Assembly: GCF_001969445.1 (NCBI RefSeq)
Contig: NZ_CP017297.1
Span: 4,030,001-4,094,000 of the forward strand
Reading direction: 5' to 3'
Length of the DNA: 64,000 nt
Origin: Brachybacterium sp. P6-10-X1
GTDB taxonomy: Bacteria > Actinomycetota > Actinomycetes > Actinomycetales > Dermabacteraceae
The notes beneath the pieces are model-generated. The model saw only the letters and a program-made list of their open reading frames with translations. It was not told where the DNA came from and did no database searches. The translations under genes and the position numbers were made by a program. Positions 1 to 64,000 of the stretch are shown piece after piece (within the stretch, counting starts at the first letter, position 1; every line of letters starts with the position of its first letter).

Positions 1-1379
1 CCCATGCCTTGTACCACCGCACCACCGGCATCTGGCAGAGTGTCTGGCTCGAGGGCGTCCCCGTCGACGAGATCCGCTCCCTGCGCGTCCTGCCGTCGCT
101 GGCCGGGCGCTCCTTCGCGATCGACGTGCCCCTGTCGCGCACCACGGCCGGCACCCGGATCGAGATCATCGCCTCCGTACCGGGCGGCGAGGACGTCGCC
201 CGCGCCGAGGTGCGCGCCGACCTCGATCTCGCCCCGCACCTGGAGCTGGCGATCCCCGAGGACGCGCTGCGGGTCTGGGGTCCCGGGGCCCCGGAGCTGT
301 ACGCCCTCACGGTGCGTCTGCTGGGCGCCGACGGTGCGGTGCTCGACGAGGTCCGCTCCTACGCGGGGCTGCGCTCGACGTCGCTGCGCGGGAACGAGTT
401 CCGGATCAACGGCGAGAAGGTCTTCCAGCGTCTCGTGCTCGACCAGGGGTACTGGGAGGAGTCGTTCATGACCTCCCCGACGGATCACGCGATGACCGCA
501 GACATCCGGCTGGCGCTGGAGGCCGGGTTCAACGGTGCCCGGCTGCACCAGAAGGTCTTCGAGCAGCGGATGCTGTTCTGGTCGGATCTGCACGGCTACC
601 TCACCTGGGGCGAGTTCGGCGACTGGGGCGTGGAGGGATTCGGCCCGATGGGGGACAACCAGCAGCCCACCGCCTCCTTCATCGGCCAGTGGGTCGAGGC
701 CGTCCAGCGCGACCTGAACCACCCTTCGATCATCGGCTGGTGCCCCCTGAACGAGACGCACCAGGTCATGCATGACCGCATCACCCAGCTCGACGTGGTC
801 ACCCAGGCGATGTACGACGCGACCAAGCTCGCCGATCCCACCCGTCCCGTGCTGGACGCCTCCGGCTACTCCCACCGGGTCCGCGGGGCCGACGTCTACG
901 ACTCCCACTCCTACGAGCAGGATCCCGAGCGCTTCCGCACCGAGCAGGCGGGCCTGGCCGAGGGGGAGCCCTTCGCCAACCGTCGCGATCTCGCGCCCGA
1001 CCAGATGCCCTTCGCCGACGGCTCCTTCTCCCTGCCCTACGCCGGTCAGCCCTACTTCGTCTCCGAGTACGGCGGCATCTGGTGGAACGAGCAGGAGGCC
1101 CGCGAGGCCGAGGAGGCCGAGCGCGCCGGGAACAACGCCGCCGTGTCCTGGGGGTACGGGCAGCGGATCCGCAGCGAGGACGAGCTCTACGAGCGCTTCG
1201 AGGGCCTGACCCGGGTGCTGCTCGAGGACCCGGGGATGTTCGCCTACTGCTACACGCAGATGACCGACGTGTTCCAGGAGAAGAACGGCATCGTCGACTT
1301 CGAGCGCGGCCGCAAGCTGGACCTCGCCCGGCTGCGGGCGGTGCAGGAGAAGGCTGCGGCGTACGAGCAGGACGCCTGA
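1..1379 (+). CDS. Glycoside hydrolase family 2 enzyme, 3' part
   Basis: This is the C-terminal part of a retaining glycosidase of the beta-galactosidase, beta-glucuronidase or beta-mannosidase group. The frame is open to the window edge, so the N-terminal sugar-binding domain is mostly missing. What is visible begins with the family signature YHRTTGIWQSVWLE, then an Ig-like beta domain (about residues 60-125) and the TIM barrel. The acid/base glutamate sits in NHPSIIGWCPLNE and the nucleophile glutamate in YFVSEYGG. No signal sequence can be judged. The substrate is unknown; the long acidic loop before the nucleophile is typical of uncharacterised actinobacterial members. It ends at TGA 1377-1379. 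Confidence 0.88.
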   Translation, partial: HALYHRTTGIWQSVWLEGVPVDEIRSLRVLPSLAGRSFAIDVPLSRTTAGTRIEIIASVPGGEDVARAEVRADLDLAPHLELAIPEDALRVWGPGAPELYALTVRLLGADGAVLDEVRSYAGLRSTSLRGNEFRINGEKVFQRLVLDQGYWEESFMTSPTDHAMTADIRLALEAGFNGARLHQKVFEQRMLFWSDLHGYLTWGEFGDWGVEGFGPMGDNQQPTASFIGQWVEAVQRDLNHPSIIGWCPLNETHQVMHDRITQLDVVTQAMYDATKLADPTRPVLDASGYSHRVRGADVYDSHSYEQDPERFRTEQAGLAEGEPFANRRDLAPDQMPFADGSFSLPYAGQPYFVSEYGGIWWNEQEAREAEEAERAGNNAAVSWGYGQRIRSEDELYERFEGLTRVLLEDPGMFAYCYTQMTDVFQEKNGIVDFERGRKLDLARLRAVQEKAAAYEQDA

Positions 1380-1451
1380 GCCGTGGGAGCGGGGCGCCCG
1401 GGGCACGGATAATCCCGTGACGCCCCGGACGACCTGCTCCACGATGGGGAC

Positions 1452-2213
1452 ATGGTCGATCAGTCACGCCTGTGGGACGCCCACGCCGCCGCCGAGTACG
1501 ACACCCCCGGCGAGGGGATGTTCGCCCCGGAGGTGCTGGGTCCGACGGTCGAGCGCCTGCAGGAGCTCTCCGCCGGCGGGCCCGTCCTCGAGCTCGCGAT
1601 CGGCACCGGCCGCGTCGCGATCCCGCTGCGCGAGGCCGGCGTCGAGGTCACGGGGATCGAGCTGTCGGAGGCGATGATCGCCCGGCTGCGCGAGAAGGCT
1701 GACGCCCTCGAGATCCCCGTCGTCATGGGCGACATGACCACGGCGAGCGCGGGCGAGGGGTACTCGCTGGCCTACCTCGTCTTCAACACGATCGGGAACG
1801 TCCTGACCCAGCAGCAGCAGGTGGAGTGCTTCCGCAACGCCGCCCGGCATCTCGCCCCGGGCGGCTGCTTCGTGATCGAGCTGAGCGTGCCGGACCTGCG
1901 CTCGCTCACCCCGGGCACCGGCGGCACCCTCGAGCACTCCGAGCCCGGGTACCTGCTGGTGGACACCTACGACACCCTCGCCCAGATCCTCGTCTCCCAT
2001 CACGTGCACTTCGACCCCCCCGTGGACGGCTCCCGGCAGGCGAGCATCGGCCGCACCCCGCAGCGCTACGTCTGGCCCTCCGAGCTCGATCTGATGGCGC
2101 AGTTGACCGGCTTCACCCTCGAGTCCCGGTGGGCCGACTGGGACCGCTCGGAGTTCACCGCCGAGTCCCGCAGCCACGTCAGCGTCTACCGGCTCTCTAC
2201 ACTTGACCGGTGA
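1452..2213 (+). CDS. Class I SAM-dependent methyltransferase
   Basis: A 253-residue cytoplasmic methyltransferase of unknown substrate. Motif I LELAIGTGRVAIPL (residues 46-59) and the acidic residue closing strand 2 (VTGIELSEAM, E70) form the S-adenosylmethionine pocket. The later motifs VFNTIGNVL and HLAPGGCFVIEL are those of the Methyltransf_25/UbiE-like fold. The start is the first ATG with a G-rich tract just upstream. Its TGA stop overlaps the GTG start of the following acetyltransferase gene by the sequence GTGA, so the two are translationally coupled and probably act in one process, which cannot be named from sequence. Confidence 0.88.
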   Translation: MVDQSRLWDAHAAAEYDTPGEGMFAPEVLGPTVERLQELSAGGPVLELAIGTGRVAIPLREAGVEVTGIELSEAMIARLREKADALEIPVVMGDMTTASAGEGYSLAYLVFNTIGNVLTQQQQVECFRNAARHLAPGGCFVIELSVPDLRSLTPGTGGTLEHSEPGYLLVDTYDTLAQILVSHHVHFDPPVDGSRQASIGRTPQRYVWPSELDLMAQLTGFTLESRWADWDRSEFTAESRSHVSVYRLSTLDR

Positions 2214-3217
2214 CCTCCACCGACACCGCTGCAGACTCCCTCACCTGGACCCCGCTCACCCTCGAGGACGTCCCGGCGCTGACCGCGCTGCTGAACCGCG
2301 TCGATCAGGCCGACGACCTCGGTGAGCCCGCCGAGGAGGCCAGCACCCGGGAGTGGCTGACGATGCCCGACCGGGACCTCGCTGGGGACTCCCTCGCCGT
2401 GCGGGACCGGGACGAGCTGGTGGCGGTCTCGCTGGCCGACGTCCACGTCTCCCTCGACCGCGACGGCCGGGCACGCTGCCAGCTGCTCGGGACGGTCGAC
2501 CCCGCGTACCGCCGTCGAGGCCTCGGCACCGCCCTGTTCGAGCACGGCGAGCGCCGCGCCGCCGAGCTCGCGGCGGCACGACACCCCGGTGTCCCTGCCG
2601 TCTACCGCACCTCCGGCGGACGTGATCCTGCGGCGGGCTCGGATCCGTCTGCGCCGCGGACCGGTGGTGCCGACGTGCGCCCGCTCCTGGAGCGCCGCGG
2701 CTACCGTCGCGTGCGCAGCTGGCTGTCCATGACCCGTGAGCTGCCCGGTGCCGAACTGCCCGCCGTCGACGCCGAGGGGGCTCGGATCAGCGCCCCGGCC
2801 GACACCGAGCGTGAGGCCACCCGCCTCGCCCACCTCGCCGCCTTCGCCGACCACTGGGGCTCGGCCCCGGTCGGTGAGGAGCGCTGGAACATGATGTGGT
2901 CCTCGCACACCGCCCGCCGCGAGCTGTCGACGATCGCCGTCGACGACGAGGGCGCCGTCCTCGCCTATGCGATCGCGATGGAGGACAAGCCCGGCGTGCT
3001 GCACCTCGCCCTCGTCGGCACGCGCCCCGCCGCCCGCGGTCGTGGCATCGCGCGCGCCGTCATCGCCCGCACCCTCGACGCCGCGGCGCGGGCCGGATAC
3101 TCGTCCGCTGAGCTCGAGGTCGACGCGGAATCCCTCACCGGCGCCACCCGGCTCTACGACGCCCTCGGCTTCACCCGAGAGCACGTCTACGCCACCTTCG
3201 AGAAGCCGGTCGGCTGA
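2210..3217 (+). CDS. Tandem GNAT-family N-acetyltransferase
   Basis: A 335-residue protein with two acetyl-CoA-dependent GNAT domains. The N-terminal domain (about residues 15-165) has the pyrophosphate-binding loop YRRRGLGTAL; the C-terminal domain (about 190-332) has ARGRGIARAVIARTL followed by the usual 'ATRLYDALGF' segment. The double-domain layout resembles mycothiol synthase MshD, but the context does not support that and the substrate is unknown. The start is a GTG overlapping the stop of the upstream methyltransferase, with no intergenic space. Confidence 0.85.
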   Translation: MTSTDTAADSLTWTPLTLEDVPALTALLNRVDQADDLGEPAEEASTREWLTMPDRDLAGDSLAVRDRDELVAVSLADVHVSLDRDGRARCQLLGTVDPAYRRRGLGTALFEHGERRAAELAAARHPGVPAVYRTSGGRDPAAGSDPSAPRTGGADVRPLLERRGYRRVRSWLSMTRELPGAELPAVDAEGARISAPADTEREATRLAHLAAFADHWGSAPVGEERWNMMWSSHTARRELSTIAVDDEGAVLAYAIAMEDKPGVLHLALVGTRPAARGRGIARAVIARTLDAAARAGYSSAELEVDAESLTGATRLYDALGFTREHVYATFEKPVG

Positions 3218-3259
3218 CCTCGGCGTCGTGACGGGACGGATCTACGCGAGGATGACCCG

Positions 3260-4294
3260 ATGAGAGCAGTGCGCTTCGACGCCTTCCGTGAGCGGCCGGC
3301 TCTGGTCGACGTCCCCGATCCCGTGTGCCCGCCGCGCGGAGCCGTGGTCTCGGTCCGTGCCACCGGGGTGTGCCGCAGCGACTGGCACGCCTGGCAGGGC
3401 CACGACGACTCCGTGCAGGTCCCGCACATCCCCGGCCACGAGTTCGCGGGCATCATCGAGCAGGTCGGCGAGGAGGTCACGCGCTTCGCCGTGGGCGAGC
3501 GGGCCACCGCCCCGTTCATCCTCGCCTGCGGCCGTTGCGTGCAGTGCCGAGCGGGCGCACCGCAGGTGTGCCCGGACCAGCATCAGCCCGGTTTCGACCT
3601 GCCCGGCTCCTGGGCCGAGAAGGTGGTGGTGATCGAGGCGGACCACAATCTCGTCGCCCTGCCCGACGGGATCGACATGACCCTCGCCGCTGGGCTCGGC
3701 TGCCGCGTCGGCACCGCGTACCACGCCGTGCGGGTGCAGGCGGCTGTTGCGCCCGATGAGCGGGTCGCCGTGTTCGGCTGCGGCGGGCTGGGCCTGGCCT
3801 GCGTGATGGTCGCGCGCGCCGCCGGCGCCGACGTGATCGCCGTCGACGTCTCCGAGCACGCCCTGGCGGCCGCCGCCGAGCTCGGGGCGACCGCGATCGC
3901 CTCCGGGGCCGACGTCGTCGACCGGGTCCGCGAGGCGTCCGGCGGCGGAGCCCATGTCACCCTCGACGCGCTGGGCTCCGCGGCGACCGCCCGCTCCGCG
4001 ATCGAGGCGCTGCGCCCCTGCGGTCGCCACGTCCAGGTGGGGCTGCTGCTGGGCGAGGACGCCGACCCCTGCCTGCCCATGGGCCGGGTGATCGGGCAGG
4101 AGCTGCAGATCCTCGGCAGCCACGGCCTGGCCGTCGCGGAGTACCGCGAGCTGCTGGCCGATGTCGCCGCAGGACGCCTGGACCTCGGGTCCACCGTCGG
4201 CCGCCTGCTCACGCTCGAGGACCTGCCCTCGGCGATGCTCGCCATGGACCATCCGCCCACCGCGGCCGGGATGACCGTCGCCCGCCTGCGCTGA
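3260..4294 (+). CDS. Zinc-dependent medium-chain alcohol dehydrogenase
   Basis: A 344-residue medium-chain dehydrogenase/reductase, normal in length for the family. It has the catalytic zinc ligands in GVCRSDWHAW and GHEFAG, the structural-zinc lobe CGRCVQCRAGAPQVC, and the NAD(P)-binding motif FGCGGLGLA followed by the acidic residue of VIAVDVSEH, which favours NAD over NADP. The physiological alcohol or polyol is not predictable. The gene stands alone, 42 bp after the acetyltransferase gene, and is followed by an exact 17-bp tandem duplication in the next intergenic stretch. Confidence 0.9.
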   Translation: MRAVRFDAFRERPALVDVPDPVCPPRGAVVSVRATGVCRSDWHAWQGHDDSVQVPHIPGHEFAGIIEQVGEEVTRFAVGERATAPFILACGRCVQCRAGAPQVCPDQHQPGFDLPGSWAEKVVVIEADHNLVALPDGIDMTLAAGLGCRVGTAYHAVRVQAAVAPDERVAVFGCGGLGLACVMVARAAGADVIAVDVSEHALAAAAELGATAIASGADVVDRVREASGGGAHVTLDALGSAATARSAIEALRPCGRHVQVGLLLGEDADPCLPMGRVIGQELQILGSHGLAVAEYRELLADVAAGRLDLGSTVGRLLTLEDLPSAMLAMDHPPTAAGMTVARLR

Positions 4295-4324
4295 CCGGAC
4301 ACCGCACGCTGGGCACCGCGCCAC

Positions 4325-4358
4325 GTGCTTCGTCCGCCGAGGTGCTTCGTCCGCCGAG
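4325..4358. repeat. Exact 17-bp tandem duplication
   Basis: The unit GTGCTTCGTCCGCCGAG occurs twice with no spacer in the intergenic stretch upstream of the RNase HI gene. The second copy continues into AGCACGAG, so a small hairpin can form between the GTGCT of a unit and the following AGCAC. No coding role is evident. Confidence 0.85.
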
Positions 4359-4437
4359 CACGAGACGAACCCCGCATCCCCCGGGCGCACGGCGGCCCCG
4401 GTGCGGGGACGACGGCCCGCTGTGGAACGATTGGCCC

Positions 4438-5460
4438 ATGACCCTCACTGCAGCTGCCGACGGCTCCGCCCTGGGCAATCCCGGCCCGGCCGGCTGGGCC
4501 TGGTACATCGACGAGAACACCTGGCGCGCCGGCGGCTGGCCCCACGGCACCAACAACATGGGCGAGCTCAAGGCCGTGCTCGACCTGCTCGAGGCCACCG
4601 CCGTCGACGCCGATCAGCACCTGCTGATCCTCTGCGACAGCCAGTACGTCATCAACTCGGTCACGACGTGGATGCCGGGCTGGAAGCGCAAGGGCTGGCG
4701 CAAGAAGGACGGCAAGCCGGTGCTGAACGTCGAGCTGCTGAAGGACATCGATCGGGCGCTCGCCGGGCGCAGCGTCGAGTTCGAATGGGTCAAGGGCCAC
4801 TCCGGGCACGCCCTGAACGAGGCCGCCGACCAGCGGGCCAATGCCGCCGCGACCGCCTTCTCGAAGTCACAGGACCCGCAGGTCGGGCCCGGATACCGCG
4901 CCTCCGGCCGGGGTACGCGCTCCCCGTCGGGCCCCGCCGCCGACCGGGCTGCTCGCACACCGTCCGCCGACGGCGGGACCCCGTCGGGCCCGGCCGCCCC
5001 GGCCCCCGCCGCCGGCCCTGCCGACGACCTCTTCAGCCTCTTCGACCAGCCCTCCGCGACCCCGGAGGCCTGCAGCACCGCCTCCGAGGAGACCGTGCTG
5101 GCCGCCGACGCCCCTGGCGCGACCGACTTCGAGCAGGTCACCGCCCGCGAGCAGGCCCTGCTGTCCGACGCCCTGCGCGCCGACGCGCCCAGCGCCGCCG
5201 AACTGCTGCACCCCTCCTTCACGGAGATCGGCGCCAGCGGTCGCACCTATGACCGCGACGCGATCCTCGCCCATCTCGCCCCGGTGCCCGGCATCCGGGC
5301 CGAGGGCTTCGTCGCCGACGACGTGGCCCCCGGCGTGGTGCTGCTGCAGTACACGACCAGCGGGCCGGACGGCGCCGCCGCCCGCAGCTCCCTGTGGGTC
5401 CGCGAGAAGGGTCGCTGGCTCCTGCGCCACCACCAGGGCACCGCGACCGACGGACGCTGA
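4438..5460 (+). CDS. rnhA: Ribonuclease HI fused to SnoaL/DUF4440-like domain
   Basis: A 340-residue protein. Residues 1-145 are an RNase HI domain, which cleaves the RNA strand of RNA-DNA hybrids. The catalytic acidic set is complete: D8 (AADGS), E43 (NNMGEL), D67 (LCDSQ) and D131 (NEAADQRAN). A low-complexity linker rich in Ala, Pro, Ser and Gly (about 150-245) joins it to a C-terminal domain (about 250-340) that reads like DUF4440/SnoaL-like proteins (LLHPSFTEIGASG...WLLRHHQGT). The C-terminal domain is not part of standard RNase HI. The stop overlaps the next start by one base. The ATG was chosen because the RNase fold begins immediately after it. Confidence 0.88.
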   Translation: MTLTAAADGSALGNPGPAGWAWYIDENTWRAGGWPHGTNNMGELKAVLDLLEATAVDADQHLLILCDSQYVINSVTTWMPGWKRKGWRKKDGKPVLNVELLKDIDRALAGRSVEFEWVKGHSGHALNEAADQRANAAATAFSKSQDPQVGPGYRASGRGTRSPSGPAADRAARTPSADGGTPSGPAAPAPAAGPADDLFSLFDQPSATPEACSTASEETVLAADAPGATDFEQVTAREQALLSDALRADAPSAAELLHPSFTEIGASGRTYDRDAILAHLAPVPGIRAEGFVADDVAPGVVLLQYTTSGPDGAAARSSLWVREKGRWLLRHHQGTATDGR

Positions 5461-6737
5461 TGGCACGCGCCGGGGGCGTGGGCTCCGTCCCGCTGAGCCG
5501 CCGCGCGGGCGGGCCGGATCTCGCGCGGGGCCTGGCGCTGCTCGGCATCGCTCTGGCCAACACCGTCGGCTGGCTGCACGGCTCGCCGTGGACCGTGCTG
5601 CTGAAGCAGCAGGACGCCACGGCCTGGGACCGGGTCGCCGACGTGCTGATCGCGCTGACGGTCGACAACCGCGGCTTCCCCCTGTTCGCGATGCTCTTCG
5701 GGTACGGGATCGGGAGCCTGCATCGCCGCTCCCAGGAGCGCGGGGAGCGCACCGGGCACTTCCTGCTGCGGATGCTGCGACGCCACGTGGCGCTGCTGGC
5801 GATCGGTCTGGCCCATGCGATCCTGCTGTTCCAGGGCGACATCCTCGTCGCCTACGCCCTGGTCGGGATGCTCTGCGTGCTGCTGTTGACCCGCCGCCGC
5901 GTCGTCCTGCCGCTGGCCGGCGTCATCGCCCTGCCGGCGCTCGGGGTGTGGGGCTGGATCGACGGGATCATCGGCCTGTCGGACGGAGACGGCTACGCCT
6001 CGGCCGCCGCTGCCGACTACCTCACGGGCCTGGTCCTGCGCACCGAGCTGGCGGGCTCCGAGGTGGCCACCGGTCTGGTCAGCGACATCGGTCTGCTGGC
6101 CCCGATGGCGATCGGGGTGATCGCGGCCCGGGTGCGCCTGTTCGAGGAGGTCGAGGCCAACCGTGACCTGCTCGTGCCCCTCGCGCGTCGGGGGATCGGG
6201 ATCGGCCTGGTGGGAGCGGTGCCGCTGACCGCGGTGCTGGTCCTGGATCCCGGCCATCAGGTCCTCGACTCCGAGACCGCGCTCGGCGTCCTCGGGCTGG
6301 TCCACCAGTACAGCGGGCTGGTCGGCGCGCTCGGCCTCGCCGCGGCCGCCGCCCTGGTCGCCGAGCACGTCCGGGCCCGGGGCGCCGCCACCGGGCAGGG
6401 CCGGCTGCTGGACCGTGCGGTGCACGGCGTCGAAGCCCTGGGGGCGGTGTCGCTGAGCGCCTATGTGGGCCAGTCCCTCGTCTTCGCGGCCCTGTTCCCG
6501 CCGTACGCCCTCGACCTCGGGGCCCGGCTGGGCACGGCGGGCGCCGCTGTGATCGTCGTGGTGACCTACCTGGCGATGATCCCGCTCGCGGCCGCGCTGC
6601 GGCGCGGCGAGCACCGCGGACCGCTCGAGGTGGTGCTGCGTGCACTGGCCGGCTCGAGCATGCCCCGCGGGACCGTCCCGGACCCCGCGGCACCGGCCGC
6701 CACAGCCCCCGCGCGACGCCCTGGAGGTTGCCCGTGA
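5460..6737 (+). CDS. DUF418 family membrane protein
   Basis: A 425-residue integral membrane protein of the DUF418/YeiB type, with roughly ten hydrophobic segments. Family hallmarks are PDLARGLALLGIALAN near the N terminus, the segment FPLFAMLFGYGIG, and a C-terminal DUF418 block containing AVSLSAYVGQSL. These proteins are predicted to be transporters or acyltransferase-like membrane enzymes, but their function is not established. The ATG shares one base with the stop of the RNase HI fusion (TGATG), and the gene end overlaps the next gene, so all three are coupled. Confidence 0.85.
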   Translation: MARAGGVGSVPLSRRAGGPDLARGLALLGIALANTVGWLHGSPWTVLLKQQDATAWDRVADVLIALTVDNRGFPLFAMLFGYGIGSLHRRSQERGERTGHFLLRMLRRHVALLAIGLAHAILLFQGDILVAYALVGMLCVLLLTRRRVVLPLAGVIALPALGVWGWIDGIIGLSDGDGYASAAAADYLTGLVLRTELAGSEVATGLVSDIGLLAPMAIGVIAARVRLFEEVEANRDLLVPLARRGIGIGLVGAVPLTAVLVLDPGHQVLDSETALGVLGLVHQYSGLVGALGLAAAAALVAEHVRARGAATGQGRLLDRAVHGVEALGAVSLSAYVGQSLVFAALFPPYALDLGARLGTAGAAVIVVVTYLAMIPLAAALRRGEHRGPLEVVLRALAGSSMPRGTVPDPAAPAATAPARRPGGCP

Positions 6738-7291
6738 CCGTCTACGCCGACACCCCGCGGTGGCCCCGCCACGGCATGGTCTGGGGCCACCTGATCTCGG
6801 ACACCTCGCTCACGGAGCTGCACGGTATCGCGGCCCGGGCCGCCCTGCCGCCGCGCTCCTTCGACCTCGACCACTACGACTGGCCCGAACCGGCGCGCAC
6901 CGACCTCGAGGCCGTCGGCGTCCGCTTCGTCGAGGCGGGGGAGCTCACCCGGATCCTCATCCGCTCCGGTCTGAGGATCCGCCTCGTCGACCGCCCTGCC
7001 GCCCGCGCCCGTCGCTCCGCCGAGCACGCGGCGCAGCTGGGCCTGGCTCCGGTCCCACAGGACCTGATCTGGGGACCGACCGGTCACGTCGACCCGCTTC
7101 CGCTGCCGCACGAGGCGGCACCGGGCGCCTTCCGGATGACGCGGGACGATCCTGCGGCCCCGCCCCGCGTGGAAGCACACGAGATGTCCGGACGCCGCGC
7201 CGCCGCGGCCCTGCTCGAGGAGCTCGACGAGCTCTCCCAGCAGGCGAGCGGGCGGGTGTTCATCGGCCAGGTGCTCGGTGGCGGGGACTGA
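6734..7291 (+). CDS. DUF4031 domain protein
   Basis: A 185-residue cytoplasmic protein. The N-terminal 85 residues match the DUF4031 pattern: MTVYADTPRWPRHG, then WGHLISDTSLTELH and FDLDHYD. The function of this domain is unknown. The C-terminal half is Arg/Pro-rich and less conserved. The GTG at 6734 is preferred over an in-frame TTG at 6728 because GGAGG (6723-6727) lies six bases upstream and the GTG overlaps the DUF418 stop as GTGA. Confidence 0.75.
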   Translation: MTVYADTPRWPRHGMVWGHLISDTSLTELHGIAARAALPPRSFDLDHYDWPEPARTDLEAVGVRFVEAGELTRILIRSGLRIRLVDRPAARARRSAEHAAQLGLAPVPQDLIWGPTGHVDPLPLPHEAAPGAFRMTRDDPAAPPRVEAHEMSGRRAAAALLEELDELSQQASGRVFIGQVLGGGD

Positions 7292-7318
7292 GACGTCGGC
7301 CCGCGCTCGGCGGAGCCC

Positions 7319-8935
7319 TCAGGGACCGGACGACGGGCTCTGCGGATCGCCGGGGGTCCGGGGGCCCGTCGGCTCGCCGGGGGACTGCGGGCTCGTCAGC
7401 GCCTGCACCTGATCGGGCTGGGAGCGGTGCTCCGCCTCGACGTCGCTGCCGGGCAGCTCGATCCAGAACGTGGATCCGCCGCCGGGCGTCTCGGTGACCC
7501 CGATGGTGCCGCGATGCTGCTGGACGATGGTGGCCGCGATGGACAGGCCCAGACCCGCGCCGCCGCCCTGGGTGGCCGAGCGCACCCGGGAGGAGTCCGT
7601 GCGGTAGAAGCGCTCGAACACCTTCTCGCGCTGGTCGTCGTCGATGCCCTCGCCGTGGTCGCGGACCTCGATGCGCACGGTGCCCTCGTCGGTGTACCCC
7701 ACGGCGATCTCCACCGCCGACCCCTTGGGGGTGTGCCGGTTCGCGTTGCCCACCAGGTTGAGGATCACCTGGCGCAGGGACGCCTCGTCGCCGAGCACCC
7801 CGATCGACAGGTGGGGCTGGACCGACACCGGGGTCCCCGACAGCGAGACCACCATGACCTGGCGGCCCGGGTCCAGCGCGCGCAGGTCCTGAGCCGCATC
7901 GAAGAGGGCGTCGGTGAGGTCGATCGGCTCCAGGGCCAGGTCCGGGTTCTCGTCCAGGCGCGCCAGACGCAGGAGGTTCTCCACCAGCGATCCCATGCGT
8001 CGGGCCTCGTCCTCGATGCGGCGCATCGCCGAGGCGACGTCCTCGTCGGATCCCAGCGCGCCCATCCGGTACAGCTCCCCGAAGCCGCGGATGGCGGCCA
8101 GCGGGGTGCGCAGCTCATGGGAGGCATCGCCCACGAAACGGCGCATCCGGGCCTCGGAGCGGGTGGCGTGCTCCTCGGAGGCGGACTGCGCGGCGAAGGA
8201 CTGCTCGATCCGCACCAGCATCTCGTTCAGCGATCGCGCGAGGGCATGGACCTCGAGGCTGGTGTCGGTGACCGGGACGCGGCGGGAGAGGTCCCCGCCG
8301 GCGATCTGGGAGGCCGTGGCCTCGACATCCTGCAGCGGCTCGAGGGCGCGGTGCGTCATGAAACCGCCCAGCCCCATCCCGACCAGCACCACGAGGGTGC
8401 CGACCAGCACGATGATCAGCGCCATCTCGTGCATCGTGCGGTCCACCCCGGTCAGCGGCAGCGCCACGTACACGCTGCCCTTCTCGGGCCCGGAATTGAG
8501 CATGGCGACGACGCGCCAACGGTTCTCCGAGGAGTCCAGGACGGTGAAGGGCCGGCCGCCGCGCTGGAGGATCTCCTCGTCCGAGAGGTCCGGGAAGGGG
8601 ACCGCCACGTCGCCGTTGCCGTAGTGGACGACGACCTGCTCGATCGGGACGCCGTTCTCGTCGCGGACCTCCACGGCGTACTCCACCGGGGTGTAGACGC
8701 TGCTGCGGACGTCGTCGTCCACGTCCCCGGCGAGCTCGCGCTGGGCCAGCGAGAGCATCTCTCCCATGCCCGAGTGGAGGTTGTTGTCCACCGACTGGAT
8801 CAGGGTGCGATTCAGCAGGAACAGCGACAGGCTCCCGGTGATGACGACGCCGATGACCAGCAGCAGGGAGATCAGAGCGACGATCCGTGTCCACAGGGAC
8901 ACGGGTCGGTCAGTGCGCAGGGTCGGCAGCGTCAC
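7319..8935 (-). CDS. Sensor histidine kinase (HAMP, HisKA, HATPase)
   Basis: A 538-residue membrane sensor kinase. It has TM1 at about 17-41, an extracytoplasmic sensor region about 42-168, TM2 about 170-193, HAMP about 195-248, a HisKA domain with the phospho-accepting H273 in ASHELRTPL, and a HATPase_c domain with N box LVGNANRHT, G1 RDHGEGID and G2 GAGLGLSI. A Pro/Ser/Gly-rich tail follows residue 505. It is transcribed after the response regulator gene, 17 bases downstream, as in TcrXY- or MtrAB-like pairs. The signal is unknown. Confidence 0.93.
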   Translation of the reverse strand: MTLPTLRTDRPVSLWTRIVALISLLLVIGVVITGSLSLFLLNRTLIQSVDNNLHSGMGEMLSLAQRELAGDVDDDVRSSVYTPVEYAVEVRDENGVPIEQVVVHYGNGDVAVPFPDLSDEEILQRGGRPFTVLDSSENRWRVVAMLNSGPEKGSVYVALPLTGVDRTMHEMALIIVLVGTLVVLVGMGLGGFMTHRALEPLQDVEATASQIAGGDLSRRVPVTDTSLEVHALARSLNEMLVRIEQSFAAQSASEEHATRSEARMRRFVGDASHELRTPLAAIRGFGELYRMGALGSDEDVASAMRRIEDEARRMGSLVENLLRLARLDENPDLALEPIDLTDALFDAAQDLRALDPGRQVMVVSLSGTPVSVQPHLSIGVLGDEASLRQVILNLVGNANRHTPKGSAVEIAVGYTDEGTVRIEVRDHGEGIDDDQREKVFERFYRTDSSRVRSATQGGGAGLGLSIAATIVQQHRGTIGVTETPGGGSTFWIELPGSDVEAEHRSQPDQVQALTSPQSPGEPTGPRTPGDPQSPSSGP

Positions 8936-8952
8936 TACTCAGCGGGCGTCTC

Positions 8953-9681
8953 TCAGGAGGCGTCGGCGGCGCGCAGCACGTAGCCGATGCCGCGCTTGGT
9001 GTGGATCATCGGGTCGCCGATGACGTCGATCTTGCGGCGCAGGTAGGAGATGTAGGACTCGACGATGCCGACCTCGCCGGACCAGTCGTAGTCCCACACG
9101 TGGTCGAGGATCTGCGTCTTGGACACGACGCGGCCCGCGTTGAGCATGAGGTAGCGCAGGAGCTTGAACTCGGTGGGGGACAGCTCGATGGTGACGTCGG
9201 CCCGGTAGACCTCGTGGGAATCCTCGTCCAGGCGGAGGTCCCCGACCACCAGGGAGCTGTCGATCGTCGCGTCGTGGCCGCCGTGGGTGCGGCGCAGCAC
9301 CGCGCGGATGCGGGCGACGACCTCCTCCAGACTGAACGGCTTGGTGACGTAGTCGTCCCCGCCGACGGTGAGCCCTGCCACCTTGTCCTGGGTCTCGTCC
9401 TTCGCCGTCAGGAACAGGATGGGGTACTGCTCGCCGCGGTCGCGCAGGCGTCGGGTGACGGTGAAGCCGTCCATGTCCGGCAGCATCACGTCGAGGACGA
9501 CGAGATCGGGCTGGTGCTCGGTGGCCTCGCGGATCGCCTCGTTGCCGGTGGAGGCGGTGAACACCTCGAAGCCGGCGAAACGCAGGGATGTCGCGAGGAG
9601 GTCGCGGATGTTCGGCTCATCGTCCACGACGAGCAGTCGGGCCTCGAAATCCTGGTCTTCGGTCGTGGCAGTCGTAGTCAT
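8953..9681 (-). CDS. OmpR-family response regulator
   Basis: A 242-residue regulator with a receiver domain (D20/D21, phospho-acceptor D64 in VVLDVMLPD, lysine in DYVTKPFS) and a C-terminal winged-helix DNA-binding domain (SPTEFKLLRYLM, ILDHVWDYDW, SYISYLRRKID, TKRGIGYVLR). It is the partner of the histidine kinase immediately downstream on the same strand. The sequence is closest in feel to the TcrX/TrcR/MprA group, but the target genes cannot be told. The start is the ATG of MTTTATTEDQ; a second run of residues before the receiver fold is short and unstructured. Confidence 0.94.
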   Translation of the reverse strand: MTTTATTEDQDFEARLLVVDDEPNIRDLLATSLRFAGFEVFTASTGNEAIREATEHQPDLVVLDVMLPDMDGFTVTRRLRDRGEQYPILFLTAKDETQDKVAGLTVGGDDYVTKPFSLEEVVARIRAVLRRTHGGHDATIDSSLVVGDLRLDEDSHEVYRADVTIELSPTEFKLLRYLMLNAGRVVSKTQILDHVWDYDWSGEVGIVESYISYLRRKIDVIGDPMIHTKRGIGYVLRAADAS

Positions 9682-9735
9682 GGCTCCACGGTGCTCCTGA
9701 TTCGTGAGAATCGGCTGAATGCTGACTGGGCGGAA

Positions 9736-10245
9736 TCAGCGGGCCGCGCGCTGGATCTTCTCCTGCTGCTTGCGCAGCTTGCGGATCGTCCAGCTCATCT
9801 GGATCATCCGCACCGAGCCGACCAGGGCCATGACCAGTGCGCCGGCGATGGCCGCGAGCAGCATTGCCACGCCCAGGGGCAGCTCGAAGCTCGCGCCGAA
9901 GTAGTCGAAGCTCGCCGGAGCGCTGTTCTGGATCACGAAGATCAGCAGGAGCACCAGCACGATCGCACCGAGGATCAGGGAGATCCAGATCCCGGCCGTC
10001 CGGCCGCCGCCGGAGGAGACGGGCTCCACGGGCTCGGGCTGTTTCGTCCGCTGCGCCGGCCGTTCGGCGGTGCCCGTGCCGTCCCCGGGGTCGGCGGCGC
10101 GGCGACCCCGTGCCGGCTCGGCGGGGCCGTCCGTCCCTGCCGGTGCCTCGCGAGCGTGATCCCGCCCGGTGGCGCCGTCGGCATCTGCGCCGTCCGCGGG
10201 CGTGCGGTCTGTGGGACGGTCCGGGGTCTCGGGTCCGGTGCTCAT
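9736..10245 (-). CDS. LapA (DUF1049) domain membrane protein
   Basis: A 169-residue protein. Residues 1-80 are a charged Pro/Asp/Arg-rich cytoplasmic stretch without predicted fold. Two closely spaced transmembrane helices follow (about 86-106 and 122-145), with the family motif FVIQNSAPASFDYFGASFELPLGVAMLL between them, and then a basic coiled tail (IRKLRKQQEKIQRAAR). LapA-domain proteins work in cell-envelope or lipopolysaccharide assembly in Gram-negatives; their actinobacterial role is unclear. It sits just upstream of the response regulator gene on the same strand. The ATG at 10245 was chosen because the frame above it has no sign of selection. Confidence 0.8.
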   Translation of the reverse strand: MSTGPETPDRPTDRTPADGADADGATGRDHAREAPAGTDGPAEPARGRRAADPGDGTGTAERPAQRTKQPEPVEPVSSGGGRTAGIWISLILGAIVLVLLLIFVIQNSAPASFDYFGASFELPLGVAMLLAAIAGALVMALVGSVRMIQMSWTIRKLRKQQEKIQRAAR

Positions 10246-10435
10246 GGTCGCTCCTCGAATTCGGGTGCCGGGATGTCTCCCGTGCGGCCGACGGGGGAAG
10301 GCGGCCGCTGAGCACACTGTAACGATTCGGGGAACGCGCAGGCCGCAGGGACCCCGTGTGCCAGCGGTGTGGAAGCACCCGCCGACCCTCCCCAGGAGGC
10401 CGAGCTTCCCGCGCGGGGTGGCACCGCCCGAGGCG

Positions 10436-12091
10436 TCAGCTCCCCTCGTGCGCGGTCTCCGGCTCGTCGGCGTCCACGATCGTGTAGGCGTAGCCCTGCT
10501 CCGCCAGGAAGCGCTGGCGATGGGCCGCATAGTCCTGGTCCTGGGTGTCTCGCATGACCACGGTGTAGAAGTGCGCGGACCGCCCGTCGGCCTTCGGACG
10601 CAGCAGGCGGCCCAGGCGCTGCGCCTCCTCCTGCCGAGACCCGAAGGCACCGCTGACCTGCACCGCGACCGAGGCCTCCGGGAGGTCGACCGAGAAGTTC
10701 GCGACCTTGGAGACCACCAGTCGCGTCAGCTCCCCGCTCCGGAAGGCCGCGAACAGCTCCTGGCGGCGCCGGACCGGCGTCCGGCCGGTGACGAGCTCGG
10801 CGTCCAGCTGGTCGGCGATCTCCTCGAGCTGGTCGAGGTACTGGCCGATCACCAGCATCGGTTCGCCCCGATGCCCGGCGGCGATGCGCTGGACCACGTC
10901 GATCTTGGCCGGATGCGCGGCGCCGAGCCGGGGTCGGTCCCCGACGTCGGCCATCGCATAGGCCATGCGGTCCGCCGACGGCATCGCGACCCGGACCTCG
11001 GTGCAGTCGGCCGGGGCGATGTAGCCCTGACCCTCGATGTCCTTCCACGGGGCGTCATAGCGCTTGGGCCCGATCAGCGAGAACACCTCACCCTCGCGGC
11101 CGTCCTCGCGCACCAGGGTCGCGGTCAGGCCCAGACGGCGCCGAGCCTGCAGATCCGCGGTCATGCGGAAGACGGGAGCCGGCAGCAGGTGGACCTCGTC
11201 GTAGACGATCAGGCCCCAGTCCCGGGCGCTCATCAGCTCCAGATGCGGATGGACGCCCTTCCGCTTCGTCGTCAGCACCTGATAGGTCGCGATCGTGATC
11301 GGTCGGACCTCCTTGGTCGCCCCGGAGTACTCGCCGATCTCGTCCTCGGTCAGTGTGGTCCGGGCCAGCAGCTCGTCCTTCCACTGGCGGGCCGAGACCG
11401 TCGAGGTCACCAGGATCAGCGTGGTGCGGCCCATCGCCGCCATCGCCCCGGCCCCGACCAGAGTCTTGCCCGCCCCGCAGGGGAGGACGACCACGCCGCT
11501 GCCGCCGTGGCGGAAGCTGTCGACCGCCTCGGCCTGGTACGGCCGCAGCGACCAGTCCTCCTCGCGCAGGGCGATGGCGTGGGACTCGCCGTCGACGTAG
11601 CCGGCCAGGTCCTCGGCGGGCCACCCCAGCTTCAGCAGCGCCTGCTTGAGGGCGCCCCGTGCGGAGGGGTGGACGATCACGGTCTCCTCGTCGATCCGCT
11701 CGCCCAGCATCCCCTGGATGCGGCGGGCCCGGGAGACCTCCTCGAGCACGGCCCGGTCCAGGGCGTGCAGGACCAGACCGTGGGCGGGGTCGGCCAGCAG
11801 CTGCAGCCGCCCGTAGCGGTCCATCGTGTCCGCCACGTCGATCAGCAGCGCATGGGGGACCGGGTAGCGCGAATGGTCCACGAGCGCGGCCACCACGGAC
11901 TCGGCGTCGTAGCCCGCGGCGCGCGCGTTCCACAGGCCCAGATCCGTGATCCGATAGGTGTGGACGTGCTCCGGCGCCCGCTCCAGCTCCGCGAAGGCGG
12001 CGATCGCGGCGCGGGCGGCCTGCCCCCGAGGGTGGGCGACCTCGAGCAGGAGGGACTTGTCGCTCTGGACGATGAGGGGACCGTCGGTCAT
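10436..12091 (-). CDS. XPB/Ssl2-type DNA repair helicase
   Basis: A 551-residue superfamily 2 helicase of the bacterial XPB group, a 3'-5' ATP-dependent DNA helicase likely used in DNA repair. It has an N-terminal damage-recognition-like domain (about 1-170), Walker A VVLPCGAGKTLVG, motif Ia/Ic LVTSTVSARQW, the Walker B box DEVH in LIVYDEVHLLPA, motif III GLTATLVREDG, and the C-terminal helicase domain with LVVSKVANFSVDLPEA and motif VI QRLGRLLRPK. Length is normal for actinobacterial members. A second gene for a protein with an XPB-like C-terminal domain lies at 15593-17755. Confidence 0.93.
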   Translation of the reverse strand: MTDGPLIVQSDKSLLLEVAHPRGQAARAAIAAFAELERAPEHVHTYRITDLGLWNARAAGYDAESVVAALVDHSRYPVPHALLIDVADTMDRYGRLQLLADPAHGLVLHALDRAVLEEVSRARRIQGMLGERIDEETVIVHPSARGALKQALLKLGWPAEDLAGYVDGESHAIALREEDWSLRPYQAEAVDSFRHGGSGVVVLPCGAGKTLVGAGAMAAMGRTTLILVTSTVSARQWKDELLARTTLTEDEIGEYSGATKEVRPITIATYQVLTTKRKGVHPHLELMSARDWGLIVYDEVHLLPAPVFRMTADLQARRRLGLTATLVREDGREGEVFSLIGPKRYDAPWKDIEGQGYIAPADCTEVRVAMPSADRMAYAMADVGDRPRLGAAHPAKIDVVQRIAAGHRGEPMLVIGQYLDQLEEIADQLDAELVTGRTPVRRRQELFAAFRSGELTRLVVSKVANFSVDLPEASVAVQVSGAFGSRQEEAQRLGRLLRPKADGRSAHFYTVVMRDTQDQDYAAHRQRFLAEQGYAYTIVDADEPETAHEGS

Positions 12092-12146
12092 CGGATCAGA
12101 CTACGCGGGGGCCGACGCCGCGGGGCGGGCGGGCGATCCGCCTCGC

Positions 12147-13136
12147 TCAGCCGCGGGCGGGCTCCGGCAGCTCCCTGCCGCTCAGCCGCTCGTACATCCC
12201 GATGTAGGCCAGCACCATGAACGGCACGAGGACGATGACGGAGATCACGATCATGCCCGCGATCGAGCCGATCACGGCGAGCGCCAGGACCATCACGATC
12301 GAGGTCCCGAGGTTGTTCTTGACCAGCGAGAAGCTCTCCTTGATCGCCTCGCCGGGGGAGGCGCCGCGCACCGCCGCAGGCACCGCGTACATCAGCACCA
12401 CGGAGGCGATGATCCCGGGGATGTAGAGCAGGAGGAATCCGACGGCCGTGATCACCAGGACGAGCAGCGCCGTGAGGATGATCCGCATCGGACCGATCAT
12501 CGCCTGGCCGATGCTCGGACGCCCTCCCTCGAGGATCACGCCGGCCGCGCGGGCGGACCCCGACTGCCACAGCAGGTTGAGCGGAATGCACAGCAGCGAC
12601 GCGGCGAGGATGATCCCGTACAGGGTCAGCAGGGCTCCGATCGGCGGGTCATCGGAGCTCGCGGTCGCCTCCATCTGCGGGATCGTGAGCACGAAGCCGA
12701 GGACGGACCCGCCGGCGATCAGCACGAACATCACGACGCTGTAGATCAGTCCGGCGATGATGAACGCGGCGGGGTTGCGCAGCAGCGAGTTCCCGGCGAA
12801 CTTCAGCGCGGCGCCGAGATCGGAGGCGAGGTCCGTGCCCGGCGGCGGGCCGGCGGCGGGCGAGGCGGCCGGCGCCTGCTGACCCCACGCGTCCCTCCCG
12901 ACCGGGGCCGGAGCGTTCCCCGCCCCGTAGCCCGCGGAGGGAGACGGCTGGCCGTACGGCCCGGCGGGGGACGGCTGGCCGAACTGACCACCAGGTGCCG
13001 GCTGGCCGTACTGGTCCGCAGGGGAGGGCTGGCCGTAGGCGCCGGGCTGCGCCGGCGACGGCTGGCCGTACGGGTCGGAACCCGGTGCGGGCGATGGCTG
13101 GCCGTACGGATCGTGTGGGGGCGGGGGAACAGTCAT
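12147..13136 (-). CDS. Multipass membrane protein with YGQPSP repeats
   Basis: A 329-residue protein of unknown function. The N-terminal 100 residues are a cytoplasmic Pro/Gly/Gln/Tyr-rich tract with about six imperfect copies of a (D/G)PYGQPSPA-type motif. The rest has about six transmembrane helices (from residue 118 to 315) with amphipathic loops such as SARAAGVILEGGRPSIGQAM. This layout is common among actinobacterial membrane proteins placed near envelope genes. It is divergent from gnd and shares a 366-bp intergenic region with it. Confidence 0.8.
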   Translation of the reverse strand: MTVPPPPHDPYGQPSPAPGSDPYGQPSPAQPGAYGQPSPADQYGQPAPGGQFGQPSPAGPYGQPSPSAGYGAGNAPAPVGRDAWGQQAPAASPAAGPPPGTDLASDLGAALKFAGNSLLRNPAAFIIAGLIYSVVMFVLIAGGSVLGFVLTIPQMEATASSDDPPIGALLTLYGIILAASLLCIPLNLLWQSGSARAAGVILEGGRPSIGQAMIGPMRIILTALLVLVITAVGFLLLYIPGIIASVVLMYAVPAAVRGASPGEAIKESFSLVKNNLGTSIVMVLALAVIGSIAGMIVISVIVLVPFMVLAYIGMYERLSGRELPEPARG

Positions 13137-13502
13137 CAGGTGGTTCTACTCTCGCGAGGGCGGGCCGTGCTCGGCGACGCGACGACGACGGTCAAGGGCC
13201 CGGCAGGGACGGCTGCACCGTCCCGACGGGGACGGCACCACGGTACGTGCCCGGGGCCCGGAGTCGCACCCGACCCGGGGCGACGATGCCGTCCGGGGCC
13301 CGGGACCTTCGTCGGCAGGGTCGGGGAGGCCGACCATCGCCACCCGCCGCCGCGTCGGCGCACGGCAAGGACCGGCACGCCCCGTCGCCGCAGGCGCGAC
13401 TTCCCTAGAATGGCCATGATGGTCCGGGACCCCGCCCTCGGCCGACCTGCTCGGTCCGGCGGTCCGACCCGGCTCGACAGTCACCCGACCTGAGGAGAAC
13501 CC
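13137..13502. other. Divergent intergenic region upstream of gnd
   Basis: 366 bases without a convincing gene on either strand, between two divergent starts. It must hold promoters for both. On the plus strand TAGAAT (13406-13411) is a good -10 hexamer about 95 bases before the gnd ATG, but I see no clear -35 at the right distance. A strong ribosome binding site, GAGGAG (13492-13497), precedes the gnd ATG at 13503. A GC-rich palindromic patch around 13250-13265 has no assigned role. Confidence 0.4.
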
Positions 13503-14966
13503 ATGGCTAGCTTCGCTCCGTCCCCCGCCGATGTCGCGGACATCGGCGTCACCGGAATGGCGGTGATGGGCTCCAATCTGGCCCGGAACCTCGCCCGCAA
13601 CGGCTACAAGGTCGCCCTCCACAACCGCAGCGTCGGCAAGACCGAGACGGTCATCGCGGAGCACGGCGGCGACGGCGAGTTCTACCCCTCGGAGTCCATG
13701 GAGGACTTCGTCGCCTCGCTGCAGAAGCCGCGCGTCGCGATCATCATGGTCAAGGCCGGAGGGCCCACCGACGCCGTGATCGAGGAGCTGTCCTCCCTCA
13801 TGGAGGAGGGTGACATCATCGTCGACGCCGGCAACGCGCTGTTCACCGACACCCGTCGCCGCGAGGCCGCGCTGCGCGAGAAGGGCCAGCACTTCGTCGG
13901 CGCCGGCGTCTCCGGCGGCGAGGAGGGCGCGCTGAACGGCCCCTCGATCATGCCCGGCGGGACCAAGGAGTCCTACGACCGCCTCGGCCCGATGTTCGAG
14001 ACGATCTCCGCGAAGGCCGAGGACGGCGCCCCGTGCTGCGTGCACGTCGGCTCCGACGGCGCGGGTCATTTCGTCAAGATGGTCCATAACGGCATCGAGT
14101 ACGCCGACATGCAGGTCATCTCCGAGGCCTACGACATGATGTCCAAGGCGCTCGGCATGGACGCCTCCGCCATCGGCGACGTGTTCGACGAGTGGAACAA
14201 GGGCGATCTGGAGTCCTTCCTCATCGAGATCACCGCCACCGTGCTCCACCACAAGGACGCCACCACCGGCGAGCCCTTCGTCGACGTGGTCCTCGACCAG
14301 GCCGCCCAGAAGGGCACCGGCGCCTGGACCGTGAAGACCGCGCTGGATCTCGGCGTGCCGGTCACCGGCATCGCCGAGGCGACCTTCGCCCGATCCATCT
14401 CCGGCGGCACCCCGCAGCGGGAGGCCGCCCGCGGTGTCCTGCCCGGCGAGGAGCAGGAGCTCGAGATCGCCGACCCCGCGCAGTTCATCGACGATCTCCA
14501 GAAGGCGCTGTACGCGGCGAAGCTGGTCTCCTATTCGCAGGGCTTCGACGAGATCGCGGCCGGTGCCGAGGAGTTCGGCTGGGACATCGACCTCGGCGAC
14601 ATGGCGAAGATCTGGCGCGAGGGCTGCATCATCCGCGCCCGCTTCCTCGACCGCATCACCGAGGCCTACACGCGCGATCCGAAGCTCTCGCTGCTGCTGA
14701 GCGACGAATACTTCACCACCGAGATCGCCAAGTGCATCCCGGCGTGGCGTCGTGTGGTGGCCTTCGCGGCCTCCAGCGGCTACCCGGTCCCCGTGTTCGC
14801 CTCCACCCTGTCCTACTACGACTCGGTCCGTGCCGAGCGCCTCCCGGCCGCCCTGGTCCAGGCCCAGCGCGACTACTTCGGCGCCCACACCTACCAGCGC
14901 GTCGACGTCGAGGGCACCTTCCACGTGGAGTGGTCCGAGGATCGTCGCGAGACCAAGCAGGACTGA
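13503..14966 (+). CDS. gnd: 6-phosphogluconate dehydrogenase, decarboxylating
   Basis: A 487-residue enzyme that oxidises and decarboxylates 6-phosphogluconate to ribulose 5-phosphate in the pentose phosphate pathway, giving NADPH. The dinucleotide motif GVTGMAVMGSNLARN with HNRSVGKT fits NADP. The substrate-site signature GVSGGEEGALNGPSIMPGG and the catalytic lysine segment GHFVKMVHNGIEYADMQ are present, as are QKGTGAWT and the C-terminal tail with FSTLSYYD-like FASTLSYYDSVR. Length is that of the long (dimeric) class. It is monocistronic with a GAGGAG ribosome site, and ends before a strong bidirectional terminator. Confidence 0.97.
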   Translation: MASFAPSPADVADIGVTGMAVMGSNLARNLARNGYKVALHNRSVGKTETVIAEHGGDGEFYPSESMEDFVASLQKPRVAIIMVKAGGPTDAVIEELSSLMEEGDIIVDAGNALFTDTRRREAALREKGQHFVGAGVSGGEEGALNGPSIMPGGTKESYDRLGPMFETISAKAEDGAPCCVHVGSDGAGHFVKMVHNGIEYADMQVISEAYDMMSKALGMDASAIGDVFDEWNKGDLESFLIEITATVLHHKDATTGEPFVDVVLDQAAQKGTGAWTVKTALDLGVPVTGIAEATFARSISGGTPQREAARGVLPGEEQELEIADPAQFIDDLQKALYAAKLVSYSQGFDEIAAGAEEFGWDIDLGDMAKIWREGCIIRARFLDRITEAYTRDPKLSLLLSDEYFTTEIAKCIPAWRRVVAFAASSGYPVPVFASTLSYYDSVRAERLPAALVQAQRDYFGAHTYQRVDVEGTFHVEWSEDRRETKQD

Positions 14967-15047
14967 CCGTGTCCGGGGCCGCCCAGCGCGGGTGGCCCCG
15001 GAACCACGCTCGGGAGGTGGACGTCGCTCCGCCCGCCCCGGACATGC

Positions 15048-15079
15048 GGAAGGCCCGGACCATCAGGTCCGGGCCTTCC
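15048..15079. terminator. Bidirectional intrinsic terminator
   Basis: A perfect 14-bp inverted repeat (GGAAGGCCCGGACC / GGTCCGGGCCTTCC) around the loop ATCA lies between the convergent gnd and small membrane-protein genes. There is no long U tract on either side, as is usual for high-GC actinobacteria. Confidence 0.8.
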
Positions 15080-15099
15080 CGTCGTGCGCTGCGCGAGCG

Positions 15100-15432
15100 T
15101 CAGTACGTCTGCATGTTCGCGGTGAACGCTCCCGAGAGGAGCGCCAGCACGATGAGGATGATGTAGAGGATCCAGCCGATCGCGAAGATGATCCAGCCCC
15201 ACTTGTAGAGCTTGTTCGCCAGCGGGAGGTCGGTGTCGGCCTTCACGAGACCCATGATCGCGAGCACCAGCGTGATGAGGTTGCCGCCGCAGAGGAACGA
15301 CACGACGATCTGCACGATCCACTTGGTCTTGGACACCGGCTGGTTGCCGCCGAAGCCTCCGGCCTGCCCGCCGACGCCGCCGCCGGGGGCGTTGAAGTTG
15401 CCGCCGGGGGCGTTGGGGTTCATGTCGGTCAT
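15100..15432 (-). CDS. Small membrane protein with Gly/Asn-rich N terminus
   Basis: A 110-residue protein with a Gly/Asn/Pro-rich cytoplasmic head (about 1-32) and two to three transmembrane segments: WIVQIVVSFLCGGNLITLVLAIMGLV and a second pair after KLYKWGWIIFAIGWILYIILIVLALL. The layout resembles small DUF4190-like or TM2-like actinobacterial proteins, but I cannot assign a family. A ribosome site GGAGG lies close before the ATG on the minus strand. It ends at the bidirectional terminator shared with gnd. Confidence 0.75.
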   Translation of the reverse strand: MTDMNPNAPGGNFNAPGGGVGGQAGGFGGNQPVSKTKWIVQIVVSFLCGGNLITLVLAIMGLVKADTDLPLANKLYKWGWIIFAIGWILYIILIVLALLSGAFTANMQTY

Positions 15433-15592
15433 GGTGATTCCCTCCGAAAGTCCTGCGGGTCTGTTCCCCTGGGTGCTGTCGACGCCGCAGGAGTGACCCG
15501 CGCGACGTCGGGGACAGCATAGCCAGAGGTCCCCGTGGCTGCGCCATGGGGAGGACTCCCCATGGCGTGTCGTCGGCCGGTCACGGCTCCCG

Positions 15593-17755
15593 CTATCCCA
15601 GCGTCACCCGGTGGACGAGCACCGTGAACTCCTCGTCGTGGCCGCGCTCGCGGGCGCGCAGGCGCCCGCCCTCGAGGGAGAGGGGCCGCACCTGCTTGAC
15701 GATCACGCCGCCGCGGCCGTCGACGATCCCGAGCGGCAGCTCGCCCTCGTGGGCGATCGCGTCCAGCAGGCGATCGGTCACCGACAGATCGGTCGCGCCC
15801 TCCTCCGCCGCCCGGATCCGGGCCACGGCCTCGGGGGCCGGGACGCGCAGCTCGGGGCCGTCGACGGTGACGAGGTCGGGGTCGACGGGCCCACCGGGCA
15901 GCGAGTGCGCGAGCTCGGGCCCGGCCGGGCGCCCGTCGGGCCCGACGGCCTGCGGGGAGAGCCCGGCCTGCCGGGCCACCTGGAGGGCGAAACCGGGATC
16001 GGAGAGGGTCACCGCGACCGTCGGGGCCAGGCGGTGCACTGCCAGGGCCGACGCTTCGGGGGCCACCTGCAGCAGGTCCAGCACCTCCGGTTCCGCGGTG
16101 AGCACGGTGGTGGCTCGCGAGACCTGCACCCGACCGTGGCGACGCTGCTCGTCGCGCAGCAGATAGGTCAGCGCCTGCGGGACGGGGGAGCGGGAGGCGT
16201 CCTCGAGCAGGACCAGCAGTGCCTCGGCGTCGCGCCCGGCCCCCAGCGCCCGGCGCACCGAGGTGGTGCTGAAGCGCAGCGTGAGGGCACCGCCGCGGGA
16301 GACCACCTCGGCCCAGTCCAGCAGCGGCAGCAGGCGCTCGGCCGGACGGCCGGGGACCACGGCCGTGAGGTCCGCATCCAGCAGCACCTCGTCGACCGGG
16401 ACCGGGGCCGCGGCCCGCAGCGCCCCCGCGAGCCGGGCGTCGGCCTCGGTGACGTCCTCGTCGAGGGCGAGCACGAGCTCCTGCCCGAGCACGGTCAGGG
16501 CTCCGCCGTCGAGCACCCCGAGCGCCTCGCCCTCGGTCAGCAGCGCCGCCGTCTCCTCCTCGATCACGTCGGCCGGGACCAGCGGGAAGGCCCAGGCCAG
16601 ACAGAGCCCCAGGGAATCGGCCGTGGCATGGACGCCCGGGCAGGTCCGCAGGGTGCGCAGCAGGCTTCCCCGGCGGGTGCGCACCCCGTCGCGCCGGGTC
16701 AGGTCCGACAGCAGGGCGCGGCCGGTGCCCGAGGAGTCCGGGGTGCCGACGACCGCGGCGAGGTGGTGCCCGTGGACCCAGGCGAGCACGAGCTCCGTCC
16801 ACCGCTGCTCGGGGGCCTGGACGCGGTGGGCGTCCCAGTCGCGCGTGGGATGCCATTCCTGGCCGTCGTGGCCGATCAGCCCGGCCTGCCAGGCCGACTG
16901 CAGCACGGTCGCGACGGTGAGCACGGGAGCTCCGGCACGATCGGCGAGGCGCCGCAGGTCCCGCTGGGGGATCCCGCCGCGACGCAGCACCCCGGGAGGG
17001 TCCTCGTCGAAGCCGCGGACCGTGCTCAGCAGACGCAGCGCCTCGAAGGCCTGCTCGACGGCCTGGGCGGACCGTGATCCGGCGATCCGCTCGGTGACCT
17101 CCGGCCCGTCCGGCACGGGGCGCCGGGCGGCATGGGAGCGGCGCACGCGTCCACCGCGCAGCGCCAGATGGATGCTGCGGGGGATGTGCAGCGTGCCGTC
17201 CTCACCGGTCACGACGATGCCGACCTCCCGCAGCTCCTTCGCGAGCCGCCCGTGGCCCTCGACGGTCGCGGGCCCCCAGGCCAGAGTCTCCAGAACGTCC
17301 GGCATCGACGCGCGGGCGGCGGCCACCCGGCGTTCGGCGACCTCTGCCGAGGGGTCGTCGGCCGAGGCGGGGGCGAGGCCGGCCGGGGTGCGCAGCCCCT
17401 CGCGCAGGGGCCGGATCAGGTGCAGCTCGTCCTCACCCCACACCAGGGCGAGAGTGGTCAGCCGTTCGAGGGCGGGGGAGATCGTCGCAGGGTCAGAGGA
17501 GACCGACTCGGCCAGGGCGGACGGCGCCGTGCCGTCCTCGAGCACGGCGAGGGCTTCGACGAGGTGGAGCTCCGGCAGCCGCAGCGCCCCGAGGGCGCGA
17601 CGGGCGGAGGTGGCGCCGGCGGCCCGGGCCGCGAGCGGACCGAGCCCCTTGGGAAGCGGCGAGGCGAGGTCCGGCCGGGCGACGAGCAGCGCCTCCAGGC
17701 GATCGTCGCCGAACCGTCGCAGGGAGTCCGCGAGGGACCGGATCACAGCGCTCAT
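15593..17755 (-). CDS. Helicase C-terminal domain (Helicase_C_3) protein
   Basis: A 720-residue protein. The C-terminal third carries the XPB/Ssl2-like Helicase_C_3 domain, with the diagnostic segment LLDADLTAVVPGRPAERLLPLL followed by LTLRFSTTSVRRAL. The N-terminal two thirds are helical and winged-helix-like, without a Walker A motif, so it is not a helicase by itself. Such proteins accompany XPB helicase in actinobacteria and may act with it in DNA repair; the XPB gene is 3.5 kb away on the same strand. The ATG at 17755 (MSAVIRSLADSL) is preferred; an ATG further up would run into the tRNA gene. Confidence 0.82.
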   Translation of the reverse strand: MSAVIRSLADSLRRFGDDRLEALLVARPDLASPLPKGLGPLAARAAGATSARRALGALRLPELHLVEALAVLEDGTAPSALAESVSSDPATISPALERLTTLALVWGEDELHLIRPLREGLRTPAGLAPASADDPSAEVAERRVAAARASMPDVLETLAWGPATVEGHGRLAKELREVGIVVTGEDGTLHIPRSIHLALRGGRVRRSHAARRPVPDGPEVTERIAGSRSAQAVEQAFEALRLLSTVRGFDEDPPGVLRRGGIPQRDLRRLADRAGAPVLTVATVLQSAWQAGLIGHDGQEWHPTRDWDAHRVQAPEQRWTELVLAWVHGHHLAAVVGTPDSSGTGRALLSDLTRRDGVRTRRGSLLRTLRTCPGVHATADSLGLCLAWAFPLVPADVIEEETAALLTEGEALGVLDGGALTVLGQELVLALDEDVTEADARLAGALRAAAPVPVDEVLLDADLTAVVPGRPAERLLPLLDWAEVVSRGGALTLRFSTTSVRRALGAGRDAEALLVLLEDASRSPVPQALTYLLRDEQRRHGRVQVSRATTVLTAEPEVLDLLQVAPEASALAVHRLAPTVAVTLSDPGFALQVARQAGLSPQAVGPDGRPAGPELAHSLPGGPVDPDLVTVDGPELRVPAPEAVARIRAAEEGATDLSVTDRLLDAIAHEGELPLGIVDGRGGVIVKQVRPLSLEGGRLRARERGHDEEFTVLVHRVTLG

Positions 17756-17801
17756 GATGATTCCAGCATAAAGTGACGATGCTGCCGGACACCACGGCGT
17801 C

Positions 17802-17875
17802 GCCCCCATAGCCCAATCGGCAGAGGCGGCCGACTTAAAATCGGCGCAGTGCGGGTTCGAGTCCCGCTGGGGGCA
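17802..17875 (+). tRNA. tRNA with UAA anticodon (Leu-like, short variable loop)
   Basis: 74 bases fold as a complete cloverleaf: a 7-bp acceptor stem GCCCCCA/TGGGGGC, a D arm with 3-bp stem GCC/GGC, a 5-bp anticodon stem GCCGA/TCGGC with loop CTTAAAA, and a T stem GCGGG/CCCGC with loop TTCGAGT. The anticodon is TAA (17836-17838), reading UUA leucine codons, and the discriminator base is A. CCA is not encoded. The variable region is only five bases (GCAGT), whereas normal bacterial leucine tRNAs have a long variable arm; the D arm does look like a leucine tRNA. Identity as tRNA-Leu therefore rests on the anticodon and D arm only. Confidence 0.85.
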
Positions 17876-17999
17876 CGGAAGAATCGTTGTGCACCCACGA
17901 CGGCCAGGCCCACGACATCAGGCAGGACGGGGCCCGGTGCCCCGCGCCTCCGGGCCGATCCCCGCGCCTCCGGGCCGATCGTCACGGATCCGGGCCACA

Positions 18000-18740
18000 A
18001 TGGAGGCCATGACCGAGACCTCCGCCGCCGATCAGCTCACCGCCCGCCTCGACGACGTGCTCTCCCGTCTCGATGCCGCAGCCGCCCGCGCCGGCCGGGG
18101 CGGCCGGGAGATCACGGTGCTGCTGGCCACCAAGACCCGCACGCCCCAGGAGATCGCCACCGTCATCGATCTGCTGCGCGAGCGGGGGCGACCGATCGTC
18201 GTGGGGGAGAACCGGGCCCAGGAGATCTCCAAGCACACCGACCCGCTGCTGGCGGACAACGGGGTGCCGCGGCACTTCATCGGGCGCCTGCAGACCAACA
18301 AAGCCCGCGACGTGGTCGCCTTCGCCGAGACGATCCACAGCGTGGACCGCGAGGACATCGCCGATGCGCTCGAGCGTCGGGCCGGGATGGCTGGCCTGAG
18401 GCGGGACGTGCTGGTGCAGGTCAACACCTCGGGGGAGGAGTCCAAGGGCGGGTTCGCCCCGGCCCTGGAGGCCGTCGGCCCGATCATCGAGCGGCTGCGG
18501 GCCGGCGAGGGCCTGCGGCCCGTCGGCCTGATGACGATCGGCGCCAACACGGACGACGCGGGTGCCGTGCGCGCTTCGCTGCGCACCCTGCGGCAGCTGC
18601 GCGACCAGGCGCGCGCCGAGCTCGACGTGCCGGAGCTGGAGCACCTGTCGATGGGGATGAGCGGGGACCTCGACATCGCCGTCGAGGAGGGGGCGACGAT
18701 CGTGCGCGTCGGCTCGGCGATCTTCGGCCCCCGGCCCTGA
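18000..18740 (+). CDS. YggS/PLPBP-family pyridoxal phosphate protein
   Basis: A 246-residue PLP homeostasis protein of the YggS/YBL036C group, with an alanine-racemase-like TIM barrel and no known catalytic activity. The PLP lysine is in the strand EITVLLATKTRTPQ. Other family motifs are VVGENRAQEISKH, HFIGRLQTNKARDV, VNTSGEESKGG, GLMTIG, LSMGMSGDLDIAVEEG and the terminal VRVGSAIFGPR. The ATG at 18000 is used; an in-frame ATG at 18009 is also possible but its GGAGG is only two bases away. In many actinobacteria this gene is in the division cluster, but here it stands after a tRNA. Confidence 0.9.
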   Translation: MEAMTETSAADQLTARLDDVLSRLDAAAARAGRGGREITVLLATKTRTPQEIATVIDLLRERGRPIVVGENRAQEISKHTDPLLADNGVPRHFIGRLQTNKARDVVAFAETIHSVDREDIADALERRAGMAGLRRDVLVQVNTSGEESKGGFAPALEAVGPIIERLRAGEGLRPVGLMTIGANTDDAGAVRASLRTLRQLRDQARAELDVPELEHLSMGMSGDLDIAVEEGATIVRVGSAIFGPRP

Positions 18741-18808
18741 TCCGATGTCCCTCCGACGGTGCTCTCCCGGGGGCCTGTCGCCGCGGCCCCTGACCTCTCG
18801 GCGTCGCC

Positions 18809-19900
18809 TCAGCCGGGGCCGACGAGTGCCTGCGGCAGTCCGTACTCGTGCTCGAGCACCTCGCAGGCCGAGCCGACGGCGATCAGGTCCGTGCCCCGGG
18901 TGGAGAGCATGACCTCGACGTGGACCCAGGGCTCGGCCTGCAGGCTCTCCTCCAGCGCAGCGCGGATCGCGTCCATCGTGCGCTCGTGCTGGGCGTAGAC
19001 CGACCGCCCGCCGAGCACGACCCGGTCCACGTCGACCAGCCGCACCAGATCCACCACCACCGTCGCCAGCACCTGGGCGGCGTACTCCTCGTCGCCCGCC
19101 TCCAGCGCGGCCTGGTGCTCGGCCTGGGCGCAGCCTCGTCGACCGCAGGTGCACGGGACCCCGTCGATGCGCACCACGGTGTGGCCGGCCTCGCCGGCGT
19201 GGGAGTGGGCGCCGCGCACGATCATGCCGCCCAGGCACAGGGCCGCCCCGAGCCCGTCCTCGACGAGCACGAGCGCGGCGTCGTCCAGCAGTCCGGGCTG
19301 CGACCACGCCTCGCCCACCAGGGCGGCCCGCGAATCGTGGTCCAGCAGCACCGGCAGGGACAGCTCCTGCGCCAGGAGCCGACGCAGCGGTGCCCCGCGC
19401 CACGGGTCGGGCTGGGCGCTGCCGCGGTAGACGCCTTCGGACCAGTCCACCGGTCCCGGCATCCCGACCCCGACGCCCAGCAGCTCGCCGGGGCCGACCC
19501 GGGCCAGGTCGCGCGCCTGCTCGGCCAGGGTCGCGATCAGCTCGTCGACCGGTTGCAGCCGCCCGATCTCCAGGTCGCGCCGCTCCAGGATCTCGCCGGT
19601 GAGGTCGACCACCACGCCGTGGACGCGGGAACGGGTCAGGTGCAGTCCGATCGCGCGTCGCGAGGAGGGGACGATGCGGTAGAAGGTGGTCGGCTTGCCG
19701 GGGCCCGCGGCGACCGTGCCGATCTCGGTGATCAGCCCGCGATCCATCAGCCGGCCCAGGATCTTCGAGATCGCCTGCGGCGTGACCTGCAGGGCCTGTG
19801 CCAGTCCCGCCCTCGAGACGGGATCGCCCCGCCGGGCGACGGCGAGGACGGCGGCGTCATGGGCGCCCGCCACACGGTCCAGGGGAGTGCTCTCTCTCAC
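18809..19900 (-). CDS. ROK-family transcriptional repressor
   Basis: A 363-residue NagC/XylR-type regulator. The N-terminal winged helix (about 12-70) includes VSRAGLAQALQVTPQAISKILGRLMDRG-type helix-turn-helix sequence. The ROK domain follows, with an ATP/sugar-site GVGVGMPGPV segment, LDHDSRAAL, and the zinc motif CTCGRRGCAQ preceded by AGEAGHTVV. It should bind DNA and respond to a sugar or sugar phosphate. The GTG start at 19900 has a GGGAGG site upstream; no ATG lies in frame nearby. It is divergent from the MFS exporter gene at 20166, which is a plausible target. Confidence 0.87.
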   Translation of the reverse strand: MRESTPLDRVAGAHDAAVLAVARRGDPVSRAGLAQALQVTPQAISKILGRLMDRGLITEIGTVAAGPGKPTTFYRIVPSSRRAIGLHLTRSRVHGVVVDLTGEILERRDLEIGRLQPVDELIATLAEQARDLARVGPGELLGVGVGMPGPVDWSEGVYRGSAQPDPWRGAPLRRLLAQELSLPVLLDHDSRAALVGEAWSQPGLLDDAALVLVEDGLGAALCLGGMIVRGAHSHAGEAGHTVVRIDGVPCTCGRRGCAQAEHQAALEAGDEEYAAQVLATVVVDLVRLVDVDRVVLGGRSVYAQHERTMDAIRAALEESLQAEPWVHVEVMLSTRGTDLIAVGSACEVLEHEYGLPQALVGPG

Positions 19901-20076
19901 CTCGTCATCCTCCCACGCTGCTCGGGCGGGTCCGGGCCCGGCAGTGCCGTCGCCCGGCCTGCCGGCGCATCGTCGTTCCTGGACACGGCCCTGTGCGCGG
20001 CGCCGAGCATCACGTGGTGGCGGCCCGGGGTGCGCCGGTGCTCGGGCCTGTGACGCGGCTCCTGGTCGCCTCCCCC

Positions 20077-20106
20077 TTGACGTAACGCAACAGCGTTTGC
20101 TTACCT
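20077..20106 (+). promoter_or_regulatory. Candidate promoter with overlapping palindrome for MFS gene
   Basis: TTGACG (20077-20082) followed 18 bases later by TTACCT (20101-20106) could be -35 and -10 hexamers. Between them lies the inverted repeat AACGC-AACA-GCGTT (20084-20097), in the place where a repressor would block RNA polymerase. The sequence is the most AT-rich patch in the 265-bp gap between the divergent ROK repressor and the exporter gene. Which protein binds it is inference. Confidence 0.4.
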
Positions 20107-20165
20107 GTGCGTCGGGTCGATGGAGCCCGCCCGCCCTGCATGCTCCCGACAGTCGAGGACCAGCC

Positions 20166-21482
20166 ATGACCACCATCGACGACACCCGCGCCGTCCCTCG
20201 GACCTCCGCACCCCTCTCGCCCGCCCGCCGCCGTCTGGCCCTGTTCGCCCTCGCCCTGGGTGGTTTCGGCATCGGAGCCTCGGAGTTCGTCTCCATGGGC
20301 CTGCTGCCGAACATCGCCGACGGCCTGCTGAGCGAGCGCATGGCCGTCGACCCCGAGGGCGGCATCGCCCAGGCCGGCCTGGCCATCTCCGCCTACGCCC
20401 TCGGCGTCGTCGTCGGCGCCCCGGTGCTCGCCCTGCTCTCGGTGCGCTGGAGCCGGTCGACCATGATCGTCGGCCTCGCCGTCGCGCTCGCGGCCGGCGC
20501 CGTCCTCTCCGCGCTCATGCCCACCTTCGAGCTCACCGTGCTCGCCCGCTTCCTCGCGGGGGTGCCCCACGGCGCGTACTTCGGCGTCGCCTCGCTGCTG
20601 GCCGCTTCGCTGATGGGGCCCGGCAACCAGGGCAAGGGCGTGGCGCTGGCGCTGTCCGGGCTCACCGTCGCCAACCTCATCGGCGTGCCCGTGCTGACCG
20701 CCGTCGGCCAGGCCGCCGGCTGGCGCGCCGTCTACCTGCTGATCGCCCTGATCTTCGTCGCCACGGTCACCGCGCTGCACCGGACGGTGCCGCGCGAGGA
20801 GAGGGTGGCCGGACGCCGCATGGCCGACGAGATCGTCGCCCTGCGCCGGGTGCAGCTGTGGATCATCATGGGCATCGCCGCGGTCGGTTTCGCCGGCGCC
20901 TTCGCCGTCTTCAGCTACGTCGCCGACATCACCACCAACGTCACCGGTGCCTCCGCGACCGCCGTTCCGTGGGTGCTGGCCGCCGCCGGTCTGGGCATGA
21001 CCGTCGGCAACGTCATCGGCGGCGCCACCACCGACCGCTCCGTCAGCGCCACGCTGATGATCGGCTTCCCGCTGTACATCGCGGCGCTGGTGGGGCTGTT
21101 CCTGGTCTCCGGCGTCTCCCTGGTCGCCCTGCTCATCGCGTTCTTCCTGATGAACGCGGCCAACGCCTCGCTGAACCCGGCGATGCAGACCTGGCTGATC
21201 CGTGTCGCCCACCGCTCCGAGGTGCTCGGCGCGTCCCTGAACCACGCCGCCTTCAACGTCGCCAACGCCCTCGGTGCCGCCCTCGGCGGAGCCGTGATCG
21301 CCGCCGGCTTCGGCTACGAGGCGCCGATGGTGGTCGCGATCGTGCTCGCGAGCGTCGGCTTCGCGATGGTCTCCGCGACGCTGATCGCCCTGCGGGTGCG
21401 CGCTCGTCGCACCCGGGCCCTGCTGGCCCGCCACGAGGACACCCTCACCGGACAGATCCCGCGGGTCCCCGTCGGCGTCTGA
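20166..21482 (+). CDS. MFS transporter, DHA1 efflux type
   Basis: A 438-residue permease with twelve predicted helices, of the drug:H+ antiporter-1 group related to AraJ, YdhP and Cml-type exporters. The first helix has the typical GGFGIGASEFVSMGLLP and the A-like motif follows at LLSVRWSRSTMIVG; helix 5 holds GPGNQGKGVALALSG. It would export a sugar or small drug in exchange for protons; the substrate is not predictable. The start is an ATG after a 60-base leader from the candidate promoter. It is divergent from a ROK-family repressor gene. Confidence 0.9.
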   Translation: MTTIDDTRAVPRTSAPLSPARRRLALFALALGGFGIGASEFVSMGLLPNIADGLLSERMAVDPEGGIAQAGLAISAYALGVVVGAPVLALLSVRWSRSTMIVGLAVALAAGAVLSALMPTFELTVLARFLAGVPHGAYFGVASLLAASLMGPGNQGKGVALALSGLTVANLIGVPVLTAVGQAAGWRAVYLLIALIFVATVTALHRTVPREERVAGRRMADEIVALRRVQLWIIMGIAAVGFAGAFAVFSYVADITTNVTGASATAVPWVLAAAGLGMTVGNVIGGATTDRSVSATLMIGFPLYIAALVGLFLVSGVSLVALLIAFFLMNAANASLNPAMQTWLIRVAHRSEVLGASLNHAAFNVANALGAALGGAVIAAGFGYEAPMVVAIVLASVGFAMVSATLIALRVRARRTRALLARHEDTLTGQIPRVPVGV

Positions 21483-21645
21483 GGCACGGAGCGGGCAGGA
21501 CGCGGGCGCGTCGGCCGACGGGTGCCGTCACACTCGGTCATCCCGTGTGCGCATCCCGCTCCCGCGATGCCTACAGTGGAGCCGGCGTCGTCCGACGCCC
21601 CGGGCCGTTGACCGGCCCGCCCCGACGACTCCCTGGGGAGGCCCC

Positions 21646-22779
21646 GTGCGCGTCCAGACCGCCGCCGTGCAGACCCTGCGCCACCAGGAGCACGGCGCCG
21701 TCGTCCCCCCGGTGCACCTGGCCTCGACCTTCGAGCTCGACCCCGGCAGCGAGGACGGCGCCTACGCCTACCAGCGGGGCGGGAACCCCACCCGCGCACA
21801 GCTCGAGACCCTGCTGGCCACCCTGGACGGAGCCGCGCACGGCTTCGCCTTCGCCACCGGCATGGCCGCCACCGCCGCCGCGCTGTCCACGCTGACGGTG
21901 GGCGATGAGGTCATCCTCCCGGCCAGCGTCTACGGCGGCACCTATCGCTTCGTCGACCTGGTCCTGCCCGGTCGTGGCGTCACCGGTCGCTTCGTCGACG
22001 ACCTCGGGGAGCTGACCGACGCGGACTTCACCCCGGCCACGCGGGCCGTGTTCGTGGAGACGCCCGCCAACCCCACGCTGCGGATCACCGATCTGCGCCG
22101 CCTCATCGACCTCGCCCACCGCCACGACGCCCTGGTGATCGTGGACAACACCTTCATGACCTCCCTGCTGCAGCGACCGCTGGAGCTGGGGGCCGACGTC
22201 GTCGTCCAGTCGGCCACCAAGTTCCTCGCCGGACACTCGGACCTCCTGGCCGGCGCGATCACCACCGATGACGCCCACCTCGCCGAGGCCTTCGCGCTCG
22301 CGCAGAAGGCCCAGGGCGGGGTGCTCTCCCCGGGGGATTCCTTCCGCCTGATCCAGGGCATCAAGACGATGCCGCTGCGGCTCGAGCGCCAACAGGACAA
22401 CGCCCGGGCGATCGTGCAGCACCTGCGCGGTCACGACGACATCGCCGGCGTCCGGTTCCCGGGCTCCCACAGCGACCAGGAGGCGAGGACCCACGCCTCC
22501 CAGGCCACCGGCACCGGGGCGGTGCTCTCCTTCGAGCTCGCCCCCGGCAGGGACCGGGTGGCCTTCCTGCGCGCCCTGCGCTATCCCGGCTTCGCCGTCA
22601 GCCTCGGCGGCGTCGAGACCCTGATCTGCCGCCCCGCCACCATGACCCACGAGGCCATGACCCCGGAGGCGCGCGAGCGCGCCGGCATCTCCGATCAGCT
22701 GCTGCGGCTCGCGGTCGGGATCGAGGATGTGCGCGACCTGATCGAGGACCTGGACCAGGCTCTTCTCGCCTCCCGGTGA
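21646..22779 (+). CDS. Cys/Met metabolism PLP-dependent enzyme
   Basis: A 377-residue fold-type I PLP enzyme of the cystathionine gamma-synthase, gamma-lyase, beta-lyase and methionine gamma-lyase family. The PLP lysine is in QSATKFLAGHSDLLAG; other signatures are YQRGGNPTRAQLE, FATGMAATAAAL, ETPANPTLRITDL, IVDNTFMTSLLQRP and the C-terminal SLGGVETLICRPATMTHEAM. Sequence alone does not separate the gamma-synthase from the lyases. The GTG at 21646 has GGGGAGG four bases upstream. It is a single gene with no sulfur-pathway neighbours. Confidence 0.9.
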   Translation: MRVQTAAVQTLRHQEHGAVVPPVHLASTFELDPGSEDGAYAYQRGGNPTRAQLETLLATLDGAAHGFAFATGMAATAAALSTLTVGDEVILPASVYGGTYRFVDLVLPGRGVTGRFVDDLGELTDADFTPATRAVFVETPANPTLRITDLRRLIDLAHRHDALVIVDNTFMTSLLQRPLELGADVVVQSATKFLAGHSDLLAGAITTDDAHLAEAFALAQKAQGGVLSPGDSFRLIQGIKTMPLRLERQQDNARAIVQHLRGHDDIAGVRFPGSHSDQEARTHASQATGTGAVLSFELAPGRDRVAFLRALRYPGFAVSLGGVETLICRPATMTHEAMTPEARERAGISDQLLRLAVGIEDVRDLIEDLDQALLASR

Positions 22780-22944
22780 CCGCGCGGAGCGCATTCTGCG
22801 GGCCAAACCCGGCGCATCTCGCTGAGAGCGCAGAGCACATCCAGCTCGGACACGGGAAACCCCGTTAAGGTAGTGCCGTCGGCGCGCCGGGGACCGTCCT
22901 GCGTTCCCCGACGTCGGCCCACCATCTCTTTCGTGAGGAGCGCC

Positions 22945-23862
22945 ATGGCACGCCACAACATCGTGTTCGGACGCGACCAGGCTGTTCAGCAGGGGCGGAA
23001 CTATCGCGGCCCCCAGTTCGGCCAGTCGCAGGACGGACCTCCGCCCGGGACCCAGTGGTCCACCGACTTCGGGGGGACGGCCACCGCAGCGCCGGCCGCC
23101 GGCCAGCAGAGCGCCGAGTCGCTCGAGGCTCTGTACGCCCGGCCCGCCGCGACCGGGCACGACACCGGCCGGATGTCGATGCGGGACGCCCTGAACGCGA
23201 TCACGGCGACCCTCGGCACCATCGTGGTCGTCGGCTTCGCGGTCGGCGTGACCCCGGGTGCGCTGGGCATCATCGCCGGCGAGCAGGGCGTCGCGATCGG
23301 GCTGACCGTCGCGATCGCCGCGCTGTTCATCGGTCTGGTCGGCGGCCTGGTCACCGCGCTGATCAACATCTTCAAGAAGAAGCCCTCGCCGATCCTGGTG
23401 CTCGCCTACGCGGTGTTCGAGGGTCTGCTGCTGGGCGGCCTCACCGCCATGCTGGGCCAGCAGTTCCCCGGCATCGGCCTGCAGGCCGTGGTCGGCACGC
23501 TCGCCGTCGCGGGGTCCGTGCTGGTCATGTTCCGCCTCGGAGTGCTGCGCACCTCCCCGGTGCTGAACAAGATCTTCATGGTCGCGATGGTCGCCTACCT
23601 GCTGTTCGGCATCGTCAACATCGGTTACGTGTTCATGACCGGCGGCAGCCTGCGCGACGGGGTCCTCGGCCTGGTCATCGGCGGTCTGGCCGTGGTCATG
23701 GCCTCGTACTCGCTGGTGATGGACTTCGAGGACGTCCAGCGCGCCGCGAACTCGGCGATGCCGCGCGTGTACGCCTGGCGCTGCGCCTTCGGGCTCGCGG
23801 TCACCATGGTGTGGCTGTACGTCGAGATCCTGCGGATCATCGCGATCCTTCGCGGCGACTGA
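22945..23862 (+). CDS. Bax inhibitor-1/YccA family membrane protein
   Basis: A 305-residue membrane protein. The first 95 residues are a hydrophilic Gln/Gly/Pro-rich head; seven transmembrane helices follow, matching the actinobacterial Bax-inhibitor-1 (DUF4451-like YccA) proteins: LVLAYAVFEGLLLGGLTAML, IFMVAMVAYLLFGIVNIGYV, and the C-terminal MDFEDVQRAAN with WRCAFGLAVTMVWLYVEILRI. Related proteins act as pH-sensitive ion leaks or membrane-protease regulators; the role here is unknown. GAGGAG (22935-22940) precedes the ATG. A strong hairpin terminator follows at 23907-23933. Confidence 0.88.
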   Translation: MARHNIVFGRDQAVQQGRNYRGPQFGQSQDGPPPGTQWSTDFGGTATAAPAAGQQSAESLEALYARPAATGHDTGRMSMRDALNAITATLGTIVVVGFAVGVTPGALGIIAGEQGVAIGLTVAIAALFIGLVGGLVTALINIFKKKPSPILVLAYAVFEGLLLGGLTAMLGQQFPGIGLQAVVGTLAVAGSVLVMFRLGVLRTSPVLNKIFMVAMVAYLLFGIVNIGYVFMTGGSLRDGVLGLVIGGLAVVMASYSLVMDFEDVQRAANSAMPRVYAWRCAFGLAVTMVWLYVEILRIIAILRGD

Positions 23863-23906
23863 CAGCGGCTCCGGACGCCGCACGGCGCCCACCCGTATGC
23901 TGACGC

Positions 23907-23933
23907 GGCGGGCCCCCTTCCTGGGGGCCCGCC
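23907..23933 (+). terminator. Intrinsic terminator after Bax inhibitor-1 gene
   Basis: An 11-bp perfect GC stem (GGCGGGCCCCC / GGGGGCCCGCC) with loop TTCCT lies 45 bases after the stop and just before the cardiolipin synthase gene. Confidence 0.7.
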
Positions 23934-23964
23934 GTTCCGCGTCCGGGAGGAAAGGGGACCGACC

Positions 23965-25452
23965 ATGGCCGAGGTGTGGCAGTGGCTGCTCGACCACGGG
24001 GTGGTCGTCGGCACGTACACGTTCCTGGTGATCGACGTGTTCCTGCGGATCCTCGGACTGATCCTGGTGCCCCGCAACCGACGCCCCGGATCGGCGCTGG
24101 CCTGGCTGCTGGCCATCATGGTGCTCCCGATCATCGGCTTCCCCCTCTATCTCCTGCTGGGCAAGGCGGAGCTGCCGCGCAAGCGGCGCGAGAAGCAGAA
24201 GGTCATCAACCGGCTGATGCACGTGCGGGCCCACGACATCGTCGACAGCGAGCTCGACGCCGACGCCCCCAGCTGGCTGCAGTCCGCGGTGAACCTCAAT
24301 CGGGAGCTCGGGGCGTTCCCGCTGACGGGCAACAATTCCGTGGACCTGGAGATCGACTACGACGCCTCGATCGCCCGCATGGCCGCGGACATCCGCACCG
24401 CCCGGCACGACGTGAACGTGCTGTTCTACATCATGACCCGGGATGCGGTCACCGAGGACTTCTTCGACGCCCTCGGCGAGGCCGCGCAGCGAGGGGTCGT
24501 CGTGCGGGTCCTGTACGACCATCTGGGCTCGCTGATGCACGGATCGGCCTACCGATCGATGCGTCGCTTCCTGGACTCCCACGGCATCGAGCATCATCCG
24601 ATGATGCCGATCAAGCCGTTCAGCGACGGTGCCTTCCAGCGTCCGGATCTGCGCAATCACCGCAAGCTGCTCATCGTGGACGGCCAGATCGGGTGGATGG
24701 GCAGCCAGAACATGATCGCCGCCCACTACGACAAGCGCTCCAACATCCGCCGTGGCCTGCACTGGCAGGAGACGATGGCGCGGCTGCGCGGACCGATCGT
24801 CGCCGAGATGAACCTGTTGTTCGCCACCGACTGGTTCTATGAATCCGCCGAGCTGATCAGCGAGGACGAGCTGCTGCAGGCCCCGGCCGACACCTCCGGC
24901 ACCTACGAGTGCCAGCTCGTCCCCAGCGGCCCCGGCTACGTCTTCGAGAACAACCTGGCGCTGTTCAACCAGCTGTTCTATTCGGCAGAGCACCGTATCA
25001 GCGCCGTCAGCCCCTACTTCGTGCCCGACGAGTCGATGCTCGCCGCGCTGGTGACCGCCGCTCGCCGCGGGGTCGACGTGGAGCTGTTCGTCTCCGAGAT
25101 CGGGGACCAGTTCCTGGTCTTCCACGCCCAGCGCTCGTACTACGACGCGCTGCTGGCGGCCGGGGTGCGGATCTGGCTGTACCAGGCGCCGACGATCCTG
25201 CACGCCAAGCATGTGACCATCGACGACTCGGTGACGGTGATCGGCTCCTCGAACATGGACATCCGCTCGTTCCTCCTGGACATGGAGAGCTCGATGATGA
25301 TCGGCGGCACCGACTTCATGGCGAAGATGCACCAGGTCGAGGACGTCTACCGCTCCCGCAGCCGGGAGCTCACCCGGGACGAATGGGAGCGGCGTCCGGT
25401 GCCCATGCGCCTGCTGGACAACCTCTGCCGTCTCGCCTCGGCGGTCGTCTGA
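23965..25452 (+). CDS. cls: Cardiolipin synthase
   Basis: A 495-residue membrane phospholipase D-type enzyme that makes cardiolipin from phosphatidylglycerol. It has two N-terminal transmembrane helices (about 10-30 and 42-63, with RRPGSALAWLLAIMVLPIIGFPLYLLLG-like sequence) and two HKD active sites: NHRKLLIVDGQIGWMGSQN and HAKHVTIDDSVTVIGSSNMD. Length and layout match actinobacterial ClsA-type proteins. The ATG was chosen because the TM segments begin directly after it, with AGGAAAGGGG just upstream. The stop codon region forms a small hairpin with the convergent gene. Confidence 0.94.
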   Translation: MAEVWQWLLDHGVVVGTYTFLVIDVFLRILGLILVPRNRRPGSALAWLLAIMVLPIIGFPLYLLLGKAELPRKRREKQKVINRLMHVRAHDIVDSELDADAPSWLQSAVNLNRELGAFPLTGNNSVDLEIDYDASIARMAADIRTARHDVNVLFYIMTRDAVTEDFFDALGEAAQRGVVVRVLYDHLGSLMHGSAYRSMRRFLDSHGIEHHPMMPIKPFSDGAFQRPDLRNHRKLLIVDGQIGWMGSQNMIAAHYDKRSNIRRGLHWQETMARLRGPIVAEMNLLFATDWFYESAELISEDELLQAPADTSGTYECQLVPSGPGYVFENNLALFNQLFYSAEHRISAVSPYFVPDESMLAALVTAARRGVDVELFVSEIGDQFLVFHAQRSYYDALLAAGVRIWLYQAPTILHAKHVTIDDSVTVIGSSNMDIRSFLLDMESSMMIGGTDFMAKMHQVEDVYRSRSRELTRDEWERRPVPMRLLDNLCRLASAVV

Positions 25453-25457
25453 CCGCC
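25440..25457. terminator. Small hairpin between convergent genes
   Basis: GGCGGTC-GTCT-GACCGCC, a 7-bp stem overlapping the cls stop codon and close to the stop of the convergent gene. It may act as a weak bidirectional terminator. Confidence 0.35.
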
Positions 25458-25471
25458 TCGGCCGCGAGCAC

Positions 25472-26305
25472 TCAGCCCGACAGGCCGGTCACGGACGCGT
25501 AGGCCTTCTCGACCGCTTCCTCGTGCTCGGTGACGCCCACGGCGGTGTCCGTCACGAACGCGCTCGGCCCCTGATCGGTGTCCAGCACCACGACCACGAT
25601 CTCGGTGGCGTCGGTCTTCTCGAGGTCGTCGGAGCCGAAGTTCACCACCGCCCGGGTCTCGTACCCGGGCATCCCGGCGATCGTGACGGGCTTGGTGGTC
25701 TCGTCGTCCCAGGTGCGCTCGCGGGCCTTCTCGCCCCAGTTGCCGTCGGTGAAGAAGCACTTCGCGATCTTCTGCGAGGCGACCTCGTTGCCGGGGTACT
25801 CGACGCCCGGCTGCCACTCGACCTCCCCGACGGTCATGGTCGAGATCCAACCCTCCTCGACCTTGCCGTACGCGGTCTGGGTGTCATTGAGGAAGTAGAC
25901 GAACCCCTCGGATTCGCGCCCGGTGTACGCGGCCGGGGGGATGAACTCCAGGCCGCCGCCGCGGAGCTTGCCGGAGGGGTTCTTCGAGGTCCGCTCGTAC
26001 GCCGGCGACCAGCACCGCTCCTCGACGACCGTCGTCGACGCCTCGCCCGTCGGCTCCTCGGCGGTCGCATCGTCGGACGCCGTGTCCTCGGGATCCTCTG
26101 CGGTCTCCGAGGTCGCCGCAGTGGTCTCGTCGCCCCCTCCGCCGAGGAGGGTCGGGCGTAGCACCAGGTATCCGACGGTGGCGCCGACGATCAGCAGGAA
26201 GACGATGGCGAAGGCGATGCCGCCGATCAGCAGCGCGCCGCCGCGCCCACCGCCCGGGCCGGGGGTCGGCGGCTGGGGCGAGGTGAACTGCTCTCCGGTG
26301 TGCAC
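25472..26305 (-). CDS. Membrane-anchored hypothetical protein, paralogue of next gene
   Basis: A 277-residue protein of unknown function. It has a short Pro/Gly-rich cytoplasmic head, one transmembrane helix (about 25-52), an acidic Thr/Glu/Asp-rich extracellular linker (about 58-92) and a globular C-terminal domain (about 95-277). Two cysteines (ERCWSPAY and IAKCFFTDGNW) could form a disulfide. It is clearly related to the adjacent upstream protein at 26342-27268: both share G(Y)PG(N/M)E, cysteine spacing and the block VVVxDxxxGPSAxxxD. The two appear to be an ancient tandem duplication and may be co-transcribed. Confidence 0.75.
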   Translation of the reverse strand: MHTGEQFTSPQPPTPGPGGGRGGALLIGGIAFAIVFLLIVGATVGYLVLRPTLLGGGGDETTAATSETAEDPEDTASDDATAEEPTGEASTTVVEERCWSPAYERTSKNPSGKLRGGGLEFIPPAAYTGRESEGFVYFLNDTQTAYGKVEEGWISTMTVGEVEWQPGVEYPGNEVASQKIAKCFFTDGNWGEKARERTWDDETTKPVTIAGMPGYETRAVVNFGSDDLEKTDATEIVVVVLDTDQGPSAFVTDTAVGVTEHEEAVEKAYASVTGLSG

Positions 26306-26341
26306 GGGCTGCTCCTTGGGGGTGCGGTACGCGTCAGGGCG

Positions 26342-27268
26342 TCACTCGACGACCTCGAGGCTCGCGATGATGTCCTCGAGGTCCTGGACGTGCTCGGGCT
26401 GGTCGGCCGCGACGTCGCTGGCCAGGGCGCTGGGCCCGTTCGGGCCATCGACGACGATCGACGTCACGACCGAGGCCTTGGTGGTATCGAGGATCTCGGG
26501 ATCCTCGAAGTGGTAGGTGGCCTGCACGATCCATGCCGTGTGGCCGTCGACCGTCGTGACCTCGGAGCGGTAGTCCGTGACCTTCGGATGGTCGCCGAAG
26601 TAGTCGACGACGCCCGAGGTGGTCGCATAGCACTGGAAGAGAGCGACCGCGGCCGCCTCCATCCCGGGATAGCCGCCCTCCTCCTCCGGCCAGCTGACCT
26701 TGCCGAGATTCACGACGCTGTACCAGTTGCCCTCGACGGGGCGCGCCTGCGCGTCGACCTCGGTGAGATAGGGCAGGGAGGAGGGGCCCCAGGGGAAGTC
26801 CCAGGTCTCCGGGACCGTGTACTGCAGGTCGCCACCTCGGATCGTGCCCGGATCTGCCGCCTTCGCGGGCTCCGGGGCGGAGGGCATCGTGCACTCGGTG
26901 GTGGGCTTCTCGGTGAAGATCGGCGGGGGAGGGGCGATGTCGGGGTCCTGCGGGTCCGGCACGTACTCCGACTGGCCCTCGGCGGAGCGCTCGCCGGTCT
27001 TGTACGCCTGGGGGTCGTCCTCCAGGGCCGAGCGGAACACCGTCTGCGACAGGACCAGGGCGACGACGGCGAGCAGCACGACGCCGGAGCCGACGACGGC
27101 CAGCACCGTGGCCAGGGCCCGATGCCGAGCGCGCTCATCGGGCTCGCCGAGCGGCCCCCCGCGGTCGGGGGTCTCGTGGTCGGGCAGGCGCCCTGGGTCG
27201 GCCCCGGTGAAATCGGGCAGGGGGGAGCCCGTCGGCTGCTGGTCGCCGCCGTGCGGATCCTGTGTCAT
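26342..27268 (-). CDS. Membrane-anchored hypothetical protein, paralogue of 25472-26305
   Basis: A 308-residue protein of unknown function with an acidic cytoplasmic head (1-48), a transmembrane helix (about 52-75), a Pro-rich linker with PDIAPPPPIF, and a C-terminal extracellular domain (about 118-308). The cysteines in TTECTMPSA and LFQCYATT match those of the next gene. The ATG at 27268 has GGGGAGG six bases upstream, which decides the start; the frame stays open further up but lacks a site. Its leader carries two direct copies of GTCGARGGTCTCGTCCCC near 27320-27357. Confidence 0.75.
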   Translation of the reverse strand: MTQDPHGGDQQPTGSPLPDFTGADPGRLPDHETPDRGGPLGEPDERARHRALATVLAVVGSGVVLLAVVALVLSQTVFRSALEDDPQAYKTGERSAEGQSEYVPDPQDPDIAPPPPIFTEKPTTECTMPSAPEPAKAADPGTIRGGDLQYTVPETWDFPWGPSSLPYLTEVDAQARPVEGNWYSVVNLGKVSWPEEEGGYPGMEAAAVALFQCYATTSGVVDYFGDHPKVTDYRSEVTTVDGHTAWIVQATYHFEDPEILDTTKASVVTSIVVDGPNGPSALASDVAADQPEHVQDLEDIIASLEVVE

Positions 27269-27522
27269 CGCCACCTCCCCGGCGCGGAGGGCCCCGAGCC
27301 CCCGCGGGAGGCTCGCTCCCGTCGAAGGTCTCGTCCCCGTCGAGGGTCTCGTCCCCGGGTGATTCTCGCACGCCCCGCCGGCGTGCACCGTCACAGCATA
27401 AGGACTCCGGCGAGGGGTCCGCGTGATCTGCCAGGGGGTGTCCGGGCCCCCTTGATACCCTCCCGGGACACGGTCACGGGTGCCCTCCGCCCCGGTTCCG
27501 GCCCCCGACGGATGGAGTTCGC

Positions 27523-28398
27523 ATGCGCCCACCCCTGGTCCTCACGATCGCCGGCTCCGACGCCGACGGCGCCTCCGGCATCCAGGCGGATCTGAAGACG
27601 TTCACGGCGCTCGGGGCCTACGGGGCCTCCGCGGTCACCATGGTCGCCGCGGTGAACACCCGCGAGCTCATCGGGACCCACTACCTCCCGGGCGACGTCG
27701 TGCGCAGCCAGATCGACGCGGTCGCGGCGGACCTCCTGCTGGACGTCACCAAGATCGGCGCCCTGGGCAGTGCCGCCGTGGTCGAGGCGGTCGCCGGGGC
27801 GGTCCGTGAGCACCGAGGGCGTCTGGGACGCCTCGTCCTGGACCCCGTGATGGTCTCCAGCGACGGCGCGCCGCTGATCTCCGCCGAAGGGGCGCGGGCC
27901 CTGCGCAGCACGCTCGTGCCGCTGGTGGACATCCTGACGCCGAACATGGCCGAGGCCGCCCAACTGCTCGGCCGACCGCTGGCCACCTCGATCGACGAGA
28001 TGCGCGAGCAGGCCCTCGCGCTGCAGGAGCTGGGCCCGACCGCCGTGCTGATCACCGGAGGTCGGCTGGAGGCCGAGGACGCGGTCGACGTCCTCGTCCA
28101 TCCCGGCGGCACGGACCTGCTGCGCGCGGACCGGGTGCCGGGACGGCGGGTGCGCGGTGCCGGGGCGACGCTCTCGGCCGCGATCGCGGCGCAGCTGGCC
28201 CGCATCGAAGAGTTCGACCGCGCCGGGGAGCTGGGGGACATCGGTGGAGAGGGGGCCGACGACGACCTGGTCACGATCGTGGCCTCGGCCCGCGAGTTCC
28301 TCGCCAGCGCCATCGAGAACGCGGGGGAGTGGAAGATCTCCCGCACCCGCGGCGGATACCACCCCCTGAACCACCTCATCACCCTCGACAAGCAGTAG
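27523..28398 (+). CDS. thiD: ThiD-family (HMP/HMP-P kinase-like) protein
   Basis: A 291-residue PfkB/ribokinase-fold kinase. The N terminus TIAGSDADGASGIQADLKTF, the segment VTKIGALGSAAVVEAV, LVLDPVMVSSDGAPL and TPNMAEAAQLLG are those of ThiD, which phosphorylates 4-amino-5-hydroxymethyl-2-methylpyrimidine in thiamine synthesis. Two active-site motifs are changed: the usual KGGH is TGGR, and the anion-hole/catalytic GTGCT is GAGAT. The C terminus ends in SRTRGGYHPLNHLITLDKQ, also unlike typical ThiD. It may act on another substrate or be inactive. No other thi genes are nearby. Confidence 0.7.
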   Translation: MRPPLVLTIAGSDADGASGIQADLKTFTALGAYGASAVTMVAAVNTRELIGTHYLPGDVVRSQIDAVAADLLLDVTKIGALGSAAVVEAVAGAVREHRGRLGRLVLDPVMVSSDGAPLISAEGARALRSTLVPLVDILTPNMAEAAQLLGRPLATSIDEMREQALALQELGPTAVLITGGRLEAEDAVDVLVHPGGTDLLRADRVPGRRVRGAGATLSAAIAAQLARIEEFDRAGELGDIGGEGADDDLVTIVASAREFLASAIENAGEWKISRTRGGYHPLNHLITLDKQ

Positions 28399-28432
28399 GG
28401 GCCCATCGCGCAGTAGGGGCCCACCGCGTCGA

Positions 28433-29644
28433 TCAGCGCTCGAGCAGCCCCAGGTCCTCCTTCAGCGAGAGCATGCGCGCGGCGGACTCGCGCACCCGCT
28501 GCTCGTTCTCCGGCCCTGCGGCGGCCCAGTCCTCGATCGCGTCGACCAGTTGGCCGGTGATCGAGGGGTCCGCCGTCACGAGCACATCGCCGCCCGCCTC
28601 GAGCAGCCGGGTGGCCCGCTCGGCGACCGGGACGGCCGCGACGGCCTTCGCGTTGCCGATGTCGTCGGTGATCACGAGCCCGTCGAAGCCCATCCGGTCA
28701 CGCAGCAGATCCTGGATCGCGACACGGGAGAACATGGCCGGGACGTCGGCCTCGAGCTGCGGGTAGATCGCCGAGGACATCATCACCAGGCCGGCGCCGG
28801 CATCGATCCCGGCGGCGAAGGATTCCAGGAACGGATCGTCCATCCCGGTGACCGGGTCCTCGATCCCCTCGGCCGAGAAGTCGGTGTTCTGCTCCACCCG
28901 TCCCAGGCCGGGGAAGTGCTTGAGAGTCGCGGCCACGCCCTGGGCGTCGAGCGCCTCGACCGCCGCGGCGACGCACTCTCCGACCTGTTCAGGGTCCGTG
29001 CCGAAGCCGCGGTCGAGCCCGCCGACCGGTTCGTTGGCATCGCCCAGGTCGGGGTCGACGACGTCGGCGACGGGGGAGAAGGCGACCTGGATGCCGCGCG
29101 CGGCGAGGTCCTCCCCGATGGTCGTGTAGGCCTCGGTGACGGCGGCGGGCCCCTCGGCGCCGAGCTCCTCCGCCGACGGGGTGCGCCGAGCGGCCTCTCC
29201 GCGCAGCATCCGCACCTCGCCGCCTTCCTGGTCGACGGCGATCAGCGGGGGCAGGTCCTGCCGCGAGCTCTCCCGGGCGGCGGCCACGGTGTCGTCGACC
29301 GCGGTGGCGCTCTCCCACACCTGCAGCAGGAAGACCCCGGCGGCGTGATGCTCGGTGAGCACGTCGGCGGGGAACTCGGTGCCCGCGGCGATGCCGACCA
29401 GCACCAGCTGTCCGGCCAGCTCGCGGGAGGGGAGATCCTCCAGCAGCAGCTCGGCGGCCGAGGGCGGCTCCGAGGTCTCCTCGACCCGTCCTTCGTCGGC
29501 CGACTCCTCGGCCTGGCCGTCGCCGGTCTCCTCGGGGTCGGCCGCTCCGGTCCGCTCCGGATCGGCCTGCGGGTCCTCGTCCTGCTCGGTGCAGGCGGCG
29601 AGCGCGGCCACGGGGGCCAGGGCCAGGAGGTGTCGTCGGCGCAT
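28433..29644 (-). CDS. Glycoside hydrolase family 3-like lipoprotein
   Basis: A 403-residue secreted lipoprotein: a twin-Arg N terminus, lipobox LAAC, a Glu/Asp/Thr-rich spacer (about 20-60), and a family 3 TIM-barrel domain as in beta-N-acetylhexosaminidase NagZ/LpqI. IAVDQEGGEVRML, FSPVADVVD, LKHFPGLGRV and the nucleophile aspartate in LVITDDIGNAKAV are visible. The NagZ acid/base loop KHFPGHG...DSH reads KHFPGLGRVEQNTDF here, so the catalytic histidine is missing. It may be a binding protein or a hydrolase with another proton donor. The ATG at 29644 fits the signal sequence. Confidence 0.82.
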   Translation of the reverse strand: MRRRHLLALAPVAALAACTEQDEDPQADPERTGAADPEETGDGQAEESADEGRVEETSEPPSAAELLLEDLPSRELAGQLVLVGIAAGTEFPADVLTEHHAAGVFLLQVWESATAVDDTVAAARESSRQDLPPLIAVDQEGGEVRMLRGEAARRTPSAEELGAEGPAAVTEAYTTIGEDLAARGIQVAFSPVADVVDPDLGDANEPVGGLDRGFGTDPEQVGECVAAAVEALDAQGVAATLKHFPGLGRVEQNTDFSAEGIEDPVTGMDDPFLESFAAGIDAGAGLVMMSSAIYPQLEADVPAMFSRVAIQDLLRDRMGFDGLVITDDIGNAKAVAAVPVAERATRLLEAGGDVLVTADPSITGQLVDAIEDWAAAGPENEQRVRESAARMLSLKEDLGLLER

Positions 29645-29720
29645 GGCGCCAGTGTTCCACGCCGCGGCGACCTCCAGGAACTGGTGACCTGCGGCACGAC
29701 CAGCCCCGTAGGCTGGGGCC

Positions 29721-30308
29721 ATGAGCACCGAGACCTCGCCCCGGGAGCACCCTCGGGCTGCGGCGATCGAAACGGCGACGGGCACCTCGCTGGGGACCTG
29801 GGTCCAGCGGATCGACGGGGCCGACGGCCGGACCCTCGACCACACCGCCATCGCCCGGCTGCTTCCTGAGCGCTGGGAGATCTCCGAATGGTGGGCTCAG
29901 GGCGTCACCGTCGCCTACGAGCAGGTGATCGGCCGTCGCGTCGTCGGGCAGAGCAGCGCCGGCGACTTCGCGGCCTCCGCCTCCAGGACCGTCGCCGGCG
30001 ACATGGACCGGGCGCGCGATGCCTGGGACGCGCACCTCACTCCGCAGCGCCGGGAGGAGCTCGGACTCGAGGAGCCGACCCTGACCGCCACCGACACCTG
30101 GAGGTACTGGCGCGCCACCGTGGCCGACGGCAGCCGGCTCAGCGTCAACATCACCACCAAGGACCATCACGACGGGGCCGCCCGCAGCACGGTGGGTCTC
30201 GAGCACAAGGGCATCGTGACCGCCGCAGCCCGCGACGCCTGGAAGGACATCTGGAGGGCGGTCCTGACGGAGTTCGCCGCCGACATCGCCGAGAAGGAGC
30301 ATCCATGA
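29721..30308 (+). CDS. SRPBCC-like hypothetical protein
   Basis: A 195-residue cytoplasmic protein. The N-terminal half has a helical region (TWVQRIDGADGRTLDHTAIARLL...WWAQGVTVAYEQVIGRR) of a type that often precedes an SRPBCC/AHSA1-like domain in actinobacteria; the C-terminal half (FAASASRTVAG... to the end) could be that domain. I recognise the pattern only loosely and cannot name a ligand. Its TGA overlaps the ATG of the prolyl oligopeptidase gene (ATGA), so it leads a coupled four-gene run. Confidence 0.65.
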   Translation: MSTETSPREHPRAAAIETATGTSLGTWVQRIDGADGRTLDHTAIARLLPERWEISEWWAQGVTVAYEQVIGRRVVGQSSAGDFAASASRTVAGDMDRARDAWDAHLTPQRREELGLEEPTLTATDTWRYWRATVADGSRLSVNITTKDHHDGAARSTVGLEHKGIVTAAARDAWKDIWRAVLTEFAADIAEKEHP

Positions 30309-32515
30309 CCGACCCCGCCTCGCAGACCCATGCCTCGCAGGACCCCGCCGCGCAGCGCACCCTGACGCCGTCCCTGCCCGCCTCCGACGGCAGCGCCGAC
30401 CCCCACCAGTGGCTCGAGGAGGTCACCGGCGAGGACGCCCTGGCCTGGGTCCACGAGCGCAATGCCCGCGCGGAGTCCGAGCTCGAGCAGGTGGTCGATC
30501 CGCGCGACGCGGACGGGGCGCCGCTGGCCGCCACGTTGCAGCGGGAGATCCTCGAGATCCTCGACGCCAAGGACAAGATCCCCGGCGTCGTGATGCGCGG
30601 CGACCATCTGTACAACTTCTGGACCGACGCCGAGCACGAGCGGGGTCTCTGGCGCCGCACGACGCTCGAGTCCTACCGCGGCGAGGACCCAGAATGGGAG
30701 ATCCTGCTGGACCTCGATGCGCTCAACGAGGCCGAGGGTGAGGACTGGGTGTGGCACGGTGCGAGCCTGCTGCGGCCGGCAGGTCACGCCGAGGGAGAGC
30801 CCTACCGCCACGCCCTGGTGGACCTCTCCCACGGCGGCTCCGATGCCGACGTCACCCGCGAGTTCGACCTCGAGACCCTCTCCTTCGTGCCCGAGTCCGC
30901 GGGCGGCTTCGTCCGCCCCGAGGCGAAGGGCGGTCTGAGCTGGATCGACGCCGACACCGTCTGGGTCTCCACCGACTTCGGCGAGGACACCATGACCACC
31001 TCGGGGTACGCCCGGCAGGCACGGCTGTGGAACCGCGGCACCGCGCTGTCCGACGCGCACCTGGTCCACGAGATCCCCGCGGAGGACATGGCGGTCTTCG
31101 CCGCCCACGACTCCACCCCCGGCTGGGAGCGCGACTGGGTGATCGAGGCGCACGCCTTCTACGACTCCACCATGCACGTCGTCGACCGCACGACGCAGCC
31201 GCCGGAGCTGACCCGGGTCGACGTCCCCCGCGACCTCGAGGCCAGCGCCCACCGCGACCTGGGGATCTTCCATCCCCGCAGCGACTGGGACGTGGCGGGA
31301 TCGACCTTCCCCGCGGGGTCCCTCGTCGTCGGCGACTTCGCCCGCTTCCAGGCCGGCGAGCCCGAGCTGCACATGCTGTTCGAGCCCACCGAGACCACGT
31401 CGCTGGCGGACATGACCATCACCCGGTCGACGATCGTGCTGTCGATCCTCGAGGACGTGGTCCACCGCCTGGAGGTCCACTACCGCGACGAGCACGGTGC
31501 CTGGGTGCAGCAGGACCTCTACCCGGAGCTGCGCGGCTCGATCGGGGTGGCCGCGGTCGACGCCGACGTCGACGACCGGGTCTGGGTGACCGTCACCGGC
31601 TTCCTCGAGCCCACCACGCTGCAGCTGGGCGACCTCGCGGAGATCCCGACCGACGGGGAGGCGGGCGACCTCGACGTCATCAAGACCACTCCCGCGCGCT
31701 TCGACGCGGAGGGACTGGACGTCAGCCAGCACTTCGCGACCAGCGACGACGGCACCCGTGTCCCCTATTTCGAGATCTCCCGCCAGGACCGGGCGGAGGC
31801 CGAGGCCCCCGTGCCGACCCTGCTGTACGGCTACGGCGGCTTCGAGATCTCCCTGACCCCCGGCTATCTGGGGGCGATCGGGAAGGCCTGGCTGGAGCGC
31901 GGCGGCACCTACGTGCTGGCGAACATCCGCGGCGGCGGCGAGTACGGACCGACGTGGCACCAGGCGGCGCTGACCGAGAACCGCCACCGGGCCTATGAGG
32001 ACTTCTCCTCGGTCGCGAAGGACCTCGTCGAGCGCGACGTGACCGACCGCGACCATCTCGCCGTGCGCGGCGGCTCCAACGGCGGTCTGCTCACCGGCAA
32101 CATGGTCACCCGGTATCCGGAGCTGTTCGGCGCGGTCGTCATCCAGGTCCCGCTGCTGGACATGAAGCGGTACTCGCACCTGCTGGCCGGGGCGTCCTGG
32201 ATGGCGGAGTACGGCGATCCGGACACCGACGACTGGGAGTTCGTGCGCACCTTCAGCCCCTACCACCTGCTGGCCGAAGGGACGGATTACCCGCCGACGT
32301 TCCTGCTCACGTCCACTCGGGACGACCGTGTCCACCCCGGCCACGCCCGCAAGTTCGCCGCCGCCATGGAGTCGCTGGGGGCCGACGTGCGCTCGTGGGA
32401 GAACACCGAGGGCGGGCACGGCGGCGCGGCCACCAACGAGCAGGCCGCCCGCATGAACGCCCTGATGTACACCTTCCTGTGGAACACCGTCGGCGACGTC
32501 GGCGGACAGCGCTGA
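30305..32515 (+). CDS. Prolyl oligopeptidase family serine peptidase (S9A)
   Basis: A 736-residue cytoplasmic peptidase that cleaves short peptides after proline or related residues. The N-terminal seven-bladed beta-propeller (about 85-440) is followed by the alpha/beta hydrolase domain. The catalytic triad is the serine of VRGGSNGGLLTG, the aspartate of TSTRDDRVHPGHARKF and the histidine of EGGHGG. LANIRGGGEYGPTWHQAA is a further family signature. Start and stop both overlap neighbours (ATGA and TGATG), which ties it to the SRPBCC-like and DinB-like genes. Confidence 0.93.
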   Translation: MTDPASQTHASQDPAAQRTLTPSLPASDGSADPHQWLEEVTGEDALAWVHERNARAESELEQVVDPRDADGAPLAATLQREILEILDAKDKIPGVVMRGDHLYNFWTDAEHERGLWRRTTLESYRGEDPEWEILLDLDALNEAEGEDWVWHGASLLRPAGHAEGEPYRHALVDLSHGGSDADVTREFDLETLSFVPESAGGFVRPEAKGGLSWIDADTVWVSTDFGEDTMTTSGYARQARLWNRGTALSDAHLVHEIPAEDMAVFAAHDSTPGWERDWVIEAHAFYDSTMHVVDRTTQPPELTRVDVPRDLEASAHRDLGIFHPRSDWDVAGSTFPAGSLVVGDFARFQAGEPELHMLFEPTETTSLADMTITRSTIVLSILEDVVHRLEVHYRDEHGAWVQQDLYPELRGSIGVAAVDADVDDRVWVTVTGFLEPTTLQLGDLAEIPTDGEAGDLDVIKTTPARFDAEGLDVSQHFATSDDGTRVPYFEISRQDRAEAEAPVPTLLYGYGGFEISLTPGYLGAIGKAWLERGGTYVLANIRGGGEYGPTWHQAALTENRHRAYEDFSSVAKDLVERDVTDRDHLAVRGGSNGGLLTGNMVTRYPELFGAVVIQVPLLDMKRYSHLLAGASWMAEYGDPDTDDWEFVRTFSPYHLLAEGTDYPPTFLLTSTRDDRVHPGHARKFAAAMESLGADVRSWENTEGGHGGAATNEQAARMNALMYTFLWNTVGDVGGQR

Positions 32516-33162
32516 TGAGTCCGAACCACCGCGCGGACCCGCCGGGGACCCTCGCCCCGGTGTCCGCCGACGCTCCCGACGAGCTCGACGTCCTGGTGGA
32601 CCGGCTGGCCGATGAACAGGCGTCGACGGCGGCCTCCGAGGCCCGGGGGCCGTCCGACGGTGCGGGCCGACCCGAGCCGCCGTCGGTCGCCGATGAGATG
32701 GCCACTCTCGAGGGTTTCCTCGACTTCCTGCGCGCGACGATCCGGTGGAAGGTCGAGGGACTGAGCGACGAGCAGGCCTCGGCCCGGATGCTCGGCTCCG
32801 CCACGACGGTGACAGGGATGGTGCGCCATCTGGCGGACACCGAGCGCTACTGGTTCCGGCAGATCCTCGGCGCCGTCCCGGTCGACGAGGTCGGCTATGC
32901 CTGGGAGGACGGATCGGGCCCGTCCCACGCCTGGGAGATGGACGGCGGCGCCTCCCTCGCCGGGGCGCTCGAGGACTACGAGGCCGCGACCCGGCTCTCC
33001 CGGGCCCAGCTGCTCGGCCGTGACGTCGAGGAGGAGCTGCGCGGCAGGCCCGAGGTGGTCACGGTGCGCTGGGTGCTCACCCACATGGTGGAGGAGACCG
33101 CGCGCCACGCCGGGCAGCTCGATGTGCTCGCCGAGCTGCTGGACGGCCGGACCGGCGAGTGA
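32515..33162 (+). CDS. DinB-superfamily (DUF664-like) protein
   Basis: A 215-residue protein. After an unstructured Pro/Ala-rich head (1-60) comes a four-helix DinB/DUF664 bundle. The three metal-ligand histidines are expected in MVRHLADTERYWF, in VLTHMVEETARHAGQ and at its second histidine; all are present. Family members are thiol-dependent (often mycothiol-dependent) transferases or isomerases with a bound metal. The reaction is unknown here. It overlaps its neighbours at both ends and belongs to the coupled four-gene run. Confidence 0.82.
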   Translation: MSPNHRADPPGTLAPVSADAPDELDVLVDRLADEQASTAASEARGPSDGAGRPEPPSVADEMATLEGFLDFLRATIRWKVEGLSDEQASARMLGSATTVTGMVRHLADTERYWFRQILGAVPVDEVGYAWEDGSGPSHAWEMDGGASLAGALEDYEAATRLSRAQLLGRDVEEELRGRPEVVTVRWVLTHMVEETARHAGQLDVLAELLDGRTGE

Positions 33163-34547
33163 CTCCCGCAGCCATGCGATCCGTCGACCTCTTCGACCGT
33201 CCCGCGCAGGACGACCTCCTGCAGATCCGCAACGACCTGATGACGGTCTACCGCGAGTTCTCCGCCGCTGACCCGCGCCTGTTCCCTCTGCGCTACGCCC
33301 GCACGGTGCCGCGACGAGCCCGCCGTCCTGCAGCCGGGACGGGGGGAACCTCGCCGGCGGGGGCGCCGCCCCAGGTGCCCGTGCTGCTGATCCCCGACGG
33401 GCCGGGGCGGGGCTCGGTGCTGCCCTACGACGTGCTGCGTCGCGCGCTCGCCGGGCGCGGGCTCGATGTGCTGATGATGGAGCACCGCGGCGTCGGGCTG
33501 TCCCGTCTGGACTCCACCGGGGAGGACCTCCCGGCGTCCGTGATCTCCGTGCGCGAGGTCCTCGACGACCTGCTCGCGGTGCTGGACCACGCGCGGGTCC
33601 CTCGCGTCAGCGTCTACGGCGTCGGCTACGGCGCCTACCTCGCGCAGGCGCTGGCCGCCCTCCACCCCGGCCGGGTGCACTCGCTGGTGCTGGACTCGCC
33701 GCTGACCGGCGCCGACGACGAGCGTGTCGCGCAGGCGGCCCTGCGGGGCCTGTACTGGGAGGGCACCGAGCCGTCGACGTCGACGATCGCCTCCACGCTG
33801 CGACGCCTGGCCGCCGAGGGCGTGATCGACGCCCACCGCGCCGGGCCCGTGGTGCTCGCCGTCCACGAGCACGGCGGCCCCTCGGCGGTGCGCGACCTGG
33901 TGGACCTGCTCGCCCTGGGACGCGGACAGCTGACCTGGAACAGCGTGCGGCAGGTGCTGAACCAGGAATGGCTGCAGAACACGCCCTACGTGATGGAGTA
34001 CGACCTCACGGCCCGGATCAGCCACAGCGAGCTCGGCCACGGCCACCACGCCGACGGCGGCCCGCTCGATCCGCTGGTGGTCGTCGGGCAGCAGGCCCGG
34101 GCGGTGCCGCCGTTCACGGGCGAGGTGCTGGATCTGCACCAGCTCGCCCCTGCGATCACGGCCCCGACCCTCGTCCTCACGGGCCGTCAGGACCTCGTCT
34201 CGCCACCCGTGATCGCGCGTGAGCTGGTGGCACGGATCCCCGGAGCGGATCTGCTGGAGGTGCCTCGGGCAGGGCATTCGATGCTGGACACCCGCAGTCA
34301 GATCACGCAGGTCGCCGCGCGCTGGAGCGCCTTCGGTGCGGCGCATCTGCTGCCGCAGTACGCCGCGGAGCTCACGGCTCTGCCGGCGACGCCGACGGAC
34401 CAGGCGCTATCGCGGGGTCTGCAGATCGCCCTGGCCGTGGAGCGCTACTCCCCATGGCGGCTGTGGGTGGAGTCGGCGAAGGCGAAGCGGGAGCAGGCCC
34501 ACGTCGACCCGCGGGCCCGCCGCACCCGTCACGTGAAGCTGGACTGA
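33159..34547 (+). CDS. Alpha/beta hydrolase, S33 peptidase-like, nucleophile replaced
   Basis: A 462-residue alpha/beta hydrolase resembling proline iminopeptidase-type S33 enzymes. The core MEHRGVGLSRLDS, the acid segment VLTGRQDLVSPP and the histidine in VPRAGHSMLD are intact. The nucleophile elbow, normally GxSxG, reads G154-V-G156-Y-G158: the serine is glycine (GGC at 33624-33626). The oxyanion HGGP is also altered to PDGPGRG. Catalysis by the usual mechanism is therefore unlikely. The start is GTG overlapping the DinB-like stop; an ATG at residue 6 is an alternative. The tail (KAKREQAHVDPRARRTRHVKLD) is basic. Confidence 0.8.
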   Translation: MTPAAMRSVDLFDRPAQDDLLQIRNDLMTVYREFSAADPRLFPLRYARTVPRRARRPAAGTGGTSPAGAPPQVPVLLIPDGPGRGSVLPYDVLRRALAGRGLDVLMMEHRGVGLSRLDSTGEDLPASVISVREVLDDLLAVLDHARVPRVSVYGVGYGAYLAQALAALHPGRVHSLVLDSPLTGADDERVAQAALRGLYWEGTEPSTSTIASTLRRLAAEGVIDAHRAGPVVLAVHEHGGPSAVRDLVDLLALGRGQLTWNSVRQVLNQEWLQNTPYVMEYDLTARISHSELGHGHHADGGPLDPLVVVGQQARAVPPFTGEVLDLHQLAPAITAPTLVLTGRQDLVSPPVIARELVARIPGADLLEVPRAGHSMLDTRSQITQVAARWSAFGAAHLLPQYAAELTALPATPTDQALSRGLQIALAVERYSPWRLWVESAKAKREQAHVDPRARRTRHVKLD

Positions 34548-34567
34548 CGGTGAGGATCTTCCGCCCG

Positions 34568-34620
34568 GTGGCCCGGCGGGGCGGAGCGGCGTGCCTCGTG
34601 GCCTGGCGGGGCGGAGCGGC
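34568..34620. repeat. Two direct 23-bp repeats, 30-bp period
   Basis: GTGGCCYGGCGGGGCGGAGC plus three more bases occurs at 34568-34590 and 34598-34620 with one mismatch. It lies in the 287-bp stretch between the hydrolase and the repeat-rich protein, where I see no gene. Confidence 0.75.
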
Positions 34621-34834
34621 GGACCGTGCGGTCTGACGTGTCGGATCACCCGGGTCCATTCGACGCGCCAGACCTCATGGTCCATATGCGATGGAGGGGT
34701 GCCGGTCATCGGCGTCGACCACCTACCCTGGACGAGGACGATCTGGCAGTACCGGCCGGGTGACACCTGCCGGTGTCGAGCGCAGCGATTGCGAGCGACA
34801 GCGCTCGCCCGGCAGTGCGATCAGGAGGGGACAG

Positions 34835-35773
34835 ATGCGCAGGCGAGCTCTGGGTATCCGCAGCACCGAGCCGGTGTCCACGCGGGCACGGACGAGCGTG
34901 GCGCTGGCCGCGGGATGCGTGGTCGCTGTCGGGGGCCTGACGGGGTTCGGCGTCGCCGGGATCGGACCGCTGGACGCGCTCGCCGGGGGCTCCGGACCCT
35001 CCACCGAGAAGCCGCTGCGCGAAGCGGGCCCGTCGGACGGCGGCGGTGCCCCCGCGCCGAGCCCCGAGGACCTCGATCCCGTCACGAACACCCCCGAGGA
35101 CCCGGCGACCGAGGACTCGGCGACGGAGGACCCAGCGACCGGGGACTCGGCGACGGAGGAACCGGTGACGGAGGACCCGGCGACCGAGGAGCCCACCGCG
35201 GAAGGGACCTCGGCTGCCGCCCCGGAGTCGACCACCGACCCGTCGGCACCCGAGCAGGACGGCACCGCCACCGGCACCGATGAGCCGACGCGTCCCTCCC
35301 AGGACGGCTCTGGGAACGGCCCCGGGGGAAGCACCGACGGAGGCGGCTGGCACGATGGCGGCGGTGCATCGGATGGCGGTGGCGCATCGGATGGCGGCGG
35401 TGCATCGGATGGCGGTGGCGCATCGGATGGCGGCGGTGCATCGGATGGCGGCGGCGCATCCGATGGTGGTGGTGCATCCGATGGTGGTGGTGCATCGGAT
35501 GGCGGCGGTGCATCGGATGGCGGCGGTGCATCGGATGGCGGCGGCGCATCCGATGGTGGTGGTGCATCCGATGGTGGTGGTGCGTCCGATGGCGGGGGCG
35601 ACAGCGACTGGACACCGCCCACGACGACCCCCGAGGACGACCCCGCGACCGACGTGCCGGGCGACGCCGAGGACGAGGCGACGTCGAGCGAGGAGCCGGA
35701 TCCATCAGCCGGCGAGGACGCAGAATCGCCCGAGGCGACGTCTTCGCGCACACACGACCAGGGCAGCGACTGA
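34835..35773 (+). CDS. Exported repeat-rich protein with DGGGAS tandem repeats
   Basis: A 312-residue protein. A basic N terminus and one hydrophobic segment (about 20-46) suggest a signal anchor or uncleaved signal. Then come an acidic Thr/Glu/Asp-rich region with degenerate (E/D)DPATED-type repeats (about 85-130), a Gly-rich block with thirteen perfect DGGGAS hexapeptides (residues 174-251), and a Pro/Glu/Asp tail. There is no LPXTG motif and no C-terminal membrane anchor. AGGAGG (34823-34828), six bases before the ATG, fixes the start. It is probably an extracytoplasmic, disordered, wall-spanning protein; function unknown. Confidence 0.8.
   Translation: MRRRALGIRSTEPVSTRARTSVALAAGCVVAVGGLTGFGVAGIGPLDALAGGSGPSTEKPLREAGPSDGGGAPAPSPEDLDPVTNTPEDPATEDSATEDPATGDSATEEPVTEDPATEEPTAEGTSAAAPESTTDPSAPEQDGTATGTDEPTRPSQDGSGNGPGGSTDGGGWHDGGGASDGGGASDGGGASDGGGASDGGGASDGGGASDGGGASDGGGASDGGGASDGGGASDGGGASDGGGASDGGGASDGGGDSDWTPPTTTPEDDPATDVPGDAEDEATSSEEPDPSAGEDAESPEATSSRTHDQGSD
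35354..35587. repeat. Thirteen 18-bp tandem repeats in coding sequence
   Basis: Thirteen copies of an 18-bp unit encode DGGGAS. They differ only at synonymous positions (GGC/GGT, GCA/GCG, TCG/TCC). The synonymous pattern of units 5-8 recurs in units 10-13, showing a 90-bp block duplication on top of the basic repeat. Confidence 0.95.
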
Positions 35774-35864
35774 GCCCTCCGCGTCCGGATCCGGTGGAAG
35801 CCACCGCTGAGCGACCGGCCCGTGCTGCCTCACCCACCGCCCGTGCTGCCTCACCCACCCCCGC

Positions 35865-37322
35865 TCACGCCCGGCAGGCCACCGAGAACCCGCCGTCGTC
35901 GAACACGGTCAGATAGTCGCCGCCCCAGGTCTGCTCCGCCCAGTCCGCGATGTCCCCCGGCGGGCGACCGTCCCAGGAGAAGGCGTACTCGTCGCTGAGC
36001 ACGCAGTCGGGGACCCGCTGGTTGGGACCATGGATCCACTGCACGTCGTGGTCGGGGACCGCGTGGGCCATCAGCGTGATGTCCACGGCGAGCACGGTGC
36101 CATCGGGGACGGCCTCGAGCGCCGCGGCGGCCGGTTCGGCGCGCCAGGTCGGCTCCCACTGCGAGGGGCGCACGACGTCGAGCACCGGCATCGCCCCGCC
36201 GAGCACCAGAGTGACCGCGGCCGTGGCCGCGACCGCCGTGACGCGGACCCGGCGACCGGGGCGCGGGACGTCCCGGCGGAGGCCGGCCGTCGCCCTCCCG
36301 CCGCGACGGTCCCCGAGCGCGTCCAGCAGCGCCGCGAGCGCGATCGGCATCAGCACCGCGTCGTAGTGCCAGCCCCATTCCCAGTAGAACTCGACGGTGC
36401 CGGTGAAGCGCCATGCCAGCGTCGGGATCATGAGCAGGATCAGCGGGGAGCGGGCCCCGATGACGCCCGCGGCGAGCAGCAGCATCGCGACGGTCACCCA
36501 CTTCACCGGGGGCCAGAACACCTCCAGCGGCGTCCCGAGGTTGTCCGTGTAGTCGTACTGCCCGGCGGTGTTCAGCAGCGGCAGGATCACGAACGTGGAC
36601 AGCACGAACCAGCCCGCGCCCCACGCCGCCAGGCCGAGCCCCTCCCGCCGGTGGGCACGGTCCCGCAGCGCGATCAATCCGCCGAGCAGCGCGACGGTCA
36701 GCCCGAGATCCTCCTTGACCAGCACCAGCGGCGCCGCCCAGAGGACCGCGGCCAGCGAGCGGTCCCGCAGCAGGGCGGTCAGGGACAGGGCGAGCAATGG
36801 CACCGCGAACGCGATCTCGTGGAACTGCACTGCGGCGGCGGACTGCAGGCCGAAGGAGAACACGTAGGCCGCGCCGGCGAGCGATCCGAGGCCGGGGCCC
36901 AGCCGGTCGATCGCCAGACGGGTCAGCGGGATCGCCGAGACCGCGAACAGGAGCGCCTGGGTCCACAGCAGCGCTTCCCCGGAGGGCCAGACCCACCACA
37001 CCGGGGCCAGCAGCACCAGGATCGGATGGAAGTGATCGCCCAGCAGGTTCACGGCGTCGCCCTTGATGGGGACGATCGGCGCCCGCAGCTCGCCGTAGGC
37101 CCTGGCCAGCTGCGTGAAGATCCCCAGGTCCCAGGACCGGGCGACGAGGTGGCGGAACTGCTGGCTGCCCAGCAGCCCGTACGCGAGCGCGGCGAGCACG
37201 GCCAGCGCCGGCGGGACCAGGCGCCGCGCCGTGGTGGGATCGGTGACGGGACGGTGCCCGAGCTCCGGCGGCGTCGTGGAGGCGTCGGCGGTGGGAGTCA
37301 CGCAGGTGAGGGTATCGGTCAC
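35865..37322 (-). CDS. DUF2079 family membrane protein
   Basis: A 485-residue multipass membrane protein of the DUF2079 family, glycosyltransferase-C-like in topology. The first loop has SRSWDLGIFTQLARAYGELR-like sequence and GDHFHPILVLLAPVWWVWPS, both family hallmarks; ten or so helices follow, and a soluble C-terminal region after residue 380 ends in FDDGGFSVACRA. Function is not established. The frame is open well upstream; the GTG at 37322 is chosen, but an ATG at 37364 and a GTG at 37301 are also possible. It is divergent from the secreted protease gene. Confidence 0.78.
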   Translation of the reverse strand: MTDTLTCVTPTADASTTPPELGHRPVTDPTTARRLVPPALAVLAALAYGLLGSQQFRHLVARSWDLGIFTQLARAYGELRAPIVPIKGDAVNLLGDHFHPILVLLAPVWWVWPSGEALLWTQALLFAVSAIPLTRLAIDRLGPGLGSLAGAAYVFSFGLQSAAAVQFHEIAFAVPLLALSLTALLRDRSLAAVLWAAPLVLVKEDLGLTVALLGGLIALRDRAHRREGLGLAAWGAGWFVLSTFVILPLLNTAGQYDYTDNLGTPLEVFWPPVKWVTVAMLLLAAGVIGARSPLILLMIPTLAWRFTGTVEFYWEWGWHYDAVLMPIALAALLDALGDRRGGRATAGLRRDVPRPGRRVRVTAVAATAAVTLVLGGAMPVLDVVRPSQWEPTWRAEPAAAALEAVPDGTVLAVDITLMAHAVPDHDVQWIHGPNQRVPDCVLSDEYAFSWDGRPPGDIADWAEQTWGGDYLTVFDDGGFSVACRA

Positions 37323-37478
37323 GGCCGGCGTCGCAACGCGTTCGAGATCCACCGATCGCAGCATTCGCCTGCGGATCGGGGAGGGCCGTGGTGAAATGCG
37401 TGGTGCCGGTGTGCACCGGATCTCCGGGCGCGATGTGGCGCAGCGCACCGTCCATCCCATCCCTGGAGGTCTGCAACG

Positions 37479-40163
37479 ATGCCCCTCGTCCGTCCTGTCC
37501 TGCCCAGACCCCGCGGAGCTCTCGCGGCCACCGCCGGCGCGGCGCTCGTCGCCGGGCTCCTCGTGGCCCCGCCCGCGCTCGCCGACGGCGGTGATCCCGA
37601 GCTGCTCGGATCCGCCTCCGATCTCGGGGTCGAGGTCCCTACCCCGGACGACGTCCTGGATTCGGCGGAGTCCGCGATCCCGGGCCGATGGCTCGTCGAG
37701 GTCTCCGGGTCCCCGACGTTGAAGGGCGGCAGCTCCTCCGCCAACTCGACGAACCAGGACGAGGTCCGCCAGCGGGCCGAGGACGCCCAGATCCCGATGA
37801 CGGTCAAGGAATCCTTCGTCTCCGGGTGGAACGGCATGTCCGTGGAGATAGAGGACACCGACGTCGCCAAGCTCCGCGGCGTCGCGGGCGTCGAGGCGGT
37901 CTACCCGGTCCTCGAGGTCCAGGCGCCGGAGCCGTCGGACGCCGCCCCGGAGGACGTGTACGGCAATGCCATGACGGGCGTCGATCAGGTCCAGGAGGTC
38001 GACGGTCTCACCGGGGAGGGCGTCACGGTCGCGGTGATCGACTCCGGCATCGACTACAACAATCCCGACCTCGGCGGCTCCGGGGTCGACGACGAGCAGG
38101 CGGACTTTCCCGGGGAGCGCGTGATCGGCGGCTACGACTACGTCGGCGACGACTACGACTCCTCCGCCGGGGACGTCCCCGAGCCGGATGCGTACCCCGA
38201 CGACTGCGGGGGCCACGGCACCCACGTCGCCGGCATCATCGGTGCCGACGGCGAGGTGACCGGCGTGGCCCCGGAGGCCGACCTCCTGGCCTACCGCATC
38301 TTCGGCTGCGACGGGACCAGCAGCACCGACGTGATCCTCGAAGCGATGGAGCAGGCCGCGGCCGACGGCGCCGACGTGGTGAACATGTCACTCGGAGCGA
38401 GCTTCGTGACCTGGCAGGACTACCCGACGGCGCAGCTGTCCGACGCGCTCACCGCGACCGGTGTCACCGTCGTCATCTCCGCCGGCAACGAGGGCGAGGC
38501 AGGCACCTTCTCCAGCGGCGCCCCCGGGGTCGCGGCCGACGCGATCACGGTCGCCTCGGTGGACAACACCCACCGCCAGTCGCCCTACGCCACCGCGGCC
38601 GGGGTGGAGCGGGCCTACTCCTCGGCAGAAGGCGCGCCCGACGCCCCGACCTCCGGCGAGCTCGCGCTCGTGTCCGCCGGTGCGCCGGGCACCGAGGCCG
38701 CGCAGGCCTGCGATCCCGCCGCCGTCACCCCGGCGTCCGGACCGGGCCAGGCGCTGCTGATCGAGCGCGGGGTCTGCGCGTTCTACGAGAAGGCGTCCGC
38801 CGGGCAGTCCGCGGGCTATGACGCCGTGATCCTGTACAACAACTCGCCCGGCGCCGTGAACCCGACGGTCGAGGGTGATCCGGCGATCACCGTCCCGGTG
38901 GTCATGATCGGTCAGGCCGACGGCCTGGAACTGCAGGACGCACTCGCCGGCGGCGAGGTGACGTGGGCCTGGCAGGAGGGGGCCACGACGGTTCAGAACG
39001 CCACCGGCGGCCTGGTCTCGTCCTTCTCCTCCTACGGGCTCACCGCCGAGCTGGCGCTGAAGCCGGACATCGCCGCCCCGGGCGGATCGATCTGGTCGAC
39101 GCTCCCGCTCGAGCAGGGCGGCCACGGTTCCATGTCGGGCACGTCGATGGCGGCACCGCACGTCGCCGGCGCGGCCGCGCTGCTGCTGGAGTCGGACCCG
39201 ACCCTGGATCCCCAGGGCGTCAAGACCGCGATGATGAACACTGCGGATCCGCTGACCTGGTCGCTGATGCCCGATCAGGGCTACCTCGAACCGGTGCACC
39301 GCCAGGGTGCCGGCCTGCTGGACATGGTCGAGGCCGTGCACACCACGACCACCGTCGACGAGCCGTCCATCTCCCTCGGCGAGGGCGAGGACGGCCCCCG
39401 GACCGTCACGCTGGACGTCACCAACTCCTCCGACCAGGAGCAGACCTATGACGTCGGCATCCGCCACGGGATCGCCACCGGCGCCCCCACCTTCGACCCG
39501 ACCTTCTCCGTGGCCGGCGGGATCGCCGAGCCGTCGGCCTCGTCCGTGACCGTTCCCGCGCAGGGATCCGCCGAGGTCACCGTGACGCTCGGGGAGGATT
39601 TCGGCGTGGACGGACACATCTACGGCGGCTGGGTGACGCTCATCGGGGACGACGAGGACCTCGTCGTCCCGTACGCGGGCATGTCGGGCGACTACCAGGC
39701 GCTGCCCGTGCTGGATGACCAGGGGATGGGTCTGCCCGTCCTCGGCGTGAGCGACGGGGCCGGCAGCGTGCTGCTGGACCCGGACGGCGGGCACACCTAC
39801 ACGATGCAGAACGGGGACGTCCCGTACCTCGCCTACTACTTCCAGTATCCGGCCGAGCGGCTCGAGATCCGCGCCTACCGGATCAATGAGGGCGGGAAGG
39901 CCAAGCTGGTCAACCCCTCGGTCGGGCTGATCGAGGCCGCCGATCACCTCGGCCGTTCCGGTGAGCCCGAGGTCTTCGCCTGGGACGGCAGCTACGCGCT
40001 GAAGAACCAGAAGTCGAAGACGGTGAAGAACGGGGACTACGTCCTGGAGATGCGGGTGCTGAAGCCGCTCGGCGATCCGGAGAACCCGGATCACTGGGAG
40101 AGCTACACCTCCCCGCAGTTCACGATCGACGACCCGGAGCCGCCGAAGCCCGGCGCCCGCTGA
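37479..40163 (+). CDS. Secreted subtilisin-like serine protease (S8) with PA domain
   Basis: An 894-residue exported protease. It has a signal peptide (1-35, cleavage after ALA), an inhibitor I9-like propeptide (about 65-150), and the S8 catalytic domain with D188 (VAVIDSGIDYNNPDLGG), H246 (GGHGTHVAG), the oxyanion N337 (SAGNEG) and S556 (GTSMAAPHVAG). A protease-associated (PA) domain is inserted between (about 390-500), and Ig/Fn3-like domains occupy the C terminus (about 640-890). This resembles Vpr/C5a-peptidase-type enzymes. GGAGG nine bases before the ATG supports the start. No cell-wall sorting signal is seen. Confidence 0.94.
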   Translation: MPLVRPVLPRPRGALAATAGAALVAGLLVAPPALADGGDPELLGSASDLGVEVPTPDDVLDSAESAIPGRWLVEVSGSPTLKGGSSSANSTNQDEVRQRAEDAQIPMTVKESFVSGWNGMSVEIEDTDVAKLRGVAGVEAVYPVLEVQAPEPSDAAPEDVYGNAMTGVDQVQEVDGLTGEGVTVAVIDSGIDYNNPDLGGSGVDDEQADFPGERVIGGYDYVGDDYDSSAGDVPEPDAYPDDCGGHGTHVAGIIGADGEVTGVAPEADLLAYRIFGCDGTSSTDVILEAMEQAAADGADVVNMSLGASFVTWQDYPTAQLSDALTATGVTVVISAGNEGEAGTFSSGAPGVAADAITVASVDNTHRQSPYATAAGVERAYSSAEGAPDAPTSGELALVSAGAPGTEAAQACDPAAVTPASGPGQALLIERGVCAFYEKASAGQSAGYDAVILYNNSPGAVNPTVEGDPAITVPVVMIGQADGLELQDALAGGEVTWAWQEGATTVQNATGGLVSSFSSYGLTAELALKPDIAAPGGSIWSTLPLEQGGHGSMSGTSMAAPHVAGAAALLLESDPTLDPQGVKTAMMNTADPLTWSLMPDQGYLEPVHRQGAGLLDMVEAVHTTTTVDEPSISLGEGEDGPRTVTLDVTNSSDQEQTYDVGIRHGIATGAPTFDPTFSVAGGIAEPSASSVTVPAQGSAEVTVTLGEDFGVDGHIYGGWVTLIGDDEDLVVPYAGMSGDYQALPVLDDQGMGLPVLGVSDGAGSVLLDPDGGHTYTMQNGDVPYLAYYFQYPAERLEIRAYRINEGGKAKLVNPSVGLIEAADHLGRSGEPEVFAWDGSYALKNQKSKTVKNGDYVLEMRVLKPLGDPENPDHWESYTSPQFTIDDPEPPKPGAR

Positions 40164-40175
40164 GCCGGGGACGAC

Positions 40176-40212
40176 GAGGGCGGCGGCACCCGTCCAGGGT
40201 GTCGCCGCCCTC
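40176..40212. terminator. Bidirectional terminator, end of sialic-acid operon
   Basis: A 16-bp inverted repeat GAGGGCGGCGGCACCC / GGGTGTCGCCGCCCTC with one wobble pair and loop GTCCA, between the convergent protease and sialidase genes. Confidence 0.8.
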
Positions 40213-40218
40213 CGTGCC

Positions 40219-41388
40219 TCAGCGGTCGAGCTTCTCCGCCTCGACCCGGGCGAAGCGGATCTCGCGCGACTCGACCTCCCAGAGGATGCCGATCGCCCCG
40301 TCGTCCAGCGGCTGCACCACCGAGTAGTCCAGCGGGCCGGGCTCGAACACGAGCGCCTCGCCCCAGGTGGCCCCGTCGTCCGAGGAGCGGCTGACGGTGC
40401 CACGGATCCGCGCGAAGCGGTCCCAGGAGCTGCTGAAGAGCAGCATCCGCGAGCGCGGGTCCGCGGGGTCGGCTTCGGGGAAGCGCCGGGCCAGCTGGGC
40501 GTTGTTGCCGGGGTCCACGAACTGCTCGTCGATGTCACGGTCCTCCCAGGTCGCGCCGCCGTCGGCGGAGACCGCGATCCGGCGGTGCCCGCCGCGGGCG
40601 TGATCGCGGGAGTTCAGCAGCACCTTCCCGTCGGAGAGCTCCACGATCGTGGTCTCGTCCATGTCCTCGCCGACGGCCTCGCCCCGCTGCCACGTCTGCC
40701 CGTGATCGTCGGAGAACAGCACGTAGGAGCGGACCACCTCGCGGGTCCTGCCGGGCGTCGACCGGCCGTCCTCCGCCGCCCGCCCGTCGGCCCAGAACCA
40801 TCCGCAGTAGGGCTGCAGCAGGCGTCCGGCGTGCGGACCGCGACGCAGCTGCATACCGGTCCCCGAGGTGGGGAACGCCGTGCGCACCAGCTCGGGCGGT
40901 GCCGCGACGGCGGTGACGGAGCGGTACGACCAGGTCCGGCCCTGGTCGACGCTGGTGGCGACGGCCGAGCCGAGCACGTCGCGGTCGGCGTCGTCGGTCC
41001 CGGCCGCCGCGTCCCAGACCCCGCGATCCTTCGCATGGGTGTGGAACACGTGCAGCGCACCGGTCTCGCGGTCCCGGACATAGCTGGGGTCGCAGTACCA
41101 GTGCCGCCCCTCGCGATCCGCGGCGCGCAGCGTCTCGAAGGGCCCCCAGGTGCGCCCGCCGTCCAGCGAGCCGCGCTGGACGAGGCCGGTCGGATCGGGA
41201 ACGTCCTGCCCGGTGTCGCGCCCGTCGAAGGCGGCCAGCACCTGGCCGCCTCCGAGATGGACGAGGCTCACGATGCGATAGCGCGGCCACGGCCCGTCCC
41301 CGGCCCGGGCCAGGACCGTGTGGGGGAGCGGGGCATCCGGGACCGGGGCGGGGCCGGGTCCGAGGGAGATCACCGTGAGAGGATCCAA
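40219..41388 (-). CDS. Exo-alpha-sialidase (GH33), no signal peptide
   Basis: A 389-residue six-bladed propeller sialidase that removes terminal sialic acids. Asp-box repeats are SLDGGRTW, SVDQGRTW, SDDHGQTW, SADGGATW and SSDDGATW; RYRIVSLVHL takes the place of the usual FRIP arginine motif and VVELSDGKVLLNSR is conserved. There is no signal peptide or membrane segment, so it should be cytoplasmic. The ATG at 41388 overlaps the upstream sialidase by 19 bases; an in-frame GTG at 41373 would overlap its stop as GTGA. It is the last gene of the sialic-acid operon. Confidence 0.88.
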   Translation of the reverse strand: MDPLTVISLGPGPAPVPDAPLPHTVLARAGDGPWPRYRIVSLVHLGGGQVLAAFDGRDTGQDVPDPTGLVQRGSLDGGRTWGPFETLRAADREGRHWYCDPSYVRDRETGALHVFHTHAKDRGVWDAAAGTDDADRDVLGSAVATSVDQGRTWSYRSVTAVAAPPELVRTAFPTSGTGMQLRRGPHAGRLLQPYCGWFWADGRAAEDGRSTPGRTREVVRSYVLFSDDHGQTWQRGEAVGEDMDETTIVELSDGKVLLNSRDHARGGHRRIAVSADGGATWEDRDIDEQFVDPGNNAQLARRFPEADPADPRSRMLLFSSSWDRFARIRGTVSRSSDDGATWGEALVFEPGPLDYSVVQPLDDGAIGILWEVESREIRFARVEAEKLDR

Positions 41389-42581
41389 TCCATGTCGAGG
41401 CGGGCGAAGGTGATGGTCGATCCCGCCGCCTCGTACAGCAGTCCGTATTGATCGCGTCCGATCGCGATGATGACGGAGTACTGGCAGACGCCGGGATCGA
41501 AGACCCGCTTGCGCTCCCAGGTGGCGCCGTCATCGGTCGAGATCTCGATCGTGCCGTTCACGCGGTCGTCGGGCACGTGGTCCGCATGGGAGAACAGCAG
41601 GACGCGGGCCCTCGCGGAGCTCTGCGGCGCATCCGGGTAGGCCCGGGTGATGTGCGCGTTGTTGCCCGGGTCCCGCAGGGACAGGTCGCGGTGCAGGTCC
41701 TGCCAGGTCTCGCCGCCGTCGTGGCTGAGCGCCACCCACCGGTGCCCGGTGCGCACATGCTCGCGGGAGTTCATCATCAGCGTGCCGTCGGAGAGCTCGA
41801 CGACCTTGTTCTCGTCCATCTCGGTGCCGACCGGGGTGCCCATGGTCCAGCTCTGCCCGTGGTCGTCGGAGTAGACGGAGTAGGCCTGGACGATCTCGCC
41901 GTCGCCGGCGCCGCGGAAGAACCCCGCGTACTGCTGGACCAGGCGGCCCGCGTGCTTCCCGTAGCGCAGCTGGATGCCGGCGCCGGAGGAGGCGAAGGTG
42001 GCCCGGCAGTCCGTCGGCTTGACGATCTCGGTGACCGAGCGGTGCTCCCAGGTCTCGCCCGAGTCGCGGCTGACGGACAGGTTCGCGCTGAGCACGCCGC
42101 GGTCCTCGTCGTCGTTGCCGTACTCGCCGTTCCACACCCCGGTGTCCTTCGAGAACACGCAGAAGCAGTAGACCAGACCGGCCTCGCGGTCGACCACGTA
42201 GGACGGATCGGAGTAGCCGAGCTTCTCGCCGGGCACGTCGGACTCGAAGCCCTGGCGCACCACCGTCGGCTCGCCCCAGGTGTGCCCGCCGTCGCGGGAG
42301 CGGCGCTGCCACACGGAGTTCGGCGCCGGCGCGTCCCCGAAGCCGGGACGTTTGTCGAAGGCGGCCAGCAGGTCGCCGTTGGGGGCGACGGCCAGGGCGG
42401 GGATGCGGAAGTTGTCCACGCCCTGGTACCCGGACCAGGCCAGCGCCTGGTCCTCGTAGGTGCCGTGGCGGCGGCCGTTCTCCGTCGGCGGGGGCAGCGC
42501 TCCGGCGGCGGTGCCGGCACCGAGAGCGGTCACGGCGGCGGCCGTGCCGAGCAGGCCGCGTCGGGTCAGGTGGTTCTCCAT
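41370..42581 (-). CDS. Tat-exported exo-alpha-sialidase (GH33)
   Basis: A 403-residue secreted sialidase. The N terminus NHLTRRGLLGTAAAVTALGAG is a twin-arginine signal. The catalytic arginine motif is FRIPALAV, and Asp boxes are SRDGGHTW, SRDSGETW, SDDHGQSW, SHDGGETW and STDDGATW; VVELSDGTLMMNSREH carries a substrate-site arginine. It should release sialic acid from glycoconjugates outside the cell, to be taken up by the importer of the same operon. It is about 40% similar by eye to the next sialidase, suggesting duplication with loss of the signal in one copy. Confidence 0.92.
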   Translation of the reverse strand: MENHLTRRGLLGTAAAVTALGAGTAAGALPPPTENGRRHGTYEDQALAWSGYQGVDNFRIPALAVAPNGDLLAAFDKRPGFGDAPAPNSVWQRRSRDGGHTWGEPTVVRQGFESDVPGEKLGYSDPSYVVDREAGLVYCFCVFSKDTGVWNGEYGNDDEDRGVLSANLSVSRDSGETWEHRSVTEIVKPTDCRATFASSGAGIQLRYGKHAGRLVQQYAGFFRGAGDGEIVQAYSVYSDDHGQSWTMGTPVGTEMDENKVVELSDGTLMMNSREHVRTGHRWVALSHDGGETWQDLHRDLSLRDPGNNAHITRAYPDAPQSSARARVLLFSHADHVPDDRVNGTIEISTDDGATWERKRVFDPGVCQYSVIIAIGRDQYGLLYEAAGSTITFARLDMDWILSR

Positions 42582-42628
42582 CAGGTATTCCTTCGTCGGG
42601 ATGGGTGTTCTTCGTGCAGCTCGCCCCG

Positions 42629-43309
42629 TCAGGGGGCGAGGGCGTCGTGGAACCAGGTGGTGAGGGTGGTGGGGTGGGTGATGGCGGTGCCGACGACGAC
42701 GGCGTGGGCGCCGGCGGTGCGGCAGGCGGCGGCGTGGGCGGGGGTGTGGACGCGGCCTTCGGCGATGAGCATGGAACCGGTGGGGAGCCGGTCGGTGAGG
42801 TGGTGGAGGAGGTCGAGGTCGGGGCCGGTGGTCGTGGGTCGTGCGTGGGTGTAGCCGGCGAGGGTGGTGCCGATGAGGTCGATGCCGAGGTCGGCGGCGG
42901 CGAGGGCGGCCTCGACGCTGTCGCAGTCGGCCATGATGGGGCCGTCGAAGCGTTCGCGGACTGTGGTGATGGTCTGTTCGAGGGTGCGGCCGTCGGGGCG
43001 GTCGCGTCGGGTGCCGTCGAGGGCGAGGATGTCGGCGCCGGCGTCGATGACGGCGAGGCAGTGGTCGAGGGTGGGGGTGATGAACACGCCGTCGGTGCCG
43101 TCCTTCCAGATGCCGATGACGGGGACGTCGACGGTGTTCTTGATGGCGCGGATGTCGTCCAGGCCCTGGGCGCGGACGGCGGAGGCGCCGCCGGCGCTGA
43201 CGGCGGCGGCGACCTGGGCCATGGTGCGCGGATCGCGCATCGGCTCCCCGGGGTAGGCCTGGCAGGAGACGATCAACGAGCCCTCGAGCGGAGCGATCAG
43301 GGGATGCAT
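42629..43309 (-). CDS. nanE: N-acetylmannosamine-6-phosphate 2-epimerase
   Basis: A 226-residue TIM-barrel enzyme converting ManNAc-6-P to GlcNAc-6-P. The start LEGSLIVSCQAYPGEPMRDP, the segment GASAVRAQGLDDI, IKNTVDVPVIGIWK, the catalytic lysine region, LALDGTRRDRPDG, MADCDSVEAAL and IAEGRVHTP are all family motifs. Length is normal. GAAAGG six bases before the ATG supports the start. It follows nanK after an 81-bp gap filled by a 17-bp tandem repeat. The base composition is somewhat more GTG/ACC-rich than its neighbours (long runs of CAC/ACC codons). Confidence 0.93.
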   Translation of the reverse strand: MHPLIAPLEGSLIVSCQAYPGEPMRDPRTMAQVAAAVSAGGASAVRAQGLDDIRAIKNTVDVPVIGIWKDGTDGVFITPTLDHCLAVIDAGADILALDGTRRDRPDGRTLEQTITTVRERFDGPIMADCDSVEAALAAADLGIDLIGTTLAGYTHARPTTTGPDLDLLHHLTDRLPTGSMLIAEGRVHTPAHAAACRTAGAHAVVVGTAITHPTTLTTWFHDALAP

Positions 43310-43325
43310 GCGGGACCTTTCACCA

Positions 43326-43376
43326 GGACGACGGGGAGGCGAGGACAACGGGGAGGCGAGGACGACGGGGAGGAGG
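43326..43376. repeat. Three 17-bp tandem repeats between nanK and nanE
   Basis: Three near-perfect copies of GGACGACGGGGAGGCGA (one A for G in copy 2, copy 3 diverging at its end) fill most of the 81-bp gap. The repeat is purine-only rich on the plus strand, hence pyrimidine-rich in the operon mRNA. Confidence 0.85.
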
Positions 43377-43390
43377 ACGAGGAAGGGCGG

Positions 43391-44395
43391 TCAGGACGGA
43401 CACGGTCCGGTGCGGGGACCACGATCAGCACCGCGCAGCGCGTCCTCGGCGCGGGCGGCGGCACCCAGCAGCGCGGCATGGTTCCCGGCGCGGGCGGCGA
43501 GCACCGGGGTATCTTCCACCACCTCCATGACATCGTGCGCGATCCCCTCGGACACGGCGTCGCGCCAGGGGCTCTCGGCCTCGCTCACCCCACCGGTCAG
43601 TGCCACCACCTCCGCATCCAGCACGTTCAGCAGACCGCCGATCGTCCGGCCGGTCGCGACGCCCGCGATCCGGTACGCCTCGCGCGCCGCCCGGTCACCC
43701 TCCCGGGAGGCCCGGGCGAGGGCGTGGCCGTCGACCGGCGCGGGATCGGCGCCCAGCCGCCGGGCCAGCCGCACGATCCCCGGGCCGGAGGCGAGGCCCT
43801 CGAGGTGGCCGGTGCGACCGCAGGGGCAGGGCACGCCCTCGGCGTCGGGCACCGCCAGATGGCCGATGTGCCCGGCGGCGCCGCGGGAGCCCAGCACGGG
43901 CGAGCCGTCCAGGACCTGACAGCCACCGATCCCGGTGCCGACGGCGACCAGCAGCAGGGAGGCGCGCCCGCGACCGACCCCGAACCGGGCCTCGCCGATC
44001 CCGTGGGCGTGCACATCGTTCAGCACGCTGACCGGGACCACGAAGCGATCGAGGAGGGCCGGTGCGATCTCGGCCCCGGCCCAGCCGGTCAGCGCATCGG
44101 TGGCATGGGTGACCGTCCCGCGGGCCGTGTCGATCACGCCGGCCGAGGAGACCCCCACCGCCCGGATCGCGGCGCCGCCGCGCACCTGCTCGGCCAGCTC
44201 GAGCGCGGCGTCGAGGATCGCCGCAGCGCCCTCCGTCGCGGGGGTGGCCACAGTGGCGACGCGCTCGACCCCCGGGGTCGAGGAGACACGCGCCCGGTCG
44301 TCGGGCCTCGCCCCGTCGTCGACACCCGCCCCGGTGACCAGGGCGGCACGGATCTTGGTGCCCCCGAGGTCGAGGGCGAGGACCGGATCAGACAC
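43391..44395 (-). CDS. nanK: N-acetylmannosamine kinase (ROK family)
   Basis: A 334-residue ROK sugar kinase without a DNA-binding domain. ATP and sugar motifs are LALDLGGTKIRAAL, VSVLNDVHAHGIGEARFG, VAVGTGIGG, and the zinc/ROK signature GHIGHLAVP...CPCGRTGHLEGLASG. In this operon it most likely phosphorylates ManNAc to ManNAc-6-P, between NanA and NanE. The GTG start overlaps the nanA stop by 8 bases. ROK kinases for GlcNAc or glucose cannot be excluded from sequence alone; the context decides. Confidence 0.9.
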   Translation of the reverse strand: MSDPVLALDLGGTKIRAALVTGAGVDDGARPDDRARVSSTPGVERVATVATPATEGAAAILDAALELAEQVRGGAAIRAVGVSSAGVIDTARGTVTHATDALTGWAGAEIAPALLDRFVVPVSVLNDVHAHGIGEARFGVGRGRASLLLVAVGTGIGGCQVLDGSPVLGSRGAAGHIGHLAVPDAEGVPCPCGRTGHLEGLASGPGIVRLARRLGADPAPVDGHALARASREGDRAAREAYRIAGVATGRTIGGLLNVLDAEVVALTGGVSEAESPWRDAVSEGIAHDVMEVVEDTPVLAARAGNHAALLGAAARAEDALRGADRGPRTGPCPS

Positions 44396-45323
44396 CCGCG
44401 CCCTCCCGCAGCCCGCTCTCGGTGAGGATCGCCCGGATCCGCTCGACGGCCTCGCCTTCGATCGGCGTCATCGGGGAGGTCATGACGTTGGACGAGAACA
44501 CCCCGAGCTCGCGCAGCGCGGTCTTGAAGGCGCCCACGCCGGCGGCCGGGCCCACCTTCCCGGTGGGCTGGAAGACGATCTCGAACAGGGCGGCCAGGCG
44601 GTCCTGCTCGCTCCGCACCTGCTCCCAGTCACCCGCCCGGGCGACGCGGTGCATCCGCACGTAGCCGGCCGGATCGACGTTCCCGAGCCCCGGCACGGAT
44701 CCGTCGGCCCCGGCGAGGTAGGCGCCGTCGACGACGACCTCGTGGCCGGTCATGAGCGTCAACGGGGAGCCGGCGGCCCGGTTCGCGGCCGACAGACGAC
44801 GGAAGGAGACGTCGTCGCCGCTGGAGTCCTTCACGCCGGCGATCACGCCGTCCTGCCCCAGGCGCAGCAGCTGGGCGGGGGCGAGCTTGGTGTGCACGCA
44901 GACGGGAAGGTCGTAGGCCCAGACCGGCGCATCGGCGGCGGTCGCGACCGCGCGGAAGTGGGCGTCGATCTCCTCGGGTCCGGTGATCGCGTAGAACGGG
45001 GCGGTGACCACGTATCCGGCGAGGTCGAAGCGCTCCGCGGCCCGCAGGTGCTGGATCACGCGATGGGTCTGCATGTCGATGGCGCCGGCGATGACCGGCA
45101 CCTGCCCGGCGACGAGGCCGGTGACGGCCTCGAGCACCCGGCCGCGCATCGCGTCGTCGAAGAACGCCACCTCACCGCTGGAGCCGAGGGCGAAGATCCC
45201 GTCGACCCCGGCGTCCAGGAGCCGGGAGACCAGTCGCTCGAGCGACGGGAGGTCGAGGTCTCCGTCGGTGGTCAGCGGGGTCAGCAGGGGCGGGACGACG
45301 CCGGAGAGGGTCGAGGTGGTCAT
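44388..45323 (-). CDS. nanA: N-acetylneuraminate lyase (DHDPS family)
   Basis: A 311-residue class I aldolase of the dihydrodipicolinate synthase/N-acetylneuraminate lyase family. The GSSGE carboxylate-binding motif (FALGSSGEVAFF), the tyrosine in WAYDLPVCVHTKL and the Schiff-base lysine in VIAGVKDSSGDD are in place. In this cluster it should split sialic acid to ManNAc and pyruvate. Within the family it could instead be a related keto-acid aldolase, but neighbours nanK and nanE make the lyase role very likely. Confidence 0.88.
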   Translation of the reverse strand: MTTSTLSGVVPPLLTPLTTDGDLDLPSLERLVSRLLDAGVDGIFALGSSGEVAFFDDAMRGRVLEAVTGLVAGQVPVIAGAIDMQTHRVIQHLRAAERFDLAGYVVTAPFYAITGPEEIDAHFRAVATAADAPVWAYDLPVCVHTKLAPAQLLRLGQDGVIAGVKDSSGDDVSFRRLSAANRAAGSPLTLMTGHEVVVDGAYLAGADGSVPGLGNVDPAGYVRMHRVARAGDWEQVRSEQDRLAALFEIVFQPTGKVGPAAGVGAFKTALRELGVFSSNVMTSPMTPIEGEAVERIRAILTESGLREGAGV

Positions 45324-45440
45324 GGCAGGGGTGCTCCTTCGAGGGACGGGGTGTGATCGGGGTGCGAGGTGGCACGTGCCCGTGCGGACGGGGCGGCTCG
45401 CGCGGAGGGCCGGCTCGGGCGGACCGGCCGGACCGGCCGG

Positions 45441-46271
45441 TCATAGCAGCGACGGCGCGGCGGCGAGCAGGGTGCGGGTGTACTCGTCCCGCGCATCGGT
45501 GAAGATCCGCTGGGCGGCGTCGTGCTCGACGACCTTCCCGTGATGCATCACGATGATCGAGTCCGAGACGAAGCGGACCGTGCTGATGTCGTGGGAGATG
45601 AACACCAGGCCCAGGCCGAGCTCGCGCTTGAGGTCCATCAGCAGGTTCAGCACCTGGGCGCGCACGGACACGTCCAGGGCGCTGGTGGGCTCGTCGGCGA
45701 CGATGATCTGCGGGTCCAGGGCCAGGGCCCGGGCGATCGCGACGCGCTGGCGCTGACCGCCGGAGATCTGGCGGGGCATCACCTCGATGGCCGACGGGGG
45801 CAGGCCCACCAGGTGCAGCAGCTCCTGGACGCGGGCGAGCCGCTGCTGCTCGGTGCCGATGCCGTGCACGCGCAGCGGATCCATCAGCGTCTCCCGCACC
45901 GGCAGGCGCGGGTTCAGCGCGGTCGACGGATCCTGGAACACCACCGAGACGGTGCGGCCCAGCTCCTTGCGGCGAGCCCGGCTGTGCTGCATCGGCTGCC
46001 CGTTGAACAGGACGGCACCGCTGGTCACGGGCTGCAGTCCGGTCATCACACGGGCCAGGGTCGACTTGCCGGAGCCGGACTCTCCGACGATGCCGAGCAC
46101 CTCGCCGCGTCGTACGGACGCGCTCACGCCGTCGACCGCCCGGATCGTGTCCGGGTGGAACAGGCCGCCGGTGCGCAGCTTGTGCACGACGTGCACGTCC
46201 TGCAGCTCGATCGTCGGCGGGATCTCGCCGGTGCGCTCGGAGAGGGACTGCGGTGCGGGAGGGGCGGTCAT
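45441..46271 (-). CDS. ABC transporter ATP-binding protein (peptide/sialic acid importer)
   Basis: A 276-residue ATPase of the oligopeptide/nickel type (OppF/DppF-like). Walker A GIVGESGSGKSTLARVM, Q loop VVFQDPSTALNPR, signature ISGGQRQRVAIARAL, Walker B IIVADEPTSALDVS and H loop VFISHDISTV are complete. It ends close to the C terminus of the family, without the usual long OppF tail. The ATG overlaps the preceding stop as ATGA. It energises the importer with the permease-ATPase fusion upstream. A 117-bp gap separates it from nanA. Confidence 0.93.
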   Translation of the reverse strand: MTAPPAPQSLSERTGEIPPTIELQDVHVVHKLRTGGLFHPDTIRAVDGVSASVRRGEVLGIVGESGSGKSTLARVMTGLQPVTSGAVLFNGQPMQHSRARRKELGRTVSVVFQDPSTALNPRLPVRETLMDPLRVHGIGTEQQRLARVQELLHLVGLPPSAIEVMPRQISGGQRQRVAIARALALDPQIIVADEPTSALDVSVRAQVLNLLMDLKRELGLGLVFISHDISTVRFVSDSIIVMHHGKVVEHDAAQRIFTDARDEYTRTLLAAAPSLL

Positions 46272-48295
46272 CGCGGGTCTCCTTCGAGGGGTGCAGGGTC
46301 GAGCGGAGCGGGGGCGGCTCCGGTGCCGGCCACGCGGTGACCGGACGAGCCGATCTCCAGCAGCTGCGGCCGCGTGGCGGGATCGGCCGACGGATCCAGC
46401 GAGCGCGGGGCGAAGCGGTCGCCGTCGGCGAAGTCGCGCGGGGAGGGGACGGTGCCGGCGACTTGATGGAGCCGGTCGGCCCCGGCCTCGATCGACAGCA
46501 CCGAGCCGAGCAGGCCGCGGGTGTACTCGTGGCGCGGGTCGATGAGCATCTCGTGGGTGGTGCCCTGCTCGATCACCTGCCCGGCGTACATGACCGTCAC
46601 GCGGTGGGCGAGCTGGGCGACCAGCGCGAGGTCGTGGCTGACGAACACCATGGCGAAGCCGAGCTCCTCGCGCAGGGAGTTCAGCAGGTCCACGACCTGC
46701 TTCTGCACGGTGACGTCCAGGGCGGTGGTCGGCTCGTCGGCGATCACCAGCCTGGGGTCCCGGGTCAGCGCCATGGCGATGAGCACGCGCTGGCGCTGCC
46801 CGCCGGAGAGCTCGTGCGGGTAGGCGGACAGGGTGCGCTTCGGCTCCAGTCCCACCAGCTCCAGCAGCTCCGAGGCCGAGCGGGTCCCGCCGCGGCGGGT
46901 CAGCTGCGCCATCTGGGAGCGGATCAGCATCGAGGGGTTCAGGGAGCTCAGCGCGTCCTGGTAGATCATCGCGATCTCGTGGCCGCGCAGGGCGTTGAGC
47001 TGCTTCGAGGGCAGCGTCAGCAGGTCGACGCCTTCGAGCTCGACCGAGCCGCTGACCCGTGCGGTGGACGGCAGCAGGCCCATCACGGCCAGCGACGCCA
47101 CGGATTTCCCGGAGCCGGATTCGCCGACCAGTCCCATGGTCTCGCCGGGGCGGACCTCGAAGGAGACGCCGTCGAGGATGTCGATGTCGCCGTGCGCCTC
47201 CGGAAAGGCGACGCGCAGATCCTTGACCTGCAGCAGCGGGGGCTCGGAAGCATCGACCACCGGACGCTCCGGACGCGACAGCTCCGCCCGGCGCAGCGCG
47301 GCGAGGGAATCGACCAGCAGCCGGTGCGAGGTCTCCTGGTCGGTCCCCCCGAGCGTCTCGTCGGCCTCCTCGGGGGAGCGATGGGCGGCCTGCTCCTCCG
47401 CCCGCTCGTCGGCCTCGACATCGACCTTCGCGCGGATCCGTGGACTGGCCATGGCGTCGGTGAGCCCTTCGGAGAGGATGTTCAGCGCCAGCACGGTCAA
47501 CAGGATCGACAGGCCCGGGAAGAACGTCGGCCACCAGTAGCCCGACAGCAGCAGCTGCTTGCCGTCGGCCAGGATGTTGCCCCAGGAGGGCTCCGGCGGC
47601 TGGACACCGGCGTTGATGAAGGACAGCGAGGCCTCGAGCACGATCGCGTCGGCGACCAGGACCGTCGCGAACACCATGATCGGGGCGATGCAGTTGCGGG
47701 TGACGTGCTTGAGGAGGATCCACGGGGTGGACGCCCCCATCACCTGGGAGGCCGCGACGTAGTCCTCGCCGAACTGCGAGAGCACGTTGGCACGGATCAC
47801 CCGGGCCAGCTGCGGCACGTACAAGAACCCGATCGCGAAGATCAGCACCGGCAGCGAGGTGCCGAACACGGCCACGAACACGGCGGCCAGGGCGATGCCC
47901 GGGAACGACATGATCACGTCGAGCGTGCGCATCAGGATCTCGGAGGGGATCTTCGAGGCGGTGGCGGCGAAGGAGCCCAGCACCATCGCGGCGATCAGGG
48001 CGGCCACCGTGGCGGACAGGCCGATCAGCAGCGAGGAGCGGGCGCCGTGGACGACCCGGGAGAAGATGTCGCGGCCGATGGCGTCCGTGCCCATCCAGTG
48101 CTCCGCCCCCGGCGGGACCACGGGGGTGCCGGTCGAGAGCGGACTGTACGGGGCGACGACGGGGGCGAAGACGGCGACCAGCGCCAGCAGCACCAGGAAG
48201 CTGACGGCGATGCGGCTGGGCCAGGGCAGGGCGGTGAAGGGCGCCAGCGGGCTGCCGCTGACGGCCCGGAGGCGGGATCCGAGCTTCGGTCGCAT
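46268..48295 (-). CDS. ABC permease-ATPase fusion (DppC-DppD type)
   Basis: A 675-residue fusion. Residues 1-290 are a DppC-type permease with five to six helices, the N-terminal WMGTDAIGRDIFSRVVHGAR and the EAA-like loop YVAASQVMGASTPWILLKHV. A charged linker (about 292-355, with many Glu/Ala) leads to an ATPase domain (about 356-610): GLVGESGSGKSVASL, YQDALSSLNPS, LSGGQRQRVLIAMAL, VIADEPTTALDV, VFVSHDLALV. The tail (610-675) is Pro/Ala-rich. Such fused permease-ATPase subunits occur in sialic-acid importers of the SatABCD type. It is separated from DppB-like permease gene by one base. Confidence 0.93.
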   Translation of the reverse strand: MRPKLGSRLRAVSGSPLAPFTALPWPSRIAVSFLVLLALVAVFAPVVAPYSPLSTGTPVVPPGAEHWMGTDAIGRDIFSRVVHGARSSLLIGLSATVAALIAAMVLGSFAATASKIPSEILMRTLDVIMSFPGIALAAVFVAVFGTSLPVLIFAIGFLYVPQLARVIRANVLSQFGEDYVAASQVMGASTPWILLKHVTRNCIAPIMVFATVLVADAIVLEASLSFINAGVQPPEPSWGNILADGKQLLLSGYWWPTFFPGLSILLTVLALNILSEGLTDAMASPRIRAKVDVEADERAEEQAAHRSPEEADETLGGTDQETSHRLLVDSLAALRRAELSRPERPVVDASEPPLLQVKDLRVAFPEAHGDIDILDGVSFEVRPGETMGLVGESGSGKSVASLAVMGLLPSTARVSGSVELEGVDLLTLPSKQLNALRGHEIAMIYQDALSSLNPSMLIRSQMAQLTRRGGTRSASELLELVGLEPKRTLSAYPHELSGGQRQRVLIAMALTRDPRLVIADEPTTALDVTVQKQVVDLLNSLREELGFAMVFVSHDLALVAQLAHRVTVMYAGQVIEQGTTHEMLIDPRHEYTRGLLGSVLSIEAGADRLHQVAGTVPSPRDFADGDRFAPRSLDPSADPATRPQLLEIGSSGHRVAGTGAAPAPLDPAPLEGDPR

Positions 48296-48296
48296 G

Positions 48297-49262
48297 TCAG
48301 ATGCTCCTGATGCGGGGGTTGATGAGGACGTACAGCAGATCCACGACGATGTTCACGACGATGAAGGCGATCGCGACCACGAGGGTCACGCCCTGGACGA
48401 GGAACACGTCGTTGCGGGTGACGCCGTCGAGGATGAGCTGGCCCATCGCCTGGATGTTGAAGATGATCTCGATGATCACGGCGCCGCCCATGAGGTAGCC
48501 CACGCGCAGGCCCAGCACGGTCACCGGGGTGATCAGGGCGTTGCGCAGCACGTTGCGGCCGACCACGACCGGATAGGGGACACCGGCCCCGATCGCGGTG
48601 CGCACGTAGTCGCGGTCGAGCTCCTCGACCATGGCGGTGCGGACCACGCGGATCAGCGAGCCCGCCACCGGGACGCCGAGAGCGAGGGCCGGCAGCGCGA
48701 TGTTGCGCACGTAGGTCGCGGGGTCCTCGGTCAGCGGGACCCATCGCGAGACCAGGGCGGGGAAGATCCCCCAGCCGCCGGGCACCTCCCCGAGCCACTG
48801 GATCATGAGGATCGCCAGCCAGAACGACGGGGTCGCCAGCGAGGCGATGGAGAACACGCGGATGATCTGGTCGACCCAGCCGTCACGGAACAGGGCGGCC
48901 AGCACGCCGAGCACGGCGGAGATCACGATGGCGATCAGCAGTCCGAGGAAGGTCAGCTGCAGCGTGATCGGGAAGGCCTGGGCGACGACCTCGGTGACGG
49001 GGACGTTGCCGCTGGTGGTGCCGAGGTCGCCGCGGAACCAGCCCGCGACGAAGGAGAAGTACCGCTGCAGCAGCGGGTCGTTGAGCCCGTTGGCCTCGCG
49101 GTAGATGTCCAGCGCCTTCGGGGAGGCCGACGGGCCGAGCGCGCGTCGGGCGGGATCCGAGGGCGAGAAGGACATGATCACGAACACCAGCAGCGCGGCG
49201 CCGAGGATCATGATCGGCAGCGAGATCAGGCGGCGTCCGATCAGGCGGACGAGATGGGACAC
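48297..49262 (-). CDS. ABC transporter permease (DppB type)
   Basis: A 321-residue permease with six helices. The N-terminal HLVRLIGRRLISLPIMIL, the periplasmic loop with NGLNDPLLQRYFSFVAGWFRGDLG and the EAA loop DYVRTAIGAGVPYPVVVGRNVLRNAL are typical of DppB/OppB proteins. It forms the membrane channel with the permease half of the next gene. The GTG at 49262 is preceded by GGAGG at a five-base spacing, which fixes the start; the open frame above it has no function. The 146-bp gap to the binding-protein gene is GC-rich and can form hairpins that may reduce downstream expression. Confidence 0.92.
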   Translation of the reverse strand: MSHLVRLIGRRLISLPIMILGAALLVFVIMSFSPSDPARRALGPSASPKALDIYREANGLNDPLLQRYFSFVAGWFRGDLGTTSGNVPVTEVVAQAFPITLQLTFLGLLIAIVISAVLGVLAALFRDGWVDQIIRVFSIASLATPSFWLAILMIQWLGEVPGGWGIFPALVSRWVPLTEDPATYVRNIALPALALGVPVAGSLIRVVRTAMVEELDRDYVRTAIGAGVPYPVVVGRNVLRNALITPVTVLGLRVGYLMGGAVIIEIIFNIQAMGQLILDGVTRNDVFLVQGVTLVVAIAFIVVNIVVDLLYVLINPRIRSI

Positions 49263-49408
49263 GGGGTCCTCCGGAGGGTGTCGGTTCTGGGGACTGCAGA
49301 GGGTGCGGGCCACCCCCGGCGTCGGGGACGGGGCACCCCCGGGGCGGGGACGGTGCAGGGCGCCCCCGGTGCCGGAGCCGACGGCGGGTCGACCCCGGCG
49401 GGGACGGT

Positions 49409-51052
49409 TCAGGCCGAGGTCGTGGTCGCGACGTCCACGAAGCTCAGCCCCGTCAGGGAGATCGGCTGGAAGTCGACCAGGGTGGTGCCGTCCCAGGCGG
49501 TGGGCGATTTGCGGTGGAACAGCGGGTACAGCGGGACCTCGTCCGAGAGCAGGTCGAACAGCTGGCTCCAGACCCTCTCCTGCTCGGCGGCGTCGGCCGT
49601 CTCCAGGCCCTTCGTCAGCAGCTCCTGGACCTCGTCGTAGGCGCCCTCGCCCTTCCAGTGCATGCGGGTGTCGGTCCAGATGTCGTTTCCGTACCACCAG
49701 CGCATGAGGAGGTCGGGATCGTTGCCGAAGACGGAGGGGTCGCCGGGGGCGATCATCACGTCGTACGCGTCGGGGTTCGAGTCGATCGTGTTGTACGCGT
49801 CGGCGGACTGCTTCTGCTCGAAGGTGACCTCGACGCCCAGGGAGGTCAGCGACTCCTGGATGATCGGGGTGACCTGCTGGACCCAGCCGTGGTCGGTGAC
49901 CAGCATCCGGAAGGAGGTCAGCCCGGTCTCGGCGAACAGGGACGTGGCTTTCTCCGCGTCGAGGGAGTAGACCGTCGAGGCCTCCTTGTAGTTCGGGTGC
50001 TCGGGCTGGACGAAGCAGCTCGCCGCCGTCGCCTGACCGCTCAGGCCGGTCTCGATGACCTTGTCCATGTCGATCGCGTAGAGGAACGCCTGGCGGTTCC
50101 TCAGATCGTTGAAGGGGTTGTCCGGAGCATTGTTGAACATCGCGAACAGCAGCCCGAAGCCGCCGACGGACTCGACGTCGCTGGTGGCCTCGAGCCCGTC
50201 GATCGACAGATAGGGCACCGAGTCGATGGCCTGGACGGTCTGGGACTGCAGCGCGTTGGTGCGGGTGGCCGCATCGGGGATGATCTGCCAGCTCATGGTG
50301 CCGGCCTTCGCGGGCATGGGGCCGGTGTAGTCGTCGAACCGCTCGAACTCGACGATCTTGGAGGCCGCGCCGCTGTCGGTCATCGTCCAGGGGCCGGTGC
50401 CGATCGGGTTCGAGTCGAAGGCCTTCGGATCCGCCTCGACCGCGGCCTGCGGCACGATCTTCACCGTCGAGAGACGCTCGGCGAACACGCCGGTGGGGCT
50501 GGTCAGGCTGAAGGTGACGGTGGTGTCGTCCTTCTTCTGGATCCCCTCGATGAAGGAGATGAACTGGGCGTACAGCGAGGCGTTGTCCGGATCCAGGACG
50601 CGCTCGAACGAGAAGACGACGTCATCGGTGGTCACCGGCGAGCCGTCATGGAAGACCGCGCCGTCGCGCAGCGTCACATCGACGCTGGTGCCGTCGGCGC
50701 TGGGGATCTCGGTGGCCAGCGCCGCGTACACCTCGCGGGTGACGGGGTGCAGCTCGGTCAGGCCCTCGAGCGTGTGCCAGTTGACCGCGACGGTCAGGGC
50801 GGCCGACGTCGTCATCGGGTCGTAGCCGTTGGTCCCCAGCTCGTAGCTGATGGCGGCGGTGAGGTGCCCGTCCGGATCCGCCTCGCCGGCGGGAGCGCCG
50901 CCGGCGTCGGATTCGTCGCCGCTGCTGCCGGAGCCGGAGTCCTTCGGAGCGCAGGCGCCGATGCCTGCGATGATCCCGGCGGCGCCGGCGAGGACGGCGG
51001 AGCCGCGGAGGAATCCGCGTCGGCCCAGAGGGCCGGTGGAGTTCGTGTTCAC
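49409..51052 (-). CDS. ABC transporter solute-binding lipoprotein (SBP_bac_5)
   Basis: A 547-residue extracellular binding protein of the peptide/nickel family 5. The N terminus has a twin-arginine, GRRGFLRGSAVLAG, and a lipobox ending IGAC (C34), so it is probably a Tat-exported lipoprotein; a Ser/Gly/Asp spacer follows. Family motifs include VTLRDGAVFHDGSPVTTDDVVFSFER and the C-terminal LFDLLSDEVPLYPLFHRK. As first gene of the operon with nanAKE and two sialidases it most likely binds sialic acid rather than peptides. It starts 160 bases from the palindromic operator. Confidence 0.9.
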   Translation of the reverse strand: MNTNSTGPLGRRGFLRGSAVLAGAAGIIAGIGACAPKDSGSGSSGDESDAGGAPAGEADPDGHLTAAISYELGTNGYDPMTTSAALTVAVNWHTLEGLTELHPVTREVYAALATEIPSADGTSVDVTLRDGAVFHDGSPVTTDDVVFSFERVLDPDNASLYAQFISFIEGIQKKDDTTVTFSLTSPTGVFAERLSTVKIVPQAAVEADPKAFDSNPIGTGPWTMTDSGAASKIVEFERFDDYTGPMPAKAGTMSWQIIPDAATRTNALQSQTVQAIDSVPYLSIDGLEATSDVESVGGFGLLFAMFNNAPDNPFNDLRNRQAFLYAIDMDKVIETGLSGQATAASCFVQPEHPNYKEASTVYSLDAEKATSLFAETGLTSFRMLVTDHGWVQQVTPIIQESLTSLGVEVTFEQKQSADAYNTIDSNPDAYDVMIAPGDPSVFGNDPDLLMRWWYGNDIWTDTRMHWKGEGAYDEVQELLTKGLETADAAEQERVWSQLFDLLSDEVPLYPLFHRKSPTAWDGTTLVDFQPISLTGLSFVDVATTTSA

Positions 51053-51394
51053 CGTGGATACATCCCTTCATGGGGTTGGTCCCGGCGCCCCGGGGCGCCA
51101 GGGTCGTGGAAAACCCTGTCGTCGGGATCTGTCCTGACCCCGTCGTCGGGACCTGTCCGGATCCCCTCCGCGAGAGACGACGGTTCCTGCTGAGGTTCGC
51201 CGCTCTGCGAAGATCAGACGTATGATGTCTGATGATCAGAGAGAGTACATCACGGAATGGGTGATCGCCACCACCGGCGATCGTCACGGACAGGTGGTGC
51301 GCGTCCGGGCCGAAACGTGGCCAGGGCGGTGCCGGACACGGCACGATGGATGCACGCACCGCGGCAGGCGGCGCGCCGCCGGGGAGGAGACGAC
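51053..51394. other. Divergent control region of the sialic-acid operon
   Basis: 342 bases without a gene between the binding-protein gene and the FadR-type regulator. It includes a perfect palindrome (51213-51233) and, inside it on the plus strand, TATGAT (51221-51226) as a possible -10 for the regulator. A direct repeat, CTGTCGTCGGGA and CCGTCGTCGGGA, lies in the leader of the binding-protein gene (about 51115-51155). Nothing else stands out. Confidence 0.55.
51213..51233. promoter_or_regulatory. Palindromic operator, likely NanR-type site
   Basis: ATCAGAC-GTATGAT-GTCTGAT is a perfect 7-bp inverted repeat with a 7-base spacer, in the only AT-rich patch of the divergent region. The core contains GT and AT(G)T elements like those in GntR/FadR half-sites. 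A second partial half-site, TGATCAGA, follows at 51233-51240. The spacer holds TATGAT, a good -10, so binding would repress the regulator gene and probably the operon. Binding by the adjacent regulator is inference. Confidence 0.6.
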
Positions 51395-52117
51395 ATGGTT
51401 CGCACGAAGGGGGCCGGCGGCAGCGCCGTCGAGCGCATCCAGGAGCTCATCCTGGCCGAAGGGCTCGTCCCGGGGGATCCGATGCCCACCGAGACCGCGC
51501 TGTGCGAGCGCTTGGACATATCCCGCTCCTCCGTGCGCGAGGCCATGCGCACGCTCGCCTCGCTGGACATCGTGGAGGTGCGCCACGGGCACGGGACCTT
51601 CGTGGGGCAGCTCTCGCTCGCGCCGCTGGTCAACGGGCTGCTGTTCCGCGCTCGGCTCGACGACGGCAATGACCTGCGGGCCCTGCGGGAAGTGGTGGAG
51701 CTGCGCATCGCGATCGATCTGTCCGTCGCCGATCAGCTCGTGGACATCTATCGCGGCACCGTCAATCCGGAGCTCGAGTCGCTGGTGGAGGAGATGCGGA
51801 CGCTGGCCGGACAGGGCAAGCCGTTCCCGCAGGCCGACGCGGCCTTCCACAGCACCCTCTTCGCGGAACTGCCCAACGGCCTCATGCGCCAGCTCGCCCA
51901 GGCGTTCTGGGAGATCCACACGACGGCGGTTCCGATGCTGGGGCTGGCTCCGGCGGAGGACATCCTGGACACGGTCGAGGCCCACCGCGCGATGCTCGTG
52001 GCGCTCGAGGCCGGGGACACCGATGCCTATCGTGCGGCGGTCCACGAGCACTACCGTCCGCTGGGGCGCACCCTCGACGCGGCCGCGGAGACCGGGCGGG
52101 CTGCCGCGCTCCGGTGA
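51395..52117 (+). CDS. FadR/GntR-family transcriptional regulator (NanR-like)
   Basis: A 240-residue regulator. The N-terminal winged helix (about 8-72) has ERIQELILAEGLVPGDPMPTE and the recognition helix region ISRSSVREAMRTLASLDIVEV, then HGHGTFVG. The C-terminal FCD domain (about 90-230) has metal-binding His/Asp positions in ADAAFHSTLFAEL, HTTAVPML-like and DTVEAHRAMLVAL...VHEHYRPL. FCD regulators often bind sialic acid or sugar acids. Divergent placement from the operon suggests it controls it. GGGGAGGAG just upstream supports the ATG at 51395. Confidence 0.9.
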   Translation: MVRTKGAGGSAVERIQELILAEGLVPGDPMPTETALCERLDISRSSVREAMRTLASLDIVEVRHGHGTFVGQLSLAPLVNGLLFRARLDDGNDLRALREVVELRIAIDLSVADQLVDIYRGTVNPELESLVEEMRTLAGQGKPFPQADAAFHSTLFAELPNGLMRQLAQAFWEIHTTAVPMLGLAPAEDILDTVEAHRAMLVALEAGDTDAYRAAVHEHYRPLGRTLDAAAETGRAAALR

Positions 52118-52139
52118 CCTGGGGGCTACCGTGGTGTCC

Positions 52140-52709
52140 ATGAGCCCTGAGGTCGAGACCGCGCAGCTGGCTGCCCTGGACATCTTCCTGCCGTCCCCGC
52201 CGCCGGATCCCGAGCGGCAGGAGGCCTTCCTGGACGAGGCCGCAGAGCTCGCCCTCGACGGCCACCCGATCACCGTCTACTTCCAGGACGAGGACGCCTG
52301 GGCGTTCGAGGCGTGCGAGCCGGTGCGGGAGATGCTGGAGTCCGTCGGGGACGCGGTGCTCCCGGTGACGGTGCTGGGGCTGGACATCGTGGTCAGCTGG
52401 GCCTATCCGAGCAAGGACCAGATGACTCGCTTCGCCCGGGTGGGCGGTGCGACGGAGGCGCCGCGGTCGGCGGCCGCCTCCGCGTGCGGCCCGGGCGGGC
52501 CCGGCGGCTCTGGCGGCCCGGGCGGTTCCGGCGCGCCCATGCCCCGCGAAGCGGGTGGGTTCGCCGCGCAGCTGATGGGTGCCGCGCCTGCCCCGGCGCG
52601 CCCGGCCGGAGGACCGGAGATCGGCGGGCGACGCAACCTCATGGGCGGCGACCACGGCGACGGCCTGCCGGGATCGGCCTCCCCGTCCTCCGGGGGCTCG
52701 GCCGACTGA
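52140..52709 (+). CDS. ArsD-like thioredoxin-fold protein without metal cysteines
   Basis: A 189-residue protein. Residues 10-105 follow the pattern of the arsenic metallochaperone ArsD (ELALDGHPITVYFQDEDAWAFEA...MLESVGDAVLPVTVLGLDIVVSWAYPSKDQMTRFARV), but the N-terminal vicinal cysteine motif is absent; only single cysteines remain (FEACEPVREML and later SACGPGG). The C-terminal 85 residues are a Gly/Pro/Ala-rich tail. No arsenic genes are nearby. Its ATG lies 22 bases after the regulator stop, so they may be co-transcribed. Family assignment is by eye and modest. Confidence 0.55.
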   Translation: MSPEVETAQLAALDIFLPSPPPDPERQEAFLDEAAELALDGHPITVYFQDEDAWAFEACEPVREMLESVGDAVLPVTVLGLDIVVSWAYPSKDQMTRFARVGGATEAPRSAAASACGPGGPGGSGGPGGSGAPMPREAGGFAAQLMGAAPAPARPAGGPEIGGRRNLMGGDHGDGLPGSASPSSGGSAD

Positions 52710-52766
52710 CCCCGGGCCCGGAGCGGGTGCTCGAGCCGTCCGCGGCGGGCGGGAACCCGGTCGCCG

Positions 52767-53354
52767 TCAGCCGGTCATCACCGCGCGCCGGACGCTCTCG
52801 CGCAGCAGATCGCGGCGGGCCTCGTGGACGTGCTCAGGATCGTCGGACGAGGCGGCGTAGACGTTGCTGACCGGCGACCAGGCCATGGACATGCCGATGA
52901 CCAGCGCCATGATGTCGAACGGCTCGCCGGGGCGCACGAGCCCGGCTGCCTGCGCGTCGGCGATGAAACGCAGTTTGCGATCGTCCCGACGGTCCCCGTC
53001 CGGCACGAGGTGCCCGACGGGCCGTCGCTCGAGGCGGGTCCAGGTGGCCAGCCGGATGAGCGCTGGGTGCAGGAGGTACTCGTCGTAGAGGCGGACCGCC
53101 CAGTCCGGGAGATCCGAGGAATCGATCGGGACGACCTCGACGATTCGCTCCAAGGAGGCCTCGAAGATCGCATCGAACAAGCCGTCCTTGCTCCCGAAGT
53201 AGTCGTAGAGCTGGGCCTTGTTGGTGCGGGCGGCTGCGACGATGCGCTCCACGCGCGCCCCGGCGATGCCGTGCTCGGCGAATTCTTCGGTCGCCGCGTC
53301 CACGATCCGCGCCCGCGTCGCGACTCCGCGCGCTGTCAGCTCCTTGTCGGCCAT
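52767..53354 (-). CDS. TetR-family transcriptional regulator
   Basis: A 195-residue repressor. The N-terminal helix-turn-helix spans TRARIVDAATEEFAEHGIAGARVERIVAAARTNKAQLYDYFGSKDGLF (about 13-60), and a ligand-binding domain of TetR_C type follows, with the segment RPVGHLVPDGDRRDDRKL. It is divergent from an alcohol dehydrogenase gene, and a perfect palindrome (53415-53434) lies in the 93-bp gap. It probably represses itself and the dehydrogenase, released by an aldehyde or other reactive compound. Confidence 0.92.
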   Translation of the reverse strand: MADKELTARGVATRARIVDAATEEFAEHGIAGARVERIVAAARTNKAQLYDYFGSKDGLFDAIFEASLERIVEVVPIDSSDLPDWAVRLYDEYLLHPALIRLATWTRLERRPVGHLVPDGDRRDDRKLRFIADAQAAGLVRPGEPFDIMALVIGMSMAWSPVSNVYAASSDDPEHVHEARRDLLRESVRRAVMTG

Positions 53355-53414
53355 CTCTCCACCCTACCGGGCAGAACGGTTGGTTTGCTTTGTGGCGCGA
53401 GGGGGTGCATGCTG

Positions 53415-53434
53415 AACAGACCGAACAGTCTGTT
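53415..53434. promoter_or_regulatory. Palindromic operator between TetR and dehydrogenase genes
   Basis: AACAGAC-CGAACA-GTCTGTT, a perfect 7-bp inverted repeat with a 6-base spacer, overlaps the 5' leader of the dehydrogenase gene and ends 13 bases before its ATG, directly upstream of GAAAGG. Size and place fit a TetR operator. Two further AAC(A/G)G elements occur near 53370. Confidence 0.65.
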
Positions 53435-53447
53435 GAAAGGAAACCTG

Positions 53448-54545
53448 ATGCGAACGACCCCTGGATGGGTCGCGGACGGATCCGCGACGCTCCGCAGGAC
53501 CCTGCTCCAGCGGCGCGACCTGCGCCCGGACGACATCGCCGTGCGTGTCGACTACTGCGGCGTCTGCCACAGCGATCTGCACGCGCTGCGAGACCACGGC
53601 GCCGAGTCCACGGCGCCCCTGGTGCCCGGCCATGAGTTCACCGGCGTCGTCACGGACGTCGGACGCGAGGTGCGTCGCTTCGGTGTCGGGGACGCCGTGG
53701 CGGTGGGCAACATCGTCGATGCGTGCCTCACCTGCGATATGTGCAGGGCGGGGCAGGAGAACTACTGCCGCGAGTTCCCCACCCTGACCTACGGCGGGGT
53801 CGACCGGCGGGACCGGACGGCGACTCTCGGGGCCTTCTCCCGCGAGTACGTCGTGCGCGAGGACTTCGCCCACCATCTGCCGGAGGGGCTCGACCCGGCT
53901 GCTGCGGCCCCGCTGCTGTGCGCCGGGGTCACCGTCTGGGAGCCCCTCCGGGCGCTCGCCGTCGGCCCAGGAACCCGCGTCGCCGTCGTGGGTTTGGGCG
54001 GACTCGGGCATCTCGCGGTCAAACTGGCGGTGGCGCTCGGAGCCGAGACCACGGTCATCAGCCGCACGGCGGACAAGACCGCCGATGCGCGCCGACTCGG
54101 GGCCGACGGGCTCCTGGTCTCTGCGGACGCGAGCGCCATGGACGCAACGCGAGGACGATTCGACATCATCCTGGATACGATCGCGGTGGCCCATGATCTG
54201 GGGCCGTATCTCGATCTTCTCGGCCTCGACGGCACCTTGGCACAGCTCGGCCACCTCGGGCCCGTCTCCCTCGAGACCACGGATCTTCTGATCGGGCGCA
54301 AGAAGCTCACCTCGGCCGGGAGCGGCGGAATGGCGCAGACGGCACAGATGCTCGACTTCTGCGCGGTGCACGGCGTGGTCGCCGACATCGAGCTCCTCCC
54401 GTCTACCCGGGTGGAAGAACTCCTCGAACGGCTCGCTCGCGGCGACGTGCGCTACCGATTCGTCCTCGACATGTCCGATCTCGACCAGCCCGATCTCGAC
54501 CAGGCCGGTCTCGACCAGCCTGATCTCTACACCGCCGCGCCCTGA
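53448..54545 (+). CDS. Zinc-dependent alcohol dehydrogenase (CAD/AdhP-like)
   Basis: A 365-residue medium-chain dehydrogenase. It has the catalytic zinc ligands in YCGVCHSDLHAL and PGHEFTGVV, the structural-zinc lobe CLTCDMCRAGQENYCREF, and the NADP-binding motif VAVVGLGGLGHLAVKLAVALG with a small residue after the second strand. The pattern YGGVDRRDRTATLGAFSREYVV resembles the CAD/YahK/YjgB aldehyde reductases. GAAAGGAAA precedes the ATG. The C-terminal tail has four short DLDQPDLDQ-type repeats, not usual for the family. It is most likely controlled by the divergent TetR protein. Confidence 0.92.
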   Translation: MRTTPGWVADGSATLRRTLLQRRDLRPDDIAVRVDYCGVCHSDLHALRDHGAESTAPLVPGHEFTGVVTDVGREVRRFGVGDAVAVGNIVDACLTCDMCRAGQENYCREFPTLTYGGVDRRDRTATLGAFSREYVVREDFAHHLPEGLDPAAAAPLLCAGVTVWEPLRALAVGPGTRVAVVGLGGLGHLAVKLAVALGAETTVISRTADKTADARRLGADGLLVSADASAMDATRGRFDIILDTIAVAHDLGPYLDLLGLDGTLAQLGHLGPVSLETTDLLIGRKKLTSAGSGGMAQTAQMLDFCAVHGVVADIELLPSTRVEELLERLARGDVRYRFVLDMSDLDQPDLDQAGLDQPDLYTAAP

Positions 54546-54548
54546 GGG

Positions 54549-55244
54549 TCAGCCGATCGAGCAGGCCACGCCGTTGAAACCGTGATTGCAGTACCCGCCG
54601 GGGTTCACGTGCAGGTACTGCTGGTGCACGGGCTCGCCCGTGTAGTACACGCCGTCGCCGGCCTCGGCCAGGGGCTTCAGCTCCGTGGTGATCCGGCCGC
54701 GACCGGCCTCGTCGAGCGCGACCTGATACCGCGCGACGGATTCGCGGACCACCTCGCCCTGGCTTTCGGAGGTCCAGTACACGGCGCTGCGGTACTCGGT
54801 GCCCACATCATTGCCCTGGCGGTTCGCTGTGGTCGGATCGTGCTGCTGCCAGAACTGTGTCAGCAGGGCCCGCAAGGTCTCCTCGCCGCCGGAGTAGATG
54901 ACGCGGACGGCTTCGGTATGGCCGGTCTTCGCCGAGAAGACCTCCTCATAGGTGGGGTGGGGCGTGTAGCCGCCGGCGTAACCCGAGGAGGTGGTGTGCA
55001 CGCCGGGGATCTGCCAGGCGATGCGCTCGATGCCCCAGAAGCAGCCGCCCGCCAAGATGATCTCCTCGGTGCCCTCCGGCCATGGTCGGGGGTCGGTGGG
55101 GGAGTCGGGCCCGAGCATGTCGGTGCCCAGCACGAGGTGCTCGCGCTCGAGCGCGTAGGGGTAGCGGTCCCGGCCGGGAAGGGCGTCCTCCGGCGCGACC
55201 ATGTCCTTCTTGTGCCCGTACAGGAGGTCCATCATCTGCCACAT
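54549..55244 (-). CDS. msrA: Peptide methionine sulfoxide reductase MsrA
   Basis: A 231-residue enzyme that reduces the S-form of methionine sulfoxide in proteins. The nucleophile C68 is in the hallmark AGGCFWGIERIAW. Further motifs are SGYAGGYTPHPTYEEV, TGHTEAVRV, FWQQHDPTTANRQGNDVGTEYRSAVYW and the resolving cysteines of NPGGYCNHGFNGVAC. The 40-residue N-terminal extension (MWQMMDLLYGHKKDMV) is typical of the long MsrA class. The ATG at 55244 was chosen on that homology. It converges with the dehydrogenase gene, four bases apart. Confidence 0.96.
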   Translation of the reverse strand: MWQMMDLLYGHKKDMVAPEDALPGRDRYPYALEREHLVLGTDMLGPDSPTDPRPWPEGTEEIILAGGCFWGIERIAWQIPGVHTTSSGYAGGYTPHPTYEEVFSAKTGHTEAVRVIYSGGEETLRALLTQFWQQHDPTTANRQGNDVGTEYRSAVYWTSESQGEVVRESVARYQVALDEAGRGRITTELKPLAEAGDGVYYTGEPVHQQYLHVNPGGYCNHGFNGVACSIG

Positions 55245-55492
55245 GGGGCTCACGGTAGCCCTGGCGGGGCGCGACGGGGAGGGCGCAGGGAGGCTTCTCA
55301 CGGGGACCGGCGTGGAGGGAACAAAGGCGCCGGGACGAGCAGAGGCGACTGCGGTGGATGGGGCCTTGACCATGCGGGCAGGTGAGGTCTCCCCGCGCGG
55401 AGAGTTGTCCACAGTCGTGCGGAATCGGTGGTGGGGAGTTTCAGCGCCCGGTAAGGTCACGGTGATCTGACACACAGCTGGAAGGTTTCCGC
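55245..55492. other. Divergent gap with single DnaA-box-like site
   Basis: 248 bases between msrA and the DUF6318 lipoprotein gene. TTGTCCACA (55405-55413) matches the actinobacterial DnaA-box form. No gene is evident; TAAGGT (55451-55456) may be a -10 for the lipoprotein gene. Confidence 0.3.
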
Positions 55493-56170
55493 ATGTCCCG
55501 ACGACTCCTGGCCGCCGCGGCCACCGTTGCCTTTGCCGTCGGGCTCGCGGCCTGCGGAGACGGCGAAGAAGGACCCGTGACCGAGCCGCCACCCGAGACC
55601 AACGCCGGCAGCGATGACGGCGGCACCAGCGATGGGGGCGGGGCCGACGACGGGGGCGGGGCCGATGCTGGCAGCAGCGACGCCGCCGCAGTCAGCGACG
55701 GCGGCGGTACGGAAGATGGCTCGACGCAGGCAGCTCTGGACATCCCACCGCCGGACCCGGCGGACTTCCCGGGTATGGACGAGAACACGCCTGAGGGGGC
55801 GGAGCAGGCGTTCAGGTACTACGTGGGAGTCATGGTGTGGGCACGTCAAAGTGGCGATGTAGTGAAATTTTCACAGCTATACACCGATAGTTGCTCAAGT
55901 TGTGCAGATATAGCGTCGCAAATCGATTCAGATCGAGTCGATGGAGAGCTTTGGTCGCAGGCTAAAATTGAAGATACCGGAATCGATACATTCGAGACCT
56001 CGTCGTTCGGTGTGGAGGTCGGCTACATTTTCGTTCTCGGCGCGCACGCGGAAGGTTCAGAGGGTGAGGTTGTTCGTGAAGAGCAGTGGACCACCATTGG
56101 CGGGCTAGATTGGCACTCCGGTCGGTGGATGCTTGGAGATTTTGTGATGCAGGAGACCTCGGATGTCTAA
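55493..56170 (+). CDS. DUF6318 family lipoprotein
   Basis: A 225-residue secreted lipoprotein of unknown function. It has a signal peptide with lipobox LAAC (C21), a Gly/Asp/Ser-rich linker (about 25-80) and a C-terminal DUF6318-like domain (about 95-225) with AEQAFRYYVGVMVWARQSGDV and the paired cysteines CSSC. GC content drops sharply inside the gene from about 55845, so the conserved domain and the leader have different composition. It overlaps the next gene by 8 bases. AAGG upstream of the ATG is the only ribosome-site candidate. Confidence 0.82.
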   Translation: MSRRLLAAAATVAFAVGLAACGDGEEGPVTEPPPETNAGSDDGGTSDGGGADDGGGADAGSSDAAAVSDGGGTEDGSTQAALDIPPPDPADFPGMDENTPEGAEQAFRYYVGVMVWARQSGDVVKFSQLYTDSCSSCADIASQIDSDRVDGELWSQAKIEDTGIDTFETSSFGVEVGYIFVLGAHAEGSEGEVVREEQWTTIGGLDWHSGRWMLGDFVMQETSDV

Positions 56171-57221
56171 TGATGGTATATGCCGGGCGTGGGTGCTTGG
56201 GTCTCTTGCGCTCTTTGTTGCAGGAATGGCCGGGACGCTATTTCAGGCACCTTCCTATGCTGACCCTTACGGTGATGTTTCCGGGCACGAGGTGTCGGAT
56301 TTGCCGACAGCCAAGACCAATGACGGAGTCATTGAAACCGGTGTGACCTCTGTCGAGGAGAAGTTGCTGAACGAGAGCGATGCCGAAAACAGTGGGCGTG
56401 ATAGCGAGAATGAAAGGTCGCCGATTTACGTCACCTCTCGCGTACTAGGCACCAACAGTAAATACACGTGTGATGACCTCCCGGATGGCGGCGACGCGCC
56501 GGGGGGTGCGATCTGTGACGCCCTAAACATGGGCTGCGGGCTCATAGATATGACTGCTCCTGACGGCGAGGGGTACCTGACGTCGGAGAGAGTCAGGATC
56601 AATACCCGGGCCGATTCGGAGGAGTTGCTCGGGTTCGACTGCACGGCCCGTGGTGGCGGTGGGGCGCCAGCTGAAGGGTCGGAGCCAGTCGTTATCACGA
56701 TCACGCGGAGCGACTTCGAGTCGATGGAGGTCGAGCCTCTTGTCGCGAGCGCAGGCCCGGAGGAGGGCTGGTTGCCGGTCAACATGGTGAACGTGCTCTA
56801 TGCGGAGTCCGAGTCGCAGACGCTGGCGACCGAGGTCCTCGGAGTACCGGTGTCCGTGCGAGCGGTCCCGGTGTCCTACCACTGGGATCTCGGCGACGGG
56901 AACACGATCACGACCACGAATGCGGGGGAGCCGTACCCATCGGAGACGGTCTCGGGTACCTACCGGTACGAGGGGTGGTACGACGTCACGCTGACGACGA
57001 CGTTCAGTGGGCAGTTCTCCGTGGCCGGCGGTCCGTGGCAGGACATCGACGGCACGATCGAGGTGGCCTCGGACTCGATTCCGATCTACTCGAAGTCGCT
57101 GGAGTCCCGACTGGTCGACGGCGACGTCCCGGTGGACGAGCAAGGGGACCCATGGGTGCCGGAGCGCACGGCGGAGACCCAGGGCCCACAGGATCCTGAG
57201 GCCACGCATCGCGAGATCTGA
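56163..57221 (+). CDS. Secreted PKD-like protein
   Basis: A 352-residue exported protein. It has an N-terminal hydrophobic signal (about 8-33, ending SYADPYG), a variable region (35-130), and a beta-rich C-terminal part with a PKD-like core (PVSYHWDLGDGNTITTTNAGEPYP...GTYRYEGWYDVTLTTTFSG). Several cysteines (CDDLP, CDALNMGCG, FDCTARG) suggest disulfides. No anchor is seen. The first third is low-GC, the rest typical of the chromosome. It overlaps the DUF6318 lipoprotein gene by 8 bases, so the two are co-translated; function unknown. Confidence 0.75.
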   Translation: MSNDGICRAWVLGSLALFVAGMAGTLFQAPSYADPYGDVSGHEVSDLPTAKTNDGVIETGVTSVEEKLLNESDAENSGRDSENERSPIYVTSRVLGTNSKYTCDDLPDGGDAPGGAICDALNMGCGLIDMTAPDGEGYLTSERVRINTRADSEELLGFDCTARGGGGAPAEGSEPVVITITRSDFESMEVEPLVASAGPEEGWLPVNMVNVLYAESESQTLATEVLGVPVSVRAVPVSYHWDLGDGNTITTTNAGEPYPSETVSGTYRYEGWYDVTLTTTFSGQFSVAGGPWQDIDGTIEVASDSIPIYSKSLESRLVDGDVPVDEQGDPWVPERTAETQGPQDPEATHREI

Positions 57222-57527
57222 CTTCGTCGCTCCCGGGCACGGACAGAGAGCGCCCATCGCCGATCCGGCGATGGGCGCTCTCTGTCGCTGGGCCGTGACC
57301 ACATGAGGTGCCCAGGCGGCGAGCCACGGAGGCCCTCGTCGCGGACCCCCGACAGAGCATCCGTCCACACGATCATCCACTCGTCCTTCCTCCACACCGC
57401 ACCCTTGTCCACACCGGTACCCCGTTCATTGCTGCATCGCAGCCCGCAGACCACGCTGGAAGCGAAGGAACGAACAAGAGTTCGACGAGATGGGGCGATG
57501 GCTCCGGCATGTGGAGAGGAGGCGACC
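57222..57527. other. Intergenic region with terminator and TCCACA-rich patch
   Basis: 306 bases without a gene. It holds a very strong terminator (57243-57285) and, before the DUF222 gene, a patch with four TCCAC elements (57361-57413) ending in TTGTCCACA (57405-57413). The rest is unremarkable. Confidence 0.45.
57243..57285 (+). terminator. Strong intrinsic terminator
   Basis: A perfect 19-bp inverted repeat (ACAGAGAGCGCCCATCGCC / GGCGATGGGCGCTCTCTGT) with loop GATCC, 20 bases after the stop of the PKD-like gene. Confidence 0.88.
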
Positions 57528-59300
57528 ATGGCGACCGCGCTGCAGGAGTGGAACGCGTCCCTGGCCGGGCTCCTCGAGCAGGCTCCGCGAACCGACGATC
57601 TGACGAGAGCCTCCGATCCGGAGCTGATCGACACCATCAGCGCGCTCGAACGGGCGAAGGGCATGATCGGCGCGGCACAGGCGCATGCCGAGATCGCATT
57701 CCGGGACTCGCAGATCGAACTGCAGCGACGCCAGGACGTCCCCCGCGCGCTACGCGGCCGAGGCGTCGCCGACCAGATCGCGATGGCTCGTCGCATCACC
57801 CCCACACAGGCCTCCGGTCACGTGGCTCTGCACCGCGTCCTGATCGAGACCTTGCCGCGCACCACGACTCTGCTCGAGCGAGGAGAGATCAGCGAATGGG
57901 CCGCGCAGGAGGTCGCCAAGAACGTGCTCGTGCTCGACGATGACACGCGGGCGAAGATCGATACCGAGCTGGAGTCGCGACTGCCGGCGCTGACTGCGAC
58001 CCGCGCCGGGAACGTCACCCGCGCCCGAGCCCAGGAACTCGATCCTGCATCGGCTGTGGTCCGGGCGAAGAGGGCCGCGGCCGATCGGAGGACATCGCTG
58101 AGGCCCGCGCCCGATGGCATGTCGATCCTCCGGACCGTGCTGCCGACGAAAGACGGCGTCGCCGCGTACAAGACGCTGACCCAGGCGGCGAAATCCGCGA
58201 AGAGCTCCGGCGACGAGCGGAGCAAGGGGCAGATCATGGCCGACACGCTCGTCGAACGCGTCACCGGTGCCAAGACCGTCGATGAGATCCCCGTCGAGGT
58301 CAATCTGCTGATGACGGACATGACGCTGCTGCACGATGACGCCCGGGCGGCCTGGATGGACGGGCATCCGATCCCGGGCCGACTCGCCCGAGACGTCGCC
58401 CTAGGGGTCGCCTCGAAATCCGCAGGAGTCCGCAGGCCCTCGGCCGCTGAAGGAGGCGAGACCAGTGGAGTCGGTGGCGAGCAAGCCGCAGCAGTCCACG
58501 AGTCCCCGACCGATCAAGGACTGCTCTCCGACGGAGACGTCGCGTGGGACGGCGATCGTGAGGGGTCGCTCCCCGCCGGAGGCGCCGATGGCGACGAGCC
58601 CTCGAACCAGCCTGGTCCCGAGCACACCCTGCGGGATGAGCCCACCCAGGAGCCGACCGCGACGACGGGTCCGCCGGGAGACTCGACTGGCCTCGAGCGC
58701 CCGCGCGGGCAGACCGGGCCCTCGCCGAAAGACTTGACGAACGCCGCTCGCTGGATCCGCCGCCTGTACACCGACCCCCGCACCGGAGAGCTGGTCGCCG
58801 CCGATCCGCGCAGGAGACTGTTCCGCGGAGAGGTCCGCCGCTTCATCCTGCTGCGGGACCAGCGTTGCCGCACACCCTGGTGCGACGCGGCCATCCACGA
58901 CGTCGACCACGCGACTCGTTATGAAGACGGCGGCGAGACGACCATCGACAACGGCATCGGGCACTGCCAGCGCTTCAACCTGGTCAAGGAGGTCCCCGAG
59001 TGGGCGACCACCCAGCGAGCCGGGACCGACGGCGAACCGAGCACCTTGACGATCACCACGCCGACCGGGCACCGCTACACCTCGACCGCCCCTGCGCTTC
59101 AACCGCCCGTCGACCCCGCACCTGGCGACGCACCACCCGTCCCCCCTGACCAGACTGACCGACCACCCGCTGGCCCTGCCCCGACCGATCGGGCATCCGC
59201 TGATCCTCCTGCCGGAGAGGCGCCGCCTGCTGAGCCACCGCCGACGAGCCCGCCGCCCGATGACGAGCACCCTGGCGACGCGTACCCCCGTGCGAGCTGA
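57528..59300 (+). CDS. DUF222 domain HNH endonuclease-type protein
   Basis: A 590-residue protein of the actinobacterial DUF222-HNH family. The N-terminal DUF222 (about 20-280) is helical, with ERAKGMIGAAQAHAEIAF and ARRITPTQASGHVALHRVL. A long Gly/Ser/Pro linker (290-405) precedes the HNH domain: FILLRDQRCRTPWCD, HDVDHATRYEDGGETTIDN, CQRFNLVKE. A Pro-rich tail (500-590) follows. Members are repetitive genes in actinobacteria; nuclease function is presumed. GAGAGGAGG five bases before the ATG at 57528 fixes the start. No flanking repeats or other mobile genes are seen. Confidence 0.88.
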   Translation: MATALQEWNASLAGLLEQAPRTDDLTRASDPELIDTISALERAKGMIGAAQAHAEIAFRDSQIELQRRQDVPRALRGRGVADQIAMARRITPTQASGHVALHRVLIETLPRTTTLLERGEISEWAAQEVAKNVLVLDDDTRAKIDTELESRLPALTATRAGNVTRARAQELDPASAVVRAKRAAADRRTSLRPAPDGMSILRTVLPTKDGVAAYKTLTQAAKSAKSSGDERSKGQIMADTLVERVTGAKTVDEIPVEVNLLMTDMTLLHDDARAAWMDGHPIPGRLARDVALGVASKSAGVRRPSAAEGGETSGVGGEQAAAVHESPTDQGLLSDGDVAWDGDREGSLPAGGADGDEPSNQPGPEHTLRDEPTQEPTATTGPPGDSTGLERPRGQTGPSPKDLTNAARWIRRLYTDPRTGELVAADPRRRLFRGEVRRFILLRDQRCRTPWCDAAIHDVDHATRYEDGGETTIDNGIGHCQRFNLVKEVPEWATTQRAGTDGEPSTLTITTPTGHRYTSTAPALQPPVDPAPGDAPPVPPDQTDRPPAGPAPTDRASADPPAGEAPPAEPPPTSPPPDDEHPGDAYPRAS

Positions 59301-59383
59301 CGCGGAGGGCCGGTTCGGCACGCCCGGTTCTCGGGAGCGTCTCGGCGCGACGTCGGTTCCGGGGCCGGTGACAGAATGGGGCG

Positions 59384-61060
59384 ATGGAGCCGATGAAGAC
59401 CCCGCACCACCGCAACGACGCCGGGAAGACCGCTGACCGGAACGTCCCGGCAACCGCCGACCGGAACGTCTCGATGACCGCCGACCGGAACGTCCCGGCG
59501 ACCGCCGACGGGAACGCCCGACGCCGCGACCTCGCCTCCGGGCCGGGTGCGACCTCCGGCTCCGACGATCACGACGGAGCCCGCCCCAACATCGTCTTCA
59601 TCCTCACCGACGACCACGCCGCTCACGCCATCAGCGCCTATTCCGGCCGGGTCAACTCCACCCCGAACCTCGACCGGATCGCCGCGCAGGGTGCGCGGCT
59701 CGACTCGCTGTACTGCACCAACTCGATCTGCACCCCGAGCCGCGCCACCATCCTCTCGGGCACCTACTCGCACATCAACGGCGCCGCCACGATCTATTCC
59801 GGCTTCGACTACCGGGTGCGCACCTTCCCGCAGGTCCTGCACGAGTGCGGGTACCGCACCGCGCTGTTCGGCAAGTGGCACCTCGGCCACGAGGCGCACA
59901 ACGACCCCCGCGGCTTCGACGAGTGGCGCATCTACCGCGGCCAGGGCGAGTACAACGACCCAGTCATGTACGGCATCGACGCCGCGGGAGAGCGCGTCGA
60001 CGAGGTGGTGCCCGGCTATGCCACCGACACCGTCACCGACCTCGCGCTCGACTGGCTCGACCGCACCCAGGACACGGACCCGGACGCCCCCTTCTGCCTG
60101 CTGCTGCACCACAAGGCACCGCATCGAAACTGGATCCCCCACCCCCGCCATGCGGACCTCTACCCGGTGGACTCGATCCCCGAGCCGGACACCTTGTTCG
60201 ACGATCACTCGAGCATGAGCCGCGCCGTCCGCGACGTGCGCATGAGCATCGCCGACGACCTCACGGAGAACGACCTCAAGCAGCCGCTGCCGCCCGAGCT
60301 CGAGGGAGAGGAGCACCGCGAGGCCCGGACCCGTCGCAACTACCAGCTGTACATGCGCGACTACCTGCAGACCATCCAGGCCATCGACGACTCCACCGGC
60401 CGCGTGCTCGCCGACCTCGAATCCCGCGGACTCGCGGAGAACACGATCGTGGTCTACACCTCCGACCAGGGGTTCTTCCTCGGTGACCACGGCTGGTTCG
60501 ACAAGCGGCTGATGTTCGACCAGTCCCTGCAGATGCCGATGATGGTGCGTTGGCCGGCGCAGATCGCCCCCGGATCGGTGGTCGAGGAGCTCGCCACCAA
60601 CGTCGATCTCGCCGCCACGCTGCTCGATGCCTGCGGCCTCGACCCCGACGAGTCGCTCCCGGACCAGCAGGGCCGCAGTCTGCTCCCGCTGCTGGACGGC
60701 ACCGCCGACGATGCCACGCGTGGGGCCTGGCCGGACGCCATGTACTACCGCTATTGGGAGCACGAGGACCCGGCCCATAACGCACCTGCTCACTACGGCA
60801 TCCGCACTGGCACCCACAAGCTGATCCATTACTACGGAGACGGGATGGGGGCGCCCGGCTCCTCCGACGCGATCCGCGAGCCCGAGTGGGAGATGTACGA
60901 CCTGGTCGCCGACCCTGCCGAGCTCACCAACATCGCAGACGATCCCGTGCACGCCGCGATCCGTGCCGATCTCGAGAAGCGGCTGGCCCAGCTGCAGGCC
61001 GAGGTGGGGGATCGGCCCTATGAGGGGCCGCAGACGCCGCGCCCGCCGTGGGGTCGGTGA
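59384..61060 (+). CDS. Sulfatase (type I, formylglycine enzyme)
   Basis: A 558-residue sulfatase. The active-site Cys to be converted to formylglycine is C116 in CTPSRATILSG; metal ligands are in IVFILTDDHAAHAIS (D76, D77), and FGKWHLGHEA and YTSDQGFFLGDHGWFDKRLM match family motifs. It resembles N-sulfoglucosamine or choline/aryl sulfatases with YRYWEHEDPAH; the substrate is a sulfated sugar or similar. The N-terminal 50 residues contain four repeats of TADRNVPA and no signal peptide, so it is probably cytoplasmic. No formylglycine-generating enzyme is in the window. Confidence 0.92.
   Translation: MEPMKTPHHRNDAGKTADRNVPATADRNVSMTADRNVPATADGNARRRDLASGPGATSGSDDHDGARPNIVFILTDDHAAHAISAYSGRVNSTPNLDRIAAQGARLDSLYCTNSICTPSRATILSGTYSHINGAATIYSGFDYRVRTFPQVLHECGYRTALFGKWHLGHEAHNDPRGFDEWRIYRGQGEYNDPVMYGIDAAGERVDEVVPGYATDTVTDLALDWLDRTQDTDPDAPFCLLLHHKAPHRNWIPHPRHADLYPVDSIPEPDTLFDDHSSMSRAVRDVRMSIADDLTENDLKQPLPPELEGEEHREARTRRNYQLYMRDYLQTIQAIDDSTGRVLADLESRGLAENTIVVYTSDQGFFLGDHGWFDKRLMFDQSLQMPMMVRWPAQIAPGSVVEELATNVDLAATLLDACGLDPDESLPDQQGRSLLPLLDGTADDATRGAWPDAMYYRYWEHEDPAHNAPAHYGIRTGTHKLIHYYGDGMGAPGSSDAIREPEWEMYDLVADPAELTNIADDPVHAAIRADLEKRLAQLQAEVGDRPYEGPQTPRPPWGR
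59429..59524. repeat. Four 24-bp tandem repeats in sulfatase 5' end
   Basis: Four copies of a 24-bp unit (about ACCGCCGACCGGAACGTCCC GGCG) encode TADRNVPA, TADRNVSM, TADRNVPA and TADGNARR. The extra residues lie before the catalytic fold and are not part of it. Confidence 0.88.
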
Positions 61061-61092
61061 GCCTCGGTGAGCCAGGGTCGCGTCGTCGGCCC

Positions 61093-61236
61093 CGAATCAC
61101 GGCGGCCCCGAACCACGGCGGCCACGAACCACGTCGGCCTCGATCCACGGCGGCCGCGAACCACGTCGGCCTCGATCCACGTCGGCCTCGATCCACGGCG
61201 GCCGCGAACCACGTCGGCCTCGAACCACGGCGCCCA
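61093..61236. repeat. Nine 16-bp tandem repeats, noncoding
   Basis: Nine copies of a 16-bp unit, consensus CGAWCCACGKCGGCCN, lie between the convergent sulfatase and membrane-protein genes. Units alternate between forms with CCACGTCGGCCT and CCACGGCGGCCG. The 16-bp period is not a multiple of three, so it is not a protein repeat. Confidence 0.95.
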
Positions 61237-61301
61237 CGGTCCGCGCCGGGCACGGCCCACACCAGCCGCAGCCGGCACCGGCCTCCGTGCCCCTGCTGAC
61301 C

Positions 61302-61850
61302 TCACCGAGCCCGCGGCAGCACCGTGCACAACAGCGCGAGCACGGCCAGGGCCCCGACGACCAGCATCCACGGGCCCAACTGGATCCCCGAGAGCACCAC
61401 GACGAGCACACCGGCGACCACGCTCACGGCGAGCACCATGAGCAGTCCGCGGCCGGTGAGCAGCCACGCCGAGCGATCGAACACCCCGTGCACCGGGATC
61501 GTGGACGCCAGCGCGAAAGCCGAGTGGGACACCAGCAGCGCGAGCCCCACCATCCCTGCCCGCAGCGTCGTCAGATCCCCCTGGCCGGCCAGGACCAGGA
61601 TGATCACGGCCGGCGCGAGCAGTCCGACGTCGCTGTCCGGGCGGAACATCTGCACCCCCAGCGAGACCGCGACGGCCAGCAGCACGAACACGGCACCGAA
61701 GTTCTGGGCCAGACCGCCCGGCATCGCGACGGACAGGGCCAGGAGCATCGCGGCGACACCCAGCAGGCGCAGCACCCACTGCGTGCCGCTGACCTTCTGC
61801 AGCTCCAGCAGCCGCCCCGCGATCGGATCGACCAGACCGCCCAGACGCAT
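61302..61850 (-). CDS. Small multipass membrane protein of MoxR operon
   Basis: A 182-residue membrane protein with about five helices (VLRLLGVAAMLLALSVAMPGG, NFGAVFVLLAVAVSLGV, LLAPAVIILVLAGQG, LLMVLAVSVVAGVLVVVLSG, MLVVGALAVLALLC). No family is recognised. Its ATG overlaps the stop of the DUF58 gene by one base, with GGAGG just upstream, so it is the third gene of a MoxR-DUF58 operon and may work with DUF58 proteins at the membrane. Confidence 0.75.
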   Translation of the reverse strand: MRLGGLVDPIAGRLLELQKVSGTQWVLRLLGVAAMLLALSVAMPGGLAQNFGAVFVLLAVAVSLGVQMFRPDSDVGLLAPAVIILVLAGQGDLTTLRAGMVGLALLVSHSAFALASTIPVHGVFDRSAWLLTGRGLLMVLAVSVVAGVLVVVLSGIQLGPWMLVVGALAVLALLCTVLPRAR

Positions 61851-63237
61851 CAGGACCTCCTCATCCGCGGCGCGGACCGAGCGGCCGCCAACGACAGCAG
61901 GACCGGGGCCAGTGAGGACGGGCCCTCCCAGGCCGTCACCGGGACCCCGGACTCGCGCAGCTCCCGCACGGTCCGCTCCCGCAGCAGGCGACGCAGCGCC
62001 CAGGCCTCGGGCCAGAACCGGTCGGAGACCTTGCCGTCCAGGCGCAGCGGCTTGCCGTTCAGCACGGACACGTCCCCGATGCTGGGCGGGAGGGTGTCCA
62101 CGACGATGATGTCGGCCCCGTGCGCCACCAGGACCCCGATCTGCGCGATGGCCTCGGCATGCAGCAGCGGGGAGCAGACCACGGTCAGAGTGCCGGGCCG
62201 CACCGTGCGCAGGCGCCGCGCGGGGTGGGTGCGACCGTCCTCGCGGGACGCCCGGGCGAGGGCGTCGGTGAGCACGCGCAGCTGCCGCGGACCGGTGCCG
62301 GGAGCGATCGGACCGATCAGGTGCCCGAGGTCGAACACCGAGACCCGGTCGCCGGCGGCCAGGTAGTGCCTGGCCACCGCGGAGGTCGCCCGGATCGTCA
62401 TGTCCAGGCTGGTGGGAGCGTTCTCGCCGCTCCACGGTGCCGCGGCGACATCCGCGATCGTGTCGGTGACGAGCAGGACGTCGGTGTCCTGCTCGGTGAA
62501 GGTCGCATTGGTGTGCAGCGTGCCGGTGCGCTGGGAGACGCGCCAGTTGATGCGGTGGAGCCGGTCGCCGGGGCGGAACGCCCGCACCTCCGACAGGGCG
62601 GTGCCGTCGCCGCGCCGGCGGGACAGGTGCATCCCGCTGATCCCGATCGGCGTCGGGACCTCCACGGGCGCTTCGAGCACCGTCGAATGCGGGATCACCT
62701 GCACGTCCAGCCGCGGCAACAGCTGTTGGGCGCGGAAGGCCCCGAAGGCGTCGCTGACCAGCACATGCACCGGCCCCACGTGGATCCGTCCCCAGCGCTG
62801 AGCACTGACGCGCAACCGCAGCGAGCCGTCGCCGGCCGCGGAGCCGTGTCGCGGTGAGAAGTGGGAGTGGGGTGGCAGGGGGATCGTGGCCGCGGTCAGC
62901 ACGCCCGGTGCGGTCCGGACCGAGATGGCTGCGGTGCCGCCCTCCTCGATGGACCGGCGGTTGGAGGTCACGGTGGCCGCCGCCGTGCCGTGCTCCTCCC
63001 CGCGTGCGATCCGACGAGCGACGGCGACCAGCGTCCACACCAGCAGCGGCAGGCCGGCGAGGATGATCACCGGCCGGCCCGCGAGGACCGCCAGGGCCAG
63101 GCAGGCACAACCGATCACCGCAGCACGCACCAGCGCGGCGGTCGGCCTGGTCGACACCCGCCGCGGCCCGGCCGGTTCTCCGCCCGGCCCGGTCGGTACC
63201 CCGGGCGGCACCCGGTGCGGCTCGGGCGGGGAGGTGG

Positions 63238-63241
<4 letters not shown>
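61850..63241 (-). CDS. DUF58 domain protein
   Basis: A 463-residue protein. Two hydrophobic segments lie near the N terminus (about 38-75), then an immunoglobulin-like region (85-200) and the DUF58 core: VREVRAFRPGDRLHRINWR-type ALSEVRAFRPGDRLHRINWRV, followed by a von Willebrand A-like part with LLVTDTIADV (a variant of the DxSxS site). DUF58 proteins pair with MoxR ATPases, probably in assembly or chaperoning of membrane complexes. The GTG at 63241 overlaps the MoxR stop as GTGA. Confidence 0.88.

Positions 63242-64000
<759 letters not shown>

Follow-up and report, generated by a model that had tools for sequence, protein, structure and literature searches.

The question raised by this locus of Brachybacterium sp. 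P6-10-X1 is which amino acid, and which role, belongs to a tRNA that carries a leucine anticodon on a body with a short variable region. tRNA-Leu is listed with tRNA-Ser and tRNA-Tyr among the long-armed tRNAs (PMC7609411, PMC9976931). The gene, on the forward strand at positions 17802 to 17875 of the window (the whole stretch of 64,000 nucleotides that was analysed), specifies a class I tRNA of 74 nt without an encoded CCA. ARAGORN identifies it as tRNA-Leu(taa) at 17802-17876, one base beyond the discriminator, and the Rfam model RF00005 matches 17802-17875 over its whole length (60.4 bits against a cut-off of 29, E 1.4e-10), which places it in the tRNA family; no other Rfam match in the window reaches the gathering threshold. 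The D arm (17811-17827) is of the leucine type, with a 3-bp stem GCC/GGC, unpaired C13 and A22, A14 A15, G18 G19, A20a and G21. The anticodon UAA (TAA in the DNA, 17836-17838) reads UUA and presumably also UUG through wobble. The variable region (17846-17850) is GCAGU (GCAGT in the DNA) and ends in U48, the partner of A15; with five bases it falls short of the ten or more that define a class II tRNA-Leu. The discriminator is A73 (position 17875). The perfect cloverleaf, UAA anticodon and five-base variable region described in the earlier note are thus borne out by ARAGORN, RF00005 and reading of the sequence.

The tRNA gene is preceded by a divergent gene (15596-17755, reverse strand) encoding a protein with a helicase conserved C-terminal domain (PF13625, E 2.3e-27) and followed by a gene for a protein with an alanine racemase N-terminal domain (18009-18740, forward strand; PF01168, E 1e-16), which we take to be YggS-like. 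A TANNNT element (TAAAGT, 17769-17774, forward strand), found at the same place in 15 of 18 upstream regions from the same genus (counted by eye), is a possible −10 promoter element of the tRNA gene. It overlaps a TATGCT sequence of the other strand (17765-17770) that lies before the divergent gene. Most of the 18 regions present both motifs on their respective strands at the place corresponding to 17765-17774, at a varying distance from the tRNA, and this segment is possibly a shared two-way promoter. A further ARAGORN call in the window, a tRNA-Ser(CGA) at 19767-19847 on the reverse strand, is a probable false positive, being located inside a long ORF and without Rfam match at the cut-off.

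The genome, a single contig of 4,385,603 bases that is 100% complete, contains 49 tRNA loci above the RF00005 cut-off, and the short-armed tRNA is the only one of them with the anticodon UAA. The second, class II tRNA-Leu(UAA) that the earlier note proposed to look for is absent from these 49 loci. All other leucine tRNAs of the genome are long-armed according to ARAGORN (CAA, 85 nt; CAG, 86; GAG, 87; UAG, 83; lengths as printed, including one or two CCA bases where present), and their four variable regions comprise 13-17 bases versus five in tRNA-Leu(UAA). A single gene for leucyl-tRNA synthetase (LeuRS) was detected over the family cut-off.

In Escherichia coli, the determinants of LeuRS are described as A73, A15-U48, G18G19 and A20a, and the long arm as dispensable for this enzyme (PMC9976931). 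All of these determinants, established for the E. coli and not for an actinobacterial LeuRS, are present in the tRNA studied here. We scored four features, namely A14 A15, the leucine-type D arm (A20a-G21-A22, unpaired 13-22 and 3-bp stem), U48 and A73, and found all four in each of 75 distinct mature short leucine tRNAs (57 with anticodon UAA, 14 with CAA, three with CAG and one with UAG), in 15 of 17 long leucine tRNAs and in none of 70 non-leucine tRNAs. Among these 75, 35 were found only by a pattern that itself requires AGAGGC, a part of the D arm; the other 40, found without it, also have the full feature set (40/40), the BLAST and model searches behind them having been seeded with members of this family. 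The D arm and discriminator A are leucine-like, as pointed out in the earlier note.

Bacterial class II tRNAs-Leu(UAA), including that encoded by bldA of Streptomyces, have the same anticodon and decoding slot and mostly the same leucine-type D arm, A15-U48 and A73, but they have a long variable region. We take the bldA product to be a class II tRNA, so that the gene described here, encoding a class I tRNA, does not correspond to bldA in this respect. The human mitochondrial tRNA-Leu(UUR) is reported to be charged without a long arm (PMC9976931). The metazoan mitochondrial tRNAs-Leu(UUR), for which A73 and A14 are given as determinants (PMC9976931), are likewise UUR leucine tRNAs without the long arm; however, they are organellar, fold weakly and have their own LeuRS, whereas the Brachybacterium tRNA has strong stems and would share one LeuRS with long-armed leucine tRNAs. 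In a Met-like tRNA described in PMC8450103, a short variable region likewise accompanies a leucine anticodon; this tRNA is presented there as a silenced pseudogene or as possibly specially regulated, and the tRNA studied here differs from it in possessing the leucine determinants and in its wide conservation.

Taken together, we consider it highly probable (roughly 0.93) that a functional leucine tRNA without the long variable arm is encoded here, that it decodes UUA (presumably also UUG by wobble) as the only dedicated UUA reader of the cell, and that it would be recognized by the single LeuRS through A73 and a set of D-loop and hinge nucleotides. This set would comprise A15-U48, G18 G19, A20a, the 3-bp D stem and the 13-22 mismatch. 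As the same putative recognition elements occur in the long-armed leucine tRNAs of the genome, we propose that the arm may be dispensable here, and its absence should keep seryl-tRNA synthetase away. We infer that the gene is expressed and its product charged by LeuRS. The function would thus be ordinary and only the form unusual, with charging most likely by the normal LeuRS via the discriminator and the D-loop/hinge contacts.

The comparison with other actinobacteria that the earlier note called for strengthens this reading. BLAST detected the full-length short UAA form in 25 of 29 genomes, its own included, among them 17 of the 18 other genomes of the genus. Across the alignment of 25 relatives, which includes one member with the anticodon CAA, 99.8% of the cells are paired (76.9% in shuffles) and changes affect both sides at 14 of 20 pairs, so that a chance cloverleaf is ruled out. 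The whole leucine-type D arm, with its three stem pairs, is invariant in this alignment; alternative D stems (GTC/GAC, TCC/GGA and CTC/GAG) were found with a covariance model and are paired throughout. The possibility of a decayed or silent gene, which would leave UUA effectively unassigned and would agree with the near absence of this codon from the sampled genes, is at odds with the intact stems, the compensatory changes, the presence of the full-length UAA form in nearly all of the genus and the 179 matches that a pattern for short UAA or CAA tRNAs gives among 198 genomes of the order. We regard it as very improbable and rejected it; the conservation makes the non-expressed pseudogene considered in the earlier note unlikely.

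To what UUA corresponds in protein sequences was examined in 20 related carriers, all with a short UAA tRNA, using stretches of 11-20 kb and excluding identical codons. At 251 UUA sites, 63.0% of 1242 aligned pairs associate UUA with another leucine codon, compared with 64.7% for UUG, 65.5% for CUA and 60.3% for CUG in the same carriers; the ORFs are uncurated and wrong frames depress all of these percentages. UUA pairs with phenylalanine in 4.3% and with isoleucine in 6.3% of the cases, and UUU pairs with phenylalanine in 51.6%. Counted by site, leucine forms the majority at 162 of the 251 UUA sites (64.5%), phenylalanine at 17 and isoleucine at 15, the corresponding leucine values being 62.9% for UUG and 61.5% for CUA. 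In these carriers UUA thus aligns with leucine about as often as codons whose leucine meaning is beyond dispute, and the other amino-acid identity suggested in the earlier note is not supported.

Homologues were examined for three of the eight UUA-containing ORFs sampled in the host. The one informative site was compared in 18 homologues, of which 17 belong to the genus and one to the order (some are perhaps paralogues): 14 have leucine, three arginine and one methionine. The two other sites were of no help: one gave Leu 7, Val 7 and Ile 3 (n = 17), the other Leu 9 and Arg 1 (n = 10), with almost every codon there ending in TA, and in our judgement both stretches resemble non-coding sequence ahead of the true start. 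We also noted a protein of 452 amino acids (L200:7232-8587, reverse strand) without Pfam hit at 1e-5, which has UUA at a conserved leucine position and of which the host genome encodes two more, nearly identical copies (97-98%).

A reassignment of UUA, with the tRNA carrying phenylalanine, isoleucine, methionine or arginine, could be suspected from the class I shape, from the acceptor stem identical to that of the tRNA-Arg(UCU) of the same genome and from A35 A36, which also occur in tRNA-Phe. This is contradicted for the related carriers by the codon alignment, and the set of leucine determinants is complete; A20 and C35, the arginine determinants, are both absent from the tRNA. We accordingly give reassignment almost no weight. 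The earlier note had also considered a non-canonical leucine tRNA, and it is this assignment that agrees with the unique UAA anticodon, the recurrence of the form across the phylum and the presence of every leucine determinant tested.

UUA is, as the earlier note expected, very rare in the host: the window and 400 kb of the host genome yielded 319 ORFs, chosen by high third-position GC with low-GC genes thereby excluded, in which UUA occurs eight times in 129,396 codons (0.06 per thousand, against 2.35 for UUG) and is the rarest leucine codon. By analogy with Streptomyces, whose development is described as gated by the UUA tRNA (PMC4255298), such rarity could mean that the supply of this tRNA gates the translation of a few UUA-containing genes, and one of the eight ORFs indeed encodes a GAF-ANTAR protein, a type of regulator. 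The other UUA-containing ORFs are of mixed kinds, though, and at least two of the eight UUA codons probably lie upstream of the true start. Moreover, a GC content of 72% alone predicts that UUA is rare, and in carriers of less extreme GC this codon accounts for 0.19% of codons (uncurated ORFs). Outside Streptomycineae, according to PMC4255298, UUA shows no bias towards gene starts and is sometimes present in conserved growth-associated genes. A bldA-like regulatory role is for these reasons an unlikely reading, though a better one than reassignment or decay, and we retain that of an ordinary, short-armed reader of UUA.

The short form is present in the genus, in the order and in other classes of the Actinomycetota, the one phylum covered by our distribution searches. 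With strict patterns, which miss variants and for which a long form was defined by a variable region of 12 or more bases, the short UAA form was detected in 75 and the long UAA form in 172 of 396 genomes of the phylum, both in none and neither in 149, as established by comparing the two tables of matches by eye. This mutual exclusion has a hypergeometric P of 3.9e-22, computed without regard to shared ancestry; it is also observed inside a single family (f28), with 15 short forms, five long forms and three genomes with neither. The reversed short- and long-form patterns, used as a control, matched zero and one genome, respectively. A covariance model was run on 40 genomes, i.e., ten of the 19 genomes of the order missed by the short UAA or CAA pattern, four genomes of the order with a match and 26 other genomes of the phylum matching neither form. 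The best match was a short leucine tRNA in 19 of the 40; the 21 other best matches comprise 11 read as other tRNAs and ten left unread, and a relaxed long-form pattern gave no match in these 21 genomes. Carriers in which the sequence was read include Nocardia farcinica and Arthrobacter sp. StoSoilB13, whose records are filed as plasmids, a Curtobacterium plasmid and an Actinomycetales MAG.

The short form is not limited to the anticodon UAA. Short UAA and CAA tRNAs occur together in some genomes of four families (f3, f9, f10 and f89). In the family f4, six genomes have a short CAA form that we read, with no UAA tRNA identified there, and the short UAA and CAA forms coexist in one more genome of this family, G588. 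Three genomes of the group g260 combine a short CAA tRNA with a long UAA tRNA. A search of 149 genomes of the order for short forms with CUN anticodons gave matches in seven, every one from the family f91; five of these were read (L178-L182), four with CAG and one with UAG. Two of the g260 genomes also encode, adjoining the long-armed tRNA-Leu(UAA), a tRNA of 93 nt that ARAGORN identifies as tRNA-Ile(UAU) (L175:1611-1703 and L177:1258-1350); its long variable region is able to form a stem, and it may represent the converse case, an isoleucine tRNA resembling class II. In the genome G425, the long-armed tRNA-Leu(UAA) (L175:1486-1570) appears to carry G73 as its discriminator, compared with A73 in its relatives L176 and L177.

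How the short form originated can be approached from its closest relatives. Among 34 tRNAs of the same genome that were compared, the nearest is not a leucine tRNA but tRNA-Arg(UCU), which is also the next match in a BLAST search with tRNA-Leu(UAA). A class I tRNA such as this one could have been recruited to leucine identity, instead of a class II leucine tRNA having lost its arm; the mean identity to class I leucine tRNAs, 44.2 of 62 positions for tRNA-Arg(UCU) and 41.9 for class II tRNA-Leu(UAA), points in the same direction. However, the D arm is laid out as in class II leucine tRNAs, and a tree of 133 tRNAs (78 short leucine tRNAs, 17 long ones and 38 other tRNAs of the genome) had a best split support of 0.43. 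Recruitment is thus a tentative scenario to which we give somewhat less than even odds.

Short leucine tRNAs are also encoded by phages. A short tRNA-Leu(UAA) is present in Rhodococcus phage Trina, beside a long CAA tRNA, in cyanophage P-RSM6 (L203:593-668) and in Myxococcus phage Mx1 (L206:594-667). These three tRNAs, of about 74 nt and annotated as tRNA-Leu by the depositors, resemble the Brachybacterium tRNA in their anticodon and D arm; they differ in being phage-borne and in their acceptor stems, and two of them come from phages of hosts outside the Actinomycetota. Streptomyces phages WRightOn and Abafar encode a short tRNA-Leu(UAG). In addition, bases 1-47 of the Mycobacterium abscessus prophage record prophiGD02-2 (L208:1-47) match bases 28-74 of the tRNA gene, and a second matching place was counted in this record; the match suggests an attachment site, left by integration into this tRNA gene.

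A bacterial tRNA-Leu with a short arm was not described in any paper found by a literature search that covered few subscription journals and tRNA databases, where it may be in print; within the literature searched, the absence of the long arm in much of a phylum was thus not found, although short genes have already been annotated as tRNA-Leu by depositors, as in phage Trina. The broader view that we favour by a narrow margin is that the long arm is optional in bacterial leucine tRNAs and that, in Actinomycetota, short forms repeatedly replaced long ones in more than one decoding box (UAA or CAA alone, the two together and, in one family, CAG/UAG), phages being possible carriers and one LeuRS charging both architectures. 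In a major bacterial phylum, UUA would often be read by a short leucine tRNA, a natural counterpart of the E. coli mutants that showed in the test tube that LeuRS has no need of the arm. Assigning isotypes by arm length may misjudge short-armed leucine tRNA genes. The switching of arm length between lineages becomes testable, as does the question of whether the short forms borne by phages aid the translation of leucine codons independently of the supply of the host.
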